64,000 nucleotides of DNA, from assembly GCF_004349065.1 (NCBI RefSeq), contig NZ_SMKZ01000032.1, forward strand, positions 1-64,000, given 5' to 3'. This DNA comes from Jiangella asiatica. GTDB lineage: Bacteria; Actinomycetota; Actinomycetes; Jiangellales; Jiangellaceae. Position numbers and translations under genes: made by a program. The notes beneath the pieces were generated by a model that was not told where the DNA came from, searched no databases, and was given only the letters and a program-made list of their open reading frames with translations. Shown here one piece after another: positions 1 to 64,000 of this stretch (position 1 is its first letter; every line of letters begins with the position of its first letter).

Positions 1-36
1 CCCTGCGCGCCCACCCGACCGAGGAGATCCCCCGTC

Positions 37-930
37 ATGCACCGTCGTGCCTTCACCGTCACCGCCGGCCTGGCCGGCGCCGCCGCGGCCCTGCTGCTGA
101 CCGCCTGCGGCGGCGACGACGCCGCGACCGCCTCCGGCGAGTCCGGCGACCCGATCCGCATCGGCGTCGTCGGCGCCAGCGAGGACTACTGGCAGGTCTT
201 CTACGACCTCGCCGCGGACGAGGGCATCGAGGTGGAGCTGGTGAACTTCACCGACTACACCCAGCCCAACCCGGCCCTGTCGCAGGGTCAGCTCGACCTC
301 AACCAGTTCCAGCACCTGCAGTACCTGGCCGCGTACAACGTCGCCAATGACGACGACCTCACGCCGATCGGCGCCACCGCGATCTACCCGCTCGGCCTCT
401 ACTCGCACGAGCACGACGCCATCGAGGACATCCCCGAAGGCGGAGAGGTCGCCATCCCGAACGACGAGACCAACCAGGCCCGGGCGCTGCTCGTGCTGCA
501 GGACGCCGGGCTGATCACGCTCGAGGGTGGCGGCAGCTCGACGTCGCTGCCGTCGGACGTGGTTGAGGAGGAGTCGCGGGTGACGGTGACGCCGGTGGCC
601 GCCGAGCAGACCGCTACCGCCCTGAACAGTGTCGACGCCTCCGTCATCAACAACGACTTCGTCGCCGACGCCGGGCTGGAGCCGGCCGAGGCGCTGTACC
701 AGGACCAGGCAGACAGCCCCGGTGCGCAGCCGTACATCAACATCTGGGTGGCCCGAGCCGACGACGCCGAGAACGAGACGTTCCAGCGCCTCGTCGACCT
801 CTACCACTCACCCGAGGTGCAGGATGCCTCGTCCCAGGCCTCCGGCGGCACCGCGGTCTTCACCGACAACCCGGCCGACGAGCTGGGGGACATCCTCGGC
901 GGCATCGAGACGGACCTGACAGCGCACTGA
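37..930 (+). CDS. metQ: Methionine ABC transporter substrate-binding lipoprotein (NlpA/MetQ family)
   Basis: A 297-residue lipoprotein that should capture methionine (or its D-form/derivatives) outside the membrane and hand it to MetNI. The N-terminus has an Arg pair, a hydrophobic stretch and a lipobox ending LTAC with lipid-carrying Cys24; a Gly/Asp-rich tether follows. The core shows NLPA-family features: a GVVGASEDYW strand near residue 45 and the NPALSQGQLDLNQFQH segment around residues 78-93. A GAGGAG ribosome site lies 10 bases before ATG. The stop shares one base with the metN start, so the three genes form one operon. The upstream regulatory region, where a SAM riboswitch could sit, is outside the window. 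Substrate is inferred from family and neighbours. Confidence 0.93.
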   Translation: MHRRAFTVTAGLAGAAAALLLTACGGDDAATASGESGDPIRIGVVGASEDYWQVFYDLAADEGIEVELVNFTDYTQPNPALSQGQLDLNQFQHLQYLAAYNVANDDDLTPIGATAIYPLGLYSHEHDAIEDIPEGGEVAIPNDETNQARALLVLQDAGLITLEGGGSSTSLPSDVVEEESRVTVTPVAAEQTATALNSVDASVINNDFVADAGLEPAEALYQDQADSPGAQPYINIWVARADDAENETFQRLVDLYHSPEVQDASSQASGGTAVFTDNPADELGDILGGIETDLTAH

Positions 931-1916
931 TGGCACCGCTGATCAGCTTCGACAACGCGACCAAGGTCTTCGGCACCGGCGAGCGAGCCGTCCGGGCCGT
1001 CGACCAGGTCACCCTCGACATCGAGACCGGCGAGATCTTCGGCGTCATCGGCTACTCCGGCGCCGGCAAGAGCACGCTGGTCCGACTGGTGAACGCGCTC
1101 GGCGAGTCCGAGCTGCGCAAGCTCCGCGGCGACATCGGCATGATCTTCCAGCAGTTCAACCTCATGAGCGCGCGCACCGTCGCCGGCAACGTCGCGTTCC
1201 CGCTCAAGGTGGCCGGCTGGTCGCGGCAGCGGCGGGCCGAGCGGGTCGCCGAGCTGCTCGACTACGTGGGCATCGCCGACAAGGCCCGCTCCTACCCCGG
1301 TCAGCTGTCCGGCGGGCAGAAGCAGCGGGTCGGCATCGCCCGCGCCCTGGCGACGTCCCCGAGCATCCTGCTGGCCGACGAGGCCACCAGCGCCCTGGAC
1401 CCCGACACGACCCAGGACGTCCTGGCGCTGCTGCGGCGGGTGAACCGCGACCTCGGCGTGACCGTCGTCGTCATCACCCACGAGATGGACGTCATCCGGT
1501 CCATCGCGCACCGGGTAGCGGTCATGGAGGCCGGCCGGGTGGTCGAGCACGGGCCCGTCTACGACGTGTTCGCCGCGCCCCGTGAGCGCGCCACCCACCG
1601 GTTCGTCGCCTCCACGCTGAGGGACCGGCCGACGCCGGAGACGCTGGAGCGACTGCGGCACCGCCACCCGGGCCGCATGATCACCGTCGGCATCCGGGAG
1701 GGCGGCGGCTCGGGAACCGACGTGACCGCCGCGCTGCGCGCACACGCCGTCGACGGCACCATCGTCTACGGCGGCATCAGCGAGATCGACGAGCGGCCGT
1801 TCGGCTCGCTGACGCTGGAGCTGGCCGGGACCGACGCCGCCATCGACGAGCTGATCGCGCAGCTGCGGCGGACGACTGACGTCGACGATCTCGGCACCGC
1901 GGCGGTGCCGGCATGA
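930..1916 (+). CDS. metN: Methionine ABC transporter ATP-binding protein with C-terminal NIL domain
   Basis: ATPase of the MetNIQ importer, 328 residues. Walker A is GYSGAGKS (41-48), the Q-loop follows at about 75, the signature is LSGGQ (126-130) and Walker B is LLADE (147-151). The region after about residue 250 fits the NIL (ACT-like) methionine-sensing domain. Oddity: after Walker A the sequence goes from LVRLVNAL straight into GESELRKLRG (residues 57-58). Family members carry roughly 20 more residues here (the ERPTSG...VDGxDvt beta segment), so an in-frame internal deletion is likely. All catalytic motifs remain. Start overlaps the metQ stop by one base; the end overlaps metI by ATGA. 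Confidence 0.93.
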   Translation: MAPLISFDNATKVFGTGERAVRAVDQVTLDIETGEIFGVIGYSGAGKSTLVRLVNALGESELRKLRGDIGMIFQQFNLMSARTVAGNVAFPLKVAGWSRQRRAERVAELLDYVGIADKARSYPGQLSGGQKQRVGIARALATSPSILLADEATSALDPDTTQDVLALLRRVNRDLGVTVVVITHEMDVIRSIAHRVAVMEAGRVVEHGPVYDVFAAPRERATHRFVASTLRDRPTPETLERLRHRHPGRMITVGIREGGGSGTDVTAALRAHAVDGTIVYGGISEIDERPFGSLTLELAGTDAAIDELIAQLRRTTDVDDLGTAAVPA

Positions 1917-2575
1917 ACCGCGACTGGGACGTCCTGACCCCGATCCTGCTGGACTCGGTGCGCGAGACGCTGTCCATCGTGTCGATCACGGTGGCGGTCG
2001 GCGGTGTGCTCGGGCTCGTGCTCGGCGTGCTGCTGTACGCCACCCGCAAGGGCAACCTGCTGCACAACGCCGTCGTGTTCACGGTGCTCAACGTCGCCGT
2101 GAACGTCGTGCGACCGATCCCGTTCATCATCTTCATCACCGCCGTCGGGCCGCTGACCCTCGCCGTCGTCGGCACCACGATCGGCAACGAGGCCGTCATC
2201 TTCGCGATGTCGATCATGGCGACCTTCGTGACCGCGCGGATCGTGGAGCAGAACCTGGTGGCCACGGACCCGGGCGTGATCGAGGCGGCCCGGGCCATGG
2301 GCGCGTCGCGGCTGCGCATCCTGGTCACCGTGCTGATCCCGGAGGCGCTGGCGCCGCTGGTCCTCGGCTACACGTTCCTGCTCATCGGCATCGTCGACAT
2401 GTCCGCCCTGGCCGGCTACGTCGGCGGCGGCGGGCTGGGCAACTTCGCGATCGTCTATGGCTACCAGCGGTTCAACTGGGAGGTGACGCTGGTGACCGTG
2501 CTTGTCATCATCGCCCTGGTCCAGCTGGCACAGCTGCTGGGCAACTGGCTGGCCCGCAAGGCGCTGCACCGCTGA
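1913..2575 (+). CDS. metI: Methionine ABC transporter permease
   Basis: Inner-membrane subunit of the methionine importer, 220 residues, a normal MetI length. It has about five hydrophobic helices. The cytoplasmic EAA loop reads EAARAMGASRLRILVTVLIP around residues 122-141 and contacts the MetN ATPase. The start ATG overlaps the metN stop (ATGA), so translation is coupled. It is the last gene of the operon and is followed by a strong hairpin between convergent genes. Confidence 0.93.
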   Translation: MNRDWDVLTPILLDSVRETLSIVSITVAVGGVLGLVLGVLLYATRKGNLLHNAVVFTVLNVAVNVVRPIPFIIFITAVGPLTLAVVGTTIGNEAVIFAMSIMATFVTARIVEQNLVATDPGVIEAARAMGASRLRILVTVLIPEALAPLVLGYTFLLIGIVDMSALAGYVGGGGLGNFAIVYGYQRFNWEVTLVTVLVIIALVQLAQLLGNWLARKALHR

Positions 2576-2583
2576 CGCCGTGT

Positions 2584-2627
2584 GGCGGGTGGTGTGGTGC
2601 GGGCCACAGCGCACCAAACCACCCGCC
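2584..2627. terminator. Bidirectional terminator hairpin between metI and the thrS-like gene
   Basis: Two 18-base arms (2584-2601 and 2610-2627, starting GGCGGGTGGT) pair with one mismatch around an 8-base loop. It lies between the ends of two convergent genes. No U-run follows on either strand, which is usual for actinobacterial terminators. Confidence 0.75.
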
Positions 2628-2647
2628 ATCACGCCCGACCACCCATC

Positions 2648-3910
2648 TCAGCGGGCGGCGACCGGGGCGTCCCACAGCTCGGTGCCGTGCGCCTCGACCA
2701 GCGCGGCGACGCGGGCGACCACGTCGGCCGCGGGCAGCGCCGGTAGCCGGCGACCGTCGCGCAACCGGACGGCGACGGCGTCGTCGGCGGCCTCCGCGGC
2801 GCCGATGACCGCCTGGTACGGCACCAGCCGTTCGGCCCGGATGCGCGCGCCGAGGCTGCCCCGTTCCGGGCCGGCGACCCGCACCCGCAGGCCCCGCTCG
2901 AGGCAGCGGCCGGCCAGCGCGTCGGCGGCGGCTCGCTCGGCGGCGGAGATCGGGACGACCACCACCTGGGTGGGAGCGAGCCACGGCGGGAAGGCGCCGC
3001 CGTGCTGGTCGACCAGGTGCGCGACCGCTCGCTCCAGCCCACCGATGATGCTGCGGTGCACCATGACCGGGCGGTGCCGGGCGGCGTCGGCACCGATGTA
3101 CTCCAGGTCGAACCGCTCCGGTTGGTGGAAGTCGATCTGGATGGTCGACAGGGTGGTCTCGCGCCCGACGCCGTCGGCGATCTGGACGTCGATCTTCGGG
3201 CCGTAGAAGGCCGCCTCGCCCTCTGCCGGCTCGTACGGCACACCGGCGGAGTCCAGCGCCTCGACCAGCAGAGCAGCCGCCTCACGCCACCGAGCGGAGG
3301 CGCCCACGTACTTGCCGCCGACGGCCTCGCCGCGGACCCGGTCGACGCCGGCCTCGGGCAGCGACAGCCGGTAGCGCACCGGAACGATGCCCATGGCCGC
3401 GTGGGCCTGCTGGATGAGCCGCAGCGCCGCGCCGGCCTCCGCGGCCGCCTGGTCCGCGGTGCAGAAGATGTGCCCGTCGTTGAGCTGGATGGCGCGGACC
3501 CGGGTCAGCCCGCCGAGGACGCCGGACAGCTCCGAGCGGTACATGCCGCCGAGCTCGGCCAGGCGCAGCGGCAGCTCACGGTAGCTGTGCTCCCGGGCGC
3601 GGTAGATGAGGGCGTGGTGCGGGCAGAGGCTGGGCCGCAGCACGAACTGCTCGCCACCGAGGTCCATTGGCGGGAACATGTCGTCGTCGTAGTGCGACCA
3701 GTGTCCCGAGATCTCGAACAGCTCGCGCTTGCCCAGCGGCGGCGAGTACACGTGCTGGTAGCCGGCCCGCTGCTCGACCGCGTGGATGTAGTCCTCCAGC
3801 GCGTGCCGTACCGCGGCGCCGTCGGGCAGCCAGTACGGCAGCCCAGCGCCGATCAGCGGGTCGGTGTCGAAGATGCCCAGCTCACGGCCGAGCTTGCGAT
3901 GGTCGTACAT
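2648..3910 (-). CDS. thrS: Short threonyl-tRNA synthetase lacking TGS and editing domains
   Basis: Class II aminoacyl-tRNA synthetase of 420 residues. Bacterial ThrRS normally has about 640; here the N-terminal TGS and N2 editing domains are absent and the protein begins at the catalytic core (DHRKLGRELGIF). Zinc ligands are conserved: Cys in PSLCPHHALIY, His in NDGHIFC, His in MVHRSIIGGLER. Motif 2 (GGMYRSELSGVLGGLTRVR) is present but with Gly where SGxLHGL normally has His. The C-terminal anticodon-binding domain follows (VVVPIS onward). A GAGGAG site lies 6 bases before ATG. It is preceded by a Thr leader peptide and hairpin. It is probably an inducible second ThrRS, possibly drug-insensitive or a starvation form; a full-length copy elsewhere is expected but not visible here. 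Confidence 0.88.
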   Translation of the reverse strand: MYDHRKLGRELGIFDTDPLIGAGLPYWLPDGAAVRHALEDYIHAVEQRAGYQHVYSPPLGKRELFEISGHWSHYDDDMFPPMDLGGEQFVLRPSLCPHHALIYRAREHSYRELPLRLAELGGMYRSELSGVLGGLTRVRAIQLNDGHIFCTADQAAAEAGAALRLIQQAHAAMGIVPVRYRLSLPEAGVDRVRGEAVGGKYVGASARWREAAALLVEALDSAGVPYEPAEGEAAFYGPKIDVQIADGVGRETTLSTIQIDFHQPERFDLEYIGADAARHRPVMVHRSIIGGLERAVAHLVDQHGGAFPPWLAPTQVVVVPISAAERAAADALAGRCLERGLRVRVAGPERGSLGARIRAERLVPYQAVIGAAEAADDAVAVRLRDGRRLPALPAADVVARVAALVEAHGTELWDAPVAAR

Positions 3911-3953
3911 GTGGTCTCCTCGCGACAGTGGAGCGAGTGACGGCGCGACGACG

Positions 3954-3983
3954 AAGGCCCCGGGGCACTCGCCCCGGGGCCTT
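3954..3983 (-). terminator. Attenuator hairpin in the thrS-like leader
   Basis: Perfect 12-bp stem (AAGGCCCCGGGG / CCCCGGGGCCTT) with a 6-base loop, lying 18 bases after the leader-peptide stop and 43 bases before the thrS-like ATG. No U-tract follows. Its position between leader peptide and structural gene fits the terminator arm of a ribosome-controlled attenuator. I did not find a convincing competing antiterminator stem by eye. Confidence 0.7.
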
Positions 3984-4000
3984 GGTGTGACGGACAGGTG

Positions 4001-4051
4001 TCAGCGCGCCGGGACGGACTCCGGCGTCGTCGTCAGTACGGCACGCTTCAC
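4001..4051 (-). CDS. Threonine-rich leader peptide of the thrS-like gene
   Basis: A 16-codon reading frame, MKRAVLTTTPESVPAR, starting with GTG preceded by GGAGATC and ending in TGA just before a strong hairpin. It contains three consecutive ACG Thr codons. Leader peptides with runs of the cognate codon upstream of a terminator are the hallmark of amino-acid attenuators: ribosomes stalling at scarce charged tRNA-Thr would prevent the hairpin and switch on the synthetase. The coding of the 16 residues and the position are seen directly; the mechanism is inferred. Confidence 0.72.
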   Translation of the reverse strand: MKRAVLTTTPESVPAR

Positions 4052-4058
4052 GATCTCC

Positions 4059-4064
4059 ACGCTA
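4059..4064 (-). promoter_or_regulatory. Candidate -10 box (TAGCGT) of the thr leader transcript
   Basis: TAGCGT on the minus strand lies 7 bases before the leader GTG, so transcription could begin at or next to the start codon. No good -35 hexamer is visible. Confidence 0.4.
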
Positions 4065-4206
4065 ACAGACGACGACGGCTCGGCACCGCGGGTTTTCACC
4101 GGATGCCTCCTCGCGATGCAACCGGAGCGGCGGCTCGCGAGTGATCACAAGTGAGAAGCCGGTAGACCGGTCGTCCTCGACCGGCCGGCGACGTCAGGAG
4201 GTCATC

Positions 4207-4776
4207 ATGATCATCCGGCATCGAGTCCGGCGCGCCGCGTTCGCGCTCGCCGCAGTCACCATCATCCCGCTCGGTCTGCTCGCCACGTCCGGCCCGGCTC
4301 AGGCCGCGAGCTACCAGGGCAAGGTCACCACGGGGCTCAACGTCCGCAGCGCGCCCACCTCGGCCTCGCCGAAGGTGGGGTCGCTGGCCGCCGGGACCAC
4401 CGTCACCATCCAGTGCAAGGTCTACGGACCGTCCGTGTCCGGCAACGACCTCTGGTACAAGCTGTCCAACGGCCGCTGGGTCACCGCGCGCTACATCGCC
4501 AACATCGGCACCGCGCCGCGCTTCTGCGGCACCGGCACCGAGTACGCCGGCCGGGTGTCCAGCCAGACGTCCCTCGCCGTGCGCAGCGGCCCCAACACCG
4601 CGAACGCCAAGGTCAGCTCAATCCCGCGCGGCATGCCCGTGTACATCGTCTGCAAGGTCGACAGCCAGCGCATCGACGGCAACACCCGCTGGTACCAGCT
4701 CGTCGGCGACGGCGGCGGCCAGTGGGTCGCGGCGCGCTACGTGACGAACGTCGGCACCATCCCGCCGTACTGCTGA
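4207..4776 (+). CDS. Secreted protein with two SH3-like (SH3b) domains
   Basis: 189 residues. A Sec signal peptide (Arg-rich start, hydrophobic core, ending GPAQA near residue 33) is followed by two bacterial SH3 repeats. Each contains an NVRSAPTSAS/AVRSGPNTAN-type RSGPxT motif, a conserved Cys pair and a W(V)(T/A)ARY ending (about 36-100 and 112-189). Such domains bind peptidoglycan or mediate wall contacts. The protein has no enzymatic domain. The ATG at 4207 was chosen because AGGAGG ends 5 bases before it; an upstream GTG would add a non-signal-like N-terminus. Confidence 0.85.
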   Translation: MIIRHRVRRAAFALAAVTIIPLGLLATSGPAQAASYQGKVTTGLNVRSAPTSASPKVGSLAAGTTVTIQCKVYGPSVSGNDLWYKLSNGRWVTARYIANIGTAPRFCGTGTEYAGRVSSQTSLAVRSGPNTANAKVSSIPRGMPVYIVCKVDSQRIDGNTRWYQLVGDGGGQWVAARYVTNVGTIPPYC

Positions 4777-4790
4777 CGGCCCTCCCCGCC

Positions 4791-4831
4791 GCGGGTGACG
4801 GCGTCCGGCGGCGGCCGGCGTCGTCACCCGC
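4791..4831. terminator. Convergent terminator hairpin
   Basis: Arms GCGGGTGACG (4791-4800) and CGTCACCCGC (4822-4831) pair perfectly, with further G/C pairing inside the 21-base loop. It lies between convergent genes and overlaps the stop of the minus-strand one. Confidence 0.6.
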
Positions 4832-5021
4832 TGCCGAGCTCCTCGTCCTCGTCGACGTGACGCAGCTCGCCCCCGGCGCCCTGGACGACCTCGGTCTCGT
4901 CCGGGTCGGCGTGCGTCCGGGTGTCGTCGTCGACGGAGTGCACCGCCGCGGCCCGGTCGCGCTCCTCCTGCGTGGTGTGCCGGACACCTTCGTCGTGCCA
5001 CTGCTCCTCGTGCTCGGTCAT
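4824..5021 (-). CDS. Small acidic hydrophilic protein, unknown
   Basis: 65 residues rich in Glu, Asp, His and Thr (MTEHEEQWHDEGVRH...), with no hydrophobic segment, so probably cytosolic and disordered. A GGAGGGAG ribosome site lies 6 bases before ATG, and codon third positions are G/C-biased. No family is recognised. It is read away from the SRPBCC gene at 5134 from a shared 112-bp upstream region. Confidence 0.6.
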   Translation of the reverse strand: MTEHEEQWHDEGVRHTTQEERDRAAAVHSVDDDTRTHADPDETEVVQGAGGELRHVDEDEELGSG

Positions 5022-5133
5022 CGCCGACTCCCTCCGTCGTGGCCACCTCGTACCCCTTGGCCCCGACCACACGCGGGTTGGCTCGCGCCCTCGCGGGTAC
5101 GGGACCATGCAAGGCGGTGCGAGGAGGGTAGAG

Positions 5134-5586
5134 ATGATCGAGGTCAGCCTGCGGACGCCAGCGATTCCGGCGCAGCTGTTCGCCGTCCTCGCCGACGGGT
5201 GGAGCTACGCGGGTTGGGTGGTCGGCGCCTCGCACATCCGCGCCGTCGACGCCGCATGGCCAGCAGTGGGTTGCCGCATCCACCACAGCGTCGGCCCGTG
5301 GCCACTGTCGGTCCAGGACGCGACCACGGTGATAACCGTCGAGCCGGATGCGATGATCGAGCTGAACGCCCGGATGTGGCCAGTCGGCGTGGCTCGGGTC
5401 CGGGTCACGCTGCGGCCGGCCGCCGACGGCACCGAGATCGTGCTCGGCGAGGAGCTGACCGATGGGCCCGCGCGGCTGCTGCCGACGACCGTGCAGGCGA
5501 CCCTGTTGCGGCCGCGGAACATGGAGTCACTGCGCCGCCTGGAGACCATCGCCCTCGGCCGGGGAGGATCCCGCGGTCCGTGGTGA
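5134..5586 (+). CDS. SRPBCC-family polyketide cyclase/dehydrase-like protein
   Basis: 150 residues with the START/SRPBCC helix-grip pattern: a VSLRTPAIPAQLFAVLADGWSY N-terminal strand and helix, a W-containing turn, antiparallel strands (IHHSVGPWPL, TVEPDAMIELNARMW, ARVRVTLRP, TEIVLGEEL) and a C-terminal helix with RRLETIA. Ligand unknown. GAGGAGG lies 6 bases before ATG. The next gene (transketolase) starts 45 bases on. Confidence 0.75.
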   Translation: MIEVSLRTPAIPAQLFAVLADGWSYAGWVVGASHIRAVDAAWPAVGCRIHHSVGPWPLSVQDATTVITVEPDAMIELNARMWPVGVARVRVTLRPAADGTEIVLGEELTDGPARLLPTTVQATLLRPRNMESLRRLETIALGRGGSRGPW

Positions 5587-5631
5587 CCGCCGGCCGCGTT
5601 CGAAGTGCCCACGGGTGGGTACGCGCCGAGG

Positions 5632-7485
5632 ATGAGCGACCAGAGCCCTAACCACGACCTCGACGTGGGCGAGCTGGGCCAGCAGCTGCGGGTCGACGCC
5701 ATCCGGTGCTCCGCCGCCGCCGGCTCAGGGCATCCGACGTCGTCGATGTCGGCGGCCGACCTGATGGCGACGCTGTTCGCCCGGCACCTGCGCTACGACT
5801 TCGCGAACCCCGAGGACCCGAACAACGATCACCTGGTCTTCTCCAAGGGTCACGCCTCGCCGCTGCTGTACGCGCTGTACAAGGCCGCCGGCGCGATCAC
5901 CGACGAGGAGCTGCTGACGTTCCGTCGGCACGGCAGCCGGCTCGAGGGGCACCCGACGCCGCGGCTGCCGTGGGTCGACGTGGCGACCGGCTCGCTCGGA
6001 CTGGGCCTGCCGACGGGGGTCGGTCTCGCGATGACCGGCAAGTCGCTGGACCGCCTGCCCTACCGGGTCTGGGTGCTGTGCGGCGACAGCGAGCTCGCCG
6101 AGGGCTCGATGTGGGAGGCGTTCGAGCACGCCGGGTACGAACGGCTGGACAACCTGGTCGCCGTCGTCGACGTCAACCGGCTGGGCCAGCGCGGCCCGAC
6201 CCGGCACGGCTGGGACACCGCGGCCTACGCGCGCCGCATCGGAGCCTTCGGCTGGCACCCGATCGAGATCGACGGGCACGACGTGGCGCAGATCGACCGG
6301 GCATACGCCGAGGCCGCCGCGGCCGAGCAGCCCACCGCCGTGCTGGCCAGGACCCAGAAGGGCGCCGGAGTCGCCGCCGCGGCCGACCGGGAGGGCGGGC
6401 ACGGCAAGCCGCTCTCCGACCCCGACGAGGCGATCGAGGAGCTCGGCGGCGCCCGCTCGCTGCGCGTGCACGTGACGCCGCCGGACGGCCGGGGCGTGCC
6501 ACACAGCTTCGGCGAACCGGGCACCGTCAAGCTGCCGTCGTACGAGGTGGGCACCGAGGTGGCTACTCGGGACGCGTTCGGCGACGCGTTGGCCGCCGTC
6601 GGCGCGGCCCGCCCGGAGGTCGTCGGCCTGGATGCCGAGGTGGCCGACTCGACCCGGATGGAGACGTTCGCGACCGCCCACCCGGAGCGGTTCTTCCAGT
6701 TCTACATCGCCGAGCAGCAGATGGTTGCGGCCGCCATCGGCATGCAGGCCCGCGGCTGGATCCCGTACGTGTCGACGTTCGCCGCGTTCCTCACCCGCGG
6801 GTACGACTTCGTGCGGATGGGCGCCATCGGCGGGGCGGACCTGCGGGTGGTCGGCTCGCACGCAGGAGTGTCGATCGGGCAGGACGGCCCGTCGCAGATG
6901 GGCTTGGAGGACCTGGCCCTGTTCCGGGCCATCCACGGCAGCGTCGTGCTCTACCCGTGCGACGCGAACCAGACCGCGTCGCTGGTGGCCGCGTTGACCG
7001 ACTACCCAGGCGTCGGGTACCTGCGCACCACCCGCGGCGCCACCCCGGTCGTCTACGGGCCGGACGAGGAGTTCACCATCGCCGGCAGCCGGGTGCTGCG
7101 CGCGTCCGCGGCGGACCAGGTGACTGTGGTTGGCGCCGGCATCACCGTGCACGAGGCGCTGGCCGCAGCCGACCAGCTGGCCGGGGACGGGATCGCGGTC
7201 CGCGTGATCGACCTGTACTCGGTGAAGCCGGTCGATGCGCAGACGCTGCGCGACGCCGCGCGCGAGACCGGGCGCATCGTCACCGTCGAGGACCACTGGC
7301 CCGAGGGCGGGATCGGCGACGCCGTCATAGACGTGTTCGGGCACGGCGAGCAGGCACCGGTCGTGCTCAAGCTGGCCGTCCACGGCATGCCCGCCTCCGC
7401 CGCGCCGGACGAACAACTGCGCGACGCCGGGATCGACCGGCAGTCAGTCGTCGACGCGGTGCGGTCGCTCCTGGCGCCGGAGTAG
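5632..7485 (+). CDS. tkt: Transketolase
   Basis: 617 residues. Thiamine-diphosphate enzyme moving two-carbon units between sugar phosphates. Visible features: the GSGHPTSSMSAADLMATLF N-terminus, the SKGHASPLLYA segment, the ThDP/metal motif GDSELAEGSMWEA...VVDVNRLGQ, the pyrimidine-domain catalytic Glu in FYIAEQQMVAAAIGM, and a C-terminal domain (QVTVVGAGITVHEAL). It has the two-domain architecture of full-length enzymes, though slightly shorter than the usual 660-700. The ATG at 5632 gives the usual start; a GTG 27 bases upstream is possible. It probably is a stress/secondary copy, as its neighbours are stress-type genes. Confidence 0.88.
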   Translation: MSDQSPNHDLDVGELGQQLRVDAIRCSAAAGSGHPTSSMSAADLMATLFARHLRYDFANPEDPNNDHLVFSKGHASPLLYALYKAAGAITDEELLTFRRHGSRLEGHPTPRLPWVDVATGSLGLGLPTGVGLAMTGKSLDRLPYRVWVLCGDSELAEGSMWEAFEHAGYERLDNLVAVVDVNRLGQRGPTRHGWDTAAYARRIGAFGWHPIEIDGHDVAQIDRAYAEAAAAEQPTAVLARTQKGAGVAAAADREGGHGKPLSDPDEAIEELGGARSLRVHVTPPDGRGVPHSFGEPGTVKLPSYEVGTEVATRDAFGDALAAVGAARPEVVGLDAEVADSTRMETFATAHPERFFQFYIAEQQMVAAAIGMQARGWIPYVSTFAAFLTRGYDFVRMGAIGGADLRVVGSHAGVSIGQDGPSQMGLEDLALFRAIHGSVVLYPCDANQTASLVAALTDYPGVGYLRTTRGATPVVYGPDEEFTIAGSRVLRASAADQVTVVGAGITVHEALAAADQLAGDGIAVRVIDLYSVKPVDAQTLRDAARETGRIVTVEDHWPEGGIGDAVIDVFGHGEQAPVVLKLAVHGMPASAAPDEQLRDAGIDRQSVVDAVRSLLAPE

Positions 7486-7492
7486 GCGCGAC

Positions 7493-7524
7493 CACGCCGG
7501 CGGCGCGAAAGCCCACCCGGCGTG
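7493..7524 (+). terminator. Terminator hairpin after transketolase
   Basis: Arms CACGCCGG (7493-7500) and CCGGCGTG (7517-7524) with a 16-base loop, starting 8 bases after the transketolase stop. Confidence 0.5.
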
Positions 7525-7554
7525 ACGACGGCCACGGCGCCAGGAGGATCAGCG

Positions 7555-7560
7555 TAGTGT
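7555..7560 (+). promoter_or_regulatory. Candidate -10 box (TAGTGT) of a leaderless transcript
   Basis: TAGTGT ends 6 bases before the GTG at 7567, the spacing expected when the transcript begins at the start codon. The same box and spacing occur before 11143. Confidence 0.45.
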
Positions 7561-7566
7561 GAGGCT

Positions 7567-8346
7567 GTGACCACCTGGGCCACCCGTGTCGGTAGCCACC
7601 GTTGTCAACCATTCGTTGGCATCAGGGGCGATGACCGGGCGTTCGCCCGCGCGTACCAGACCGATCCCTGGTGCTGGTCCCCCGAGCTGGGCTTTCACCG
7701 TGCCTCCGATCCCACTCGAACCGTCCATTTGAGCGTCAGCCAGACCAGGATGGTCGGCCCGGCGGCCATCAGCCGGCAGCAGGCGCTTGCCCTCGGATAC
7801 GGGCACGGCACGTCCAACGGGTCGGTGTTCGACGGGATCTCACCGTTCGTATCCCAGCTCTGCGAGATCGGTGCGCACGTGACGTTCACCGATCCGACGC
7901 CGTTCGCGGTGTTCGGTCGCGAGGCGCGCGCCTACGAGCTCCTGCGGGTCCTGCCGGCGAGCCGGCGCAACCGGGTCCACCGCGAGGTGTTCCGCGCGGC
8001 CTACCGGCTGATGCGGCCGCTGCCCGCGGACCTGGACCGATGGCTCGGCATGCTCGACACGGCCTCCGCCGGTCTCCCGCTGTCCGCCGACGACCAGGCA
8101 TGGATCGAGGGGCACGCCGACTCCGCGTGGCGCCAGCGCAACACTCCGGCCGGACGGCGCGCACTGGCGGCCGGCCACGCGCTGCGCGGCATGCGTTACG
8201 GAACCGAGGCGCGCCTGAGCCGAGCGCTGGTCGAACTCTTCGGTTCGGCCGGCCCCGACGAGGCCGCCGCGGCACGATGGCTGTGCCGGGTCGGAAGCGT
8301 CATCCAGGTCAGCGCGGATGGGGCGTATGCTGAAGTATCGCCCTGA
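7567..8346 (+). CDS. Hypothetical protein, unknown
   Basis: 259 residues; no family recognised. The sequence is soluble-looking, with a Trp-rich start (DPWCWSPELGFH), a helical middle (AYELLRVLPASRRNRVHREVFRAAYRLMRPL) and an Arg-rich C-terminal part. Codon bias is clearly actinobacterial from about residue 60, weaker before that, so the true start may be internal (ATG at 7750). The GTG at 7567 was preferred because a TAGTGT box precedes it by 6 bases. Followed by a DUF5994 gene on the same strand. Confidence 0.55.
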   Translation: MTTWATRVGSHRCQPFVGIRGDDRAFARAYQTDPWCWSPELGFHRASDPTRTVHLSVSQTRMVGPAAISRQQALALGYGHGTSNGSVFDGISPFVSQLCEIGAHVTFTDPTPFAVFGREARAYELLRVLPASRRNRVHREVFRAAYRLMRPLPADLDRWLGMLDTASAGLPLSADDQAWIEGHADSAWRQRNTPAGRRALAAGHALRGMRYGTEARLSRALVELFGSAGPDEAAAARWLCRVGSVIQVSADGAYAEVSP

Positions 8347-8417
8347 CACGTGGGCCTTGTGGCCCGCAGCTGCGGCGTGATGATGCTCGGCCGTCCGGCC
8401 GGAGACAGGCGGCGCAT

Positions 8418-8924
8418 ATGCGCCAGGTACCGACTCCATTCCATGGCGACATCGCCACCGCCCGCATCGCCTACCGCATCTCTCGACCTGGTGACCACCC
8501 CCGTCTGCACGGCGTGTGGTGGCCTCGGTCCGACGATCTGACCCAGGAGCTGCCGGCCCTGGTCGGCGCCCTGGACAGCAGAGGGTTCCGAACCGAGTGG
8601 GTGTCGCTCGACCGCCGGATCTGGGGCATCGTCGCCGGGCAGATGCTCGTCGCCGGCCGGATCGTCCGCCTCGGCCTGTTCCGCTCGATCGACCCGCACG
8701 TGGTGAGCCTCAGCGCCCATGACGGCCGTGCCCGCATCGACCTGATGGTCGTGCCGGCCGCCAGCCACCCGGCGCTGGCAACGACGGTGTTCGCCAGGGT
8801 CCTGCACTGGGACAACCGCAGCACCGCGAGCGCGACCTTGGCAGCCGCCGCCGCGGCCTGGGACAACGGCGAAGCAGAGACCCCGCAGCCGATCAGCGCC
8901 CGTCTCGGCTGGAGAGCGTCCTGA
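8418..8924 (+). CDS. DUF5994 family protein
   Basis: 168 residues of the actinobacterial DUF5994 type. Recognisable pattern: HGVWWPRSDDLTQELPALVGALD after a short N-terminus, then RIWGIVAGQMLVAGRIVRLGLFRSIDPHVVSL, and a C-terminal Ala-rich helix ending WDNGEAE. Function unknown; the family commonly sits with stress-type genes in actinomycetes, as here. Confidence 0.72.
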   Translation: MRQVPTPFHGDIATARIAYRISRPGDHPRLHGVWWPRSDDLTQELPALVGALDSRGFRTEWVSLDRRIWGIVAGQMLVAGRIVRLGLFRSIDPHVVSLSAHDGRARIDLMVVPAASHPALATTVFARVLHWDNRSTASATLAAAAAAWDNGEAETPQPISARLGWRAS

Positions 8925-8954
8925 CCGTGTCGCGAAGACCGCTCCCCGCTCCGG

Positions 8955-10130
8955 TCAGGTGGTGAGCACCACCTTCGTGCACCCGTCCCGCTTGTGCTTG
9001 AACAGGTCGTAGCCGCGCGGCGCCTCGGTCAGGGGCAGACGGTGGCTGATGACGACGGTCGGGTCGATCTCGCCGCGGCGGACGCGCTCCAGCAGCGGGC
9101 GCATGTACCGGTGCACGTGCGTCTGCCCGGTCCGGACCGTGATGGAGCGGTTCATCAGCGACCCTGTCGGGATCTTGTCGCTCAGCCCGCCGTACACGCC
9201 GACGACGCTGACGGTGCCGCCGTTGGCGCAGGCCAGGATCGCCTGGCGCAGCGCGTGTGGGCGCTCGGTCTCCAGCCGGGCCAGGTGCTTGGTCTTGTCA
9301 TAGGCGTTCAGGAGGGACACGTCGGTGTGGGCCTCCATGCCGACCGCGTCGACGCAATGGTCGGGCCCGCGCCCGGCGGTCAGCTCGCGCAGCTCCTCCA
9401 GGACGCTGGTCTCGGCGTAGTTCACCGGGTGCGCGCCCCACTCGTCGGCGGCCAGGCGTAGCCGCTCCGGGAACCGGTCGACGGCGATGACCATCGACGC
9501 GCCCAGCAGGTAGGCGCTGGCGATCGCGAACTGCCCGACCGGTCCGGCACCCCACACCGCGACGACGTCGCCGTCGCGGATCCCGCACATCTCCGCGGCC
9601 ATGTACCCCGTCGGCAGGATGTCGCCGAGGAACAGCACCTGCTCGTCGGTGAGGTCGTCCTCGATCTTCAGCGGCCCCACATCGGCGAACGGCACCCGGA
9701 CGTACTCGGCGTGGCCGCCCTGGAACCCGCCGAGCAGGTGCGAGTACCCGAAGATGCCGGCCGGCGAGTGACCCATCAGCTTCTCGGCCAGGGCGGCGTT
9801 GGGGTTGGAGTTCTCGCACAGCGACCACAGGTCGCGCTGGCAGGCCCGGCAGGCACCGCACGCGATCGGGAACGGCACGACGACCCGGTCGCCCGGACGC
9901 AGCCGCGTCACCTCGTCGCCGACCTCCACGACCTCACCCATGAACTCGTGTCCGAGCACGTCGCCGGGCATGGTGGCGGGGATGTACCCGCTGTAGAGAT
10001 GCAGGTCGGAGCCGCAGATCGCGGCCGTCGTCACGCGGACGATCACGTCCATGCCGTCCATCAGTGCCGGGTCCGGCACGTCCGCCACGGCCACCTTTCC
10101 CGGAGCCTGCCAGCACAGCGCCTTCATCAT
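8955..10130 (-). CDS. Zinc-dependent alcohol dehydrogenase, glutathione-independent formaldehyde dehydrogenase-like
   Basis: 391 residues, medium-chain dehydrogenase. Catalytic zinc ligands are in AAICGSDLHLY and LGHEFMGEV; the structural-zinc cysteines are CGACRACQRDLWSLC; the Rossmann NAD site is VAVWGAGPVGQFAIASAYLLGAS. The long insertion after the zinc lobe (NSNPNAALAEKLMGHSPAGIFGYSHLLGGFQGG) is typical of the formaldehyde dehydrogenase-like branch that keeps NAD bound. The gene starts ATGATG overlapping the stop of the SRPBCC gene, so the two are translationally coupled. Likely role: aldehyde/alcohol detoxification; the exact substrate is not fixed by sequence. Confidence 0.85.
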   Translation of the reverse strand: MMKALCWQAPGKVAVADVPDPALMDGMDVIVRVTTAAICGSDLHLYSGYIPATMPGDVLGHEFMGEVVEVGDEVTRLRPGDRVVVPFPIACGACRACQRDLWSLCENSNPNAALAEKLMGHSPAGIFGYSHLLGGFQGGHAEYVRVPFADVGPLKIEDDLTDEQVLFLGDILPTGYMAAEMCGIRDGDVVAVWGAGPVGQFAIASAYLLGASMVIAVDRFPERLRLAADEWGAHPVNYAETSVLEELRELTAGRGPDHCVDAVGMEAHTDVSLLNAYDKTKHLARLETERPHALRQAILACANGGTVSVVGVYGGLSDKIPTGSLMNRSITVRTGQTHVHRYMRPLLERVRRGEIDPTVVISHRLPLTEAPRGYDLFKHKRDGCTKVVLTT

Positions 10131-11062
10131 GGCCTCTCATCCACCCGATCGGGATGCGGCTGGGCCGCGGGCTGCAGCGCCTGCCGGGCCGCGTCGGCGC
10201 CCCAGGGCATCGCGTCGCTGCGCGTCACCCGTCCGGTCTCCACGACCTGCTTGAACCGGCGCAGGTCGTCGCGGACCTGCTGCTCCGGCTCCTCGCCGAC
10301 GGCGGTCGCCAGCGCGGTCCCCACCATCCCGCCGGGGACGTCGTAGTGCAGCACCACCCTGACCTCGGTGCCACGCTCACCGGAGGCCGGCGCGAAGTGT
10401 ACGGTGCCGGAGTTGTCGACGTCGCCGCCGGGCACCGACCGCCAGGAGATGCGCCGGCCGGCATCGTCGCCGGTCAGCTCGGCGTCCCATTCGACGGTCC
10501 GACCGATCGGCGCACTCACCACCCAGTGCCAGAGCCGGTCGCCGCGCGGCGTCACCGACCGCACGTGGCGCATGAACGACGGCAGCCGCTCGAAGTCTCG
10601 CCAGATCGCGTACGCCTCGGACGGGTCGCGGTTCACCGTGATCGACGCGCTCAGCTTCAGCGGACCGGGCCGCCCCGCGCCGAACTGGTTTGCGCGGCGG
10701 GCGTCGACCGCGGCGTACACGTCCAGAACGGTCACGGCGCCGACGCCCGCCATCGTCACGGCCAGGCGGCGGCGCCGCAACCCGTCCCGGCCCGGGAGAG
10801 CCAGCGCGATGACCGCGAGGTCCACGACGTCGCCGGCGACCCTGGTCCACACCATCCGCGGCGGCCCGGCCAGCAGTGCGGCCGCGTGGCCGAGCTCGCG
10901 CACCCCGGTCGTCCGGATCACGACCGGCGCGGCCGGGGAGTCGTCGGCCCCTGTCGCCCTGGCCACCCGGTTCGGTGCCGTCAGCAGCGGCACCGCGAGG
11001 CCGAGGCTCGCCCACCCCAACGCCCGCGCCAGCCGATCGTGCGCCCTGTGCCTGTCCTTCAT
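10127..11062 (-). CDS. Membrane-linked SRPBCC (cyclase/dehydrase) protein
   Basis: 311 residues in two parts. Residues 1-130 hold hydrophobic helices (LGWASLGLAVPLLTAP, VVDLAVIALALPG, VTMAGVGAVTVLDVYAAV) resembling the DUF4267-like membrane module. Residues about 145-275 form an SRPBCC domain starting SASITVNRDPSEAYAIWRDFERLPSFMRHV and running through strands to a VRDDLRRFKQVVETG helix. It overlaps the dehydrogenase gene by ATGA and is upstream of it. Such pairs recur in actinomycetes, suggesting a shared, still unknown, lipid- or quinone-related job. Confidence 0.78.
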   Translation of the reverse strand: MKDRHRAHDRLARALGWASLGLAVPLLTAPNRVARATGADDSPAAPVVIRTTGVRELGHAAALLAGPPRMVWTRVAGDVVDLAVIALALPGRDGLRRRRLAVTMAGVGAVTVLDVYAAVDARRANQFGAGRPGPLKLSASITVNRDPSEAYAIWRDFERLPSFMRHVRSVTPRGDRLWHWVVSAPIGRTVEWDAELTGDDAGRRISWRSVPGGDVDNSGTVHFAPASGERGTEVRVVLHYDVPGGMVGTALATAVGEEPEQQVRDDLRRFKQVVETGRVTRSDAMPWGADAARQALQPAAQPHPDRVDERP

Positions 11063-11129
11063 GAGGGCTCCTCCCCGCTGCGGTCGATGCGGGCCGGGTA
11101 CCCAATGCCGGTGCCGCCATTCGGCCGCG

Positions 11130-11135
11130 TAGTGT
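11130..11135 (+). promoter_or_regulatory. Candidate -10 box (TAGTGT) of a leaderless transcript
   Basis: TAGTGT lies 7 bases before the GTG start of the DUF4232 lipoprotein gene; no ribosome site is seen between them. Confidence 0.45.
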
Positions 11136-11142
11136 CACGCTC

Positions 11143-12336
11143 GTGCGCCTGCGTCCCGTTCGGGTCCTCGTCCTCGTCGTCGCGGCCGCCGCCGGCCTCG
11201 CCGGCTGTGCAGACCCTGCCGCCGATCCCCGTTCTGATTCCGCCGAGCCGACCGGGCCGACGCCGGCCGACCTCGTTGAGCGGGCCCGCGCCCTCTCCGG
11301 GGTCGACGAGGTGAGCCTCGTCTATGTCGACCCGGAGGGCACGGAGCACGACACGCCGCCGGAGGACGCGAGCGACCGGGCCGGCTGGGTCGCCCGGATC
11401 GGGATCGTCCACGAGATCGAGCTCGGTGCCGGCTGGGTGGCCGAGACCGTGACGGAACTGCGGCCCGAGGAGGTGGCAGGCGCGCGGCCCGCCGTGGAGA
11501 TCTGGAGCTACCCGGACGCCGTCGCGGAGGTCGCCGCGCTCGCTTACCCGCTGGCGGCGGACGGCGCCGACCCGGTGCGCGAGGCGTTCCTGATGGCAAG
11601 CATCCCCGGCGTGGTCAGTGCCGCCTTCGACGGCCGCGGCGCCGACGTTCAGGTCGGCGACGAGTCCGACCTGGCCAAGGCCGGCGATGTGGCGGCCGTC
11701 CACGGCCTCGCCGTCGACACGGTCAGCACCGCGGACGGCACCGCGACCCTCGCCGTCGCCGACGTCGCGCCGCGGCCGGAACCCATCACCGTCCCGCTGC
11801 CGTGGCCCGACGACCCCGCCGCGCCGGACTGTGCCCCCGGCCAGCTGTTTCCGGCGATCGCGGGCCACGACGCCGCCACCGGGCACCGGGCCATGATGGT
11901 CACCGCGACCAACGTCGGCGCCGAGCCGTGCGCCGTCGAGGGCTACCCGGAACTGGCGTTCCGGGCCATCGACGAACGCGCGCTCGACGTCACCGTCGCG
12001 CCCGGCCCGTCGTTCATGGCACAGGACCCCGGTGCGACGCGAGTCGTCGTCCCGCCCGGCGCCCGCGTCGTCGCCGTCGTCGGGTGGAACGCGATGCCCA
12101 CCGCCGAGTACCCGGAAGGCTCCGGGAACCGTCCCGCGTCCACCGCGGAGGTGCTGCTCAGCCCGACCGCCGGTGGCGAGCCGGCCGAGCTGCCGCTCGC
12201 CTCCCACCACCTGACGCCGGAGCAGGCCCAGGCCACGGACCTCGCGGGCTCGTGGGACCCGATCACGACGCTCGACATCGTCGACGGTGGTGTGGTCGAG
12301 GTCACCGCGTGGGCACCGGAGGGCACGTCTCCGTGA
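11143..12336 (+). CDS. Lipoprotein with C-terminal DUF4232 domain
   Basis: 397 residues. Lipoprotein signal peptide with lipobox LAGC (Cys near residue 24), then an Asp/Pro tether. The middle part has a repeated beta pattern of unknown type. The last 150 residues match DUF4232: CAPGQLFPAIAGHDAATGHRAMMVTATNVGAEPCAVEGYPELAFR, then PPGARVVAVVGWNAMP. Cysteines in this domain are spaced as for an extracytoplasmic disulfide. Function unknown; anchored to the outer face of the membrane. The stop codon TGA begins the sequence TGATCATC seen at the edges of the A-type repeats. Confidence 0.78.
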   Translation: MRLRPVRVLVLVVAAAAGLAGCADPAADPRSDSAEPTGPTPADLVERARALSGVDEVSLVYVDPEGTEHDTPPEDASDRAGWVARIGIVHEIELGAGWVAETVTELRPEEVAGARPAVEIWSYPDAVAEVAALAYPLAADGADPVREAFLMASIPGVVSAAFDGRGADVQVGDESDLAKAGDVAAVHGLAVDTVSTADGTATLAVADVAPRPEPITVPLPWPDDPAAPDCAPGQLFPAIAGHDAATGHRAMMVTATNVGAEPCAVEGYPELAFRAIDERALDVTVAPGPSFMAQDPGATRVVVPPGARVVAVVGWNAMPTAEYPEGSGNRPASTAEVLLSPTAGGEPAELPLASHHLTPEQAQATDLAGSWDPITTLDIVDGGVVEVTAWAPEGTSP

Positions 12337-12423
12337 TCATCGGTGGGCGTCGAGGTATCAGAGGTCGGCGCAGCTATCAGGGGGCGGCGAGAGTGCGGGC
12401 ACAGGCTCGCGTTCGCTGTGCCT

Positions 12424-12468
12424 CATGATCATCAACGATCGCTGACATCTCGCGGATCGTTGATCATG
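12424..12468. repeat. A-type intergenic palindromic repeat, copy 1
   Basis: Left arm CATGATCATCAACGATC (12424-12440) pairs with GATCGTTGATCATG (12455-12468) apart from a 3-base insertion. It lies between convergent genes (DUF4232 lipoprotein and L31). Related to copies at 45132 and 52615, which share TGATCATCAACG. Confidence 0.7.
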
Positions 12469-12519
12469 GGCTAGAGCAGCTTCCGAGACCGTCGAAAGGA
12501 GACCTAGTCCATGATCAAC
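12459..12519. repeat. B-type intergenic palindromic repeat, copy 1
   Basis: Arms GTTGATCATGGGCTAG (12459-12474) and CTAGTCCATGATCAAC (12504-12519) match at 15 of 16 positions. The loop begins AGCAGCTTCC, shared with the second B copy at 49490. Its left arm overlaps the right arm of A copy 1, so the two palindromes are fused. Confidence 0.65.
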
Positions 12520-12539
12520 GCGACGTGGGGGGTCTGGGC

Positions 12540-12785
12540 TCAGTTCTGGCCGAACCGGCGGCGGAACTTCTCGACCTGGCCGGCGGTGTCGAGGATGCGC
12601 GAGCGTCCGGTGTAGAACGGGTGGCTCGCGGCCGAGATCTCGACGTCCACCACAGGGTAGGTCTGTCCGTCGGTCCAGACGACGGTGTTGTCCGACGTCG
12701 CGGTCGAGCGGGTCAGGAACGCGGTCCCGGCGCCGTTGTCGCGGAACACCACGGGGTGGTACTCGGGGTGGATGGTCTTCTTCAT
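12540..12785 (-). CDS. rpmE2: 50S ribosomal protein L31 type B (zinc-independent paralogue)
   Basis: 81 residues, starting [16 protein letters not shown] and ending [26 protein letters not shown], the type-B L31 signature. It has no cysteines, so it lacks the zinc ribbon of type-A L31. Zinc-free paralogues replace the zinc form under zinc limitation and are usually repressed by Zur. A Zur-like box lies 38 bases upstream of its ATG. Confidence 0.92.
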
Positions 12786-12822
12786 CAGGTCTGTCCTCTC
12801 CGTCCCACCACCGAACGGCTAG

Positions 12823-12837
12823 TGGGAATCACTCTCA
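12823..12837 (-). promoter_or_regulatory. Putative Zur box upstream of rpmE2
   Basis: On the minus strand TGAGAGTGATTCCCA, close to the actinobacterial Zur consensus (TGAAAATGATTTTCA-like, core TGATT flanked by TGA/CA). It lies 38 bases before the rpmE2 start. Assignment rests on consensus memory plus gene function. Confidence 0.55.
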
Positions 12838-12925
12838 TCTAACCGGTGGGTGGCCGCGGATGTTCCCGCCCGCCCCCGACGTGCTCGGTGTGGGTCTGTA
12901 CGTGGACGCGGAGCTGGCCGGGCGG

Positions 12926-13519
12926 TCAGGCGTCTTCGGCGTCGTCGACCGCGGCCTGGAGGATGGCAGTGCTCACCGCGATGATCTCCTGGTCGTGCCG
13001 GTCGGCGGGCAGGTCGAGCTGGCGGCGCACGGCGGCGCGCCCGATGAGCAGCGTGAGGAGGGCCTCGTGGTCGTCACGCTCGGCACGGTCGACACCGACG
13101 GTGAACCAGTGGTGGGCCTCGTCGATACGCCCGGCGTCTTGGTAGGCGTGCGCGAGCATCTCGTACGCCTCGGCGTCGACGCCGTCGCGATGGTTCAGCT
13201 GGGCGGCGACCGCGTCGGCCTCGTCGCCGCGGCCCGCCTCGAGCAGGGTCTGGACGAGGTGGAGCCGCGGGTCGGGCGTACTGGGGCCGCCGAGCCGGAT
13301 CGCGCGCCGGAACGCCTCGGTGGCACGGTCGAGGTCGCCCGCCAGCCGCCACAGGGAACCGGCGCGCACATAGAGCTCCGCCGGGCGCAGGCAGTCGCCG
13401 GGATGAGGGTCGGCGGCCCACGACTCGAACTGCTGGGCAGCGACGGCGGCGTCGCCTCCGGCCCTGCCGGAAGCGTCACATCTGTCGACCTGCACCTCGG
13501 TCAGGAACGTCCGCGCCAT
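12926..13519 (-). CDS. Tetratricopeptide (TPR)-like repeat protein
   Basis: 197 residues of paired helices: LYVRAGSLWRLAGDLDRATEAFRRAIRLG, then LHLVQTLLEAGRGDEADAVAAQL, then AYEMLAHAYQDAGRIDEAHHWFTVGVDRA. These have the TPR spacing of small/large residues (A, G, Y, A). It is probably a cytosolic scaffold; partner unknown. Similar actinobacterial proteins are annotated only as TPR proteins. Reads toward rpmE2 with a 140-base gap holding the Zur-like box. The ATG at 13519 starts MARTFLTEV. Confidence 0.75.
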   Translation of the reverse strand: MARTFLTEVQVDRCDASGRAGGDAAVAAQQFESWAADPHPGDCLRPAELYVRAGSLWRLAGDLDRATEAFRRAIRLGGPSTPDPRLHLVQTLLEAGRGDEADAVAAQLNHRDGVDAEAYEMLAHAYQDAGRIDEAHHWFTVGVDRAERDDHEALLTLLIGRAAVRRQLDLPADRHDQEIIAVSTAILQAAVDDAEDA

Positions 13520-13563
13520 GTGTGCCCATCGTAGACCCGGCCCCCACACCGCCGGGCGCTCCC

Positions 13564-13701
13564 TCACCGCGTGAAGAACTCTTCCAGCCGCCGCGGCCGG
13601 CCGGCTGCAGGTCGGCGGCGCCACAGGGTCGGCTGCGTGACGGCGGCCAGGCGCTGTGCGGACCACTGGCGCACGCCCTCGCCGTCGACCTGGTACGGCA
13701 C
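13564..13701 (-). CDS. Possible small or truncated gene, unknown
   Basis: A 45-codon frame (VPYQVDGEGVRQWSAQRLAAV... ending RRLEEFFTR) with strong G/C third-position bias and a sensible composition. No ribosome site precedes the GTG. Just upstream a different frame starts MSTVTPKENAPQIAGRG, so this could be the tail of a frameshifted gene. No family recognised. Low confidence. Confidence 0.3.
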   Translation of the reverse strand: MPYQVDGEGVRQWSAQRLAAVTQPTLWRRRPAAGRPRRLEEFFTR

Positions 13702-13782
13702 CTCGTCCGGCGATCTGCGGCGCGTTCTCCTTCGGTGTCACCGTGCTCATCTCCAGTGCTCTCGGTCGACACCCCGACGAGA

Positions 13783-13799
13783 TCACCCGGCGCGGGTGA
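13783..13799. promoter_or_regulatory. Palindromic operator P1, TCACCCGGCGCGGGTGA
   Basis: 17-bp near-perfect palindrome, one of five in the 13.7-19.1 kb block. It ends 62 bases before the DUF7144 start. Confidence 0.6.
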
Positions 13800-13861
13800 T
13801 GTGGTCCCAACCACGCGCGACGAGCCTGGGAGGAGACCTCGCCGTAGCGCAGGAGGACATC

Positions 13862-14278
13862 ATGACCGACTTCCGATCGGTGACCGACGAGACCCGGCCG
13901 GCGCCCGCGTGGGCAACGGGCGGCCTCATCTTCGCCGCCACGATGATGATCATGCTTGGCGTGTTCCAGGCGCTGCAGGGCCTGGTGGCCATCATCGACG
14001 ACGACTTCTTCGTCGTCCTGCCCAACTACACCTTCGACCTGGACATCTCCGCCTGGGGATGGACACATCTGATCATCGGCGTGCTCGTCGCGGTGGCCGG
14101 CTTCTACCTGTACACCGGAAGCGCCGTCGCCGCCGGCGTGGCCATCGGCCTGGCCGGGATCAGTGCGATCTCCAACTTCTTCTTCATTCCGTACTACCCG
14201 TTCTGGGCCCTGCTGATCATCGCGATCGACATCTTCGTGATCTGGGCGATCGCCCGGTCCGGGATCTTCGACGGCTGA
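13862..14278 (+). CDS. DUF7144 family membrane protein
   Basis: 138 residues with four hydrophobic helices: WATGGLIFAATMMIMLGVFQALQGLVAII, then a soluble loop DDDFFVVLPNYTFDLDISAWGW, then HLIIGVLVAVAGFYLYTG, AVAAGVAIGLAGISAISNFFFIPYYP and FWALLIIAIDIFVIWAIAR. This pattern is the actinobacterial DUF7144/YfiT-like small membrane family. Function unknown. The ATG at 13862 follows GGAGGACATC. Operator P1 lies upstream and a clean hairpin terminator follows. Confidence 0.75.
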   Translation: MTDFRSVTDETRPAPAWATGGLIFAATMMIMLGVFQALQGLVAIIDDDFFVVLPNYTFDLDISAWGWTHLIIGVLVAVAGFYLYTGSAVAAGVAIGLAGISAISNFFFIPYYPFWALLIIAIDIFVIWAIARSGIFDG

Positions 14279-14307
14279 CCGGCCGCCGAGACGTCCGCGC
14301 GATCGCC

Positions 14308-14335
14308 GTGCCGGCCACCTCAGGGTGGCCGGCAC
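14308..14335 (+). terminator. Terminator hairpin after the DUF7144 gene
   Basis: Perfect 12-bp stem GTGCCGGCCACC / GGTGGCCGGCAC with a 4-base loop, 29 bases after the stop. Confidence 0.75.
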
Positions 14336-14514
14336 CGCTGCGCAGGGTGGCCGGAGCAGCAGGGCGGGCCGGCCCCGTTCCCCCGACGCAGGACCGGCCC
14401 GCCGTTCCCGGATGGCTCACTCGGCGAAGGTCTCCCGCAGCTTCTCCTCCTGCTGGACGCGTCGCCTCCGCCGTCGCCGGCTCACCATCGTGCTTCGCGC
14501 GGGCGCCCGCGGCC

Positions 14515-14531
14515 TCACCTCAAACGGGTGA
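14515..14531. promoter_or_regulatory. Palindromic operator P2, TCACCTCAAACGGGTGA
   Basis: More degenerate copy of the P1 motif: outer TCACC and GGGTGA retained, centre differs. Confidence 0.4.
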
Positions 14532-14613
14532 TCTCGTCCACCGCCGACCAGGTCGCGGCGGAGCCACGGCCGTCGGTGCGCCGCATCGTCGCCGGGGCGG
14601 CGGTCCCAGGCCT

Positions 14614-14630
14614 TCACCCGCCGCGGGTGA
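14614..14630. promoter_or_regulatory. Palindromic operator P3, TCACCCGCCGCGGGTGA
   Basis: 17-bp palindrome ending 55 bases before the GAP-family start; identical to P4. Confidence 0.6.
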
Positions 14631-14685
14631 GGCGGCAACCCGAACGGCGCCGCGATCATGACTGCGACAGCGTGGGGGGTGCGGG

Positions 14686-15363
14686 ATGGGCGAGGCGATC
14701 GGGCAGACCATCCCGCTTGGTGTCGGGGTCGCGCTGAGCCCGCTGCCGGTCGTCGCCGTGGTCCTGATGCTGGGCAGCCGGAGGGGCCGGTCCAACGGGC
14801 CCGCGTTCCTGATCGGTTGGCTCCTCGGACTGGTGGTGGTCGGCAGCGTGGCGCTGCTGGTGGCCGGCGCCCTCGGACCGACCGACGAGGGCGAGCCGGC
14901 CGCCTGGGTGTCGTGGGTGAAGCTGGCTCTGGGCGTGCTCGCGCTGCTCCTGGCGGGGCGGACGTGGCGGGACCGGCCCACCGGCGGCCACCGCCCCGAG
15001 CTGCCGTCGTGGATGCGCACGGTCGACGGGTTCACCGCCGGCAAGGCGCTCGGTCTCGGCGCCGGGCTGTCCGGCGTCAACCCGAAGAACCTCATGCTCA
15101 CCCTGGCCGCCGGCGCGGTGATCGCGCAGACCGGCATCCCGGCCGGCGAACAGGCCGTGGCCCTCGGGGTGTTCGTGCTCATCGGGGCGCTCGGCCCGGG
15201 CGTCCCCGTGGTCGGCTACCTGGCGCTGGGCGAGCGCGCGGAACGGATGCTCGGCGAGCTGCAGACCTGGATGGTGCGGCACAACGCGGCGATCATGACC
15301 GTGGTCGTCCTGGTCATCGGAGCGAAGCTGATCGGCGACGCCGTCGCCGGCCTGGCCGCATGA
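14686..15363 (+). CDS. GAP-family (Sap-like) membrane protein
   Basis: 225 residues with six hydrophobic helices in the LysE-like arrangement. Family marks are LGVGVALSPLPVVAVVLMLGSRRGRSNGPAFLIGWLLGL at the N-terminus and KALGLGAGLSGVNPKNLMLTLAAGA in the middle (GxNPKNL motif). Named after the sulfolipid-addressing protein of mycobacteria; probably a transporter or export helper for small molecules or lipids, with substrate unknown. Operator P3 lies upstream. Confidence 0.8.
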   Translation: MGEAIGQTIPLGVGVALSPLPVVAVVLMLGSRRGRSNGPAFLIGWLLGLVVVGSVALLVAGALGPTDEGEPAAWVSWVKLALGVLALLLAGRTWRDRPTGGHRPELPSWMRTVDGFTAGKALGLGAGLSGVNPKNLMLTLAAGAVIAQTGIPAGEQAVALGVFVLIGALGPGVPVVGYLALGERAERMLGELQTWMVRHNAAIMTVVVLVIGAKLIGDAVAGLAA

Positions 15364-15371
15364 CGAACGGC

Positions 15372-15402
15372 GGACCACGCGCCGCGGCAGCCGCGGCGGT
15401 CC
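15372..15402. terminator. Terminator hairpin between convergent genes
   Basis: GCCGCGG / CCGCGGC (15381-15387 and 15391-15397) with a 3-base loop, and outer GGACC/GGTCC pairing, just after the GAP-family stop. Confidence 0.55.
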
Positions 15403-15480
15403 GGTTCCACTCCTCCGGCGGCGCGCCGACATTGTCGCGGGTGCTGCTGGCCGACGCGGCGATCACCCTGGACAGGTCGG

Positions 15481-15702
15481 TCACGGGTCATGGACGTCCT
15501 CACCGAGACCGAGCAGCGGCCGTCCCGCGACGGCCGGCGAGGACGAGCTGGGCGGCGACGGCACGGGCTGAGCGGTGGCCAGCGGCCGGCGGCTGGCGAC
15601 CGCGTGCGTGACGACGTTGCGGATGACCCGGGGGGTGCCGTCCAGGACGGCCGCCGCGGTGACCGTCCCCAGCAGGCCGGGCCGGTCGAAGCGTCCGGTC
15701 AT
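15481..15702 (-). CDS. Small protein of the DUF6325-associated type
   Basis: 73 residues: MTGRFDRPGLLGTVTAAAVLDGTPRVI..., then Pro/Ser-rich. The R(P/G)GLLGT-x-AAAVxxGT block is seen in short actinobacterial proteins encoded directly after DUF6325 genes, often with a SHOCT tail, which is missing here. It overlaps the DUF6325 stop by ATGA. Function unknown. Confidence 0.6.
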   Translation of the reverse strand: MTGRFDRPGLLGTVTAAAVLDGTPRVIRNVVTHAVASRRPLATAQPVPSPPSSSSPAVAGRPLLGLGEDVHDP

Positions 15703-16139
15703 CGGTTCCCCCTCGTCCGGTCCGCCTCCTCGACGGCCCGCAGCGCGTCGTCGGCGGTCTCCGACGGGATCAGCACGTTGAGCGCGACCTGGCCGCCGGC
15801 CTCGCCGATCGCCTCGGAGACCCGGCGCACCCAGGTGTTCTCGTAGGCGATCACGACGGCCGAGCTGCCGGCTTCGAGCGTCTCGGCGACGATGGCGATG
15901 TCCTCGTCGTTGAGCAGGTCACGGCCGGCGACCTCGACGTCGGAGAAGCCGAACAGCTCGCCGCCGTCGGCGAACTCCAGGACCCGCAGGTCTCCGTGCG
16001 GATCCCGGCTCACGAAGACCACGTCGAGGAGGGTGACGTCACCCATCTCGACCACACCGCGCAGCGCCTCCACCGCGAGCGGCTCCACCCGCTCGCCCGG
16101 AAACGTCAGGATCAGCACCTCGACCGACCGGAACCTCAT
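15699..16139 (-). CDS. DUF6325 family protein
   Basis: 146 residues. Typical opening FRSVEVLILTFPGERVEPLAVEALRGVVEMGDVTLLDVVFVSRD, then a DVEVAGRDLLNDEDIAIVAETLEAGSSAVVIAYENTWVRRV segment and a C-terminal helix. The AYENTW motif and acidic composition match DUF6325, thought to be a cytosolic stress-associated family without known activity. Palindrome P4 lies 85 bases upstream on the minus strand. Coupled to the next gene by ATGA. Confidence 0.75.
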   Translation of the reverse strand: MRFRSVEVLILTFPGERVEPLAVEALRGVVEMGDVTLLDVVFVSRDPHGDLRVLEFADGGELFGFSDVEVAGRDLLNDEDIAIVAETLEAGSSAVVIAYENTWVRRVSEAIGEAGGQVALNVLIPSETADDALRAVEEADRTRGNR

Positions 16140-16224
16140 CCCGGTCCCCGGCTGCGCGTGCTCATGGCCACCCCCATGTCCTGCCAGCCAGTTGCCAGTG
16201 TCGCCGGGGCGCGGTGGGCTGGCC

Positions 16225-16241
16225 TCACCCGCCGCGGGTGA
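16225..16241. promoter_or_regulatory. Palindromic operator P4, TCACCCGCCGCGGGTGA
   Basis: Identical to P3. It lies upstream of the DUF6325 gene and abuts the stop codon of the LuxR-family regulator. Confidence 0.6.
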
Positions 16242-18911
16242 CTACAGCAGGCCCAGCTCGCGGGCCCGGTCGACGGCCTGTCGGCGGCTACCCACGTCGA
16301 ACTTGCGGTAGATCGCCTTCAGGTGCGTCTTGACGGTGTTGACGCTCAGCACGTGGGCACCGGCGATCTCCTCCAGCGACAGCAGCGACGGGAGATCCCG
16401 CAACAGCTCCAGCTCACGGGCGGTCAGCGCCTCGCCGGCCACCATTCCCGACCGGTCCGCCGTCCCGTCGTCGCCGGTCATGGCCGCGACGGCGCCCCTG
16501 GCGAACGCGTCGTGCTCACCGAAGCGGCCCTCGCCATGTATCAGCAGGGACCGTACCCGGCCCGACGCCGCCGCGAACTCGCGGAGCATCCGCCGCGGCG
16601 CGGCCAGCGCCAGGGCGTTGACCAGCGCCTCGTGGGCCCGGGCCGGCTCGTCGAGCTCCGCGGCGAAATGCGCGGCGAGCAGCCAGGCGGAGATCTGCGC
16701 GCTCACAGCGTGGCAGGCCACGGCGTCGGTGAGCACCGGCGCCAACGCCGTGCGGGCGGCGGCCTTCCGGCCATCGTGCGCGTGCACCATCGCCCGCATG
16801 ACCATCACGTCGCCGGCCGCGCCGAGCAGCTGCTCGGCGCGCCCCAGCACCTCGGCCGCGGCGATTCGGTCGCCGGCTGACAGCGCGACCTGCAGCTCGG
16901 TCATGCAGAAGAAGCTCGCGCTGACCGGCAGTACCTTCGGGTCGTCGTCCGGCCAGGCCCGGCGCAGCAGCCGAACCGCGTCGCGCCGGTTGGAGACCTC
17001 CTCGGCGGCGACGCAGGCGCCGAGCAGTCGCGCGGACAGCTCCACCTCGGGCTCGAGGTCGGCGTCGATCGCCGCGACCAAGGTCAGGTACCTCGTCGTC
17101 TCGGCAGTGTCGAGCCGTTCCCAGGCGCCACCGGCCGCCAGCAGGTACACCGGTGCCATTCGGGCGGTCGACGACCAGCCGCGTTCGGTCGCGAAGTCGA
17201 TGGCCACCTGCGTGCGCCGGATGATGGTCGCGATGTCCCGCCCCGCGGCCGCGGCGCTGACCGCGAGGTAGGTCAGGCAATCCAGGGCGAGCGCGTCGCG
17301 GCCGTCGCGCCGTGCCATCCGCAGCGCGGCCTCGAGGTCGGCCTCGCCGAGGTCGTAATCGCGGAACCACAGCCGCAGCACGCCGCGGTTGACCGCCGCG
17401 AGCAGCTGAAGGTCCGGCTCGGCCGGCACCCGCAGGTCGCTGCGGTCGATGAGCTCGGTGAGCCGGTCGGAGCGGTCGCCGCGCAGCCGCGCCTCGTACA
17501 TCAGCGCTGTCGTGTGCAGCAGCTGGAGCCTGGGCTCGCGGTGGCTGGCCGGGTCGCGGCCGACCCGGTCGATGAGTCGCCGCGCCGTCGCCAGCGCCCC
17601 GTCCTCGAGCGCCGCCAGCGCCGCGATCAACGCCGTCGACGGGACCGCCAGCAGCTCCGGCGGCAGTTCCCGGACCGCCCGGGTGAGCCGCGCGGAGTCG
17701 CCGGACAGGAGCAGCACCAAGCCGTGCTGGTTCAGCAGCTCCGACACCCGCCGCCAGTCCCGGCCCAGCGCGGCGTGATCGAGTGCGAGCCCCGGCATGC
17801 TGTGGTCGGCGAACCACCGCGACGCCACGACGTGGTGCCGCCGCTGCGCCTCCAGGTCGCGCCGGCTCCCCTCGGCCAGCAGGAAGCTGCGCAGCAGGCC
17901 GTGCACGCGATAGGACGCCGGCGATCCCACCCGGTACACCAGGGCGTTGTCGCGGGCGAGCTGGGCGAGCACGGCGCCGGCGTCGGCGCGCCCGGTGAGC
18001 CGGCTGGCCAGGTCCGCCGTCAGCGTCTCCGCCACCGCCGTGGTGAGCAACAGGTCCACGGTGTCGTCGGACAGCGCGGCCAGCACCTCTGCCACGAGGT
18101 AGTCCGCCAGCGGGCGCTCGTCGCCGGCGAACCCGGCGATGTAGGTGGTCACGTCCGCCTGCGACGACAACGACAGGGCCGCCAGGCGCAGTCCCGCGGC
18201 CCACCCCTCGGTGCGCTCCATCAGCAGCGTGAGGTCGGCGTTGGCCAGGCGCAGCCCGTGGGCGCTCAGCAGCCGCCCGGCCTCCGCGCGGTCGAACGCG
18301 AGATCGGCCGCGCGCAGCTCGCCGGCCTGCCCGTCCAGCATCAACCGCGCCAGCGGCAGGGGCGGGTCGAACCGGCTGCCCAGCACGATCCGTACTCCGG
18401 CCGGCCGGTACCGGATCAGCCCGCCCAGGCCGAGCAGCCCTTGCTCCGACGTGATCTCGTGGACATCGTCGATGACGATCCACAGCGGTTCACGCAGCTC
18501 GTCGACGGCGTGGACGAAGGCGGACAGGAAGCCGCTGTTGCCGGCGTCGACGGGTGATTTCAGCGCGCCGAGCCGCACCTCCGCGGCGCTGTCGACGCCC
18601 CGGACCGCCCGCCCGCACGCGCGCAGGACCCCCGACCAGAGCACGAACGGATCGTTGTCGTGCTCGTCCAGCGACAGCCAGGCCACCGGGACGCCGTCGA
18701 GGCGCAGCTTTCGGAACTGCTGTGCCAGCAGCATCGTCTTGCCCGCCCCGGCGGGCGCGGAGACCAGCGTGACCGCGCGACCCGCCGACTCCGCGGACTC
18801 GATCTCGCGGAGCAGTCGAGTACGGGGTACCGCGCTGACCGGCATGCGCGGAACACGGAGCTTCTGTTCCAGCACCCGCGCACGCCCCCCGTTGGCGGCG
18901 TCGGCGGCCAC
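16242..18911 (-). CDS. Large ATP-binding LuxR-family regulator (MalT/LAL type)
   Basis: About 889 residues from the chosen GTG (907 from the longest start at 18965). Order: EQKLRVPRMP...VPRTRLL lead, STAND-type ATPase with Walker A SAPAGAGKT and Walker B WIVIDDVHE, a long helical TPR-like sensor region, then a C-terminal LuxR helix-turn-helix (LTARELELLRDLPSLLSLEEIAGAHVLSV, NTVKTHLKAIYRKF). A transcriptional activator whose ligand is unknown. The GTG at 18911 was preferred because TAAGGT lies 7 bases upstream and the N-terminus then matches the family. It is flanked by P4 and P5 palindromes, so it is a candidate controller of the surrounding genes, though that is inference. Confidence 0.85.
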   Translation of the reverse strand: MAADAANGGRARVLEQKLRVPRMPVSAVPRTRLLREIESAESAGRAVTLVSAPAGAGKTMLLAQQFRKLRLDGVPVAWLSLDEHDNDPFVLWSGVLRACGRAVRGVDSAAEVRLGALKSPVDAGNSGFLSAFVHAVDELREPLWIVIDDVHEITSEQGLLGLGGLIRYRPAGVRIVLGSRFDPPLPLARLMLDGQAGELRAADLAFDRAEAGRLLSAHGLRLANADLTLLMERTEGWAAGLRLAALSLSSQADVTTYIAGFAGDERPLADYLVAEVLAALSDDTVDLLLTTAVAETLTADLASRLTGRADAGAVLAQLARDNALVYRVGSPASYRVHGLLRSFLLAEGSRRDLEAQRRHHVVASRWFADHSMPGLALDHAALGRDWRRVSELLNQHGLVLLLSGDSARLTRAVRELPPELLAVPSTALIAALAALEDGALATARRLIDRVGRDPASHREPRLQLLHTTALMYEARLRGDRSDRLTELIDRSDLRVPAEPDLQLLAAVNRGVLRLWFRDYDLGEADLEAALRMARRDGRDALALDCLTYLAVSAAAAGRDIATIIRRTQVAIDFATERGWSSTARMAPVYLLAAGGAWERLDTAETTRYLTLVAAIDADLEPEVELSARLLGACVAAEEVSNRRDAVRLLRRAWPDDDPKVLPVSASFFCMTELQVALSAGDRIAAAEVLGRAEQLLGAAGDVMVMRAMVHAHDGRKAAARTALAPVLTDAVACHAVSAQISAWLLAAHFAAELDEPARAHEALVNALALAAPRRMLREFAAASGRVRSLLIHGEGRFGEHDAFARGAVAAMTGDDGTADRSGMVAGEALTARELELLRDLPSLLSLEEIAGAHVLSVNTVKTHLKAIYRKFDVGSRRQAVDRARELGLL

Positions 18912-18918
18912 GATCTTC

Positions 18919-18924
18919 ACCTTA
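18919..18924 (-). promoter_or_regulatory. Candidate -10 box (TAAGGT) of the LuxR-family gene
   Basis: TAAGGT on the minus strand, 7 bases before the GTG at 18911; fits a leaderless transcript. No clear -35. Confidence 0.4.
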
Positions 18925-19014
18925 GCGGCGAAAGGGCCACAGAGAGCCGATATCCGGCGGCTCACTCGATGTCATGTCGATCCTGGCCCCCGGCCGCCGG
19001 CTCCGGCACACACC

Positions 19015-19052
19015 TCACCCCGGACGGGTGAAGCCCACCCGGTCGCGGGTGG
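19015..19052. promoter_or_regulatory. Palindromic operator P5 with an adjacent degenerate copy
   Basis: TCACCCCGGACGGGTGA at 19015-19031, followed 3 bases later by CCACCCGGTCGCGGGTGG (19035-19052). The first ends 60 bases before the ATG at 19092, the same distance as P1 and P3 from their genes. Confidence 0.5.
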
Positions 19053-19091
19053 AGGACGGTGGAAGTCGTTCGCATCCGACATTGGGGCAAC

Positions 19092-19298
19092 ATGCGCACG
19101 CGCTACGAGTTCGTCGTCACCGGCCGGGTGTCCGACACGATCAAGGCGGCGTTCCCGGACTTCGAGGTGGCCGACGGTCCGCTGGGCGGCACCGCGATCT
19201 TCGGGCCGGTGCGTGATCGTGCCGACCTGCAGGGGATGCTCGCCCGCCTCGACGCGTTGGGCCTGACACTCGTCGAGCTGCGGAGACTGCCCGACTGA
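19092..19298 (+). CDS. Small conserved-looking protein, unknown
   Basis: 68 residues: MRTRYEFVVTGRVSDTIKAAFPDFEVADGPLGGTAIFGPVRDRADLQGMLARLDALGLTLVELRRLP. The beta-alpha-beta-beta-alpha-beta pattern, with the RDRADLQGMLARLDALGLTLVEL end, resembles small actinobacterial proteins annotated as hypothetical. It is probably a ferredoxin-like fold. A GTG 33 bases upstream would extend it. P5 lies upstream. Confidence 0.65.
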   Translation: MRTRYEFVVTGRVSDTIKAAFPDFEVADGPLGGTAIFGPVRDRADLQGMLARLDALGLTLVELRRLPD

Positions 19299-19346
19299 AG
19301 GGCACCGCCGCAGCGCCGGTCCGCGATCATGACGTTCGGCGTTCGG

Positions 19347-19352
19347 TATGGT
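19347..19352 (+). promoter_or_regulatory. Candidate -10 box (TATGGT) of the first LacI gene
   Basis: TATGGT ends 6 bases before the GTG at 19359, spacing of a leaderless transcript. Confidence 0.4.
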
Positions 19353-19358
19353 GAGCGC

Positions 19359-20375
19359 GTGCCTGCAACGATGTACGACGTCGCCAAGCTCGCCGGCGTG
19401 TCCATCAAGACGGTCTCGAACGTGATCAACGGATACCCCTACATCCGCGAGAGCACGCGCGAGCGGGTGCTGGCCGCCATCAAGGAGCTGGACTACCGCG
19501 TGAACGTGTCGGCGCGGAACCTGCGCTCCGGCCGCACCGGCATGATCGCCCTGGCCGTGCCCGAGCTGCGGCTGCCCTACTTCGCCGAGCTCGCCGACTC
19601 CGTGATCCGGGCGGCCGAGGACGCCGGCCTGACCGTCCTCATCCAGCAGACCAACGGCGACCGTGCGCGCGAGCTGAGCGTGCTCTCCGGGCTGCACAGG
19701 CACCGGACCGACGGCGTCATCTTCTCCCCGCTCGCGCTGGGCGAGGAGGACCGCGCCGCGTTCGACGCCGACTTCCCTCTCGTGCTGCTCGGCGAGCGCA
19801 TCTTCAACAGCGGCTTCGACCACGTGACCATGCGCAACGTCGAAGGCGCCCGGGCTGCGACCGAGTATCTGATGGGCCTGGGCCGCAAGCGCATCGCCGT
19901 CATCGGCGCGCACCCGGGCGAGCTGGTCGGCACCGCCAGGCTGCGCGTCGAGGGCTACACCCAGGCGCTGGTGGAGGCCGGACACCGGGCGGACCCGGCC
20001 CTGGTCGCGGAGGCCGGCCTGTGGCATCGCTCGACCGGCGCCCAGGCGATGCACCAACTGCTCGACTCCGGCGCCGAGATCGACGCGGTGTTCGCGCTCA
20101 ACGACGCGCTGGCGCTGGGTGCGTTGCACGCGCTGCACGAGCGGCGCATCGCCGTCCCCGACCAGATCGCGGTGATCGGCTTCGACGACATCGAGGAGGC
20201 GCGGTACTCGGTGCCGACCTTGTCGTCGGTCTCCCCCGGCCGCGAGCAGATCGCCCGTACGGCCGTCCAACTGCTGCGCGCCCGGATCGCCGCCACCGCC
20301 GACGGCGAGCCGGCACCGCCCGCCGAGGTCTTCGCCGACTTCGAGCTGCGCCTACGCGAGTCCACCGAGGGCTGA
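19359..20375 (+). CDS. LacI-family regulator of the arabinoside locus
   Basis: 338 residues. N-terminal LacI helix-turn-helix and hinge: MYDVAKLAGVSIKTVSNVINGYPYIRESTRERVLAAIKELDYRVN...ARNLRSGRTG. Then a periplasmic-binding-protein-like effector domain with GMIALAVPELRLPYFAELADSV, HVTMRNVEGARAATEYLMGLGRKRIAVIG and AVIGFDDIEEARYSVPTLSSV. It is a repressor released by a sugar. The paired operators lie 58 bases after its stop, directly before the transporter operon, so it is the likely controller. Start GTG 19359 rests on the TATGGT box; ATG 19329 is an alternative. Confidence 0.88.
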   Translation: MPATMYDVAKLAGVSIKTVSNVINGYPYIRESTRERVLAAIKELDYRVNVSARNLRSGRTGMIALAVPELRLPYFAELADSVIRAAEDAGLTVLIQQTNGDRARELSVLSGLHRHRTDGVIFSPLALGEEDRAAFDADFPLVLLGERIFNSGFDHVTMRNVEGARAATEYLMGLGRKRIAVIGAHPGELVGTARLRVEGYTQALVEAGHRADPALVAEAGLWHRSTGAQAMHQLLDSGAEIDAVFALNDALALGALHALHERRIAVPDQIAVIGFDDIEEARYSVPTLSSVSPGREQIARTAVQLLRARIAATADGEPAPPAEVFADFELRLRESTEG

Positions 20376-20423
20376 CGCCCCATCCGCGTGACGCAACAGT
20401 GAGGTCTGAGTCCCTGGGAAGGG

Positions 20424-20452
20424 TTGACACTGCTTCTACATCGATGAAGTAT
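20424..20452 (+). promoter_or_regulatory. Promoter of the arabinoside operon
   Basis: -35 TTGACA (20424-20429) followed 17 bases later by a weak -10 AAGTAT (20447-20452). The first operator covers the spacer and -10. Confidence 0.55.
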
Positions 20453-20484
20453 TACGCACACTTGGTTCTTCATCGATGTAGAAG
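20433..20484. promoter_or_regulatory. Paired LacI-type operators
   Basis: CTTCTACATCGATGAAG (20433-20449) and its exact reverse complement CTTCATCGATGTAGAAG (20468-20484), separated by 18 bases. Each arm centres on CATCGATG, itself a palindrome, so each is a LacI-family site. Centres are 35 bp apart. They overlap and follow the TTGACA promoter, suited to repression. Confidence 0.72.
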
Positions 20485-20570
20485 ACGGCGTGCCACCGCC
20501 GCCGACGGCAGACGGAGACCGACGTCCCAGGCAGCCGAAGGACCTGCCGCTAGCTCAAAGGGGAGCCTCG

Positions 20571-21845
20571 ATGCGCAAGAAGACCCTGGTCGCGGCCATC
20601 ACGCTGTGCTGTGCATCCCTCGTCGCGTGCTCGGGCGGCGGTGACGACGACGCCGCGAGCAGCGACGGCCCGGTCACCATCACGTTCTGGAACGGCTTCA
20701 CCAGCTCCGACCGCCCGGTTCTGGAACGCCTCGTGGAGGAGTTCAACCAGTCCCAGGACGACTACACCGTCGACATGACGATCACTCCCTGGGACACGAT
20801 GTACCAGCAGCTCATGCCCGCCTACCAGGCCGGCGAGGGTCCCACCCTGGTGGCCATGGACCCGGCCCGGCTGCCCGGCTACGCCACGCGCGGCGTGCTG
20901 GCGCCGATGGACGACCTCTACCAGCCCGACGGCCCGCTCGATCCCGAGGTCCTCCCGCAGGCCAGCGTCGAGGCGACGGTGTTCGAGGACACCCAGTACG
21001 GCGCGCCGATGAGCGCCGGCGCCGGGATGCTCTACTGGAACAAGACGCTGTTCGCGAACGCCGGCCTCACCGAGCCGCCCACCACGCTGGAGCAGATGGC
21101 CGACTACGCCGCGCAGATCACCAGGATCGACCCGGCGGACGAGACCAAGAGCGTCTACGGCATCGCGCTGCCCGACCACGAGTCACTGTCACCGTGGCCG
21201 GTGCTGCTGTGGGCCGACGGCGGCGGCATCTACGACGACGACAGCAGCCGGTCGCTGCTGGCCGAGCCGGAGACCGTCGAGGCGATGGAGTTCTGGACCG
21301 ACCGCATCCGCAACGACAACATCTCACCCGTCGGGCTGTCCGGCGCCGACGCCGACGCGCTGCTGCTCGGCGGCCGCGCGGCGATGCACATCGCCGGGCC
21401 GTGGCTGAGCACCGGCCTGGAGGAGGCCGGCATCGACTACGGCGTCGTCCCGGTGCCGGCCGGGTCGGAGGGACAGTTCTCCCCCGCCGTCAGCGTCAAC
21501 ATCCACCTCGACGCCGACGCCTCGGAGGCGGAGAAGGAAGCCTCGTACGCGTTCCTGGAGTACTGGAACACCACCGAGGTGCAGACCCAGTGGGCGGTCG
21601 GCACGTCGTACCCGCCCAACCGCTCCGACATCCCCGCCGAGGACCTGGCCGAGAACCCGACGTCGGTGGCGTTCACCGAGGCGGTGAACCCGAAGTTCTA
21701 CCAGGCCGGGCTGATGGACTTCGCCGACCTCGAACGCAACGTCGTCACGCCGACCATCCAGCGCATCCTGGCCGGCGACGGTGACGTCCAGGACCTGCTG
21801 GAACAGGCGGCGGAGCAGATCGACGGCCAACTGGGAGCCTCCTGA
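20571..21845 (+). CDS. Sugar ABC transporter substrate-binding lipoprotein (CUT1 type)
   Basis: 424 residues of the extracellular solute-binding family 1. Lipobox LVAC near residue 20. The mature part starts VTITFWNGFTSSDRPVLERLVEEFNQSQDDYTVDM and includes GAPMSAGAGMLYWNKTLFANAGL and GRAAMHIAGPWLSTGLEEAGIDYGVVPVP. It should bind an oligosaccharide; the GH51/GH127 enzymes downstream suggest arabinose-containing oligosaccharides. AAAGGGGA precedes the ATG. First gene of the regulated operon. No ATPase is encoded, so a shared MsiK-type ATPase is expected elsewhere. Confidence 0.88.
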   Translation: MRKKTLVAAITLCCASLVACSGGGDDDAASSDGPVTITFWNGFTSSDRPVLERLVEEFNQSQDDYTVDMTITPWDTMYQQLMPAYQAGEGPTLVAMDPARLPGYATRGVLAPMDDLYQPDGPLDPEVLPQASVEATVFEDTQYGAPMSAGAGMLYWNKTLFANAGLTEPPTTLEQMADYAAQITRIDPADETKSVYGIALPDHESLSPWPVLLWADGGGIYDDDSSRSLLAEPETVEAMEFWTDRIRNDNISPVGLSGADADALLLGGRAAMHIAGPWLSTGLEEAGIDYGVVPVPAGSEGQFSPAVSVNIHLDADASEAEKEASYAFLEYWNTTEVQTQWAVGTSYPPNRSDIPAEDLAENPTSVAFTEAVNPKFYQAGLMDFADLERNVVTPTIQRILAGDGDVQDLLEQAAEQIDGQLGAS

Positions 21846-21846
21846 C

Positions 21847-22803
21847 GTGTCCACCCGCACCGCCACCGCGGCGACGGTGACCTCGGGACCGTCCCGCCCG
21901 GCCGAGCGGCGGCGCCGGCGCCGGCGCGGCGCCATCGAGCGCAGGCGCACCCGCGCCGCGCTGCTGTTCCTGTCCCCCGCTTTCCTCGTGCTCGGCGTGT
22001 TCGTGTTCTGGCCCATCCTGAGCGCGCTGATCACGTCGTTCACCAACGACCGGTACCTCGACACCGTCGACTGGGTCGGCCTGGCCAACTACCGCCGGCT
22101 GCTCGACGACGAGCGGTTCTGGACGGCGCTGGAGAACACGGCCGTGTACACGCTGGTCACGGCGCCGGTGTCGGTGGCGCTGGCGCTGGGCCTCGCGCTG
22201 CTGCTCAACCAGCGCCTGCCCGCCCGCGGCCTGCTGCGAGCGGCGATCTTCCTGCCGTGGGTGGTCTCGCTGGGCATCTCCGCGATCGCCTGGTCCGCAC
22301 TCATCGACCCGCAGATCGGCATGCTGACGTCGTGGCTGAGCTCACTCGGCATCTCGATCGGCGACGGCCTGCGCGACCCGTCGGTCGCGATGCCGGCGGT
22401 GATGTTCGTCGGCATCTGGCGCAACGTCGGCTTCTTCATGGTCATGTATCTGGCCGGGCTGCAGCAGATCCCGCAGCACCTGCGTGAGGCGGCGCTGCTC
22501 GACGGTGCCTCGGCGGTGAAGCGGTTCCGGCACGTCACCTGGCCGCTGCTGGCCAACACGACGATGTTCGTGGTCATCATCGCCGCGATCTTCGCCTTCC
22601 AGGCCTTCGACCAGATCTACGTGATGACCGGCGGCGGGCCGTTCTTCCAGACCGAGACCCTGGTCATGCTGATCTACGGCACGGCCGTGCTCGACTACGA
22701 CCTCGGCTATGCGACCGCGATCTCGTGGGTGCTCGTCGTCATCGTGCTGACGCTGAGCCTGATCCAGATGCGGTTCTTCAGCAAGCGGGCGGTGGAGTAC
22801 TGA
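21847..22803 (+). CDS. Sugar ABC transporter permease (MalF type)
   Basis: 318 residues, GTG start one base after the binding-protein stop. A basic N-terminus (RRRRRRRGAIERRR) is followed by six helices beginning AALLFLSPAFLVLGVFVFWPIL. The EAA loop reads LREAALLDGASAVKRFRHVTWPLL. It pairs with the next permease to form the CUT1 channel. Confidence 0.88.
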   Translation: MSTRTATAATVTSGPSRPAERRRRRRRGAIERRRTRAALLFLSPAFLVLGVFVFWPILSALITSFTNDRYLDTVDWVGLANYRRLLDDERFWTALENTAVYTLVTAPVSVALALGLALLLNQRLPARGLLRAAIFLPWVVSLGISAIAWSALIDPQIGMLTSWLSSLGISIGDGLRDPSVAMPAVMFVGIWRNVGFFMVMYLAGLQQIPQHLREAALLDGASAVKRFRHVTWPLLANTTMFVVIIAAIFAFQAFDQIYVMTGGGPFFQTETLVMLIYGTAVLDYDLGYATAISWVLVVIVLTLSLIQMRFFSKRAVEY

Positions 22804-23657
22804 TGGCCGCCGTCGCCCTGCCCACCACTCGCCCGCGCCGCCGCGTCTCGGCCGGCGCGGTGCTGAGCCTGTTCGTCCTGTGCGCCGCCGCCGCGATCGC
22901 GCTGCTGCCGCTGGCGTGGCTGCTGACCGCGTCGGTGCGCACCCAGGGCGACCTCACCGGCAACCCGTCGACGATCATCCCGTCGGGCATCACGTTCCAG
23001 AACTACGTCGACATCTGGCGGATGATCCCGTTCGGCCGGCAGTTCCTCAACACCACGGTCTTCGCGCTCACCGTCGCCTGCGTGTCGGTGGTGATCGACT
23101 CGATGGCCGCGTACGCCCTGGCCCGGTTCCGCTTTCCCGCCCGGACGTTCGTGTTCGTCGCTCTGATCGCCACGCTGCTGGTGCCGATCCAGGTGACGTT
23201 CGTCCCCGTCTACAACCTGCTGGTCGACCTCGGCTGGATCAACACCATGCAGGGGCTGATCGTGCCACGGGTGGCCGACGCCTTCGGCATCTTCTTCCTG
23301 CGCCAGTTCTTCCTTGCCCTTCCGCGCGACCTGGAGGACGCCGCGCGCATCGACGGCGCCGGGGAGTTCCAGATCTACCGGCGGATCATGTTCCCGCTCG
23401 CCGGGCCGGCCCTGGTCACGATCTTCATCTTCAACCTGGTGAACAACTGGAACGACCTGCTCTGGCCGCTGATGGTGATGCCGGACCAGGACACGACCAC
23501 GCTGCCGGCCGGCCTGGCGATGTTCCGCGGCCAGTACGTCGTCGACTACGGGCCGCTGATGGCCGGGGCCACCCTCGCGCTCATTCCCATGATCATCGCG
23601 TTCATCGTCGTCCAGCGGAGGTTCATCGAGAGCATCGCCACCACCGGCATCAAGTGA
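22803..23657 (+). CDS. Sugar ABC transporter permease (MalG type)
   Basis: 284 residues; the ATG shares one base with the preceding stop. Six helices and an EAA loop DLEDAARIDGAGEFQIYRRIMFPLAGPAL; the C-terminus ends FIESIATTGIK, typical of MalG partners. Completes the transporter without an ATPase gene. Confidence 0.88.
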   Translation: MAAVALPTTRPRRRVSAGAVLSLFVLCAAAAIALLPLAWLLTASVRTQGDLTGNPSTIIPSGITFQNYVDIWRMIPFGRQFLNTTVFALTVACVSVVIDSMAAYALARFRFPARTFVFVALIATLLVPIQVTFVPVYNLLVDLGWINTMQGLIVPRVADAFGIFFLRQFFLALPRDLEDAARIDGAGEFQIYRRIMFPLAGPALVTIFIFNLVNNWNDLLWPLMVMPDQDTTTLPAGLAMFRGQYVVDYGPLMAGATLALIPMIIAFIVVQRRFIESIATTGIK

Positions 23658-23688
23658 CGGCACCGCCCAAGCGAAGGAACGACACCAC

Positions 23689-25203
23689 GTGATCCAGGCA
23701 GACTTCACCCTCAGTCCCGAGCGCGCCGTCGCGCCGGTGAACCGGCGCACCTTCGGCTCGTTCGTGGAACACCTCGGCCGCTGCGTCTACACCGGCATCC
23801 ACGAGCCCGGTCATCCCGCCGCCGACGAGCACGGCTTCCGGCGCGACGTGCTGGACCTCGTGCGCGAGCTCGGCGTCTCCACGGTCCGCTACCCGGGCGG
23901 CAACTTCGTCTCGGGCTACCGGTGGGAAGACGGCGTCGGCCCGCGCGAGCAGCGGCCGGCCCGGCTCGACCTGGCGTGGCACAGCCTGGAGCCCAACCAC
24001 GTCGGCGTCGACGAGTTCATGAGCTGGGCGGCCCTGGCCGGCATCGAGCCGATGATGGCGGTCAACCTGGGCACCCGCGGCGTACAGGAGGCTGTCGACC
24101 TGCTGGAGTACTGCAACGGGACGGCGCCGTCGGCACTGGCCCGCCAGCGCGCCGCCAACGGCCACCCGGAGCCCTATGGAGTGCGGATGTGGTGCCTGGG
24201 CAACGAGATGGACGGGCCCTGGCAGCTCGGGCACAAGACCGCGCACGAGTACGGCCGCATCGCCGCCGAGACCGCCCGCGCGATGCGCGCCGTCGACCCG
24301 GACCTGGAGCTGGTGGCCTGCGGCAGCTCCGCGTCGGACATGCCGACGTTCGGCGAGTGGGAGCGCACCGTCCTCACCGAGGCCTACGACCTGGTCGACT
24401 ACGTGTCGCTGCACCGCTATTACGAGGAGCGCGACGGCGACCTGGCCAGCTTCCTCGCCTCGGTGACCGACTTGGACCACTTCATCGACGCGGTCGTCTC
24501 GACGATCGACCACGTGGCGGCGGTCAAGCGCAGCAGGCACCGGGTGAACTTGTCCTTCGACGAGTGGAACGTGTGGTACCAGTCGCGGCCGGAGTCCGCC
24601 GTCCCCAACGGCGACGACTGGCCGGTGGCGCCGCCGCTGCTGGAGGACCGCTACTCCGTCGCCGACGCCGTCGTCGTCGGCAACATGCTGATTTCGCTGT
24701 TGCGCCACTCCGACCGGGTGACCGCGGCGAGCCAGGCACAGCTGGTCAACGTCATCGCGCCGATCAGGACGCGCCCGGGCGGCGACGCCTGGCGGCAGAC
24801 CACGTTCTACCCGTTCTCGCAGGCCTCCGCCCTGGCCCGGGGCGAGGTGCTGCGGCTGGACGCCGCCGGCGCGCCGTTCGCCACCGACCGGTTCGGCGAC
24901 GTCGCACCGGTCGACGCGGTGGCCACCTGGGACCGCGATGCCGGCACCGCCGCCGTCTTCCTGGTCAACCGCCACCCCACCGAGGAGGCCGTCGTCTCCG
25001 TCGACATGCGCCCGCTCGGCCTGGATCGGTTGGTCGACGCGACGACGCTGACCGACACCGACCCGTACGCGTCCAACGGCGCCGACGACCCGCTGCGGGT
25101 GGTGCCCGGCCCGGCGAAGGTGGCCGAGCACGACGACGTCGCCCGGCTGCGGCTGCCCGCCGTTTCGTGGACCGCGGTCCAGCTCGGGCCGGCGGACCGA
25201 TGA
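23689..25203 (+). CDS. Alpha-L-arabinofuranosidase, GH51
   Basis: 504 residues, normal for compact GH51 enzymes. The (beta/alpha)8 barrel starts FGSFVEHLGRCVYTGIHEPGHPAADEHGFRRDVLDLV. General acid Glu173 is in CLGNEMDGPWQ and nucleophile Glu292 in SFDEWNVWY; these positions are close to E175/E294 of characterised GH51 enzymes. The C-terminal beta domain runs from about 380. No signal peptide, so it acts in the cytoplasm on imported arabinosides. GTG start, with GAAGGA upstream. Overlaps the next gene by ATGA. Confidence 0.92.
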   Translation: MIQADFTLSPERAVAPVNRRTFGSFVEHLGRCVYTGIHEPGHPAADEHGFRRDVLDLVRELGVSTVRYPGGNFVSGYRWEDGVGPREQRPARLDLAWHSLEPNHVGVDEFMSWAALAGIEPMMAVNLGTRGVQEAVDLLEYCNGTAPSALARQRAANGHPEPYGVRMWCLGNEMDGPWQLGHKTAHEYGRIAAETARAMRAVDPDLELVACGSSASDMPTFGEWERTVLTEAYDLVDYVSLHRYYEERDGDLASFLASVTDLDHFIDAVVSTIDHVAAVKRSRHRVNLSFDEWNVWYQSRPESAVPNGDDWPVAPPLLEDRYSVADAVVVGNMLISLLRHSDRVTAASQAQLVNVIAPIRTRPGGDAWRQTTFYPFSQASALARGEVLRLDAAGAPFATDRFGDVAPVDAVATWDRDAGTAAVFLVNRHPTEEAVVSVDMRPLGLDRLVDATTLTDTDPYASNGADDPLRVVPGPAKVAEHDDVARLRLPAVSWTAVQLGPADR

Positions 25204-27134
25204 CGGCACCGCGCACCGCGCCGGCCACCGCTGCCACCGTCCACGGCCCGGTCGGCGCGCACGCCAGCCCGTACGCCCGGTGGCGTCCGGTGCCGCACGA
25301 CGCGGTCCGGCTCGCCGCCGACGGGCTCCTCGGCCGGTGGCAGCGGCGCAACACCGAGGCCACCATCCCGCACTGCGTCGCGCAACTCGAGGGACACGGC
25401 ACGCTGGACAACCTGCGCCGGCTGGTCGGCGACACCGACGCGCCCTACCGCGGCCCGCACTTCGCCGACTCCGACCTGTACAAGGTGCTCGAGGCCATCG
25501 GCTGGGACGCCGGGCGCCCCGGCGGCGAGCACCCGCGTGGGTTCGTCGACGACGCGGCCTACCTGCTGGTCCGCGCCCAGGACGCCGACGGCTACCTCAA
25601 CTCCTGGTTCCAGGGCGTGAAGACGGGCGAGCGCTTCCGCGACCTGCGCTGGGGCCACGAGCTGTACTGCCTGGGCCACCTCGTCCAGGCGGCGGTGGCG
25701 CTGCATCGCACCACCGGCCGCGATGACTTCCTCACCGTCGCCGGCCGGTTCCTGCGGCTGGTCGAGGCGGTCGTGGAGTCCGGCGAGACGGCCGGCATCT
25801 GCGGGCACCCGGAGATCGAGACCGCGCTGGTCGAGCTGTACCGGCTCACGGGCGACCGTCGCCACCTGGACCTCGCGGCGCGGATGCTCGAAGCCCGCGG
25901 CCACGGCCGGCTCGGGCACGACCACTTCTCGTCCAAGTACTTCCAGGACCACCAGCCGGTGCGCGAGGCCACCGAGGTGGCCGGGCACGCGGTGCGCCAG
26001 CTGTACCTGCTGGCCGGCGTCGCCGACGTGTACCTGGAGACCGGCCAGGCAGAGCTGCTGCGGTCGATGGAGCGGCTGTGGGCTAGCGTCGTCGACGGCA
26101 AGGGGCACGTCACCGGCGGCCTCGGCTCGCGGCACCGCGACGAGTCCTTCGGCGATCGGCACGAGCTGCCCGCCGAGCGCGCCTACGCCGAGACCTGCGC
26201 CGCCATCGCCTCGGTGATGTGGAACTGGCGGTTGCTGCTGGCGACCGGTCACGGGCGGTACGCCGACGAGCTGGAGCGGGCGCTGTACAACGCGGTCGCG
26301 GTCGGCGTCGGCGCCGACGGCACCAGTTTCACGTACTCCAATCCGCTGCAGCTGCGCACCGGCCACGACGGCAGCGAGGAGGACTCCCCGTCCGGCCGAC
26401 TGCCGTGGTTCGGGTGTGCCTGCTGCCCGCCCAACCTGGCCCGGCTGCTGGCGTCGGTGCACGACTACGTCGCCACCACGTCGCCGGGTGAGATCCAGCT
26501 GCACCTGTACGCCGCCGGTCGGTACGTGCTGGACGACGTCGAGCTGCGGGTGTCGACGGGCTACCCGTGGGACGGCGCGGTCACCATCGATGCCGGCCGC
26601 CCGCTGACCGGTCGCGCGCTCCGGCTGCGGATACCGGGCTGGTGCCGTTCGTACCGGCTGAGCGCCGACGGCGTGCCGGTGCGCTCCGCCGTCGTCGACG
26701 GGTACGCGACGGTCCCCGCCGGCGCCCGGACGGTGACGCTGGAGCTCGAGCTGCCGGTGACGACGCTGCGGGCGCACCCGCACGTGGACGCGCTGCGCGG
26801 CTGCGTCGCCTACGCCCGCGGCCCGCTGGTCTACTGCGTCGAGCAGGCCGACCTGCCCGCCGGCGTCGTGCTGGAGGACGTCTACGTCGACCCCGCCACG
26901 CCACCGGCCGCGGACGACGCCGGCGATCCGCTCTTCCCGGTCGTCCTGGCCGGGCGTGCCCGGCACCGGCCGGCGCCTCCGGGGCCGCTCTACCGGCCGG
27001 TCGACGGCGGCGACGACGGGGACGCCGGCCGCGAGATCGAGTTCCGCGCGGTGCCGTACTTCGCCTGGGGCAACCGCGGTACCGGCGCCATGCGGGTGTG
27101 GATGCCCACCGACGACGACAGGAGGACCCGATGA
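25200..27134 (+). CDS. Beta-L-arabinofuranosidase, GH127
   Basis: 644 residues. An (alpha/alpha)6 barrel is followed by beta domains. The GH127 zinc-thiolate centre is visible: Glu331 and Cys333 in AYAETCAAI, and Cys408 and Cys409 in WFGCACCPPN. In the bifidobacterial HypBA1 enzyme the equivalents are E338, C340, C417 and C418, with C417 acting as nucleophile. Cleaves beta-L-arabinofuranosides, such as those on plant hydroxyproline-rich glycoproteins. No signal peptide. Coupled to both neighbours by ATGA overlaps. Family call is firm; physiological substrate inferred. Confidence 0.9.
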   Translation: MTAPRTAPATAATVHGPVGAHASPYARWRPVPHDAVRLAADGLLGRWQRRNTEATIPHCVAQLEGHGTLDNLRRLVGDTDAPYRGPHFADSDLYKVLEAIGWDAGRPGGEHPRGFVDDAAYLLVRAQDADGYLNSWFQGVKTGERFRDLRWGHELYCLGHLVQAAVALHRTTGRDDFLTVAGRFLRLVEAVVESGETAGICGHPEIETALVELYRLTGDRRHLDLAARMLEARGHGRLGHDHFSSKYFQDHQPVREATEVAGHAVRQLYLLAGVADVYLETGQAELLRSMERLWASVVDGKGHVTGGLGSRHRDESFGDRHELPAERAYAETCAAIASVMWNWRLLLATGHGRYADELERALYNAVAVGVGADGTSFTYSNPLQLRTGHDGSEEDSPSGRLPWFGCACCPPNLARLLASVHDYVATTSPGEIQLHLYAAGRYVLDDVELRVSTGYPWDGAVTIDAGRPLTGRALRLRIPGWCRSYRLSADGVPVRSAVVDGYATVPAGARTVTLELELPVTTLRAHPHVDALRGCVAYARGPLVYCVEQADLPAGVVLEDVYVDPATPPAADDAGDPLFPVVLAGRARHRPAPPGPLYRPVDGGDDGDAGREIEFRAVPYFAWGNRGTGAMRVWMPTDDDRRTR

Positions 27135-29415
27135 CCCAGGCGCAGGCGGCTGCCTCGGCGACCCAGCCGGACCCGGCTGCCTCGCCCGGGCCGGCCGACG
27201 TCCACCGGCTGCTCGGTTACCGGCGCACCCGGGCGGGCGAGTCGGTGCTGACGCTGGACGCGGACACGACCGGGCCGCCGGTCCCGGCCGAGGTGCTGGG
27301 CAACTTCTTCGAGCACATGTCGTACGCGACCCTCGGTGGCGTCTGCGCCGAGCTGCTGCTCAACCCGGCGTTCGCCCGCGAGCACCACCTCAGCGAGGAG
27401 CAGCGCGCCGAGCTGGCCGCGAACGGCCGCGCCCTCGTCGCGCTGCACGAGTCCGGCGGCGACCCGGCCGCCGTCGCCGAGCACTGGGTGTCCTCGCCGC
27501 TGGCCTCCGGGTTCGGCATCGCGATCCTCGACGACGAGTCCGCCGGCGGGATGCCGTTGGGCTGGTCGCGCGTCGGACCGCAGGCGGCCGTCGGCGCAGC
27601 GGTCGGCCGGCTCGGCGGTGCGGTGCGGGTCAGCGGCCAACGGGTCGACCGCCGGCCGGACACCGTCGCCGTCGACGGGCTCCCCGCCGGCATCCGGCAG
27701 GGGGTGTTCCTGCCCGTGCACCGATGCCTCGACTACGACGTCGCCGCCTCGCTGCGCACCCGTGGCCGCGAACGCGCCGCCGGAGTCGTCGAGGCCGCGG
27801 TCCGCCGGCGGCTGCCCGGCCCGGACGGCGCGCACCGGGTCGGCGAGCTGCTCGCCAGCGCCCGGATGCGGGTCGACGCGCCCGGCTGGCAGCGGGTGAG
27901 CTGCCGGCTGACCGTCCCCGCGGGCAGCGTCGCGCTCGGCGAGCCGGTGGACTTCGTGCTGCGCTGGCTGCCCGACACTCACCCGCCGGCGAGTCTGCTG
28001 GTCGACCGGGTGTCGCTGCTGCCGGCCGACCACGTGGACGGCTTCGACCCCGACGTCGTCGAACTGATGCGCCGCTCGACCATCCCGCAGCTGCGCTGGC
28101 CCGGCGGCAACTTCGTCAGCTTCCACCACTGGCGCGACGCGGTCGGCCCGGTCGAGGACCGCCCCGTCTACGCGAACCACGCCTGGGGCGGCCTCGAGCA
28201 CCACCTGATCGGCACCGACGAGTACCTGCGGCTGGCCGAGCTGGCCGGCTTCACCCCGCACATCACGGTGAACTCCGGCACCGGCACCCCGGAGGAGGCC
28301 GCCGCCTGGGTCGAGTACTGCAACGGCCCGGTGACGACGCCGATGGGCGCGCTGCGAGCGGCCAACGGCCATCCGGAGCCGTACGAGGTGCGCGTCTGGG
28401 AGGTCGGCAACGAGAACTTCGGCTCGTGGCAGGGCGGCTACGTCGGCGCCACCGAGAACGCCGCCCGCTTCGCCCGGTTCGCGGCCGCGATGCGGGCCGC
28501 CAGCCCGGTCCCGATCACACTGCTGGCCTGCGGCAACTGGTTCGACTTCGCCGACCTCGACGAGCGGTACGACCACCTCCACGCCGACCACGAGTGGCAC
28601 GACGAGCTGCTGCGGCTGGCCGCGGAGCAGCTCGACCTGATCTCCCTGCACTGCCTGCCGGCCAACGACCGGCTCTTGGAGCAGCTCAGCGACGCCGAGG
28701 CGCACGAGGCGCTGATCGCCCAGGTGGTGACCGCCGAGCGACGGTTCGTCCCGGACCTGCTGGCCCGCTGCGACGCGGCCCGGGTGGGCACCGAGGGCGC
28801 GCCGATCGGCATCGCCGTCACCGAGTGGGGCGTGCTCGGCCTGCACCCGAACCGGCAGATGGTGGAGAACTTCGGCGCCGTCGTCTACGGCGGTACGTTC
28901 CTCAACTTCGTCATGCGCTCCGGCGACCGCATCCCGATGGCCAGCCCGAACGGCTTCATGCACGGCGGTGCCATCAAGAAGGCCGGCGGCCGGGTGTACA
29001 CCGACCCGCAGTTCGACCTCATCCAGCACTACGCGGACTTCGCCGGCGCGGTGCCGCTGCGCTGCGCGCTGACCGGGCCGGGCTTCGACGTGCACCAGCC
29101 GGCGGACCTCGGCGCGCCGGAGGCCGACGTCCCGTACGTCGACGCGCTGGCGGTCCGCTCCCCCGGCGGCCGCCTCGCGCTCGCCGTCGTCAACCGGCAT
29201 CTCAGCGAGGCGCTCGAACTGTGGATCGAGCTGGGTGACCTGGCGGCGGGCGCCGCCGCGGCACGGGTGAGCACGCTGGCGCACCCGGAGATCACCGCGC
29301 GGGCCACGCCGGCCGATCCGGCGCCGTTCTCGCTGGCCGAGCGGGACGAGCCGATCGACGACGACCGGCTGCGGCTCGTACTCCCGCCATTCTCCACGAC
29401 CTGGGTCAGGCTGCC

Positions 29416-29419
<4 letters not shown>
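27131..29419 (+). CDS. Large alpha-L-arabinofuranosidase-like GH51 enzyme
   Basis: 762 residues, about 250 more than the first GH51. An N-terminal extension with a carbohydrate-binding-like beta segment (VSGQRVDRRPDTVAVDGL...VDFVLRWLP) precedes the barrel RSTIPQLRWPGGNFVSFHHWRDAVGP. General acid Glu428 is in EVGNENFGSWQ; nucleophile Glu565 in AVTEWGVLGLHP. Cytosolic (no signal). Probably handles longer or differently linked arabinan pieces than the 504-residue enzyme. Overlaps its neighbours by ATGA and GTGA. Confidence 0.86.
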
Positions 29420-33944
<4,525 letters not shown>

Positions 33945-34026
33945 CGACGGAGTCGGCCCTGCCGCGCTGCGCCGCTTCCTCGTCCCGCGTGGCCGTCGCT
34001 GACCCCGTCGACCGGGCGCGACGGTG

Positions 34027-34353
34027 TCAGGAGCGGACGAGACGGGCAATGGCGTCCGACGCCTCCTTCACCTTGATGTCGGCCTCCGGGCCGCCGGAGC
34101 GCGCGGCCTCGACCACGCAGTGCGCCAGGTGCTCCTCGAGCAGCCCGAGCGCCACCGACTCCAGCGCCTTCGTCATCGCCGACACCTGGGTGAGGATGTC
34201 GATGCAGTACTTCTCCTGCTCCACCATGCGCTGCAGACCCCGTGCCTGCCCCTCGATGCGGCTGAGCCGCTTGAGGTAGTCGTCCTTGCGCGTGATGTAG
34301 CCGTGCGAGCCGCCGTGCTCGCCGGCATCGCCGTCACCCGGTGCGTCGGCCAC
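34027..34353 (-). CDS. csoR: CsoR-family metal-sensing repressor
   Basis: 108 residues, all-helical CsoR fold. Copper ligands are Cys50, His75 and Cys79 (KYCIDIL...EEHLAHCVVEA), exactly the spacing of mycobacterial CsoR (36/61/65). An N-terminal tail with two His (GEHGGSHG) could add metal contacts. Represses a copper efflux or chaperone gene that is not adjacent in this window, so it is an orphan here or autoregulated. GTG start with GGGAGG upstream. Confidence 0.85.
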   Translation of the reverse strand: MADAPGDGDAGEHGGSHGYITRKDDYLKRLSRIEGQARGLQRMVEQEKYCIDILTQVSAMTKALESVALGLLEEHLAHCVVEAARSGGPEADIKVKEASDAIARLVRS

Positions 34354-34653
34354 CGCCCACCTCCCAGTCTGCCTCGCTCGAACCTACTATGCGGGGCGAT
34401 TCGGACCGAGCGCGCCCGCGCGGTCCGGACCAGCCTGGCGCCGCCCGACCTCCCCGGATCGCCCGGTGAACCCACGAACTCGGCTTCAGGTGTTGACACG
34501 ACGGAAACCGGTGTCCAACATAGGCACCGATGCATGGATACCGGTTTCCGTGCCGATCGCCGACACGGGAACCGACGCGGGCGACGGGCCCACGACGCGG
34601 CCCGTCCACCGCCTACCGCACGATGTCCGCACGATGTCGCCAAAGGAGGCCAC
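34354..34653. other. Divergent region between csoR and the second sugar importer
   Basis: 300 bases. Near csoR a minus-strand CATAGT box (around 34385-34390) may be its -10. The half near the importer holds a TTGACA promoter and paired 12-bp operators, annotated separately. Nothing else recognised. Confidence 0.5.
34493..34551 (+). promoter_or_regulatory. Promoter and paired 12-bp operators of the importer/CoA operon
   Basis: -35 TTGACA (34493-34498); -10 uncertain (around 34516-34522). ACGGAAACCGGT (34501-34512) and its exact reverse complement ACCGGTTTCCGT (34540-34551) flank a 27-base spacer. Layout mirrors the operators at 20433 but the sequence is unrelated, so a different repressor, probably the LacI protein at 43838, binds here. 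Confidence 0.6.
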
Positions 34654-36012
34654 ATGCGCGCGAAGGGTCGATGCGCGACGCTGATCGCCGCCGGGCTGTC
34701 GCTGGTCCTGGCCGCCTGCGCCGGCGAGTCCAGCGCCGAGGACGGCCAGATCGAGATCACCGTCTGGCACACCGAGTCCACGCCGACCACCGTCGAGGCG
34801 ATGAACGAGATCATCGCCGACTACGAGGCCGCCAACCCCGGCGTGACCGTCACCCAGGAGTCCGTCGCCTGGGGTGACCTGCAGGTGAAGCTGCAGGCCG
34901 CGCTCGCCGCCGGCGACCTGCCGGAGATCACCCAGGTCGAGCCGATGTTCGTGCGCAGCCTGTACGCCCAGGACCTGCTGCAGCCGCTCGACGAGGTCGT
35001 GGACTCCCTTGGCGAGGACTACCTGCCGCAGCTGCGTGAGATGTTCGCGCTGCCCGACGGCCACGACTACGGCGTGGTGCACGCGTGGGGTACCGACAGC
35101 GTCGTATACCGCGCCGACCTGTACGCGAACGCCGCGGGCACCGGCACCCCCGAGGACGTGAAGACGTGGGAGGACTCGGTCGAGCAGTGGTCGGCGGTCT
35201 CGGAGGCCAACGACGACGCGCACGGCCTGATGCTCGCCGGCGACGCCGCGCACAACGTCAACGAAGAGGTCTATCAATGGCTCGGCTCGAACGGCGGCCA
35301 CCTCTTCGACGAGAACGGCCACGTCACCATCGACACGCAGGAGATGCGTGAGGTGCTGGAGTACTGGGTCGAGCTGCGCGACAGCGGCGCGCTGTCGCCG
35401 GCGTGGTCGTCGCAACCGTACGCGGACAGCCTCAGCGCCCTGGCGCTGGGCGAGGCCGCCACGATCTTCTCCTTCGGGCGAGCCACGTACACGTTCGAGG
35501 ACCAGGCACCAGACCTGGTGCCGGGCGAGGACATCAAGGTCGCGCCGAACCGGCCGGTCGGCCCGTCCGGCGACGACTGGATCACCCAGCTCGACGCCGA
35601 GCCGTGGGTCGTCTTCCGCGACTCCCCCGACGCGGAGGCGTCCGCGGACTTCCTGAAGTTCTTTTACGAGCAGCAGAACTACTTGCGCTGGATCGGGTCG
35701 GTGCCGACCCAGCTGCTGCCGGTGCGGGGATCCACCTTCGACGACCCCGCGTACCGGGCGCTGCCGGAGGTGGGCACCTGGAGCTTCTGGATCGACCAGC
35801 AGCGCGAGACCCTCGCCTCCGGCCGAGCCCTCCCGCTGATGGTCACGCAGCCCTCCGACCTGGAGCTGCCGTACCTGAGCGACCTGTACGGCTCGGAGAT
35901 CCTCGTCGACATGGTGATGGACGTCGTCGAGAACGACAAGGACATCGACGAGGCACTGAACGTGGCCCAGGGCCGGGCCGACGAACTGCTCTCCCCCCTC
36001 TACGAAGACTGA
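34654..36012 (+). CDS. Sugar ABC transporter substrate-binding lipoprotein (CUT1 type)
   Basis: 452 residues. Lipobox LAAC near residue 24. Mature part opens IEITVWHTESTPTTVEAMNEIIADYEAANPGVTVTQESVAW. Belongs to the extracellular solute-binding family 1. Substrate unknown: the genes that follow handle CoA thioesters rather than sugars, so it could bind a glycosylated or polyhydroxy acid. AAAGGAGG lies 4 bases before ATG. Confidence 0.87.
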   Translation: MRAKGRCATLIAAGLSLVLAACAGESSAEDGQIEITVWHTESTPTTVEAMNEIIADYEAANPGVTVTQESVAWGDLQVKLQAALAAGDLPEITQVEPMFVRSLYAQDLLQPLDEVVDSLGEDYLPQLREMFALPDGHDYGVVHAWGTDSVVYRADLYANAAGTGTPEDVKTWEDSVEQWSAVSEANDDAHGLMLAGDAAHNVNEEVYQWLGSNGGHLFDENGHVTIDTQEMREVLEYWVELRDSGALSPAWSSQPYADSLSALALGEAATIFSFGRATYTFEDQAPDLVPGEDIKVAPNRPVGPSGDDWITQLDAEPWVVFRDSPDAEASADFLKFFYEQQNYLRWIGSVPTQLLPVRGSTFDDPAYRALPEVGTWSFWIDQQRETLASGRALPLMVTQPSDLELPYLSDLYGSEILVDMVMDVVENDKDIDEALNVAQGRADELLSPLYED

Positions 36013-36069
36013 CCACGACGACTGACCACACCGACCCCCACGACTCGACCACGCGCGAAGGGATCGACG

Positions 36070-37020
36070 ATGTCTCTGACGCGAACGACGACGGACCGCC
36101 AGCCGGGAGCGAGCGCCGCCGGGCCGCGTGGGCCCGGACACCAGGGCCGGCGCATGCCGGGCTGGTTCTGGGGCGCGCTGCTGCTGAGCCCCGCCTTCTT
36201 CCTCGTGCTGGGTGTGATCGCCGCGCCGATCGCCTACCTGGTGCGGCTCAGCTTCACCGACGCCCACGCCTACCTGCCGAAGTTCGGCTCGGTCGGGTTC
36301 GACAACTACGTGGCCCTGCTGCGCGCCCCGCATTTCTGGGACAGCGTGCGCACGACCGTCTGGTACGCCGGGCTGACTGTCGGGCTGCAGCTGGTGCTGG
36401 GCGTGCTCATCGCGCTGCTGCTGCACCAGCGCTTCCGCGGCCGCGGCGTGGTGCGCCTGGTGGCACTGGCGCCCTACATGGTCCCGTCGATCGTGGTGGC
36501 GCTGGTGTGGCGGTGGCTGCTGGACCCGACCACCGGCGCCTACTCATGGGCCATCGACAAGGTCTGGCCGGGGTCGGAGCCACCGAACCTGCTCAGCCCG
36601 AGCTTCATCTTCTGGTCGCTGGTCGTGGTGTCGGTGTGGATGTTCACGCCGTTCATCGTCATCAGCGTGCTCGCCCGACTGCAGACCATCGACCCGTCGA
36701 CGCTGGAGGCGGCCACCGTCGACGGCGCCGGGGCGTGGCGGCGGTTCTGGAGCATAGTGCTGCCGGAGCTGAAGCCGGTGCTCTACACGCTGATCCTGCT
36801 CCGCTTCATGTTCATGTTCACCAAGTTCGACGTGGTGTACCTGTTCGCCGGGACCGGGACCGAAGTGCGCACGCTGCCGGTTCTGACGTTCCAGCGGATC
36901 TTCGGCGAGGCCCGGCTGGGCTCCGGCGCCGCCGTCGCGATGATCCTCTTCGTCCTGCTGATGATCTTCACCACCGTCTACCTGCGAACGCTGTACCGGC
37001 AGAGGGAGGAGACGGCATGA
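36070..37020 (+). CDS. Sugar ABC transporter permease (MalF type)
   Basis: 316 residues, six helices beginning WGALLLSPAFFLVLGVIAAPIAYLVRLSF, EAA loop LEAATVDGAGAWRRFWSIVLPEL. Overlaps the next permease by ATGA. No ATPase gene is present in the cluster. Confidence 0.87.
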   Translation: MSLTRTTTDRQPGASAAGPRGPGHQGRRMPGWFWGALLLSPAFFLVLGVIAAPIAYLVRLSFTDAHAYLPKFGSVGFDNYVALLRAPHFWDSVRTTVWYAGLTVGLQLVLGVLIALLLHQRFRGRGVVRLVALAPYMVPSIVVALVWRWLLDPTTGAYSWAIDKVWPGSEPPNLLSPSFIFWSLVVVSVWMFTPFIVISVLARLQTIDPSTLEAATVDGAGAWRRFWSIVLPELKPVLYTLILLRFMFMFTKFDVVYLFAGTGTEVRTLPVLTFQRIFGEARLGSGAAVAMILFVLLMIFTTVYLRTLYRQREETA

Positions 37021-37856
37021 CCACCGCGCTGCGCCGCGTCGCCCGGGTCCGCTGGTACCTGCTGATCGGCATCGTCGTGCTGGTCCTGGTCAACGGGTTC
37101 CCGTTCTACTGGATGGCGCTGACCTCGGTGAAGCCCGGGACCGAGTTGTTCTCGTTCCCGCCGCGGTTCTTCACCACCGCACCGGACTTCAGCGGCTTCG
37201 AGCGGCTGTTCGAGACGACGAACTTCCTCACCTACGCCAAGAACAGCCTCATCATCGCCACCGGCGCGACGGTGGTGTCGGTGGCGGTCTCCGCGCTGGC
37301 CGCCTACGGCCTGACCCGCTTCCCGTTCCCCGGCAGCCGCGCGTTCAGCACTGCCATCCTCTACGCGTACACGTTCGCGCCGATCGTCATCGTGGTGCCG
37401 CTGTACGGCATGTTCCGCGAGGTAGGCCTGATCAACAGCTATCTCGGCATGATCCTGGCCTACGCCTCGTTCGGGGTGCCGTTCAGCCTGTGGCTGCTCC
37501 AGCCGTTCTTCCGCGCGATTCCGGCCGAGCTGGAGGAGGCGGCGTTCGTCGACGGCGCCAACCGGGCCAAGAGCGCGTGGTACGTCGTCCTGCCGCAGGC
37601 CGCGCCGGGGCTGATCGCCGTCTCGGTGTTCACGTTCCTACTGGCCTGGGAGGACTACCTGTTCGCCCGGGTGCTCATCACGCAGGAGGAGCTCAAGACC
37701 CTGCCGATCGCGCTGCACGACCTCTACAACGCCAGCCTGCAGGATTGGCCGCTGCTCATGGCAGCCGCGGTCCTCATCAACGTGCCCGTCCTCATCGCGT
37801 TCCTGTTCGTCCAGCGCTATCTGGTCGCGGGCTGGGGCGCGGGAGCCATCAAGTAA
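37017..37856 (+). CDS. Sugar ABC transporter permease (MalG type)
   Basis: 279 residues, six helices; EAA loop ELEEAAFVDGANRAKSAWYVVLPQAAPGL; C-terminus GWGAGAIK. Completes the second CUT1 importer. The CoA genes start 69 bases on. Confidence 0.87.
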   Translation: MTTALRRVARVRWYLLIGIVVLVLVNGFPFYWMALTSVKPGTELFSFPPRFFTTAPDFSGFERLFETTNFLTYAKNSLIIATGATVVSVAVSALAAYGLTRFPFPGSRAFSTAILYAYTFAPIVIVVPLYGMFREVGLINSYLGMILAYASFGVPFSLWLLQPFFRAIPAELEEAAFVDGANRAKSAWYVVLPQAAPGLIAVSVFTFLLAWEDYLFARVLITQEELKTLPIALHDLYNASLQDWPLLMAAAVLINVPVLIAFLFVQRYLVAGWGAGAIK

Positions 37857-37925
37857 CAGACGCCATCACCCAACGCACACCGCACGCGACGACGCCGTCG
37901 GCCAACGGCCGCGGGAAGGGACAGC

Positions 37926-38699
37926 ATGTACGTGACCTACGAGGTCCGCGAGGGCACCGCCTGGCTCCGGATCGAGCGCCCGGAGAAACTCAACGCGCTC
38001 GACCTGTCCGGGTGGCACGCCCTCACCGACCACCTGGGCCGGGCGGCCGTCGAAGCCGCCGGACCGGTGGTGCTGACCGGGACGGGTCGAGCCTTCTGCG
38101 CCGGTGACGACATCACCACCTTCCAGGAGCACGCCACCCCCGAGCAGGGCATGGACTTCTTCCTCGGCGGGCTGTACGGGACCATCGAGGCGATCGCCAC
38201 CCACCCGTACCCGGTGATCGCGGCGGTCAACGGGCTGGCGTTCGGCGGCGGCTGCGAGCTGGTCCTTGTCAGCGACCTCGCCGTCGCCTCCGACGCGGCC
38301 ACGTTCAGCCTGCCGGAGGGGCGCATCGGTGCCTGGCCCACCGTCGCCGTCGGGGTCGCGCCGCACGTCAGCGGCCGCAAGCTCGCCGGCGAGCTGGCCT
38401 TCGAGATGGATCGCCTCGACGCGGACGAGGCGCGCCGGTTCGGCATCGTCAACCGGGTCGTCCCGCCCGACGACCTGGAGGCCGAGGTCACCGCCACCGT
38501 CGAGCGCATCCGCGCCGCCTCGCCGCACGCGATCCGGATGACCAAGCGGTTCCTCAACGAGGAGCTGGTGACCGTCGGGCTGCCCAAGGTCCGCCGGGCG
38601 CTGGTCGCCCTCGTCGAGGAGACCCTGCCGACGCACGACCTCCGGGAGGGCACATCGGCCTTCCTGGAGAAGCGCCGGCCGGTCTTCGACGGGAAGTGA
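37926..38699 (+). CDS. Enoyl-CoA hydratase/isomerase (crotonase family)
   Basis: 257 residues. Oxyanion-hole loops GRAFCAGDDITTF and NGLAFGGGCELVL; both crotonase glutamates are present (GGGCE and SLPEGRIG). These positions support hydration of an enoyl-CoA. Closest functional analogy by motif is a CaiD/short-chain hydratase. GGAAGGGA precedes ATG. First of six enzyme genes joined by start/stop overlaps, reading 4 bases into the CaiB gene. Confidence 0.85.
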   Translation: MYVTYEVREGTAWLRIERPEKLNALDLSGWHALTDHLGRAAVEAAGPVVLTGTGRAFCAGDDITTFQEHATPEQGMDFFLGGLYGTIEAIATHPYPVIAAVNGLAFGGGCELVLVSDLAVASDAATFSLPEGRIGAWPTVAVGVAPHVSGRKLAGELAFEMDRLDADEARRFGIVNRVVPPDDLEAEVTATVERIRAASPHAIRMTKRFLNEELVTVGLPKVRRALVALVEETLPTHDLREGTSAFLEKRRPVFDGK

Positions 38700-39907
38700 G
38701 CGGCGTGCGGAACCTCCCGCTGTCCGGCGTGCGGGTCCTCGACTTCGCGCACATGATGCAGGGGCCGTGGGCCGCGGAGATGCTCGCCGACCTCGGCGCC
38801 GACGTCATCAAGGTCGAGGTGGTGGGCACCGGCGAACGCGGCCGGCAGTCCGGCACCACGTTCCTGGACGGCATCAGCGCGCAGTTCCTGGCCATGAACC
38901 GCAACAAGCGCTCGCTCGCCGTGGACCTCAAGACCGAGGCCGGGGTCCGGGTCGCGGAGGCGCTGCTGGCCACCGCCGACGTCCTGATCCAGAACTTCCG
39001 GCCCGGCGTCATGGAGCGGCTGGGCCTGGGCTGGGAGCGCGTGCGCGAGCTCAACCCGCGGCTGGTCTACTGCACCGCCAGCGGATACGGCTCCGACGTG
39101 CCGGACCCGCGCAAGCCCGGCCAGGACCTGCTCGCCCAGGCCCGTACCGGCACGCTGTGGCTCACCGGCACCGCCGACGACATGCCCACCCCGTGCGGCC
39201 CGTTCGTCGCCGACGTGCACGCCGCGACCATGCTCGCGCTCGGCGCCACCGCGGCGCTGCTGGAACGCGAGCACACCGGGCGGGGGCGCCTGGTCGAGGT
39301 GGACCTGGTCGGCGCGATGCTGCACCAAACCGTCCAGGAGGTGGTCGCGGCCGTGAACTCCGGCGAGCCGCCACGCCGCTCGACCGTTCCCGGCAGCGCC
39401 TACATCGAGGCGCCCTACGGTGTGCACGCCACCGTCGACGGGTACGTCGCCGTCTCGCTGGCGACGATGGAGGCGCTGGCCGACGGTCTCGGCGCGCCGG
39501 ACCTCCTGGAACGCTTCCCGGACAAGGAGGCTGCCACCGCCGGCCGCGACGAGCTCAACGCCCTGGTCGCCGGGCTGGTCGCGACGCGGGCGACGCGGGA
39601 CGTGCTCGACGCGCTCGACGCCGCCGGTGTCTGGTGCGCGCCGGTCAACGACCACCAAAGCATGACCACCGACCCGTATGTGCGCTGGGACCGGCGCCGA
39701 CTGGAGGTCGAGCACCCGGTGGCGGGCACGGTCGAGCTGGTCGGCAACCCGATCACGCTCGACGGCCAGACCCTGCCGGCCCGCCGGCCCGCTCCCCTGC
39801 TGGGCGAACACACCGTCGAACTGCTGGTCGAGCTCGGCCTGGACGTCGACGAGCTGCTGGCCGACGGCGTCGTGGAGGTTCCGGCGGACGGGAGGGCCGG
39901 GCGATGA
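38696..39907 (+). CDS. CaiB/BaiF-type (class III) CoA-transferase
   Basis: 403 residues. Opening LSGVRVLDFAHMMQGPWAAEMLADLGADVIKVE and RNKRSLAVDLKTEAG are class III signatures. The catalytic Asp is probably that in PFVADVHAATMLALGATAALLEREHTGRG, aligning with D169 of formyl-CoA transferase. Transfers CoA between carboxylates; donor and acceptor unknown. GTG start overlaps the hydratase stop. Confidence 0.87.
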   Translation: MSGVRNLPLSGVRVLDFAHMMQGPWAAEMLADLGADVIKVEVVGTGERGRQSGTTFLDGISAQFLAMNRNKRSLAVDLKTEAGVRVAEALLATADVLIQNFRPGVMERLGLGWERVRELNPRLVYCTASGYGSDVPDPRKPGQDLLAQARTGTLWLTGTADDMPTPCGPFVADVHAATMLALGATAALLEREHTGRGRLVEVDLVGAMLHQTVQEVVAAVNSGEPPRRSTVPGSAYIEAPYGVHATVDGYVAVSLATMEALADGLGAPDLLERFPDKEAATAGRDELNALVAGLVATRATRDVLDALDAAGVWCAPVNDHQSMTTDPYVRWDRRRLEVEHPVAGTVELVGNPITLDGQTLPARRPAPLLGEHTVELLVELGLDVDELLADGVVEVPADGRAGR

Positions 39908-40341
39908 CGACGGCACCGTGGCTGCCGCCGCTGGGCGCGCGCAGCACCTTCCGCAAGACCGTCACCGAGTCCGACGTCGGCCTGTTCGCCGGCATCACCG
40001 GCGACTTCGCGCCGCAGCACGTCGACGACGAGTACATGAAGACACGGCCGCAGGGCCGCCGTATCGCGCACGGGGTCCTGACCCTCGGGCTGACGTCGAC
40101 CGCGGCGGCCCGGCTGTGCACGGCGCACGACGTCACGGCCGTCTCCTACGGCTACGACCGGGTGCGGTTCCTGCGCCCGGTGTACCTCGGCGACACGGTC
40201 ACCGTCGACTACGTCGTCGACCGCGTCGACGCCGGCGCGCGCAAGGCGTTCGCCACGATGACGGCGACCCGGCAGGACGGCGAGGTGTGCCTCGTCGGCG
40301 TCCACGTCCTCTACTGCTACCCACCCGACGAGGAGGCGTGA
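39904..40341 (+). CDS. MaoC-like hotdog hydratase
   Basis: 145 residues, single hotdog domain. The hydratase-2 motif reads ITGDFAPQHVDDEY: catalytic Asp and His are kept, but the usual Asn-Pro is Ala-Pro. HGVLTLGL follows. Likely hydrates an enoyl-CoA with R-stereochemistry, opposite to the crotonase upstream. Coupled to both neighbours. Confidence 0.83.
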   Translation: MTTAPWLPPLGARSTFRKTVTESDVGLFAGITGDFAPQHVDDEYMKTRPQGRRIAHGVLTLGLTSTAAARLCTAHDVTAVSYGYDRVRFLRPVYLGDTVTVDYVVDRVDAGARKAFATMTATRQDGEVCLVGVHVLYCYPPDEEA

Positions 40342-41546
40342 TGTTGGATGCGGTCGACGACCTCATCGAGACGCGGGTACGCCCGGCCGCGCGGCGCATC
40401 GACACCGAGGCGGCCTTCTTCCCGGACCTGCTGGCCGAGGCCGCGAGGCTCGGGCTGCAGCGGATCCTCCACGACGACGCCGGCTCGCTCGACGCCTCCC
40501 GGATGGACCTGGCCCGGGAGGTGACCGAGCGCATCTCGGTGCACAGCCCGGCCGTGGCACTCGGTATCGCCGGCTCCCGGCTGTCGGCATACCTGCTGGC
40601 CAAGTACGCGCCCGCGCACGTGGCCCGCCGCTGGCTGGAGCCGGCGCTGGACGCGCGCGCCTACGGGTCGTTCGCGATCACCGAGCCCGACGCCGGCACC
40701 GACGTGCGCGCGCTGTCCACCGTCGCCGTCCCCGACGGTCACGACTACCTGCTCAGCGGCCACAAGTGCTGGGTCGGGTTCGCACCAGTGGCCGACTTCG
40801 CGATCGTCCTGGCGAAGCTGGGGACGGCCGACCGCGACGCGCCGATGGCCGCGCTCGTCGTCGACCTGGCCGCGCCGGGAGCCACCGGCCGGCCAGGCCC
40901 TGAGCTGTCCGGCTTCCGCGGGATGCCCAACGGCGAGCTGCTGTTCGACGGGGTTCGGGTGCCGGCCGCGGACCGCCTGGACGTCGAGGGCTTCGCCGGC
41001 ATGATGGACGGGCTCAACATGGCCCGCATCGACGCCGCCGCATACGCGTGCGGCCTGCTGCGCGGCTCGCTGCTGGCCGGCCTGGCCCGGGCCAACGCAC
41101 GGCAGGCGTTCGGCCGGCCGATCGGCGACCTCGCGATCATCCAGCGCAAGCTCGGCCGGATGGCCGCGGACTACCGCGCCGCCCGCGAGCTGACCCGGCG
41201 CGCCGCGCAGTCCTTCGCCCGCGGCGGCGGCGGTGACCAGGACGTGGTGTCCATGGCCAAGATGTTCGCCGCCGACGCCGCCCGCCGGCACACCGACGAG
41301 GCGATGCAGATCCACGGCGCGTTGGGCGTCGTTGTCGGCGAGGACGTCAACCGCATGCACCGCGACGCCAAGGTCACCCAGATCTTCGACGGCACCAGCG
41401 AGATCCACGAGACCATGCTCGGGCGGCGCGCGCTGCGCATGCTGGCCCGCGGCGAACCCCTGACGGCGTTCGTCGACGACGGCGCCGACGACGATCCGTA
41501 CCTCGCGCCGCGGCCAGCGGCCAGCATCCTGGAGGACCGGCCATGA
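40341..41546 (+). CDS. Acyl-CoA dehydrogenase
   Basis: 401 residues, flavin enzyme. FAD/substrate motifs ITEPDAGTDVRAL and GHKCWVGFAP; C-terminal helical domain with RQAFGRPIGDLAIIQRKLGRM and MQIHGALGVVVGEDVNRMHRDAKV. Oddity: the catalytic-base loop reads IFDGTSEI, with Asp where most members have Glu (YEGT), and the alternative helix-G Glu position appears as GLNMARI. It oxidises an acyl-CoA or, like CaiA, may reduce an enoyl-CoA; substrate unknown. Confidence 0.85.
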   Translation: MLDAVDDLIETRVRPAARRIDTEAAFFPDLLAEAARLGLQRILHDDAGSLDASRMDLAREVTERISVHSPAVALGIAGSRLSAYLLAKYAPAHVARRWLEPALDARAYGSFAITEPDAGTDVRALSTVAVPDGHDYLLSGHKCWVGFAPVADFAIVLAKLGTADRDAPMAALVVDLAAPGATGRPGPELSGFRGMPNGELLFDGVRVPAADRLDVEGFAGMMDGLNMARIDAAAYACGLLRGSLLAGLARANARQAFGRPIGDLAIIQRKLGRMAADYRAARELTRRAAQSFARGGGGDQDVVSMAKMFAADAARRHTDEAMQIHGALGVVVGEDVNRMHRDAKVTQIFDGTSEIHETMLGRRALRMLARGEPLTAFVDDGADDDPYLAPRPAASILEDRP

Positions 41547-42298
41547 CGCACGACCGCCCGCTCGCCGGCGAGGTCGCCCTGGTCACCGGGGCGACCGGGG
41601 CGCTGGGCGTCGCGATCTGCCGCGACCTGGCCCGCGCCGGCGCGGACGTCGCCGTCCACCACCTCGACCAGGAGGCCGAGGCGACCGCGCTGGCCGACGA
41701 GCTGGCCGGCCACGGTGTCCGCACCGTCGCCGTCGGCGCCGACGTCACGTCGTGGGACGAGGTCGCCGCCGCGGTCCAGACGGTCCGGGAGGCGCTGGGC
41801 ACCATCACCGTCCTGGTCAACAACGCCGGGTTCATGGAGCCGCGCCGCATCGCCGACTCCAGCCTGGACGACTGGCGGCGCACTCTCGGCGCCGACCTCG
41901 ACGGCGTCTTCGTCGTCACCCGGCACGTCCTGCCCGGGATGCTCGCCTCCCACGGCCGGATCGTGAACGTCTCCTCCCAGCTGGCGTTCAAAGGCGCAAT
42001 CGACTACGTCGCATACGCCACGGCGAAGGCGGGCGTGCTCGGCTTCACCAAGGCGCTGGCCCGCGAGGCCGGTCCGCGGGTGCGGGTGAACGCCATCGCG
42101 CCCGGGCCGATCGACACCCCGATGGTCCGCCCGTACGCGACTCGCGACTGGGTGCACGAGCGCACCCATGACTCCGTCGTCGGCCGGCTCGGCGTGCCCG
42201 AGGAGGTCGGCCCGGCGGTCACCTTCCTCGCCGGGCCTGGCGCCGAGCTCCTCCACGGGCAGACGCTGCACCTCAACGGCGGCGGTGTGATGGCATGA
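41543..42298 (+). CDS. Short-chain dehydrogenase/reductase (FabG-like)
   Basis: 251 residues. Cofactor loop VTGATGALGVAIC, NNAG motif, catalytic Ser in VNVSSQLAFKG and YATAK. Probably a 3-hydroxyacyl-CoA dehydrogenase acting after hydration in this pathway. Coupled at both ends by ATGA. Confidence 0.86.
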   Translation: MTHDRPLAGEVALVTGATGALGVAICRDLARAGADVAVHHLDQEAEATALADELAGHGVRTVAVGADVTSWDEVAAAVQTVREALGTITVLVNNAGFMEPRRIADSSLDDWRRTLGADLDGVFVVTRHVLPGMLASHGRIVNVSSQLAFKGAIDYVAYATAKAGVLGFTKALAREAGPRVRVNAIAPGPIDTPMVRPYATRDWVHERTHDSVVGRLGVPEEVGPAVTFLAGPGAELLHGQTLHLNGGGVMA

Positions 42299-43827
42299 CC
42301 GGGCGGCGGCAGATCAGGTTCCTCACCGCGGAGGCGGCGGCGGACCTGGTGCGGGACGGGCAGACGCTGGCGGTCGGCGGGTCCGGCGGCGGGCTGCTGG
42401 AGCCCGACGCGCTGCTGGCGGCGCTGGGCCGGCGCCACCGCGAGACCGGGTCGCCGCGCGGGTTGCAGCTGGTGCACACCACCGGCATCGGCGACCGTCA
42501 GGGCGGCGGCATGGACCACCTCGCCCAGCGCGGCCTGGTCAGCTCCGTCGTCGCCGGCAACTGGGGCATGGCCCCGGCGATGAGCGCGATGGCCGTCGCC
42601 GGCGAGCTCGAGGCGTACAACCTCCCGCAGGGCGTCATGAGCCAGCTGTTCCGCGAGATCGCGGCCGGCCGGCCGGGCGTGGTCACCCACGTCGGGCTTC
42701 GGACCTTCTGCGACCCGCGGCTCGAGGCCGGCCGGCTCAACGACGTCAGCCCGCGGACCATGGTCGAGGTGGTGGAGCTGGCCGGCCGGGAGTGGCTCTT
42801 CTACCCCGGCTTCGACATCGACGTCTGCTTCATCCGCGGCACGACCGCCGACGAGCGCGGCAACCTCTCCTTCGAACAGGAGGGCGCCCGGCTGGAGATG
42901 CTGGCCATCGCGCAGGCCACCCGCAACCGCGGCGGCACCGTCATCGCGCAGGTCAAGAACGTGGCGAAGGCCGGAACCCTGGACCCGCGAATGGTGGCCG
43001 TGCCCGGAATCTGCGTCGACGTCGTGGTGCACCATCCGGCGCAGCGTCAGGTCGTGACGCACGAGTACAACCCGGCGTTCTCCGGGGAGGTACGGGCCGC
43101 GGTGTCCACGCTGCCGCCGTTCGCCCTGGACGCGCGCAAGGTGGTGGCCCGGCGCGCACTGGCCGAGATCACGCCCGGCGACGTGGTGAACCTCGGCGTG
43201 GGCATCGCCGACGGAATCGCGTCGGTGGCCGCCGAGGAGGGCCGCCTCGACGATTTCACCACGACCATCGAGCAGGGCGCTGTCGGCGGCATCCCTGCGC
43301 GCGGCGTCATCTTCGGCGTCGCCACGAACCCCGAGGCGATCCTCGACCAGCCGGCGCAGTTCGACTTCTACGACGGCGGCGGCCTCGACATCGCCTTCCT
43401 CGGGTTCGCCCAGATCGACGCCACCGGCAACGTCAACGTGTCCAAGTTCGGCGACCGGGTCGTCGGCACCGGCGGCTTCGTCGACATCAGTCAGAACGCC
43501 CGCACCGTCGTGTTCTGCGGGACGTTCACCGCCGGCGGGCCGCGGGTGCGGGTGGGCGGCGGCGAGCTGACGGTCGAGGCGGAGGGCCGGCACGCGAAGT
43601 TCGTCAAGGAGGTCACCCAGGTCACCTTCAGCGCCCAGGAGTCCGTCGCCCGAGGTCAGCGCGTCCGCTACGTCACCGAGCGAGCCGTCTTCGAGCTCAC
43701 CGCCGACGGGCTGCGGCTGCTTGAGGTGGCCCCCGGCGTCGACGTCCGGCGCGACGTGCTCGACCAGATCCCGTTCGACGTGCTCGCCGGCGACGTCGAG
43801 ACGATGGACCCCGAGTACTTTCAGTAG
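42295..43827 (+). CDS. Acetate/propionate-type (class I) CoA-transferase
   Basis: 510 residues with alpha and beta halves fused, as in propionate CoA-transferase and YdiF. Nucleophilic Glu326 lies in TTIEQGAVGGIP, the class I glutamate motif. N-terminal half carries GGSGGGLLEPDALLAAL and TRNRGGTVIAQVKNVAK. It could regenerate free acid and charge acetate or a 3-keto acid. Last enzyme gene before the LacI regulator. Confidence 0.86.
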   Translation: MTGRRQIRFLTAEAAADLVRDGQTLAVGGSGGGLLEPDALLAALGRRHRETGSPRGLQLVHTTGIGDRQGGGMDHLAQRGLVSSVVAGNWGMAPAMSAMAVAGELEAYNLPQGVMSQLFREIAAGRPGVVTHVGLRTFCDPRLEAGRLNDVSPRTMVEVVELAGREWLFYPGFDIDVCFIRGTTADERGNLSFEQEGARLEMLAIAQATRNRGGTVIAQVKNVAKAGTLDPRMVAVPGICVDVVVHHPAQRQVVTHEYNPAFSGEVRAAVSTLPPFALDARKVVARRALAEITPGDVVNLGVGIADGIASVAAEEGRLDDFTTTIEQGAVGGIPARGVIFGVATNPEAILDQPAQFDFYDGGGLDIAFLGFAQIDATGNVNVSKFGDRVVGTGGFVDISQNARTVVFCGTFTAGGPRVRVGGGELTVEAEGRHAKFVKEVTQVTFSAQESVARGQRVRYVTERAVFELTADGLRLLEVAPGVDVRRDVLDQIPFDVLAGDVETMDPEYFQ

Positions 43828-43837
43828 CGTGCAGACG

Positions 43838-44953
43838 ATGCGGGACGACGCGAAGCCCTCCGACGACGGCGCACCGGCGGCCGGCGACGGTCCGGCCGGG
43901 GACGGTGAGGTGCGGCGCTCGGGGCGCGTCCGCACCGGTCCCGCCCGGGTCACCATCAAGGACGTCGCCGAGCGCGCCGGTGTCACCAAGGCCACCGTCT
44001 CCAAGTACCTCAACCGCGCGCACGGCTACGCCATGGCACCGTCCACCCGCGAGCGCATCCGGGCGGCCATCCAGGACCTGGATTTCCAGCCCAACCCGCT
44101 CGCCCGTGGCCTGACCCGCAGTGCCACCACCACGATCGGGCTGGTCGTGGCCGACATCCGCAGCCAGTTCTACCCGGAGCTGGTGCACAGCATCCAGGTC
44201 GCCACCGAGGGCGCCGGGTACACGCTGGTGCTCGGCAGCTCCGGCGACGACCCCGCCCGCGAGCTCGACATCGTGCGGTCCATGGCACACCGCCGGGTCG
44301 ACGGCGTCGTGCTGGTGGCGGTGCGGTCGGCGAGCGACAACATCGAGTATTTGCGGCAACGGGGCATCCAGATCGTGCTGGCCAGCCGCGACCTGCCGGA
44401 GCTGGTGGCCGACACCGTCGTCGTCGACAGCCTCGCCGGTGCCAGGGCTGCGGTCCGGCACCTGCGCGACCTGGGCCACCGGCGCATCGCGCACGTGGGT
44501 GGCGAGCTCACGGTCAAGCCGTTCGCCGACCGACGGCGCGGGTTCGAGCTGGAGACGGCGGACCTGGCCGGCCGGGCCGAGCTCCCCGCGGCCACGGCCG
44601 CGTCGACCATCGAGGGCGGCCGCGCCGCCACCCGCGGCCTGCTCGACGTCGAGCGGCCGCCCACCGCCATCTTCTTCGCCACCGACACCATGGCCCTCGG
44701 CGGCCTGATGGCCTGTGCCGACCTCGGCCTCGAGGTACCGCGCGACGTGTCCATCGCCGGCTTCGACAACGTCACCGTCGGTGAGCTGCCGGGCATCGGG
44801 CTCACCACCGTCGACAGCGACGCCGCCCGGGTCGGCGAGCAGGCCACCGAGCTGCTGCTGCGGCGCGTCCTCGGCTCCGGCGACGCCGACCCCGTCCTCA
44901 TCACCCGCCCAGCCGAGCTGGTCGTCCGGACCTCCACCGCACCGCCGCGCTAG
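43838..44953 (+). CDS. LacI-family regulator of the CoA/importer operon
   Basis: 371 residues from ATG 43838 (374 from a GTG at 43829). A disordered N-terminal extension of about 40 residues (DDAKPSDDGAPAAGDGPAGD) precedes the helix-turn-helix VTIKDVAERAGVTKATVSKYLNRAHGYAMAPSTRERI. Effector domain: TTIGLVVADIRSQFYPELVHSI, RRIAHVGGELTVKPFADRRRGFE, SIAGFDNVTVGELPGIGLTTVDSD. It starts 11 bases after the CoA-transferase stop, so is likely co-transcribed and feeds back on the operators at 34501. Confidence 0.87.
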   Translation: MRDDAKPSDDGAPAAGDGPAGDGEVRRSGRVRTGPARVTIKDVAERAGVTKATVSKYLNRAHGYAMAPSTRERIRAAIQDLDFQPNPLARGLTRSATTTIGLVVADIRSQFYPELVHSIQVATEGAGYTLVLGSSGDDPARELDIVRSMAHRRVDGVVLVAVRSASDNIEYLRQRGIQIVLASRDLPELVADTVVVDSLAGARAAVRHLRDLGHRRIAHVGGELTVKPFADRRRGFELETADLAGRAELPAATAASTIEGGRAATRGLLDVERPPTAIFFATDTMALGGLMACADLGLEVPRDVSIAGFDNVTVGELPGIGLTTVDSDAARVGEQATELLLRRVLGSGDADPVLITRPAELVVRTSTAPPR

Positions 44954-44983
44954 ACCACTCGCCAGCGTCACGGGGCCCTGCGC

Positions 44984-45139
44984 TCAACGGAACGCGGCGA
45001 CGTTGCGCCGTACCCAGTCGGCGAAGCCGCCCGGCGGCCGGTCCGCTCCCGCGGCGTGGTTGCTGCCGGCCCGGTCAGTGCGGTCCGCGGCGCTGAGCAG
45101 GTGCGCCTTGCCGCCGCCGTCACTTTGCCTCGTGATCAT
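44984..45139 (-). pseudogene. Possible C-terminal gene remnant
   Basis: An open frame of 51 codons ending GGFADWVRRNVAAFR has good codon bias and resembles the tail of a hydrolase-type protein, but nothing precedes it: its only ATG lies inside the A-type repeat at 45132. It is best read as a gene truncated at the repeat. No family can be named with confidence. Confidence 0.25.
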
Positions 45140-45241
45140 CAACGATCGCTGACATCACGAGGATCGTGTGTGCTTCACCATGCTTGCAACCCTGGTGAAG
45201 CGCGAGAACGCCTAGTGATGTCACGAATCGTTGATGATCAC
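45132..45241. repeat. A-type intergenic palindromic repeat, copy 2 (long form)
   Basis: Outer arms of 26 bases (starting GTGATCATCAACGATCGC; 45132-45157 and 45216-45241) pair with three mismatches. Inside is a separate perfect hairpin GCTTCACCA / TGGTGAAGC (45172-45180 and 45193-45201). It lies between convergent genes (LacI and ABC permease), where it may also act as a terminator. The intergenic region from 44954 to 45131 otherwise holds only the remnant frame. Confidence 0.7.
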
Positions 45242-45261
45242 CGGAGCACGCGGCCGCGGGG

Positions 45262-46512
45262 TCAGCGGGAGGTGCCGGCGCGGCGCTTGTTGTAGATGTC
45301 GAAGGCGACCGCGAGCAGGAGGACGAGGCCCTTCACCACCGACTGGATCGACTGGTCGACGCCCATGAGCTGCATGCCGTTGCTCATGACCGCCATGATC
45401 AGGCCGCCGACCATGGCGCCCACGACGGTGCCGACGCCGCCGGTCACGGCCGCACCGCCGATGAAGGCCGCCGCGATCGCGTCGAGCTCGAACATGTTGC
45501 CGGCGGCGGGCTGCGCGCCGTTGGACCGCGAGGAATAGATGACGCCGGCCACCGCGGACAGCAAGCCCATGTTGACGAAGATCCAGAAGTTCACCGTACG
45601 CACCCGCACGCCGGACAGCATCGCCGCGGACAGGTTGCCGCCGATGGCGTAGACCTGCCGGCCGAAGACCGTCCGCTTGGTGACCACGCTGTAGGTGAGC
45701 ACGAGGACGCCCAGGATGATCAGCACGATCGGCAGTCCGCGGGCGTGCGCCAGCTGCCAGGCGAAGTACATGATGACCGCGCCCACCGCCACCACGCGGG
45801 CGATGAACAGCGGGAACGACTCCACCGGCTGGTTGTAGCGGATGCGCGCCACCCGGGTGCGGAACCCGCTGACCGCGTAGCCCGCGACCGCGACGGCGCC
45901 GATGAGGAGCGTGAACGCGTCGTAGCCCTGTCCGCCGATCAACCCGTTGAGAAATCCGTTGGCCACCCGCTGGTACTCGGACGGGAACGGCGACAGCGAG
46001 ATGTTGTCCAGCACCTGCAGCGTCAGGCCGCGGAACAGCAGCATGCCGGCCAGCGTGACGATGAACGCCGGGATGCCGATGTAGGCGACCCAGAAGCCCT
46101 GCCAGGCACCGACCGCGACACCCACGACCAGCGCCGCGATGATGCCGACCCACCACGTGTAGCCCTGCTGGATGACCAGCACGGCCGAGACCGCCCCGGT
46201 GAGCGCCACGACCGACCCGACCGACAGATCGATGTGCCCGGCGATGATGACGATCACCATCCCGATGGCCAGCACCAGGATGTAGGAGTACTGCAGCACG
46301 ATGTTCGTGATGTTGCCCGGGCTCAACAGCACGCCGTCAGTCATGATCGCGAACAGGGCGACGATGACGACGAAGGCGACGTAGATGCCGCTCTGCCGCA
46401 GGTTGCGCGTCACCAGGGTGCGCAGGTTGCTGGTCCCGGTGTGCAGGGCGGCGGCCTGGGCGCTCTCGGGCGTGGCCTTGTCCTCGGCCTCGGGGCGCTG
46501 GGTGCTGGTCAT
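45262..46512 (-). CDS. Monosaccharide ABC transporter permease (MmsB/XylH/GguB type)
   Basis: 416 residues, about ten hydrophobic helices ([60 protein letters not shown] at the start). The GHIDLSVGS motif is diagnostic of CUT2 permeases. Overlaps the ATPase gene by ATGA. Third gene of a binding protein-ATPase-permease operon for a monosaccharide such as arabinose, galactose or xylose. Confidence 0.88.
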
Positions 46513-48047
46513 CCGACGCGCTCCTTGTCCTTCGTCATCAGTTCCATGAGGTGCTCCTGGGTGGCCTCGCCGACCGGGACCTCACCGGTGATGCGTCCGG
46601 CGGCGAGGGTGTAGATACGATCGCAGACGCCCAGCAGCTCGGGCAGCTCCGACGAGATCACGATGACCGCCTTCCCGGCGGCCACCAGCCGGTTGATGAT
46701 CGTGTAGATCTCGAACTTCGCGCCGACGTCGATGCCGCGGGTCGGCTCGTCGAGGATCAGCACGTCGGCGTCGGCGAACAGCCACTTGGACAGCACGACC
46801 TTCTGCTGGTTGCCGCCGGAGAGCTTCCCGACGGCGGTCATGACGCTGGAGGTGCGGATGTTCAAGTCGCGCCGGCTCTCCTCGGCGATCTTGATCTCCT
46901 CGTTGCCGTTCACCCACCCGCGCCGCGACAGCTTGCCCAGCGCCGCCGCCGAGACGTTGTGCCGGACGTCCTCGATGAGGTTGAGCCCGTAGCGCTTGCG
47001 GTCCTCGGTGGCGTAGGCGATGCCGTGCTCGATCGCCTCGGCCACCGAGCGGGCCTTCACCTCGCGGCCGCGGACGAACAGGCGGCCGGTGATGTCGCGC
47101 CCGTACGAGCGACCGAACACGCTCATCGCCAGCTCGGTCCGGCCGGCGCCCATGAGGCCGGCGATCCCGACGACCTCGCCGGCGCGGACGTTCAGCGCGG
47201 CGCCGTCGACGACCTTGCGGTTCTGGGTGGGATGCCACACCGTCCAGTCCTCGATCCGCAGCACCTCCTCGCCCGGGTCCGACGTGCGGTCGGGGTAGAA
47301 GCTCTCCAGGTCGCGTCCGACCATGCCGCGGATGATCCGCTCCTGCGTCACGTCGCCGGAGTCCATGGCCAGGGTCTCGACCGTGCGGCCGTCGCGCAAC
47401 ACCGTGATGGAGTCGGCGATCTCGGTGATCTCGCCCAGTTTGTGGGAGATCATGATGCAGGTGATCCCCTGGTCGCGGAGCCGGCGCAGCAGGTCGAGCA
47501 GGTGCGCGGAGTCGGTGTCGTTGAGCGCGGCGGTCGGCTCGTCCAGGATCAGCAGCCGGACCTCTTTCGACAGCGCCTTCGCGATCTCCACCAGCTGCTG
47601 TTTGCCGACCCCGAGCTGGATGACCGGCGTCACCGGGTTTTCCACCAGGCCCACCGACGACAGCAGCGACGCCGCCTCGGCGTTGGCGCGGTTCCAGTCG
47701 ATCAGGCCGCCCCGGCCGCGGCGCTCGTTGCCGAGGAAGATGTTCTCCGCGACCGACAGGTACGGCACCAGGGCGAGCTCCTGATGGATGATCACGATGC
47801 CCATGGACTCACTGTCGCGGATGCCGTTGAAGGCCACCGTCTCGCCGTCGTAGACGATCTCGCCGTCGTACGAGCCGGCCGGGTGCACCCCGGACAGCAC
47901 CTTCATCAAGGTCGACTTGCCGGCGCCGTTCTCGCCGCAGATCGCGTGAATCTCTCCGCGGCGGACCACGAGCGCGACGTCCTCCAACGCCGTCACGCCC
48001 GGGAAGGTCTTCGTGATGCCGCGCATCTCCAGGATCGTGTCGTTCAT
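46509..48047 (-). CDS. Monosaccharide ABC transporter ATP-binding protein (MmsA/XylG/GguA type)
   Basis: 512 residues with two fused ATPase domains, as in CUT2 systems. First half: Walker A GENGAGKS, signature LGVGKQQ, Walker [11 protein letters not shown]. Second half: degenerate P-loop GLMGAGRTE, signature LSGGNQQ, Walker [17 protein letters not shown] lies 5 bases before the ATG at 48047; start codons further upstream add no conserved sequence. Confidence 0.9.
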
Positions 48048-48075
48048 CGGCGTCCTCATCATGTGCCGAGCCGCC

Positions 48076-48136
48076 ACGTCTGAAGACGTGTGCACGCCCG
48101 CCCGCGGTCCACGCGGGTGCGCACGTCTCCAGACGT
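48076..48136 (-). repeat. Intercistronic hairpin between sugar-binding and ATPase genes
   Basis: Arms at 48076-48101 and 48113-48136, beginning ACGTCTG, match at 18 of the outer 20 positions. Such hairpins after a binding-protein gene commonly protect its mRNA and lower expression of the downstream genes. Confidence 0.6.
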
Positions 48137-48152
48137 CGCGGCGATGGAGTTC

Positions 48153-49292
48153 TCAGCCCTCGGTCTGGCCGGCGGCGACCTCCTCGGCCGTGTAGTAGCC
48201 GGAATCGACGAGGATCGGCTGGATGTCGTCGCGGTACACGGTCTCGACCGGCAGCAGGTACGACGGGACCACCTTGACGCCGTTGTCGTAGGTCTCGGTG
48301 TCGTTGGCCTCCGGCTCCTCGCCCTCCAGGAACGCCTCGGCCGCGATGACGGCCTGCTCGGCCAGGAGCCGGGTGTCCTTGAAGATGGTCGAGTTCTGCA
48401 CACCGTCGTTAATCAGCTTGACCGAGGCGATCTCCGCGTCCTGGCCGGTCACGACCGGAATCGGGTTTGCCGCGGCGCCGTAGCCGGCGTTCTGCAACGC
48501 GGTGAGGATGCCCCGCGACAACCCGTCGAACGGCGACAGGACGCCGTCGACCCGGGACCCGTCGCTGTAGCTGGAGGTCAGCAGATCCTCCATGCGCCGC
48601 TGGGCGGTCTCCTGCTGCCAGCGCAGGATGGCCACCTGCTCGATGTCCATCTGCCCGGACTTCACCACCAGCGAGCCGTCGTCGATGAACGGCTGGAGCG
48701 TGTCCATGGCGCCGTCGAAGAAGAAGTGCGCGTTGTTGTCGTCCAGCGAGCCGGCGAACAGCTCGATGTTGAACGGGCCGGTGGCCGTGCCGGGCGAGCC
48801 GTCCTCGGTCTGCAGTCCGAGGCCCACCAGCAGCGCGGTGGCCTGGGCGACGCCGACCCGGTAGTTGTCGAAGCTGACGTAGAAGTCGACGTTCTCGCTG
48901 TCGCGGATCAGCCGGTCGTAGGCGATGACCGGGATGTCAGCGTCGGCGGCGGCCTGCAGCTGGCTGCTCAGAGCGGTGCCGTCGATGGCCGCGATGATCA
49001 GGACGTCGGCGCCCTGGGTGATCATCTGGTCGACCTGCTGCGACTGGGTGGGGATGTCGTCGCCTGCGTACTGCAGGTCGACCTGGTATCCCAGCTCCTC
49101 CAGCTGCTCGCGCACCGAATCGCCGTCGGCGATCCACCGCTCCGAAGTCTGTGTCGGCATGGACACCCCGATGACGCGGTCCTCCGGCGCGGCAGACTCC
49201 TCGTCGCCGCTGCCGGCGCCCTCGCCGCCGCAGGCCGCCACCGTCAGCGCCAGAACGGCACCGCCGATCACCGCCACGAATCGTCTGTTCAC
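48153..49292 (-). CDS. Monosaccharide ABC transporter binding lipoprotein (ChvE type)
   Basis: 379 residues. Lipobox VAAC in LALTVAACGGEG. Mature part matches periplasmic-binding type I sugar proteins: VIGVSMPTQTSERWIADGDSVREQLEELGY, QMITQGADVLIIAAIDGTAL, DIPVIAYDRLI, GVLSPFDGLSRGILTALQNAGY, PVVTGQDAEIASVKLINDG. Close in pattern to ChvE/MmsA-system proteins binding arabinose, galactose or xylose. GTG start with AGGGAGG 5 bases upstream. First gene of the minus-strand operon; a palindromic operator lies upstream. Confidence 0.88.
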   Translation of the reverse strand: MNRRFVAVIGGAVLALTVAACGGEGAGSGDEESAAPEDRVIGVSMPTQTSERWIADGDSVREQLEELGYQVDLQYAGDDIPTQSQQVDQMITQGADVLIIAAIDGTALSSQLQAAADADIPVIAYDRLIRDSENVDFYVSFDNYRVGVAQATALLVGLGLQTEDGSPGTATGPFNIELFAGSLDDNNAHFFFDGAMDTLQPFIDDGSLVVKSGQMDIEQVAILRWQQETAQRRMEDLLTSSYSDGSRVDGVLSPFDGLSRGILTALQNAGYGAAANPIPVVTGQDAEIASVKLINDGVQNSTIFKDTRLLAEQAVIAAEAFLEGEEPEANDTETYDNGVKVVPSYLLPVETVYRDDIQPILVDSGYYTAEEVAAGQTEG

Positions 49293-49344
49293 AGGGCCCT
49301 CCCTCTCGAAACCGGGCGTCACGACCCCCGAGCGATCACAGTTG

Positions 49345-49362
49345 GCTGTGAACGCTAACAGC
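49345..49362. promoter_or_regulatory. LacI-type operator upstream of the monosaccharide importer
   Basis: GCTGTGAACGCTAACAGC, an 18-bp imperfect palindrome around TGTGAACGCTAACA, 52 bases before the binding-protein GTG. The TGTTAGCGCTAACA-like pattern recurs before sugar ABC operons of actinomycetes under LacI or related repressors. Which regulator binds is not known. Confidence 0.6.
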
Positions 49363-49489
49363 TTGTTGACAGACCGTTCGACACACCGTCGTCACGATCT
49401 GATAACAGGATTTGTTGGATCGAACGACCTAATCACCGCGCTTCTTCGGGTTCCTGTGAGTCGCCGACCGCGACGGCCACCCCTGGCTC

Positions 49490-51227
<1,738 letters not shown>

Positions 51228-51230
51228 CGG

Positions 51231-51265
51231 CTCGCCGCCCGGCCTCAGTCGATCACGGCGGCGAG
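51231..51265 (+). terminator. Terminator hairpin after argG
   Basis: CTCGCCGCC (51231-51239) and GGCGGCGAG (51257-51265) pair perfectly, 4 bases after the argG stop. Confidence 0.6.
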
Positions 51266-51408
51266 TACGTGTACCACGAGAACGACGCCGTTGGGCGAAT
51301 CGCGCCGATCGGCGGGCTCTCAGCGCGCTCTTAGAAGGCCCTTAGACACGTCTCATCCGCCGCCGGGATCGTGATGGCGACCCATCCGACCCCACGGGAG
51401 ACGCCACA

Positions 51409-52617
51409 ATGACCGACACGACCGATGCCTCCCCTCTGCCGGAACGACGACCGTCGCGACGAGCCGTGCTCGGCGTGGCCGCGACGGCTCTGAGCGCCAC
51501 CGCCGCGGTCTCCACCGCCACCGTCGTGCCGGCGCACGCCGGCGGTGGTGGTTCGGTGCCCAAGGACCTGCGACCCGGCGGCGCGCTCGACCGCTTCCTC
51601 GCCCAGCGCGCGGCCGACGACGAGTTCTCCGGCACGGTGCGACTCTGCCACCGCGGCCGCGCGGTGCTGACCCGCTCCTACGGCATGGCTAACAAGGAGA
51701 CCGGCGTGCCGAACCGGACCAGCACCCGCTTCGACCTCGCGTCGATGACGAAGTCGTTCACCGCCGTCGCGGTCGCCCAGCTCGTCCAGCGCAAGATCGT
51801 GCGCCTGGACGACACCGTCGGTGCCTACCTGGACGGCTTCGCACCCGCCGTCGCCGACGCCGTCACGGTCCACCACCTGCTCACCCACACCTCCGGCTTC
51901 GGCCGCCCGCCGACGCAGGGCGGTCCCCCGCCGCCCCCGGCGCCCGACGGCGTCGAGGAGACCTGGGACGCCCGTATGGACATCCTCCGGGCGCTGGACC
52001 GGACCGACCTCCCGCCGGGCAGCACCTTCCAGTACAGCAACGACGGCTTCTTCCTGCTGGGCGCGATCGTCGCCGCCGCCTCCGGCCGGCCGTTCCACGA
52101 CTACGTCCGCGAGAACGTCTTCGAGCCGGCGAAGCTGCGCGACACCGACTTCTACACGCAGCCGGAGATCCACGCGGACGACCGCATCGCCCGGCTCTAC
52201 CGGCGGACGAACGACGGGTGGGTCGACTACACCACCGAAGACCACTTCCGGTACATCGGCGGGCCCGACGAGGGCGCCAGCTCCACCGTCGCGGACCTGC
52301 TCACGTTCTCCCAGGCCCTCACCGACGGCGAGACCCTGCTGGACCCGCCCTACGCCAACCTGATCACCGGCCCGAAGACGCCGACGCCGGAGAAGCCCGA
52401 GCTGCCAACGGACCAGGGGTTCTACGGCTACGGGCACGGCTGCGCCATCGTCAACGGGGACCGCGTGTATGGACACTCCGGCAGCGGCCCGGGCCGCGCG
52501 GTGAACCTCGACGTCTTCCCTGACCTGGACTGGGTGGCGATCGTCCTGGGCAACTACCAGGTCAGCATCGACCCGGTCGTGGCTCTGGCCCGCGACCTCA
52601 TCACCACGTCCCCATGA
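51409..52617 (+). CDS. Tat-exported serine hydrolase (class C beta-lactamase family)
   Basis: 402 residues. Twin-arginine signal peptide (SRRAVLGVAATALSATAAVS, ending near PAHA). Catalytic Ser in the SxxK motif SMTK (DLASMTKSF), Tyr motif YSND, and HSGSGPG near the C-terminus replacing KTG. Family includes D-aminopeptidases, esterases and PBP-like enzymes, so beta-lactam resistance should not be assumed. GGGAGA precedes ATG. Its stop codon lies in the left arm of the A-type repeat at 52615. Confidence 0.85.
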   Translation: MTDTTDASPLPERRPSRRAVLGVAATALSATAAVSTATVVPAHAGGGGSVPKDLRPGGALDRFLAQRAADDEFSGTVRLCHRGRAVLTRSYGMANKETGVPNRTSTRFDLASMTKSFTAVAVAQLVQRKIVRLDDTVGAYLDGFAPAVADAVTVHHLLTHTSGFGRPPTQGGPPPPPAPDGVEETWDARMDILRALDRTDLPPGSTFQYSNDGFFLLGAIVAAASGRPFHDYVRENVFEPAKLRDTDFYTQPEIHADDRIARLYRRTNDGWVDYTTEDHFRYIGGPDEGASSTVADLLTFSQALTDGETLLDPPYANLITGPKTPTPEKPELPTDQGFYGYGHGCAIVNGDRVYGHSGSGPGRAVNLDVFPDLDWVAIVLGNYQVSIDPVVALARDLITTSP

Positions 52618-52664
52618 TCATCAACGGTTGGCGACGTCATAGTGTCGCCAACCGTTGATGATCA
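52615..52664. repeat. A-type intergenic palindromic repeat, copy 3
   Basis: Perfect 21-bp arms (52615-52635 and 52644-52664; starting TGATCATCAACGG) around an 8-base loop. The first three bases are the stop codon of the serine hydrolase gene. Lies ahead of the convergent MarR gene and may terminate both transcripts. Confidence 0.72.
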
Positions 52665-52694
52665 CGGCCAGCACCCGGCGAGTTGCGGTTCGGG

Positions 52695-52723
52695 TCACGA
52701 ACTAATATGGTTCGTGATACGAA
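52695..52723. promoter_or_regulatory. Operator-like palindromes of unknown target
   Basis: TCACGAAC / GTTCGTGA with a 7-base AT-rich spacer (52695-52717), overlapping TTCGTgatACGAA (52711-52723). The A/T-rich centre TAATAT is promoter-like. It precedes the truncated-looking frame at 52756 and shares GGTTCG with the MarR operator at 53349. Confidence 0.45.
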
Positions 52724-52755
52724 TAAGATGTCGTCCCGATCGGGAGTTTGACAGC

Positions 52756-52932
52756 ATGGACCGCACGATTGGCATCACCGGCGCAGGCCACGGCGAGTTG
52801 GACGGTCCCCGGGCCTCGCGCCCGCGCGGCGCGGCGGCCCACGGGCCCGCGCTCAGCCGCGCGTGGCGGGCGCCGTGTCGTCCCACTCTGGGAACGTCGT
52901 CGGGACGTTGTTGTCCCGGACGACCCGGCTGA
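52756..52932 (+). pseudogene. Possible truncated NAD(P)-binding gene
   Basis: The frame starts MDRTIGITGAGHGELDG, resembling the first strand and glycine loop of NmrA/QorB-type NAD(P)-binding proteins (TIGITGATGHLG), then degenerates into Arg/Pro-rich sequence overlapping the end of the MarR gene. A promoter-like palindrome precedes it. Speculative: a short stretch of similarity only. Confidence 0.2.
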
Positions 52933-53329
52933 GCAGCTCCCCCAGCGTGGCCCGTTCCGCGGCGTCGAGGCCGGACGGCAGCTGGTCGACGCGCTCGCAG
53001 GTCGCCAGGTAGAACGCCTCGCCGAGCTCGCTCCCCTGTTCGGTGAGTGAGACCCGCACCGCGCGGCGGTCGTCGGGGTCGGGCTCGCGGACCACCAGGC
53101 CGCGCTGGGAGGTCCGGTCCACCAGCTCAGTGAGGCTCGACTTTGCCAGTCGCAGCATCGCGCTCAGCTCACTGATCCGATACGGCTGCGCCATCAGCAC
53201 GCACAGCAGCTGTCCCTGCTGTGGGGTCAGCCGGTACTCGCGCGCGGACTCCGCGTACACCGCGGAGACCAGGAAGCTCGACCGCACCAGCGCGCTGACG
53301 ACGCCCAGATTTCCCTCGACACTGCCCAT
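52853..53329 (-). CDS. MarR-family regulator
   Basis: 158 residues from the ATG at 53329 (a GTG 39 bases upstream would give 171). Winged-helix core: TPQQGQLLCVLMAQPYRISELSAMLRLAKSSLTELVDRTSQRGLVVREPDPDDRRAVRVSLTEQG; the DxRxxxVxLT wing is intact. Divergent from the LLM oxidoreductase gene, with a perfect palindrome between them, so it probably represses both. Ligand unknown; likely a phenolic or reactive compound. Confidence 0.87.
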   Translation of the reverse strand: MGSVEGNLGVVSALVRSSFLVSAVYAESAREYRLTPQQGQLLCVLMAQPYRISELSAMLRLAKSSLTELVDRTSQRGLVVREPDPDDRRAVRVSLTEQGSELGEAFYLATCERVDQLPSGLDAAERATLGELLSRVVRDNNVPTTFPEWDDTAPATRG

Positions 53330-53348
53330 TCGCCCAGCGTACCAAGCA

Positions 53349-53367
53349 TGGTTCGCCCTGCGAACCA
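53349..53367. promoter_or_regulatory. MarR operator between divergent genes
   Basis: TGGTTCGCCCTGCGAACCA, a perfect 8-bp inverted repeat with a 3-base centre, midway between the MarR start (53329) and the oxidoreductase start (53388). Confidence 0.7.
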
Positions 53368-53387
53368 ACCAGATTCAGGAGTGACTC

Positions 53388-54302
53388 ATGACGCCGACTC
53401 GCACGGCATGGTTCGGTATCGGGATCTCGAGCGCGGTCGCGGAGGGACCGCGGACGCTGCGGCTGGCGAGCCAGGCCGACCGCGACGAGCTGGACCTGTT
53501 CAGCGTCTCCGACCACCCGTACGTCAGCGACCGCCTGGACGCCTACTCCCTCGTCGGCATGGCGCTGGGCCGCACCCAGTCCATCGCCGGCCTGGTGAAC
53601 GTCACCAACCTCCCGGTCCGCCCTGCACCGATGCTGTCCCGGACCGTGACCTCCCTGGCAGCGCTGTCCGGCGGCCGGATCGTGCTCGGCATGGGCGCCG
53701 GCGGCCTGCTGGCCGAGAGCGCCAAGCTCGGCGTGCCGCTGCTCGACCCCGCCGCCGCGGTTCGTGCACTGGAAGAGGGCATCACCCTGATCAGGGCGCT
53801 GTCCGGCGGCGGTGCACCGGTGACCTTCGACGGCGAGTTCTTCCAGGTCACGCGGCTCGAGCCCGCCGCGACCCCCGCGCCACCGGTGTGGACCGGCTCC
53901 AACGGGCCGAGGTCGCTGGCCGTCACCGGCCGCTCGGCCGACGGCTGGATCCCCGGCCACGCCGCGGACTGGCTGAGCCACCGCTACCGCACGTCGCGCC
54001 CCGTCATCGACGAGGCCGCGGTCGCCGCGGGCCGCGACCCGCGCGACGTCGCCACCATCTACAACCTGCCCGGCCGCATCACCGCGACGCCACTGGCCGT
54101 TACCCGCGACGACGACAACCGCTGGGTCGGCGGGTCGGTCGGCCAGTGGGTCGAGGAGCTCACCGGCGCCGTGCTGGAGCACGGGGCGTCCGGGTTCACC
54201 TACTTCCCGACCGGCGACACAGAGCCCGAGGTCGCGCTGGCGCACTGGGCCCAGGAGATCGTCCCGGCGGTGCGCGCCGCCGTCGCCGCCGACGCGGCAT
54301 GA
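53388..54302 (+). CDS. LLM-class (luciferase-like, probably F420-dependent) oxidoreductase
   Basis: 304 residues, TIM barrel of the luciferase-like family. Marks: LRLASQADRDELDLFSVSDHPY near the N-terminus, SLAALSGGRIVLGMGAGG with the flavin/F420 loop, and VRALEEGITLIRALSGGGAPVTFDGEFF; PPVWTGSNGPRSLAVTGRSADGWIPG. F420 rather than FMN is likely in an actinomycete but not proven by sequence. AGGAG lies 7 bases before ATG. Controlled by the divergent MarR gene. Confidence 0.85.
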   Translation: MTPTRTAWFGIGISSAVAEGPRTLRLASQADRDELDLFSVSDHPYVSDRLDAYSLVGMALGRTQSIAGLVNVTNLPVRPAPMLSRTVTSLAALSGGRIVLGMGAGGLLAESAKLGVPLLDPAAAVRALEEGITLIRALSGGGAPVTFDGEFFQVTRLEPAATPAPPVWTGSNGPRSLAVTGRSADGWIPGHAADWLSHRYRTSRPVIDEAAVAAGRDPRDVATIYNLPGRITATPLAVTRDDDNRWVGGSVGQWVEELTGAVLEHGASGFTYFPTGDTEPEVALAHWAQEIVPAVRAAVAADAA

Positions 54303-54314
54303 GGCGCCCAGGAC

Positions 54315-54405
54315 GGTGGGGCAAGACCGGCGAGGGACGGACGGGGGCCTCGCATCACCCGTGAGCGATGAAGGCGACAGTGACCATCCGGGTGTTTGCC
54401 CCACC
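54315..54405. repeat. Long-loop inverted repeat between convergent genes
   Basis: GGTGGGGCAA (54315-54324) and TTGCCCCACC (54396-54405) pair perfectly across 71 bases, between the ends of the oxidoreductase and NUDIX genes. It may be a terminator with internal structure; function uncertain. Confidence 0.4.
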
Positions 54406-54426
54406 CGGCGACCAAGGGATCCCGAG

Positions 54427-55332
54427 TCAGGCGCGCACGGCCCGGCGGGTCAGCTCGAACAGCGTCGACGGGCCCACGCTGCGGCCGCCGGCGGAATCGA
54501 TACGCGCCCGCAGCTCACGGTCGGCCGTCACCGCGACGACGTGGTCGCCCTGCCGGGCCTGCCGAGCCTGAGCGACGACGTCCACGATGGTGTCGTCGCC
54601 GCCGCGGGGCGCCTCGACGACGCTGACACCGTCGACGGACGGAACACCGCGGGCCTGCCCCTCGGTCACGAGCACGACCGACGGCCACCACAGCATCGCC
54701 GGGAGCCCCAGCGGCTCCGCCGGCACCGACGACAGGCGCACCAACTCGTCGCGCAGCCGCGTCGTCGCACCCTTGCGGTCGCGCCACCAGCCGTCCGGGC
54801 GCGAGCCGACCACATTGGCGGCGTCGACCACCAGCACCAGACGGCGGTGCGCCTGGTCCAGGATGCTCGGCCACATCGCGCCGAACGCCGGCAGCAGCGG
54901 CAGCGCCTCGACATCGCCGACCGGGGTCCAGACGATGTCGAGGCTCTCGGGGTCGCTGGGGTGCGGCTCCACCGGGCGGTCGGCCGTCGCGACGACGGTC
55001 GTGTACGACCACGGCCCGTGGTCCTCGACCCAGGCATGGCTGGGCCACACCGCGTCGGGCGGGATAGCGGCCTCCTCCGCGGCCTCGCGCAGCGCCGCCT
55101 CCAACGCCGTCTCCGTCGACGCCCGCGCACCGCCCGGCACCCCCCACGTGCCGCCGTGGTGGCTCCAGTGCGCGCGGTGCTGCAGCAGCACCCGCCGCAC
55201 GACCCCGTCGTCGTCGACGGGGTGGCCGTCGACGAGGAGCAGTCCGGCGGCACCGTGCAGGCCCCAGTGCCGCTGCCCGCAGGCGCACTCGATCCAGCCG
55301 TCGCCGTCGTGCCGGTGGTGAACGAGAGTCAC
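54427..55332 (-). CDS. NUDIX hydrolase fused to an NYN-type nuclease-like domain
   Basis: 301 residues. Residues 1-150: NUDIX domain, preceded by a small CACGQRHWG segment; Nudix box GGARASTETALEAALREAAEEA matches GX5EX7REUXEEXGU with small changes. Residues about 165-301: RLVLVVDAANVVGSRPDGWWRDRKGA, then GDDTIVDVVAQARQ and VVAVTADRELRARI, the acidic-residue pattern of NYN/PIN-like RNases. May combine nucleotide clean-up with RNA or cap processing; function inferred. GTG start 1 base after the DUF6328 stop: an operon. Confidence 0.78.
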   Translation of the reverse strand: MTLVHHRHDGDGWIECACGQRHWGLHGAAGLLLVDGHPVDDDGVVRRVLLQHRAHWSHHGGTWGVPGGARASTETALEAALREAAEEAAIPPDAVWPSHAWVEDHGPWSYTTVVATADRPVEPHPSDPESLDIVWTPVGDVEALPLLPAFGAMWPSILDQAHRRLVLVVDAANVVGSRPDGWWRDRKGATTRLRDELVRLSSVPAEPLGLPAMLWWPSVVLVTEGQARGVPSVDGVSVVEAPRGGDDTIVDVVAQARQARQGDHVVAVTADRELRARIDSAGGRSVGPSTLFELTRRAVRA

Positions 55333-55333
55333 G

Positions 55334-55852
55334 TCAGTTCCGCTGCCTGACCGCCGCGGGGATGACGTACCAGTACACGGAGAACCAGGCGAGCACGGCG
55401 ACGGAGACGCCGATCGCCACCTCGCGTTCCAACACCACGTCCAGGGCGATGAGCAGCCCCCCGCACGCGGCGAGCATGAGCAGGAACAGTCCCGCGGCGG
55501 TCATCTTCGAAGCCATCGGGATCATTCTGTCGCGCAAACGGCGCTTGAACACCATCCGGTGGAAAGACACCGGTGCGATCAGCAGTCCCATCGCCATCGC
55601 CGCCAGCACGATCGTCACGGCGAACACGTCGTGGACGAACTCGTCGGACTCGCGGAACGGCGTCGTGAACGCGATGGTGAGCAGGAAGGCGAAGAGGATC
55701 TGAACGCCGGTCTGCGCGATGCGCAGCTCCTGCAGCAGCTCATTCCAGTGCCGGTCGAACCGGCTGACCTCGTCCTCGGCACGTTCGTAGCGTTCGTCGG
55801 TCACGCCCGTCCTCTCTCGGTGGGGCAGTGCGTACCCATTGTCCGTGTTCAT
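55334..55852 (-). CDS. DUF6328 family membrane protein
   Basis: 172 residues from ATG 55852 (188 from a start at 55900). Soluble N-terminus, then the family motif RHWNELLQELRIAQTGVQILFAFLLTIAFTTPF, followed by three further hydrophobic helices (AVTIVLAAMAMGLLIAPVSFHRM; AAGLFLLMLAACGGLLIALDVVL; IGVSVAVLAWFSVYWYVIPA). Function unknown. Co-transcribed with the NUDIX-NYN gene and divergent from the membrane protein at 55901. Confidence 0.78.
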   Translation of the reverse strand: MNTDNGYALPHRERTGVTDERYERAEDEVSRFDRHWNELLQELRIAQTGVQILFAFLLTIAFTTPFRESDEFVHDVFAVTIVLAAMAMGLLIAPVSFHRMVFKRRLRDRMIPMASKMTAAGLFLLMLAACGGLLIALDVVLEREVAIGVSVAVLAWFSVYWYVIPAAVRQRN

Positions 55853-55887
55853 AGCCGTCGCGTCGCGGTCCCGCCAGCGAGGGTCGG

Positions 55888-55893
55888 TAGAGT
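55888..55893 (+). promoter_or_regulatory. Candidate -10 box (TAGAGT) of a leaderless transcript
   Basis: TAGAGT lies 7 bases before the GTG at 55901; no ribosome site between. Confidence 0.45.
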
Positions 55894-55900
55894 CCGGCAC

Positions 55901-56971
55901 GTGGCTGAACGGGACGAGCTGGCCGAGTACGAGCGCCGGTTCCGGCGCAGCGGGCTCCCACTCTTCATCGAGGACTACTCCGCCAGCGAGGACATCTTCA
56001 CCCGCGCGACTCCTTTCCTGGGGCTGGTGTTCGTCGGCGAGATGCTCGGCGCAACCGAGCTGGAGTGGCCGCTGCTGGTCAACATCTCCGCCGCCCTGGG
56101 TGGGTTGGCCATCCTGGTCACCGCGTTCGGCCTGGTCAACCGGACCCGGAAGCGACCTTTCCTGTCGCTGCCGCGCGAGGTCGGCCGGCCCGAGCTGGCC
56201 GCGTTCGTCCTGCTGCCGGCGCTCCTGCCGCTCATCTTCGGCGGCCAGTGGCGGCAGGTCGCCGGGCTGGTGGCCGGCAACCTCCTGCTCCTCGCGCTCG
56301 TGTACCTCGTGGTCGGCTACGGGCTACTGGCCACCGTGTTCTGGGCGTTCACCCGGATGGCCGACGAGCTGGCCGCATCGCTCGGGCGGCTGGTGCGAGC
56401 CCTGCCGCTGCTGCTGATCTTCTCCCTCGTGCTGTTCGTCAACGCCGAGATGTGGCAGATGTACGGGTCCATGCCGCGCCCGTTCGTGCTGATCGTGATG
56501 GCCCTGCTGCTGGGCCTGGGGCTGGTGTTCCTCGCCGTGCGCGCGCCCGGGCTCGTGCACCAGCTGGAAGACGACCTCGGCGGCGGATCGCCTCCGTTGA
56601 GCCGGCGCCAGCGCCTCAACGTCGGCCTCACCCTGGTGGTGAGCCAGGCACTGCAGGTCGTCGTCGTCAGCGCGGGCGTCGGCGCGTTCTTCGTGGCCTT
56701 CGGCATCCTCGCCGTCACCCCGTCCGTCGGCGAGGCCTGGGCCGGCACCGAGGGCGCCTGGCAGTACCCGTTCGAGTTGTTCGGCCACGACGTGCAGCTG
56801 ACCGAGACCCTCCTGCGGGTCGCCGGCGGCATGGCCGCGTTCACCGGCCTCTACTACGCCATCTCCATCCTCACCGACTCCACCTATCGTGACGAGTTCA
56901 TGGCCGGCGTCACCACCGAGATGCGCGGCGTCTTCGAGGCCCGGGCGCGCTACCTCGCCCTGCGCGGCTAG
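55901..56971 (+). CDS. Multi-pass membrane protein, unknown
   Basis: 356 residues. Soluble N-terminal 30 residues (AERDELAEYERRFRRSGLPLFIEDYSASEDIFTRA), then about nine hydrophobic helices with a central cytosolic segment (HQLEDDLGGGSPPLSRRQRLN) and a C-terminal tail. No transporter motif recognised; it resembles actinobacterial proteins annotated only as integral membrane proteins. GTG start supported by the TAGAGT box. Confidence 0.72.
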   Translation: MAERDELAEYERRFRRSGLPLFIEDYSASEDIFTRATPFLGLVFVGEMLGATELEWPLLVNISAALGGLAILVTAFGLVNRTRKRPFLSLPREVGRPELAAFVLLPALLPLIFGGQWRQVAGLVAGNLLLLALVYLVVGYGLLATVFWAFTRMADELAASLGRLVRALPLLLIFSLVLFVNAEMWQMYGSMPRPFVLIVMALLLGLGLVFLAVRAPGLVHQLEDDLGGGSPPLSRRQRLNVGLTLVVSQALQVVVVSAGVGAFFVAFGILAVTPSVGEAWAGTEGAWQYPFELFGHDVQLTETLLRVAGGMAAFTGLYYAISILTDSTYRDEFMAGVTTEMRGVFEARARYLALRG

Positions 56972-57019
56972 CCTCGTCCGCGGCCGGCCCTGGTTGGACA
57001 GAGGACCCAGCGAGTTTGG

Positions 57020-57025
57020 TACAGT
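57020..57025 (+). promoter_or_regulatory. Candidate tRNA-Leu promoter -10 (TACAGT)
   Basis: TACAGT 36 bases before the tRNA. A TTGGAC at 56994-56999 could be the -35 but the spacing (20) is long. Confidence 0.4.
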
Positions 57026-57061
57026 TACCCGGCCGCTGGCGCTCACGAAGCGCCCGCACCA

Positions 57062-57146
57062 GTCCGGGTGGCGGAATAGGCAGACGCGCTAGCTTGAGGT
57101 GCTAGTCCCCGTCAAGGGGGTGGGGGTTCAAGTCCCCCCTCGGACA
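57062..57146 (+). tRNA. tRNA-Leu (anticodon GAG)
   Basis: 85 bases folding as a type II tRNA. The acceptor stem GTCCGGG pairs with CTCGGAC (57139-57145, one G-U), with discriminator A. The anticodon stem CTAGC/GCTAG holds loop TTGAGGT with anticodon GAG at 57096-57098; a long variable arm (CCCCGTCAAGGGGG) is present; the T-arm has GGTTCAAGTCC. No CCA is encoded. An integrase gene begins 80 bases downstream, so its 3' half is the likely attachment site. Confidence 0.95.
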
Positions 57147-57169
57147 CTGCTCTGACCTGCTGTTTCTTG

Positions 57170-57205
57170 ACGTTACCAGAAGGAAGGTAACGTGACAAGG
57201 TAACC
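57170..57205. promoter_or_regulatory. GGTAAC repeats upstream of the integrase
   Basis: ACGTTACC (57170-57177) and GGTAACGT (57186-57193) form an inverted repeat with an 8-base spacer; AAGGTAACC follows at 57197-57205 as a direct repeat. They could be integrase arm-binding sites, an excisionase site or an operator over the int promoter. Confidence 0.5.
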
Positions 57206-57226
57206 AGAGACGGCAGGAGACGGAAT

Positions 57227-58387
57227 ATGGCGTTCATCCAGACCCGCCTGACCAGCAAGGGCGAGGAGCGCTACCGGGTGGCTGCGCGTGTCAACGGCAG
57301 CATCAAGTGGCAGACGTTCGTCGAGGCCAGCGGCGCGGCGCAGTTCTCCGACCTCGTCGACCGCATCGGTGGAGAGGCTGCCGTCGAGGTACTCCGGGTC
57401 CGCCGCGGCTCCCCGTCCGGTGGAACAGTGCCGACGGTGGCCGAAGCACTCACTGACCACATCGAGCACCTGTCCGGCGTTACCCGAGGTACTCGCAAGG
57501 ACTACGAGAAGATCGCGCGCCTGTTCGCCAAGTCCGCACTGGGCCCGCTCCCGGTCGACGCCGTCACCAAGGACGCCGTCACCAAGTGGGTCAACACGCA
57601 GACCGTCGCCGCCAAGACCGTGCGCAACCGGCACGGCCTCCTGTACGCCGCAATGGAGCGGCAGGTAGAACTGGGCAACATCCACGCCAACCCGTGCAAC
57701 AGCGTGAAGATCGGCCGGTCCGAGCGCGCGGAGATGACCATCCTCAGCTACGACGAGTTCGAGGCCATCCGCGACGAGCACCTGCGCAAGCACTGGCGCC
57801 CATTCGTGACCCTGCTCGCCGGCACCGGTCTGCGCTTCGGCGAGGCGACCGCCCTGCAGGTGCGCGACTTCGACCTGTCCGCCACTCCCCCGATGCTGCG
57901 CGTGGCCCGGTCGTGGAAGTTCATTCGCGGTGAGAAGCCGGAGCTCGGGCCGCCGAAGACCCGGATGGGCCGGCGCGTCGTGTCGCTCGGGCCGGAGGTT
58001 GTCGTCGCCGCCACTCCCCTGCTGCAGGGGCGCCCGCGCGACGCGTTCGTCTTCACCAACCTGCGCGGCGGCCCGATCCGGCAGAACAGCTTCCACGAGA
58101 TCTGGTCCCGCGCGCTCGACGACGCCAACGACGCCGGCGTGACGGACAAGCGCCCACGCGTGCACGACCTTCGCCACACCCACGCAAGCTGGTTGATCGC
58201 CATGCGCGTGCCGCTCCCGGTCCTGCGCGTGCGTCTCGGCCATGAGTCCATCACCACGACCGTCGACACGTACGGCCACATGGCCGACGACGCACTCTCT
58301 GTCGCGGCGCAGGCCGCGTCCCTGGCGATGACACCCACGCCGGCGGCCATCGAGGGCGCGGACGAGACCGTGCCTGGCGACGACTAG
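57227..58387 (+). CDS. int: Tyrosine-type site-specific integrase
   Basis: 386 residues. N-terminal arm-binding region, core-binding (SAM-like) domain around 65-165, catalytic domain with the full set R203 (GTGLRFGEA), H313 and R316 (HDLRHTHASW), H339 (LGHESI) and nucleophile Y349 (DTYGH). Catalyses integration at the adjacent tRNA-Leu. AGGAG lies 8 bases before ATG. Its stop and that of the opposite-strand gene share the four bases CTAG at 58384-58387. Confidence 0.93.
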   Translation: MAFIQTRLTSKGEERYRVAARVNGSIKWQTFVEASGAAQFSDLVDRIGGEAAVEVLRVRRGSPSGGTVPTVAEALTDHIEHLSGVTRGTRKDYEKIARLFAKSALGPLPVDAVTKDAVTKWVNTQTVAAKTVRNRHGLLYAAMERQVELGNIHANPCNSVKIGRSERAEMTILSYDEFEAIRDEHLRKHWRPFVTLLAGTGLRFGEATALQVRDFDLSATPPMLRVARSWKFIRGEKPELGPPKTRMGRRVVSLGPEVVVAATPLLQGRPRDAFVFTNLRGGPIRQNSFHEIWSRALDDANDAGVTDKRPRVHDLRHTHASWLIAMRVPLPVLRVRLGHESITTTVDTYGHMADDALSVAAQAASLAMTPTPAAIEGADETVPGDD

Positions 58388-59211
58388 CCGTACAGCACGC
58401 GGCCAAGGACCATTCCGCCGAGCAGCGGGCCGTCCGCACCGAGCAGGTCGTCGAGAAGGTCGTCGACGATCGGAGCGTTCACGCACGTGTCCAGTACCTG
58501 CTCGAGGTCCACGCACAGCAGTGGCGGGTCGGCCGGCTCGACGGGGGGCTCGATCGTCGGCGTCACGGTGGGCGTCGGGGTCGGCGTGGGGGTCGGGCTC
58601 TCCGTCGGCTCCGGCGGCCGCGTCGGTGTTCGGGTGGGTGACGGCTCCGGTGGCTCAGGCGTAGGGGTGGGTGAGCCCGACGGCACCGGGGGGACTGGTG
58701 CCGTCGGGCTCGACGTCGGCGACGGCAAGGGCGATGCCGTCGGCGACGGTCCCAGCCCAGTTGGGACTGGGACGCCTGGTTCCAACTCAGGTGGCGCCTC
58801 AGTTGGGTTACGCCCGAGTGCGCCCGCGGATGCCGACGGGTCGGGCAGCTCGCCGATCGCCCGCGGTGGGGCCGGCTCCCCGACATCCGGGTTCATGCCG
58901 TCCGGTCCGCGGAACGCGAACACGCCGAACAACAGCGCGGACGCAAGCGCGAGTGCCGTTGCCGATGCGGTGGGATGCTGCCGGATCTCACTGGCTGCGC
59001 GGTGCGCAACCTCGGCGGCGATGGCCACGGCGCCACCACCCTTGACGAGGCGCCACGCCTGTTTGCGTGTCGCACGCTCGCGCTGCTTTCGCCGCCCTTC
59101 AAGCTCAGTTAGGCGTGCGTCGATGTCCCCGAAGCGCTCCAGTGCCTCTTGCCGCTCGCGGGTCAGTTCCTCGATCTCTCCGCTGAGATCGTCTACGTTG
59201 TTACCCTGCAC
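58384..59211 (-). CDS. Membrane-anchored protein with coiled coil and Pro/Thr-rich stalk
   Basis: 275 residues from GTG 59211. Residues 1-45 form a coiled coil (DLSGEIEELTRERQEALERFGDIDARLTELEGRRKQRER). A single membrane helix lies near 75-95 (TASATALALASALLFGVFAF). A long stalk of Pro, Thr, Ser (PTPTPEPPEPSPTRTPTRPP, PTPTPTPTPT) follows, then a folded tail with two Cys (LLCVDLEQVLDTCVNAP). The tail would lie outside the cell. No family recognised; placed beside the integrase, it may be a lysogenic-conversion or exclusion protein (inference). A longer start at 59280 would overlap the zinc-ribbon gene. Confidence 0.6.
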   Translation of the reverse strand: MQGNNVDDLSGEIEELTRERQEALERFGDIDARLTELEGRRKQRERATRKQAWRLVKGGGAVAIAAEVAHRAASEIRQHPTASATALALASALLFGVFAFRGPDGMNPDVGEPAPPRAIGELPDPSASAGALGRNPTEAPPELEPGVPVPTGLGPSPTASPLPSPTSSPTAPVPPVPSGSPTPTPEPPEPSPTRTPTRPPEPTESPTPTPTPTPTVTPTIEPPVEPADPPLLCVDLEQVLDTCVNAPIVDDLLDDLLGADGPLLGGMVLGRVLYG

Positions 59212-59218
59212 CCGTTTG

Positions 59219-59224
59219 ACCGTA
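59219..59224 (-). promoter_or_regulatory. Candidate -10 box (TACGGT)
   Basis: TACGGT on the minus strand, 7 bases before the GTG at 59211; supports the shorter start of the stalk protein. Confidence 0.35.
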
Positions 59225-59276
59225 GTTCCTGCTATCTGTGCTGGACAGGGAAACTCTCCCTGTTGATGCCGAATTG

Positions 59277-59420
59277 TCACTCACGCTGGGTGTGGCATTC
59301 CATGCAGCGGACGACCCTCCCCGCGTAGACCCCGTTCGGCCCGCGGACGTAGTGGACGAGGTGCTCCGTGTCGCGACCGCACCTCTCACAACGCCGAGTC
59401 ACCGTACCTGTCGCCGCCAT
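59277..59420 (-). CDS. Small zinc-ribbon protein
   Basis: 47 residues: MAATGTVTRRCERCGRDTEHLVHYV..., ending VVRCMECHTQRE. Two Cys pairs, CERC and CMEC, 25 residues apart fit a zinc ribbon. Too short for most gene finders. Composition and codon bias look coding. Such phage proteins may bind DNA or RNA polymerase; here that is inference. Confidence 0.55.
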   Translation of the reverse strand: MAATGTVTRRCERCGRDTEHLVHYVRGPNGVYAGRVVRCMECHTQRE

Positions 59421-59508
59421 GGTTCCCGCCCCTGCACGTTGCCTAGATCACGGCCGACACGGTACCCGCATATAGGCGGGGAGTCCATGCCTAGGGCACG
59501 CTCACCTC

Positions 59509-59664
59509 GTGGCACGGGGACGCGATGTTCACCTCTACGTCCAAGCGGACGATGAGGTGTTGTGGCGCTGGGCGGAACAGCAGGCAGCCGAACGGCGGCT
59601 GTCTCTGTCGCAGTTCGTGGCGCTGCTGATTGAGGGTGCGCGGCGGGAGTCCGGCGAGGGCTAG
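59509..59664 (+). CDS. Small ribbon-helix-helix-like protein
   Basis: 51 residues from a GTG: MARGRDVHLYVQADDEVLWRWAEQQAAERRLSLSQFVALLIEGARRE.... A beta strand (VHLYV) followed by two helices with SLSQFVALLI matches the RHH_1/MetJ-Arc pattern (R-x-S-x-S-x-x-V). Probably a DNA-binding regulator. Its stop shares CTAG (59661-59664) with the convergent XRE gene. Confidence 0.6.
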   Translation: MARGRDVHLYVQADDEVLWRWAEQQAAERRLSLSQFVALLIEGARRESGEG

Positions 59665-60092
59665 CCCGCCCGGCGGCGGCGCTTCTGCGCTTCCAGATCG
59701 GCCAGGGCTGCGCGTGCTCTCTGCTCGAGCGCACCGTTCATCCGCTTGCCGACCTCGTCCAGCAACTCCTCGTTGGTCATCCTCGCAGGGACGGGCACGG
59801 ATGTCGGTCGCTCGGATGGCAGTAGCTCCAGAGCGCGAAGGATGTCCTCAGCTGGCACATCCATAGCCGCGATGAACGCCTTCAGTTGCGACAGGACGGG
59901 CTCGGTGATCTCGCCGTTCTCCCAGCGGATCAGCGTGGCCCGGCTCACGCCCGTCGCGTCGGCAGCCTGGGCGAGAGTAAGTCCGGCGCGAGTCCGGGCA
60001 CTGCGAACCGTCTCGGCGAACGCTCCTCGGACCTCACCACGTCGAGCCACGGGTTCACCGTAGGCGACTTTTTCACGCCTGTCGCGTCTCAT
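59661..60092 (-). CDS. XRE-family repressor of the element
   Basis: 143 residues from ATG 60092. Helix-turn-helix FAETVRSARTRAGLTLAQAADATGVSRATLIRWENGEITEPVLSQLKAFIAAMDV, then an Ala/Glu-rich C-terminal helix (NEELLDEVGKRMNGALEQRARAALADLEAQKRR) probably for dimerisation. It is divergent from the second XRE gene with operator repeats between: the likely immunity repressor. Start uncertain: GGGAG precedes 60092; leaderless starts at 60050 or 60170 are also possible. Confidence 0.75.
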   Translation of the reverse strand: MRRDRREKVAYGEPVARRGEVRGAFAETVRSARTRAGLTLAQAADATGVSRATLIRWENGEITEPVLSQLKAFIAAMDVPAEDILRALELLPSERPTSVPVPARMTNEELLDEVGKRMNGALEQRARAALADLEAQKRRRRAG

Positions 60093-60177
60093 GCGCGAGA
60101 CTCCCGGACGGGCGCTGCGGGGGTCGCGACCTGCCGGTCTGCGATCTGCTGGCCTTCGGTTCGGTCCCATGAATGAG

Positions 60178-60207
60178 ACTGTACGACTGTGAGCTGGCAA
60201 AAGTCAA
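60178..60207 (-). promoter_or_regulatory. Leftward promoter of the switch
   Basis: On the minus strand -35 TTGACT (60207-60202), 18-bp spacer, -10 TACAGT (60183-60178). Drives the repressor gene; operator 2 overlaps the -10. Confidence 0.6.
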
Positions 60208-60220
60208 CGCCTCCAACCTC

Positions 60221-60249
60221 TTGACGGTCGCATGCATGAGACCTACCTT
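60221..60249 (+). promoter_or_regulatory. Rightward promoter of the switch
   Basis: -35 TTGACG (60221-60226), 17-bp spacer occupied by operator 3, -10 TACCTT (60244-60249). An ATG lies 6 bases after the -10, so the Cro-like mRNA is probably leaderless. Confidence 0.65.
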
Positions 60250-60255
60250 TGTCGC

Positions 60256-60513
60256 ATGCCTGATACCGCACCCACTCCCGCCGGTCGCATAAGCGAGACC
60301 TTCCGGTTGCGCCGAGAGGTCTACGACCGGCTCGTGGAGGCCAAGGGCGCTGGGACGGTCGAGCAGCAGGTGCGCCTGACCGGCGTGGCAAGAGCGACCC
60401 TCTTTCGCATTCGCGGTGGCGACCCGCCCAGCCTGACGTCTGCCGTGAAGATCGCCGATGCACTCGGCGTCCCACTGAACGCCCTCTTCGAGCGCGTCAA
60501 GGACACGGCATGA
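60256..60513 (+). CDS. Cro-like XRE-family regulator
   Basis: 85 residues. A short disordered start is followed by a helix-turn-helix with unusual ATLFRIRGGDPPSLTSAVKIADALGVPLNALF recognition/dimer part (EQQVRLTGVARATLFRI). First gene of the rightward early operon. The start at 60256 is set by the -10 box; a frame start at 60232 would lie in operator 3. Overlaps the next frame by ATGA. Confidence 0.72.
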   Translation: MPDTAPTPAGRISETFRLRREVYDRLVEAKGAGTVEQQVRLTGVARATLFRIRGGDPPSLTSAVKIADALGVPLNALFERVKDTA

Positions 60514-60602
60514 GCGGGCAGCCGCCACCCCCTCCCCCGCCTCCGACGCGGCCACCGGACAACCGACCGCCGACTAAGCCGACCGGGAAGGGGAGCGCGT
60601 GA
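60510..60602 (+). CDS. Proline-rich micro-ORF
   Basis: 30 codons, MSGQPPPPPP... then TRPPDNRPPTKPTGKGSA. It overlaps the preceding stop (ATGA) and the following start, so it bridges two genes by coupled translation. May be a real micropeptide or merely a ribosome-relay frame. Confidence 0.35.
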   Translation: MSGQPPPPPPPPTRPPDNRPPTKPTGKGSA

Positions 60603-60811
60603 TGGCCGGCCCACTGACCACCGCCGAGGTCGCCGACCGGCTCGGCAAGTCCAAGAAGACGATCAGCCAGCACGCCAAGCGCGGCCACATCCCCGGCGCC
60701 TTCCAGCCCTTCGGGAAGGACTGGCGCTTCGACCGCGACCAGTTCGAGGCGTGGCTGGACGCGCAGAAGGCCGGCGACCCGTGGCGAGCACCGAAGGGAG
60801 CCCGGCGATGA
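60602..60811 (+). CDS. xis: Excisionase-like MerR/HTH_17 protein
   Basis: 69 residues: LTTAEVADRLGKSKKTISQHAKRGHIPGAFQPFGKDWRFDRDQFEAWLDAQ is a winged helix of the AlpA/excisionase type. Probably directs excision with the integrase or regulates early genes. GGGAAGGGGAG precedes ATG. Overlaps the next gene by ATGA. Confidence 0.75.
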   Translation: MAGPLTTAEVADRLGKSKKTISQHAKRGHIPGAFQPFGKDWRFDRDQFEAWLDAQKAGDPWRAPKGARR

Positions 60812-60984
60812 CCCGCACCATCCACGACGCCGGCGACTCGCTTCGCCACCAGGTCGTCTACCTGCTCATCACCATCGTCGGCGCCGCGTTCCTGTACGCC
60901 GCGCTGTCCCTGGCGACGTTCGCCGCAGACGCCATCACTGGCCCGTCCGGCGGCGTCGGTCAGGGCTGCTGCAAGAACGACTGA
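60808..60984 (+). CDS. Small single-pass membrane protein
   Basis: 58 residues with one helix (VVYLLITIVGAAFLYAALSLATFAA) and a C-terminal CC pair (GVGQGCCKND). Unknown function; in the early operon. Confidence 0.6.
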   Translation: MTRTIHDAGDSLRHQVVYLLITIVGAAFLYAALSLATFAADAITGPSGGVGQGCCKND

Positions 60985-60994
60985 GGGGGATCTC

Positions 60995-61159
60995 ATGAGC
61001 AAGTCGAAGGCCGATCGCCACAAGAAGTCCGGCGACGAGTACGAGAAGCAGGGCGGCGACAAGGCCACCCGCAACGCCGTGGACGTCGTCCGCGCGCAGG
61101 AGGTCGCGGAAAGGCAGCGCATCGAGGCCGCGAAGGCAGAGCTGAGGCGGGACCGGTGA
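60995..61159 (+). CDS. Small charged helical protein
   Basis: 54 residues, MSKSKADRHKKSGDEYEKQGG...AERQRIEAAKAELRRDR; Lys/Arg/Glu-rich helix. GAGGGG precedes ATG. Overlaps the next gene's GTG. Unknown function. Confidence 0.6.
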   Translation: MSKSKADRHKKSGDEYEKQGGDKATRNAVDVVRAQEVAERQRIEAAKAELRRDR

Positions 61160-61641
61160 CCACCCACACCCACGAATCCCCGCGCGAGGTGCTGCTGTCG
61201 ATGGCCCGCGACTCCGGCGAGTACTGCCGCCGCCACGGCAACGAGGAGCGGGCCCACGAGTGGGACGTGCTCGCCGCCGAGCTGACCGAAGGTCGTTGCA
61301 CCGGCCACTCGTGGACCGGCATCCCGACGCCCGATGCGGTCGGCAAGCGGATGCGGTTCTGCACCCGCTGCAACCGGCGCGAGCTGGTGGAGGTCCGCGG
61401 CGAGCACGGACCCGAGCTGGTCGAGCTGCGTGACGGCTGCGTGTCCACGTTCGTGCCGACCGGGCCGAGCCCGTGCTTCGACACCTCACAGACCGACGGC
61501 GGGGCCGCCGTCAGCCGTGTTGCTGACGCGTCCACTGATGAAGAGGCCATGGCCTCAGGTGGTGAGAGCGCCCCGTCGTCGCCCGCATTGCACGACCTGG
61601 ACGACGTCATCGCCGAGTTGGGCATCGACGTCGCCACCTGA
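61156..61641 (+). CDS. Hypothetical phage protein with a Cys-pair motif
   Basis: 161 residues. Helical start (EVLLSMARDSGEYCRRHGNEERAHEWDVLAAELTEGR) then MRFCTRCNRRELVEV, a single CxxC that may be half a zinc ribbon, and an acidic tail ending DDVIAELGIDVAT. No family recognised. Confidence 0.6.
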   Translation: MTTHTHESPREVLLSMARDSGEYCRRHGNEERAHEWDVLAAELTEGRCTGHSWTGIPTPDAVGKRMRFCTRCNRRELVEVRGEHGPELVELRDGCVSTFVPTGPSPCFDTSQTDGGAAVSRVADASTDEEAMASGGESAPSSPALHDLDDVIAELGIDVAT

Positions 61642-61644
61642 GAC

Positions 61645-61751
61645 GCCGGCTGCCCTGGGCCGGAGGTGCCCCCACCGTCACCACCCAGGGCAGCCGGCAG
61701 CCACACCGCAAGCCGCGGCCCTCGCTCCACCGCCAAGCAGACGCGAGGGCC
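61645..61751. repeat. Two tandem hairpins in the early operon
   Basis: GCCGGCTGCCCTGGG (61645-61659) pairs perfectly with CCCAGGGCAGCCGGC (61684-61698); GGCCCTCGC (61717-61725) pairs with GCGAGGGCC (61743-61751). They fill the only sizeable gap of the operon (61642-61776) and may form a terminator, antitermination site or processing element. Confidence 0.62.
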
Positions 61752-61776
61752 ACAGACAAGAACGGAGTGTACGCCG

Positions 61777-62019
61777 ATGTGCGCTGACCCGACCCACGCC
61801 GAGGCGGTGAACGAGAACCGCCTCCTGCGCCAGGCGAACGAGTACCTGCAACGCGGCTGGCCGCACGCGTGGATCAGGCACCCCGACGGTGACCCGCGCT
61901 GGCACGTGTTCGTCGTCGACTTCGACCCCGTGCACGGTTTCACCCACGACGACCACCCGACCGACTCCTACGCCGAGGCGTGGGCGTGGGCCGACGGAAT
62001 GAGGAGGCTGCTCCGTTGA
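61777..62019 (+). CDS. Hypothetical small phage protein
   Basis: 80 residues: LLRQANEYLQRGWPHAWIRHPDGDPRWHVFVVDFDPVHGFTHDDHPTDSYAEAWAWADGMRRLL. Trp- and His-rich, alpha/beta pattern. Unknown. First gene after the hairpins. Confidence 0.6.
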   Translation: MCADPTHAEAVNENRLLRQANEYLQRGWPHAWIRHPDGDPRWHVFVVDFDPVHGFTHDDHPTDSYAEAWAWADGMRRLLR

Positions 62020-62198
62020 GCAGGTTCAGCGGACCCCAGGGCAAGGGCGCGCTTCGCCGCCACCGCGAGGACAAGCGGCTAGAAGCGGCTGACCGGCGCG
62101 CGGCACGTGAGCACGCGGTGCTCGCCGAGCGTGACCCGGCGAGGCAGCTGCTCACCGAGATCTTCGCCGAGCCCGACGACGAGGGGAGCGCGACATGA
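62016..62198 (+). CDS. Hypothetical small basic/acidic phage protein
   Basis: 60 residues from a TTG that overlaps the previous stop; GAGGAGG lies 8 bases upstream. SRFSGPQGKGALRRHREDKRLEAADRRAAREHAVLAERDPARQLLTEIFAEPDDEGSAT: a charged helix. Unknown function. A GTG/ATG start within the preceding gene is less likely. Confidence 0.5.
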   Translation: MSRFSGPQGKGALRRHREDKRLEAADRRAAREHAVLAERDPARQLLTEIFAEPDDEGSAT

Positions 62199-62554
62199 GC
62201 GCCCGCGAGGATCTGACCGACCTGATCCGCGGCGTCGAGTCCATCGCGGGCGAAGACTCCGCCGTTCGGCCGTGGGACAGCACCCTCGTCGAGGAGGAGG
62301 CCGCGCCCATCGCCGACGCCATCCTCGCCGCCGGGTGGCGGCCGCCGTCCCGGACCGTGAGCACCGTCGAGGATGCGGACTCGCTGCCTGACGGGACGCT
62401 GCTGTACTCGCCGAGGACCGGCCATGCCTGGTCCCCGCGCAACGGCAGCCGCCAGGCGCGCTGGGCCAGCCCCACAGGAGGCATCTACCGCTACACCGAC
62501 CACTTCATCGAGCACCAGGGCCCGATGACGGTGCTCCACGAGGGCGGTGCGTGA
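62195..62554 (+). CDS. Hypothetical phage protein
   Basis: 119 residues, overlapping both neighbours. Helical N-half (VEEEAAPIADAILAAGWRPPSRTVSTVEDADSLPDGTLLYSPRTGHAW) followed by beta segments. The AILAAGWRPP and LPDGTLL segments recur in actinophage early proteins. Function unknown. Confidence 0.6.
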   Translation: MSAREDLTDLIRGVESIAGEDSAVRPWDSTLVEEEAAPIADAILAAGWRPPSRTVSTVEDADSLPDGTLLYSPRTGHAWSPRNGSRQARWASPTGGIYRYTDHFIEHQGPMTVLHEGGA

Positions 62555-62925
62555 TGACCGGCACCCCTGACTTCGACCTGGCCCGCGACATGACGGAGGC
62601 CGCAGAGATGAGCGCGGCGGACCACGGAGTGGCCCCGCACGTCTGCGAGGACGACGCGTGCGCGGTGGTGGACGTGACGGCCTTCTTCCGCGGCCAGGTG
62701 AGCATGCACGACCGCGAAGAGTTCGCGCGCCACCTGCTCGCGTCCGACTGGCTCCGCAAGCGCGACGCCGAGGTGGCCGCGAAGGCGGTCGAGGACGCCC
62801 GCGACGAGCTGAGCGACTTGATGGCCAACCATCACCTGCAGGGCGGCCGCCACACCCGCGCCAGGTGGGCCGTCGCGTGGCTCGACCAGATCGCCGCCCG
62901 CATCCGAGCGGAGGCGACGACGTGA
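62554..62925 (+). CDS. Hypothetical phage protein
   Basis: 123 residues, start ATG sharing a base with the previous stop (a GTG three bases upstream is possible). CEDDACAVVDVTAFFRG and a long helix RKRDAEVAAKAVEDARDELSDLMANHHL. Two Cys; unknown function. Confidence 0.58.
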   Translation: MTGTPDFDLARDMTEAAEMSAADHGVAPHVCEDDACAVVDVTAFFRGQVSMHDREEFARHLLASDWLRKRDAEVAAKAVEDARDELSDLMANHHLQGGRHTRARWAVAWLDQIAARIRAEATT

Positions 62926-63098
62926 GCTGGACACCCGACGGCCAGTACGTGCCCCTGACCGAGCTCGACGAGCGGCCGGTCTGTGGCGACTGCGGCGGCA
63001 CCGGTGCGGTGCGGGTCTACGTCGGCTACCGCGCCGGCGGCACACAGACCCGCGCGTGCCCGACGTGCGTCCTCGGCATCCCGGAGGCGGAATTATGA
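62922..63098 (+). CDS. Small zinc-finger protein
   Basis: 58 residues. CGDCGGTGAVRVYVGYRAGGTQTRACPTC: two CxxC pairs with a GGTG turn, like one DnaJ-type zinc module. GTG start overlaps the previous stop. Unknown partner. Confidence 0.62.
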   Translation: MSWTPDGQYVPLTELDERPVCGDCGGTGAVRVYVGYRAGGTQTRACPTCVLGIPEAEL

Positions 63099-63307
63099 GC
63101 GCCCGGATCACCGCCGACAACGTGCGCATCGAGCGGCGCGACCCGCAGCTCACCGGCGGCGTGCTCATCGAGGCGCACGTGCGCGGCCAGCGGACCACGT
63201 ACGTCGTGGACTACAACCCCGCGTGGGGCGACCAGTGGTACTGCTCCTGCGGCCGGGCGCCGGGGTGTCCCCACATCCGGGCGACGCGGGAGGTGGTCTC
63301 GCGATGA
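63095..63307 (+). CDS. SWIM-type zinc-finger-like protein
   Basis: 70 residues. The ending YVVDYNPAWGDQWYCSCGRAPGCPHIRATREV has CxC(x)nCxH spacing of SWIM fingers, which bind nucleic acid. Encoded directly before the exonuclease and coupled to it by ATGA, so a role in recombination or replication is plausible. Confidence 0.65.
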   Translation: MSARITADNVRIERRDPQLTGGVLIEAHVRGQRTTYVVDYNPAWGDQWYCSCGRAPGCPHIRATREVVSR

Positions 63308-63981
63308 CGCTGCACACTTACGCCGACCTGCTCCAGGGCAGCGACGAGTGGCTCGAGGCCCGGCGAGGCATCGTCACAGCGTCCGTCGTGGGCCAGCTCG
63401 TCACGCCCAAGACGGTCAAGCCCGCCGAGAACGTCCACTCCCGCGCGATCGTGAACCTCCTCGTCGCCGAGCGCATCACTGGCTGGGTCGAGCCCGAATA
63501 CGTCGGCCACGACCAGATCCGCGGCAGCCTCGACGAACCCGTGGCCCGCAGCCTCTACGCCGAGCACTACGCACCCGTCACCGAGGTCGGCCTCATGATC
63601 CGCGACGAGGGCAGCTGGCGACTCGGGTTCAGCCCCGACGGGCTGGTCGGCGATGACGGCTTGATCGAGATCAAGAGCCGCCGGCCGAAGGAGCACCTGC
63701 GGACCATCCTCGCCGACGAGGTGCCGATCGAGAACGTCGCGCAGATCCAGTGCGGGCTGCTCGTGTCCGGCCGCCAGTGGTGCGACTACGTGTCCTTCTG
63801 CGGCGGCATGGCCTTGTGGCGCAAGCGCGTGACCCCGGACCCACGCTGGTTCGACGCCATCCTCGCCGCCGTCGAGACCTTCGAGCAGACCGCGGCCGAG
63901 ATGGTCGCCCGCTACCAGGCCGCCGTCGCCGGGCTTCCCGCGACCGAACGCGGCACCTACGAGATGGAGATCGTGATCTGA
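63304..63981 (+). CDS. YqaJ/lambda-exonuclease-type recombinase nuclease
   Basis: 225 residues. Start SDEWLEARRGIVTASVVGQLV is the YqaJ signature. PD-(D/E)xK core: FSPDGLVGDDGLIEIKSRRPKEH (Asp, then Glu-x-Lys), then VAQIQCGLLVSGRQWCDYVSF. Acts as a 5'-3' exonuclease that prepares ends for a RecT-type annealing protein, which would be expected in the next gene. Confidence 0.88.
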   Translation: MTLHTYADLLQGSDEWLEARRGIVTASVVGQLVTPKTVKPAENVHSRAIVNLLVAERITGWVEPEYVGHDQIRGSLDEPVARSLYAEHYAPVTEVGLMIRDEGSWRLGFSPDGLVGDDGLIEIKSRRPKEHLRTILADEVPIENVAQIQCGLLVSGRQWCDYVSFCGGMALWRKRVTPDPRWFDAILAAVETFEQTAAEMVARYQAAVAGLPATERGTYEMEIVI

Positions 63982-63982
63982 G

Positions 63983-64000
63983 ATGACTTTCAAGCCGATC
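63983..64000 (+). CDS. Start of the next phage gene (cut by the window end)
   Basis: Only six codons (MTFKPI) are present, starting one base after the exonuclease stop. A RecT-like annealase is the usual partner at this place, but nothing here shows it. Confidence 0.35.

Follow-up and report, generated by a model that had tools for sequence, protein, structure and literature searches.

In Bacillus subtilis, a second threonyl-tRNA synthetase (ThrRS), thrZ, is induced on threonine starvation through T-boxes; the short ThrRS gene described here is likewise a second and putatively inducible ThrRS beside a housekeeping thrS, but it is preceded by a leader peptide rather than by a T-box riboswitch. 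ThrRS T2 of Anabaena is a stress-induced second ThrRS with impaired editing (PMC4787780) and resembles the short ThrRS, which is putatively inducible and has no editing domain, although according to the accessible text it keeps a degenerate editing domain and is under zinc/Zur control, unlike the short ThrRS. Thr codons in a leader are also found in the E. coli thr operon, which has eight ACC codons, the choice of regulatory codon being explained by which isoacceptor loses its charge (PMC1183508); there, ACC codons precede the thr operon, whereas here the codons are ACG, and the synthetase gene that follows them itself avoids the codons presumed to be sensed. The LEU element of actinobacterial leuA, which combines a cognate codon run with a pseudoknot and pairing involving the SD (PMC1262725), is reminiscent of the present leader in its codon run and its SD-involving pairing; however, in that element it is the run of Leu codons that base-pairs with the SD, and its sequence and gene are others. 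In its accessible text, the same 2005 survey of actinobacteria found neither conserved RNA structures ahead of threonine operons nor classical T-boxes in actinomycetes.

The closest described system is thrL-thrS of Streptomyces lividans TK24 (SLIV_19412/SLIV_19410), reported in 2021 with the leader MKRVRPFLETTPGFVPAR*, a leaderless start determined by RNA-seq, one hairpin and no U-rich stretch (PMC8079986). The present locus is similar in its Thr leader peptide, its probable leaderless start, its single hairpin and its lack of a U-rich stretch and, judged from the peptide, S. lividans thrL evidently belongs to the same leader family. That report, as far as its accessible text goes, covers one species, while the conservation, competing helices, anti-SD strand and codon purge given below come from the present analysis. 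In the open-access literature, we found no description of a family-wide leader, an anti-SD system or a codon purge of this kind, which is not proof of their absence.

The window (the whole 64,000-nt stretch of Jiangella asiatica contig NZ_SMKZ01000032.1 that was analysed) carries the following features, listed in the direction of transcription:

4059..4064, (-): -10-like element TAGCGT, 7 nt 5′ of the leader GTG
4051-4001, (-): leader ORF thrL, 16 codons with a GTG start, encoding MKRAVLTTTPESVPAR*; found in the window and in relatives
4025..4033, (-): three consecutive, putatively regulatory Thr codons, ACG ACG ACG, with position-wise conservation in 91 leaders
4021..4026, (-): strand 1, CGCCGG, overlapping the last Thr codon and complementary to CCGGCG of strand 2
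4001..4015, (-): strand 2, GTCCCGGCGCGCTGA, the end of the leader ORF, with three potential pairing partners: strand 1, the KRA codons and strand 3
3983-3954, (-): hairpin 3:4, AAGGCCCCGGGGC-GAGT-GCCCCGGGGCCTT, a 13-bp GC stem with a four-base loop, terminator-like without a U-tract
3966..3973, (-): segment in the loop of the hairpin, GGCGAGTG, with complementarity to the anti-SD strand
3930..3941, (-): anti-SD strand, GTCACTCGCTCC, between hairpin and gene; able to base-pair either with the loop of the hairpin or with the SD
3908..3923, (-): SD region, GCGAGGAGACC (SD GAGGAG), with the start ATG at 3910-3908
2648..3910, (-): short ThrRS, 420 aa, consisting of catalytic core and anticodon domain, with ACC used for each of its 8 Thr codons

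We consider it probable that these features form an isoacceptor-specific, ribosome-mediated attenuator that responds when ACG decoding fails and turns on a backup ThrRS, the gene of which avoids the ACG and ACA codons.

In Pfam, the window ThrRS matches only PF00587 (class II core) and PF03129 (HGTP anticodon-binding), with no TGS or tRNA_SAD domain at E≤0.001, and it exceeds the cut-off of the NCBIfam thrS model TIGR00418 (413.9 vs 383.65 bits). Its best sequence match among solved structures is 1nyq, which we take to be the Staphylococcus aureus ThrRS (352 bits; others, including E. coli forms, at most 253 bits). Across 91 relatives the protein spans 403–440 aa from the aligned start, and C96, H147, H285, R125 and R294 are intact in all 91; their roles as zinc ligands (C96, H147, H285) and motif 2/3 arginines (R125, R294) are assumed from E. 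coli ThrRS. Elsewhere the genome encodes a full-length ThrRS of 657 aa (thrS, G000:C44), a scan of the 350 nt upstream of that gene gave no short ORF rich in Thr, and both forms were present in 12/12 genus genomes searched. The original prediction was right in describing a 420-residue ThrRS without TGS and editing domains, in taking it for a second ThrRS and in placing a 16-codon leader with three consecutive Thr codons before it; its perfect hairpin is also there, with 13 bp rather than 12. A Gln occupies the position of E. coli L489 (borrelidin pocket, by eye; the pocket positions are presumably those of E. coli ThrRS) in the short ThrRS and in the genome's own full-length ThrRS, and because the latter has it too, this residue is uninformative on the putative inhibitor resistance that the original prediction had proposed for this enzyme, as an alternative to its being error-prone. 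Lacking editing, the short ThrRS may produce some Ser-tRNA-Thr, which the full-length enzyme may clear in trans; T1 and T2 of Anabaena offer a comparison (PMC4787780).

We take SCO3778 of S. coelicolor to be the ThrRS orthologue. In its accessible text, one report lists SCO3778 among the targets of sigma-E whose binding was found in ethanol-stressed cells only (PMC10771440), and SCO3778 was not found in the main text of a study of WblC (PMC7157823). Convergent to the short ThrRS gene, window positions 37-2575 have the look of a MetNIQ-type ABC importer (by eye); for metNIQ of S. lividans, a leader peptide with several Met and Thr codons has been reported (PMC8079986).

The leader ORF reads GTG AAG CGT GCC GTA CTG ACG ACG ACG CCG GAG TCC GTC CCG GCG CGC TGA. 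A Thr triplet alone is unremarkable, occurring in 5 of the 607 window ATG/GTG ORFs of 10–30 codons (both strands, nested starts counted separately, thrL included); we judge thrL to be real because the leader is kept in 91/94 upstream regions of short-ThrRS relatives, usually as M[K/Q]R...TTTPE.VPAR, and on this sequence conservation its Thr run is not a product of chance. The original prediction had proposed conservation of the Thr codons and hairpin in relatives as a check, and the relatives bear it out. The 94 sampled loci (ThrRS >60 % identical) comprise 80 genome contigs (80 of 217 relatives) and 14 further loci, and include at least two same-species pairs (the upstream regions of L090 and L089 read as those of L063 and L076, from J. 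aurantiaca and J. ureilytica respectively). The three leader-negative loci are L017 and L054, where contig ends cut the region, and L050, which has a hairpin without a leader; their removal gives the set of 91, removal of L075 (no SD motif found) gives the 90 used for folding, and cutting these 90 to 71 at 93 % similarity gives the alignment (A1) used for the RNA statistics. L050 retains hairpin and SD region with no Thr leader within 350 nt, a possible natural loss of the sensor.

In all 91 leaders, a TANNNT element lies 6–8 nt 5′ of an in-frame start (7 nt in 70, 6 nt in 19 and 8 nt in 2), compared with 2.6 % of random positions. Because of this spacing, the thrL mRNA is probably leaderless.

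A covariance model (R1) made from the 71 leaders was used to scan 296 genomes of the class, returning 58 matches in 52 genomes. Of these matches, 43 were strong (E<1e-12), one per genome in 43 genomes, and the remaining 15 were weak (E 1.6e-6 to 8.5e-4). A short ThrRS was detected in 47/296 genomes (E≤1e-105), and 42 of the 43 strong matches lie directly upstream of such a gene on the same strand, at most ~320 nt from its matched part, while the 43rd (G236), without a gene, is located at a contig end. The weak matches in G020 and G202 are likewise placed immediately 5′ of a short ThrRS gene and on its strand; the short ThrRS of G019 has a diverged Thr leader (by eye), and in G163 and G291 the contig starts too near the gene for a leader to be judged. 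A regulon of thrL-type leaders elsewhere was considered and rejected; of the 15 weak R1 matches, those in G020, G202 and G001:C1:2730896 were read, and the last looks like an ordinary terminator. The 13-base leader motif, with 871 genome matches at ≤1 mismatch, is too common for searching.

Two sets of loci stand apart from the family pattern. At the contig end in G236 (L180, G236:C18:1-600), leader, hairpin and SD are kept, and the sequence after the start is not ThrRS-like and reaches the contig end, possibly on account of a mobile-element insertion. The diverged short ThrRSs (54 % identical) of G020 (L101/L176) and G019 (L102/L179) keep ACGACGACGCCGG and a TANNNT 7 nt 5′ of the start, with a different downstream layout in which a GGGCTCC/GGAGCCC hairpin lies over the SD (by eye).

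Strands 1 and 2 can form six pairs, each formable in at least 70 of the 71 aligned leaders, and GUCCCGG of strand 2 is complementary to CCGGGGC of strand 3, the 5′ arm of the hairpin. Helices 1:2, 2:3 and KRA:strand 2 give no covariation signal because they are almost invariant; the variable codon of the leader is the one in the loop of helix 1:2. When the transcript ends before strand 4 and a ribosome is stalled at the third Thr codon, with an assumed footprint reaching 18 nt beyond the first Thr base, helix 2:3 is part of the MFE structure in 66/71 leaders, as against 10/71 ribosome-free. Shuffling strand 2 and the linker moved the mean energy from -20.1 to -17.3, and since 20 % of shuffles reach the real mean, we take the 2:3 folding as support and not as proof. 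In these predicted folds of truncated transcripts, the helices compete as in a ribosome-mediated attenuator. The alternative fold anticipated by the original prediction is thus found in truncated transcripts but not at equilibrium, where folding of 90 loci in three ribosome states revealed no switch: the median SD accessibility was 0.25 in all three states, stalling raised it by >0.2 at 4/90 loci, and the SD hairpin was mostly closed in every state. The mechanism would therefore have to be kinetic. We do not propose as the ON state a fold that has strand 3 paired simultaneously to strand 2 and to the anti-SD strand, as holding strand 4 single gave helix 2:3 in 59/71 leaders and the loop:anti-SD helix in only 5/71.

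Hairpin 3:4 has 12–14 bp of GC in most species, whereas in the genus of the window the best hairpin found has a stem of only 7–10 bp at 9/12 loci. A run of T4 or longer follows it in 4/71 leaders and is absent in the window. Because the U-tract is lacking, we class the element as attenuator-like and not as a classical transcription attenuator; the layout that the original prediction had recognized holds in its Thr leader, its alternative helices and its conservation, but a plain intrinsic terminator is not supported. By cmscan against Rfam, no T-box was detected in window positions 3700-4400 up to E=5, the 9 weak matches being unrelated and all below the gathering score.

Some covariation was observed in the hairpin, and covariation also in the pairing of its loop. 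In hairpin 3:4, 11 cells were changed on both sides (0/500 shuffles), with two-sided changes in 5/13 pairs (reached by 16/500 shuffles). The loop GGCGAGUG and the downstream CACUCGCC are 95.3 % paired across the 71 leaders (slid versions 33–55 %), and 6/8 loop:anti-SD pairs have changes on both sides (0/500 shuffles); in all these hairpin, loop and SD statistics, the shuffles leave sequence relatedness in place. When duplex energies of own and swapped partners were compared across the 71 leaders, 0/2000 permutations were as low for either the loop or the SD, the swap test being applied to the SD region as a whole; on unique variants, the figures were 2/2000 (loop) and 0/2000 (SD). The column test was passed by the outer SD helix (3/1000 shuffles as good) and failed by the inner one (967/1000), because MAFFT misaligns the SD block in some rows. 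One anti-SD strand with two mutually exclusive partners suggests translation control and, with the U-tract usually missing and the anti-SD strand covarying with both loop and SD, such control has likely been added to attenuation.

From the anatomy and conservation established here, the predicted competing helices, the covariation of hairpin, loop and SD, the codon purge described below and the second full-length thrS, we infer translation of the leader, a switch and its direction, with termination, SD occlusion or both as the outcome. The leaderless thrL would be translated from its first nucleotides. With charged tRNA-Thr reading ACG (CGU, helped by UGU), the ribosome would reach the stop codon and cover strand 2, allowing hairpin 3:4 to form and the anti-SD strand to hold the SD, so that little ThrRS is made. 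If ACG decoding stalls, the ribosome would instead cover strand 1, leaving strand 2 to pair with strand 3; hairpin 3:4 would then be prevented or delayed and the ThrRS gene expressed. Candidate triggers are a shortage of threonine, a housekeeping ThrRS that is lost or inhibited, and the loss of those tRNAs that read ACG.

Two narrower versions of this explanation differ in the output of the switch. A purely translational attenuator, in which hairpin 3:4 is no terminator and the position of the ribosome selects the partner of the anti-SD strand, either the loop, which leaves the SD free, or the SD itself, which is then closed, overlaps with our reading and is a serious possibility that falls somewhat short of an even chance. 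It accounts for the 67/71 leaders without a T4 run, for the covariation of loop:anti-SD and SD and for the short stems in the genus of the window, and the distant G019 and G020 loci have no hairpin 3:4 but another SD-occluding hairpin in its stead (by eye). However, the 12–14 bp GC hairpin of most species exceeds what the display of a loop needs, and the SD hairpin is closed in all folded states. A classical transcription attenuator only, with the loop/anti-SD complementarity as a by-product, appears unlikely, though it is by no means far-fetched: the Thr codons, strands 1–4 and the ribosome footprint fit a trp-type design, helix 2:3 is predicted to respond to stalling as such a design expects, and Streptomyces trpS, leuS and ilvB have predicted or reported attenuators (PMC1262725, PMC8079986). 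Against it stand the U-tract missing from those 67 leaders and the two-sided changes in the loop:anti-SD pairs, which no shuffle reproduced.

The isoacceptor-specific attenuator that we prefer rests also on the codons of leader and gene, which lie at opposite extremes. The leader Thr codons are ACG in 268/273 cases (position 1, 87/91; position 2, 91/91; position 3, 90/91), whereas the 809 Thr codons of the 91 short ThrRS genes are ACC 797, ACT 7, ACG 5 and ACA 0. By comparison, flank genes (276 ORFs called mechanically, each at least 250 codons long and high in GC3) use 31.4 % ACG and 2.4 % ACA (6584 Thr codons), and the homologous part of 16 full-length thrS genes uses 26.0 % ACG and 0.4 % ACA (227 Thr codons). 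ACG and ACA are the two most depleted codons, at ~40-fold (half-counts added), with the next codon at ~3.4-fold; 87/91 genes have zero ACG, where 5.3 would be expected. The purge persists among 18 representatives <80 % identical (0 ACR of 159 Thr codons), in alignment columns with Thr in at most 10 sequences (ACR 5/142), at the 17 class-sample loci L157–L173, whose species may overlap (ACR 1/172; zero in 16/17), and in the diverged genes of G019, G020 and G202 (no ACR, 14 ACC). Thr itself is scarce, making up 2.18 % of the short ThrRS, 3.58 % of the same region of full-length thrS and 6.24 % of flank genes, none of which (0/276) falls below 2.18 %. Among the 46 tRNA genes found in the genome, three are for tRNA-Thr, one with each of the anticodons GGU, CGU and UGU; by standard wobble, GGU reads ACY codons, and ACR codons fall to CGU and UGU. 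A gene nearly without ACG and ACA, and poor in Thr, could therefore do with tRNA-Thr(GGU) as its only tRNA-Thr when it is induced. The ACG leader set against an ACG/ACA-avoiding gene and the covarying loop/anti-SD/SD system are additions beyond the original prediction. Among other codons, Lys AAA is 3.7-fold enriched in the short ThrRS genes (22 % vs 6 % in flank genes), mostly at alignment columns 61 and 295.

It is improbable that this avoidance reflects ordinary translational selection or base composition rather than starvation-proofing. Highly expressed genes often prefer C-ending codons, and hom of the genus (homoserine dehydrogenase domain, L223–L234) is intermediate, with ACG in 8 of its 76 Thr codons; yet the short ThrRS genes match flank genes closely in their Ala, Pro, Val, Arg, Leu and Gly codons and roughly in Ser, and no purge is seen in thrC (ACG 43.7 % and 33.8 % in two paralogue sets of 12) or in four further class II synthetases encoded by the genome (ACG at 37 of their 95 Thr codons), nor in full-length thrS at 14 other-genus loci (ACR 20.4 %). 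Finally, that the peptide TTTPESVPAR senses a drug or metabolite by nascent-chain arrest is highly improbable, for although its C-terminal residues are conserved and most leaders have their stop codon 30 nt downstream of the first Thr codon, the conservation is at the nucleotide level with a variable loop codon, a one-base deletion in L019 shifts the frame after TTTP and alters the peptide end while the RNA is retained, L037 and L041 have one extra codon inserted, and C-termini differ in distant relatives.

Returning to the ACG-sensing attenuator, leader and gene might together form a codon-partitioned circuit, in which ACG reports on the ACR readers and an ACY-written enzyme is made when ACR decoding fails. 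Its trigger could be an isoacceptor-selective loss (tRNA cleavage, a ThrRS inhibitor, or zinc or threonine shortage) rather than general starvation, and termination could be combined with SD control through a loop that competes with the SD for the anti-SD strand; we see the chances for and against this extended proposal as evenly balanced. Selective-charging theory, reportedly set out by Elf in 2003, would favour such a design if the CGU and UGU isoacceptors lose their charge first. With sensor and gene codons at opposite extremes of what is probably one transcript, the locus offers a natural test of selective charging, and its codon-level sensor could serve as a reporter of threonyl-tRNA shortage. 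The arrangement suggests how actinomycetes may keep an inducible, editing-less spare ThrRS without classical T-boxes.
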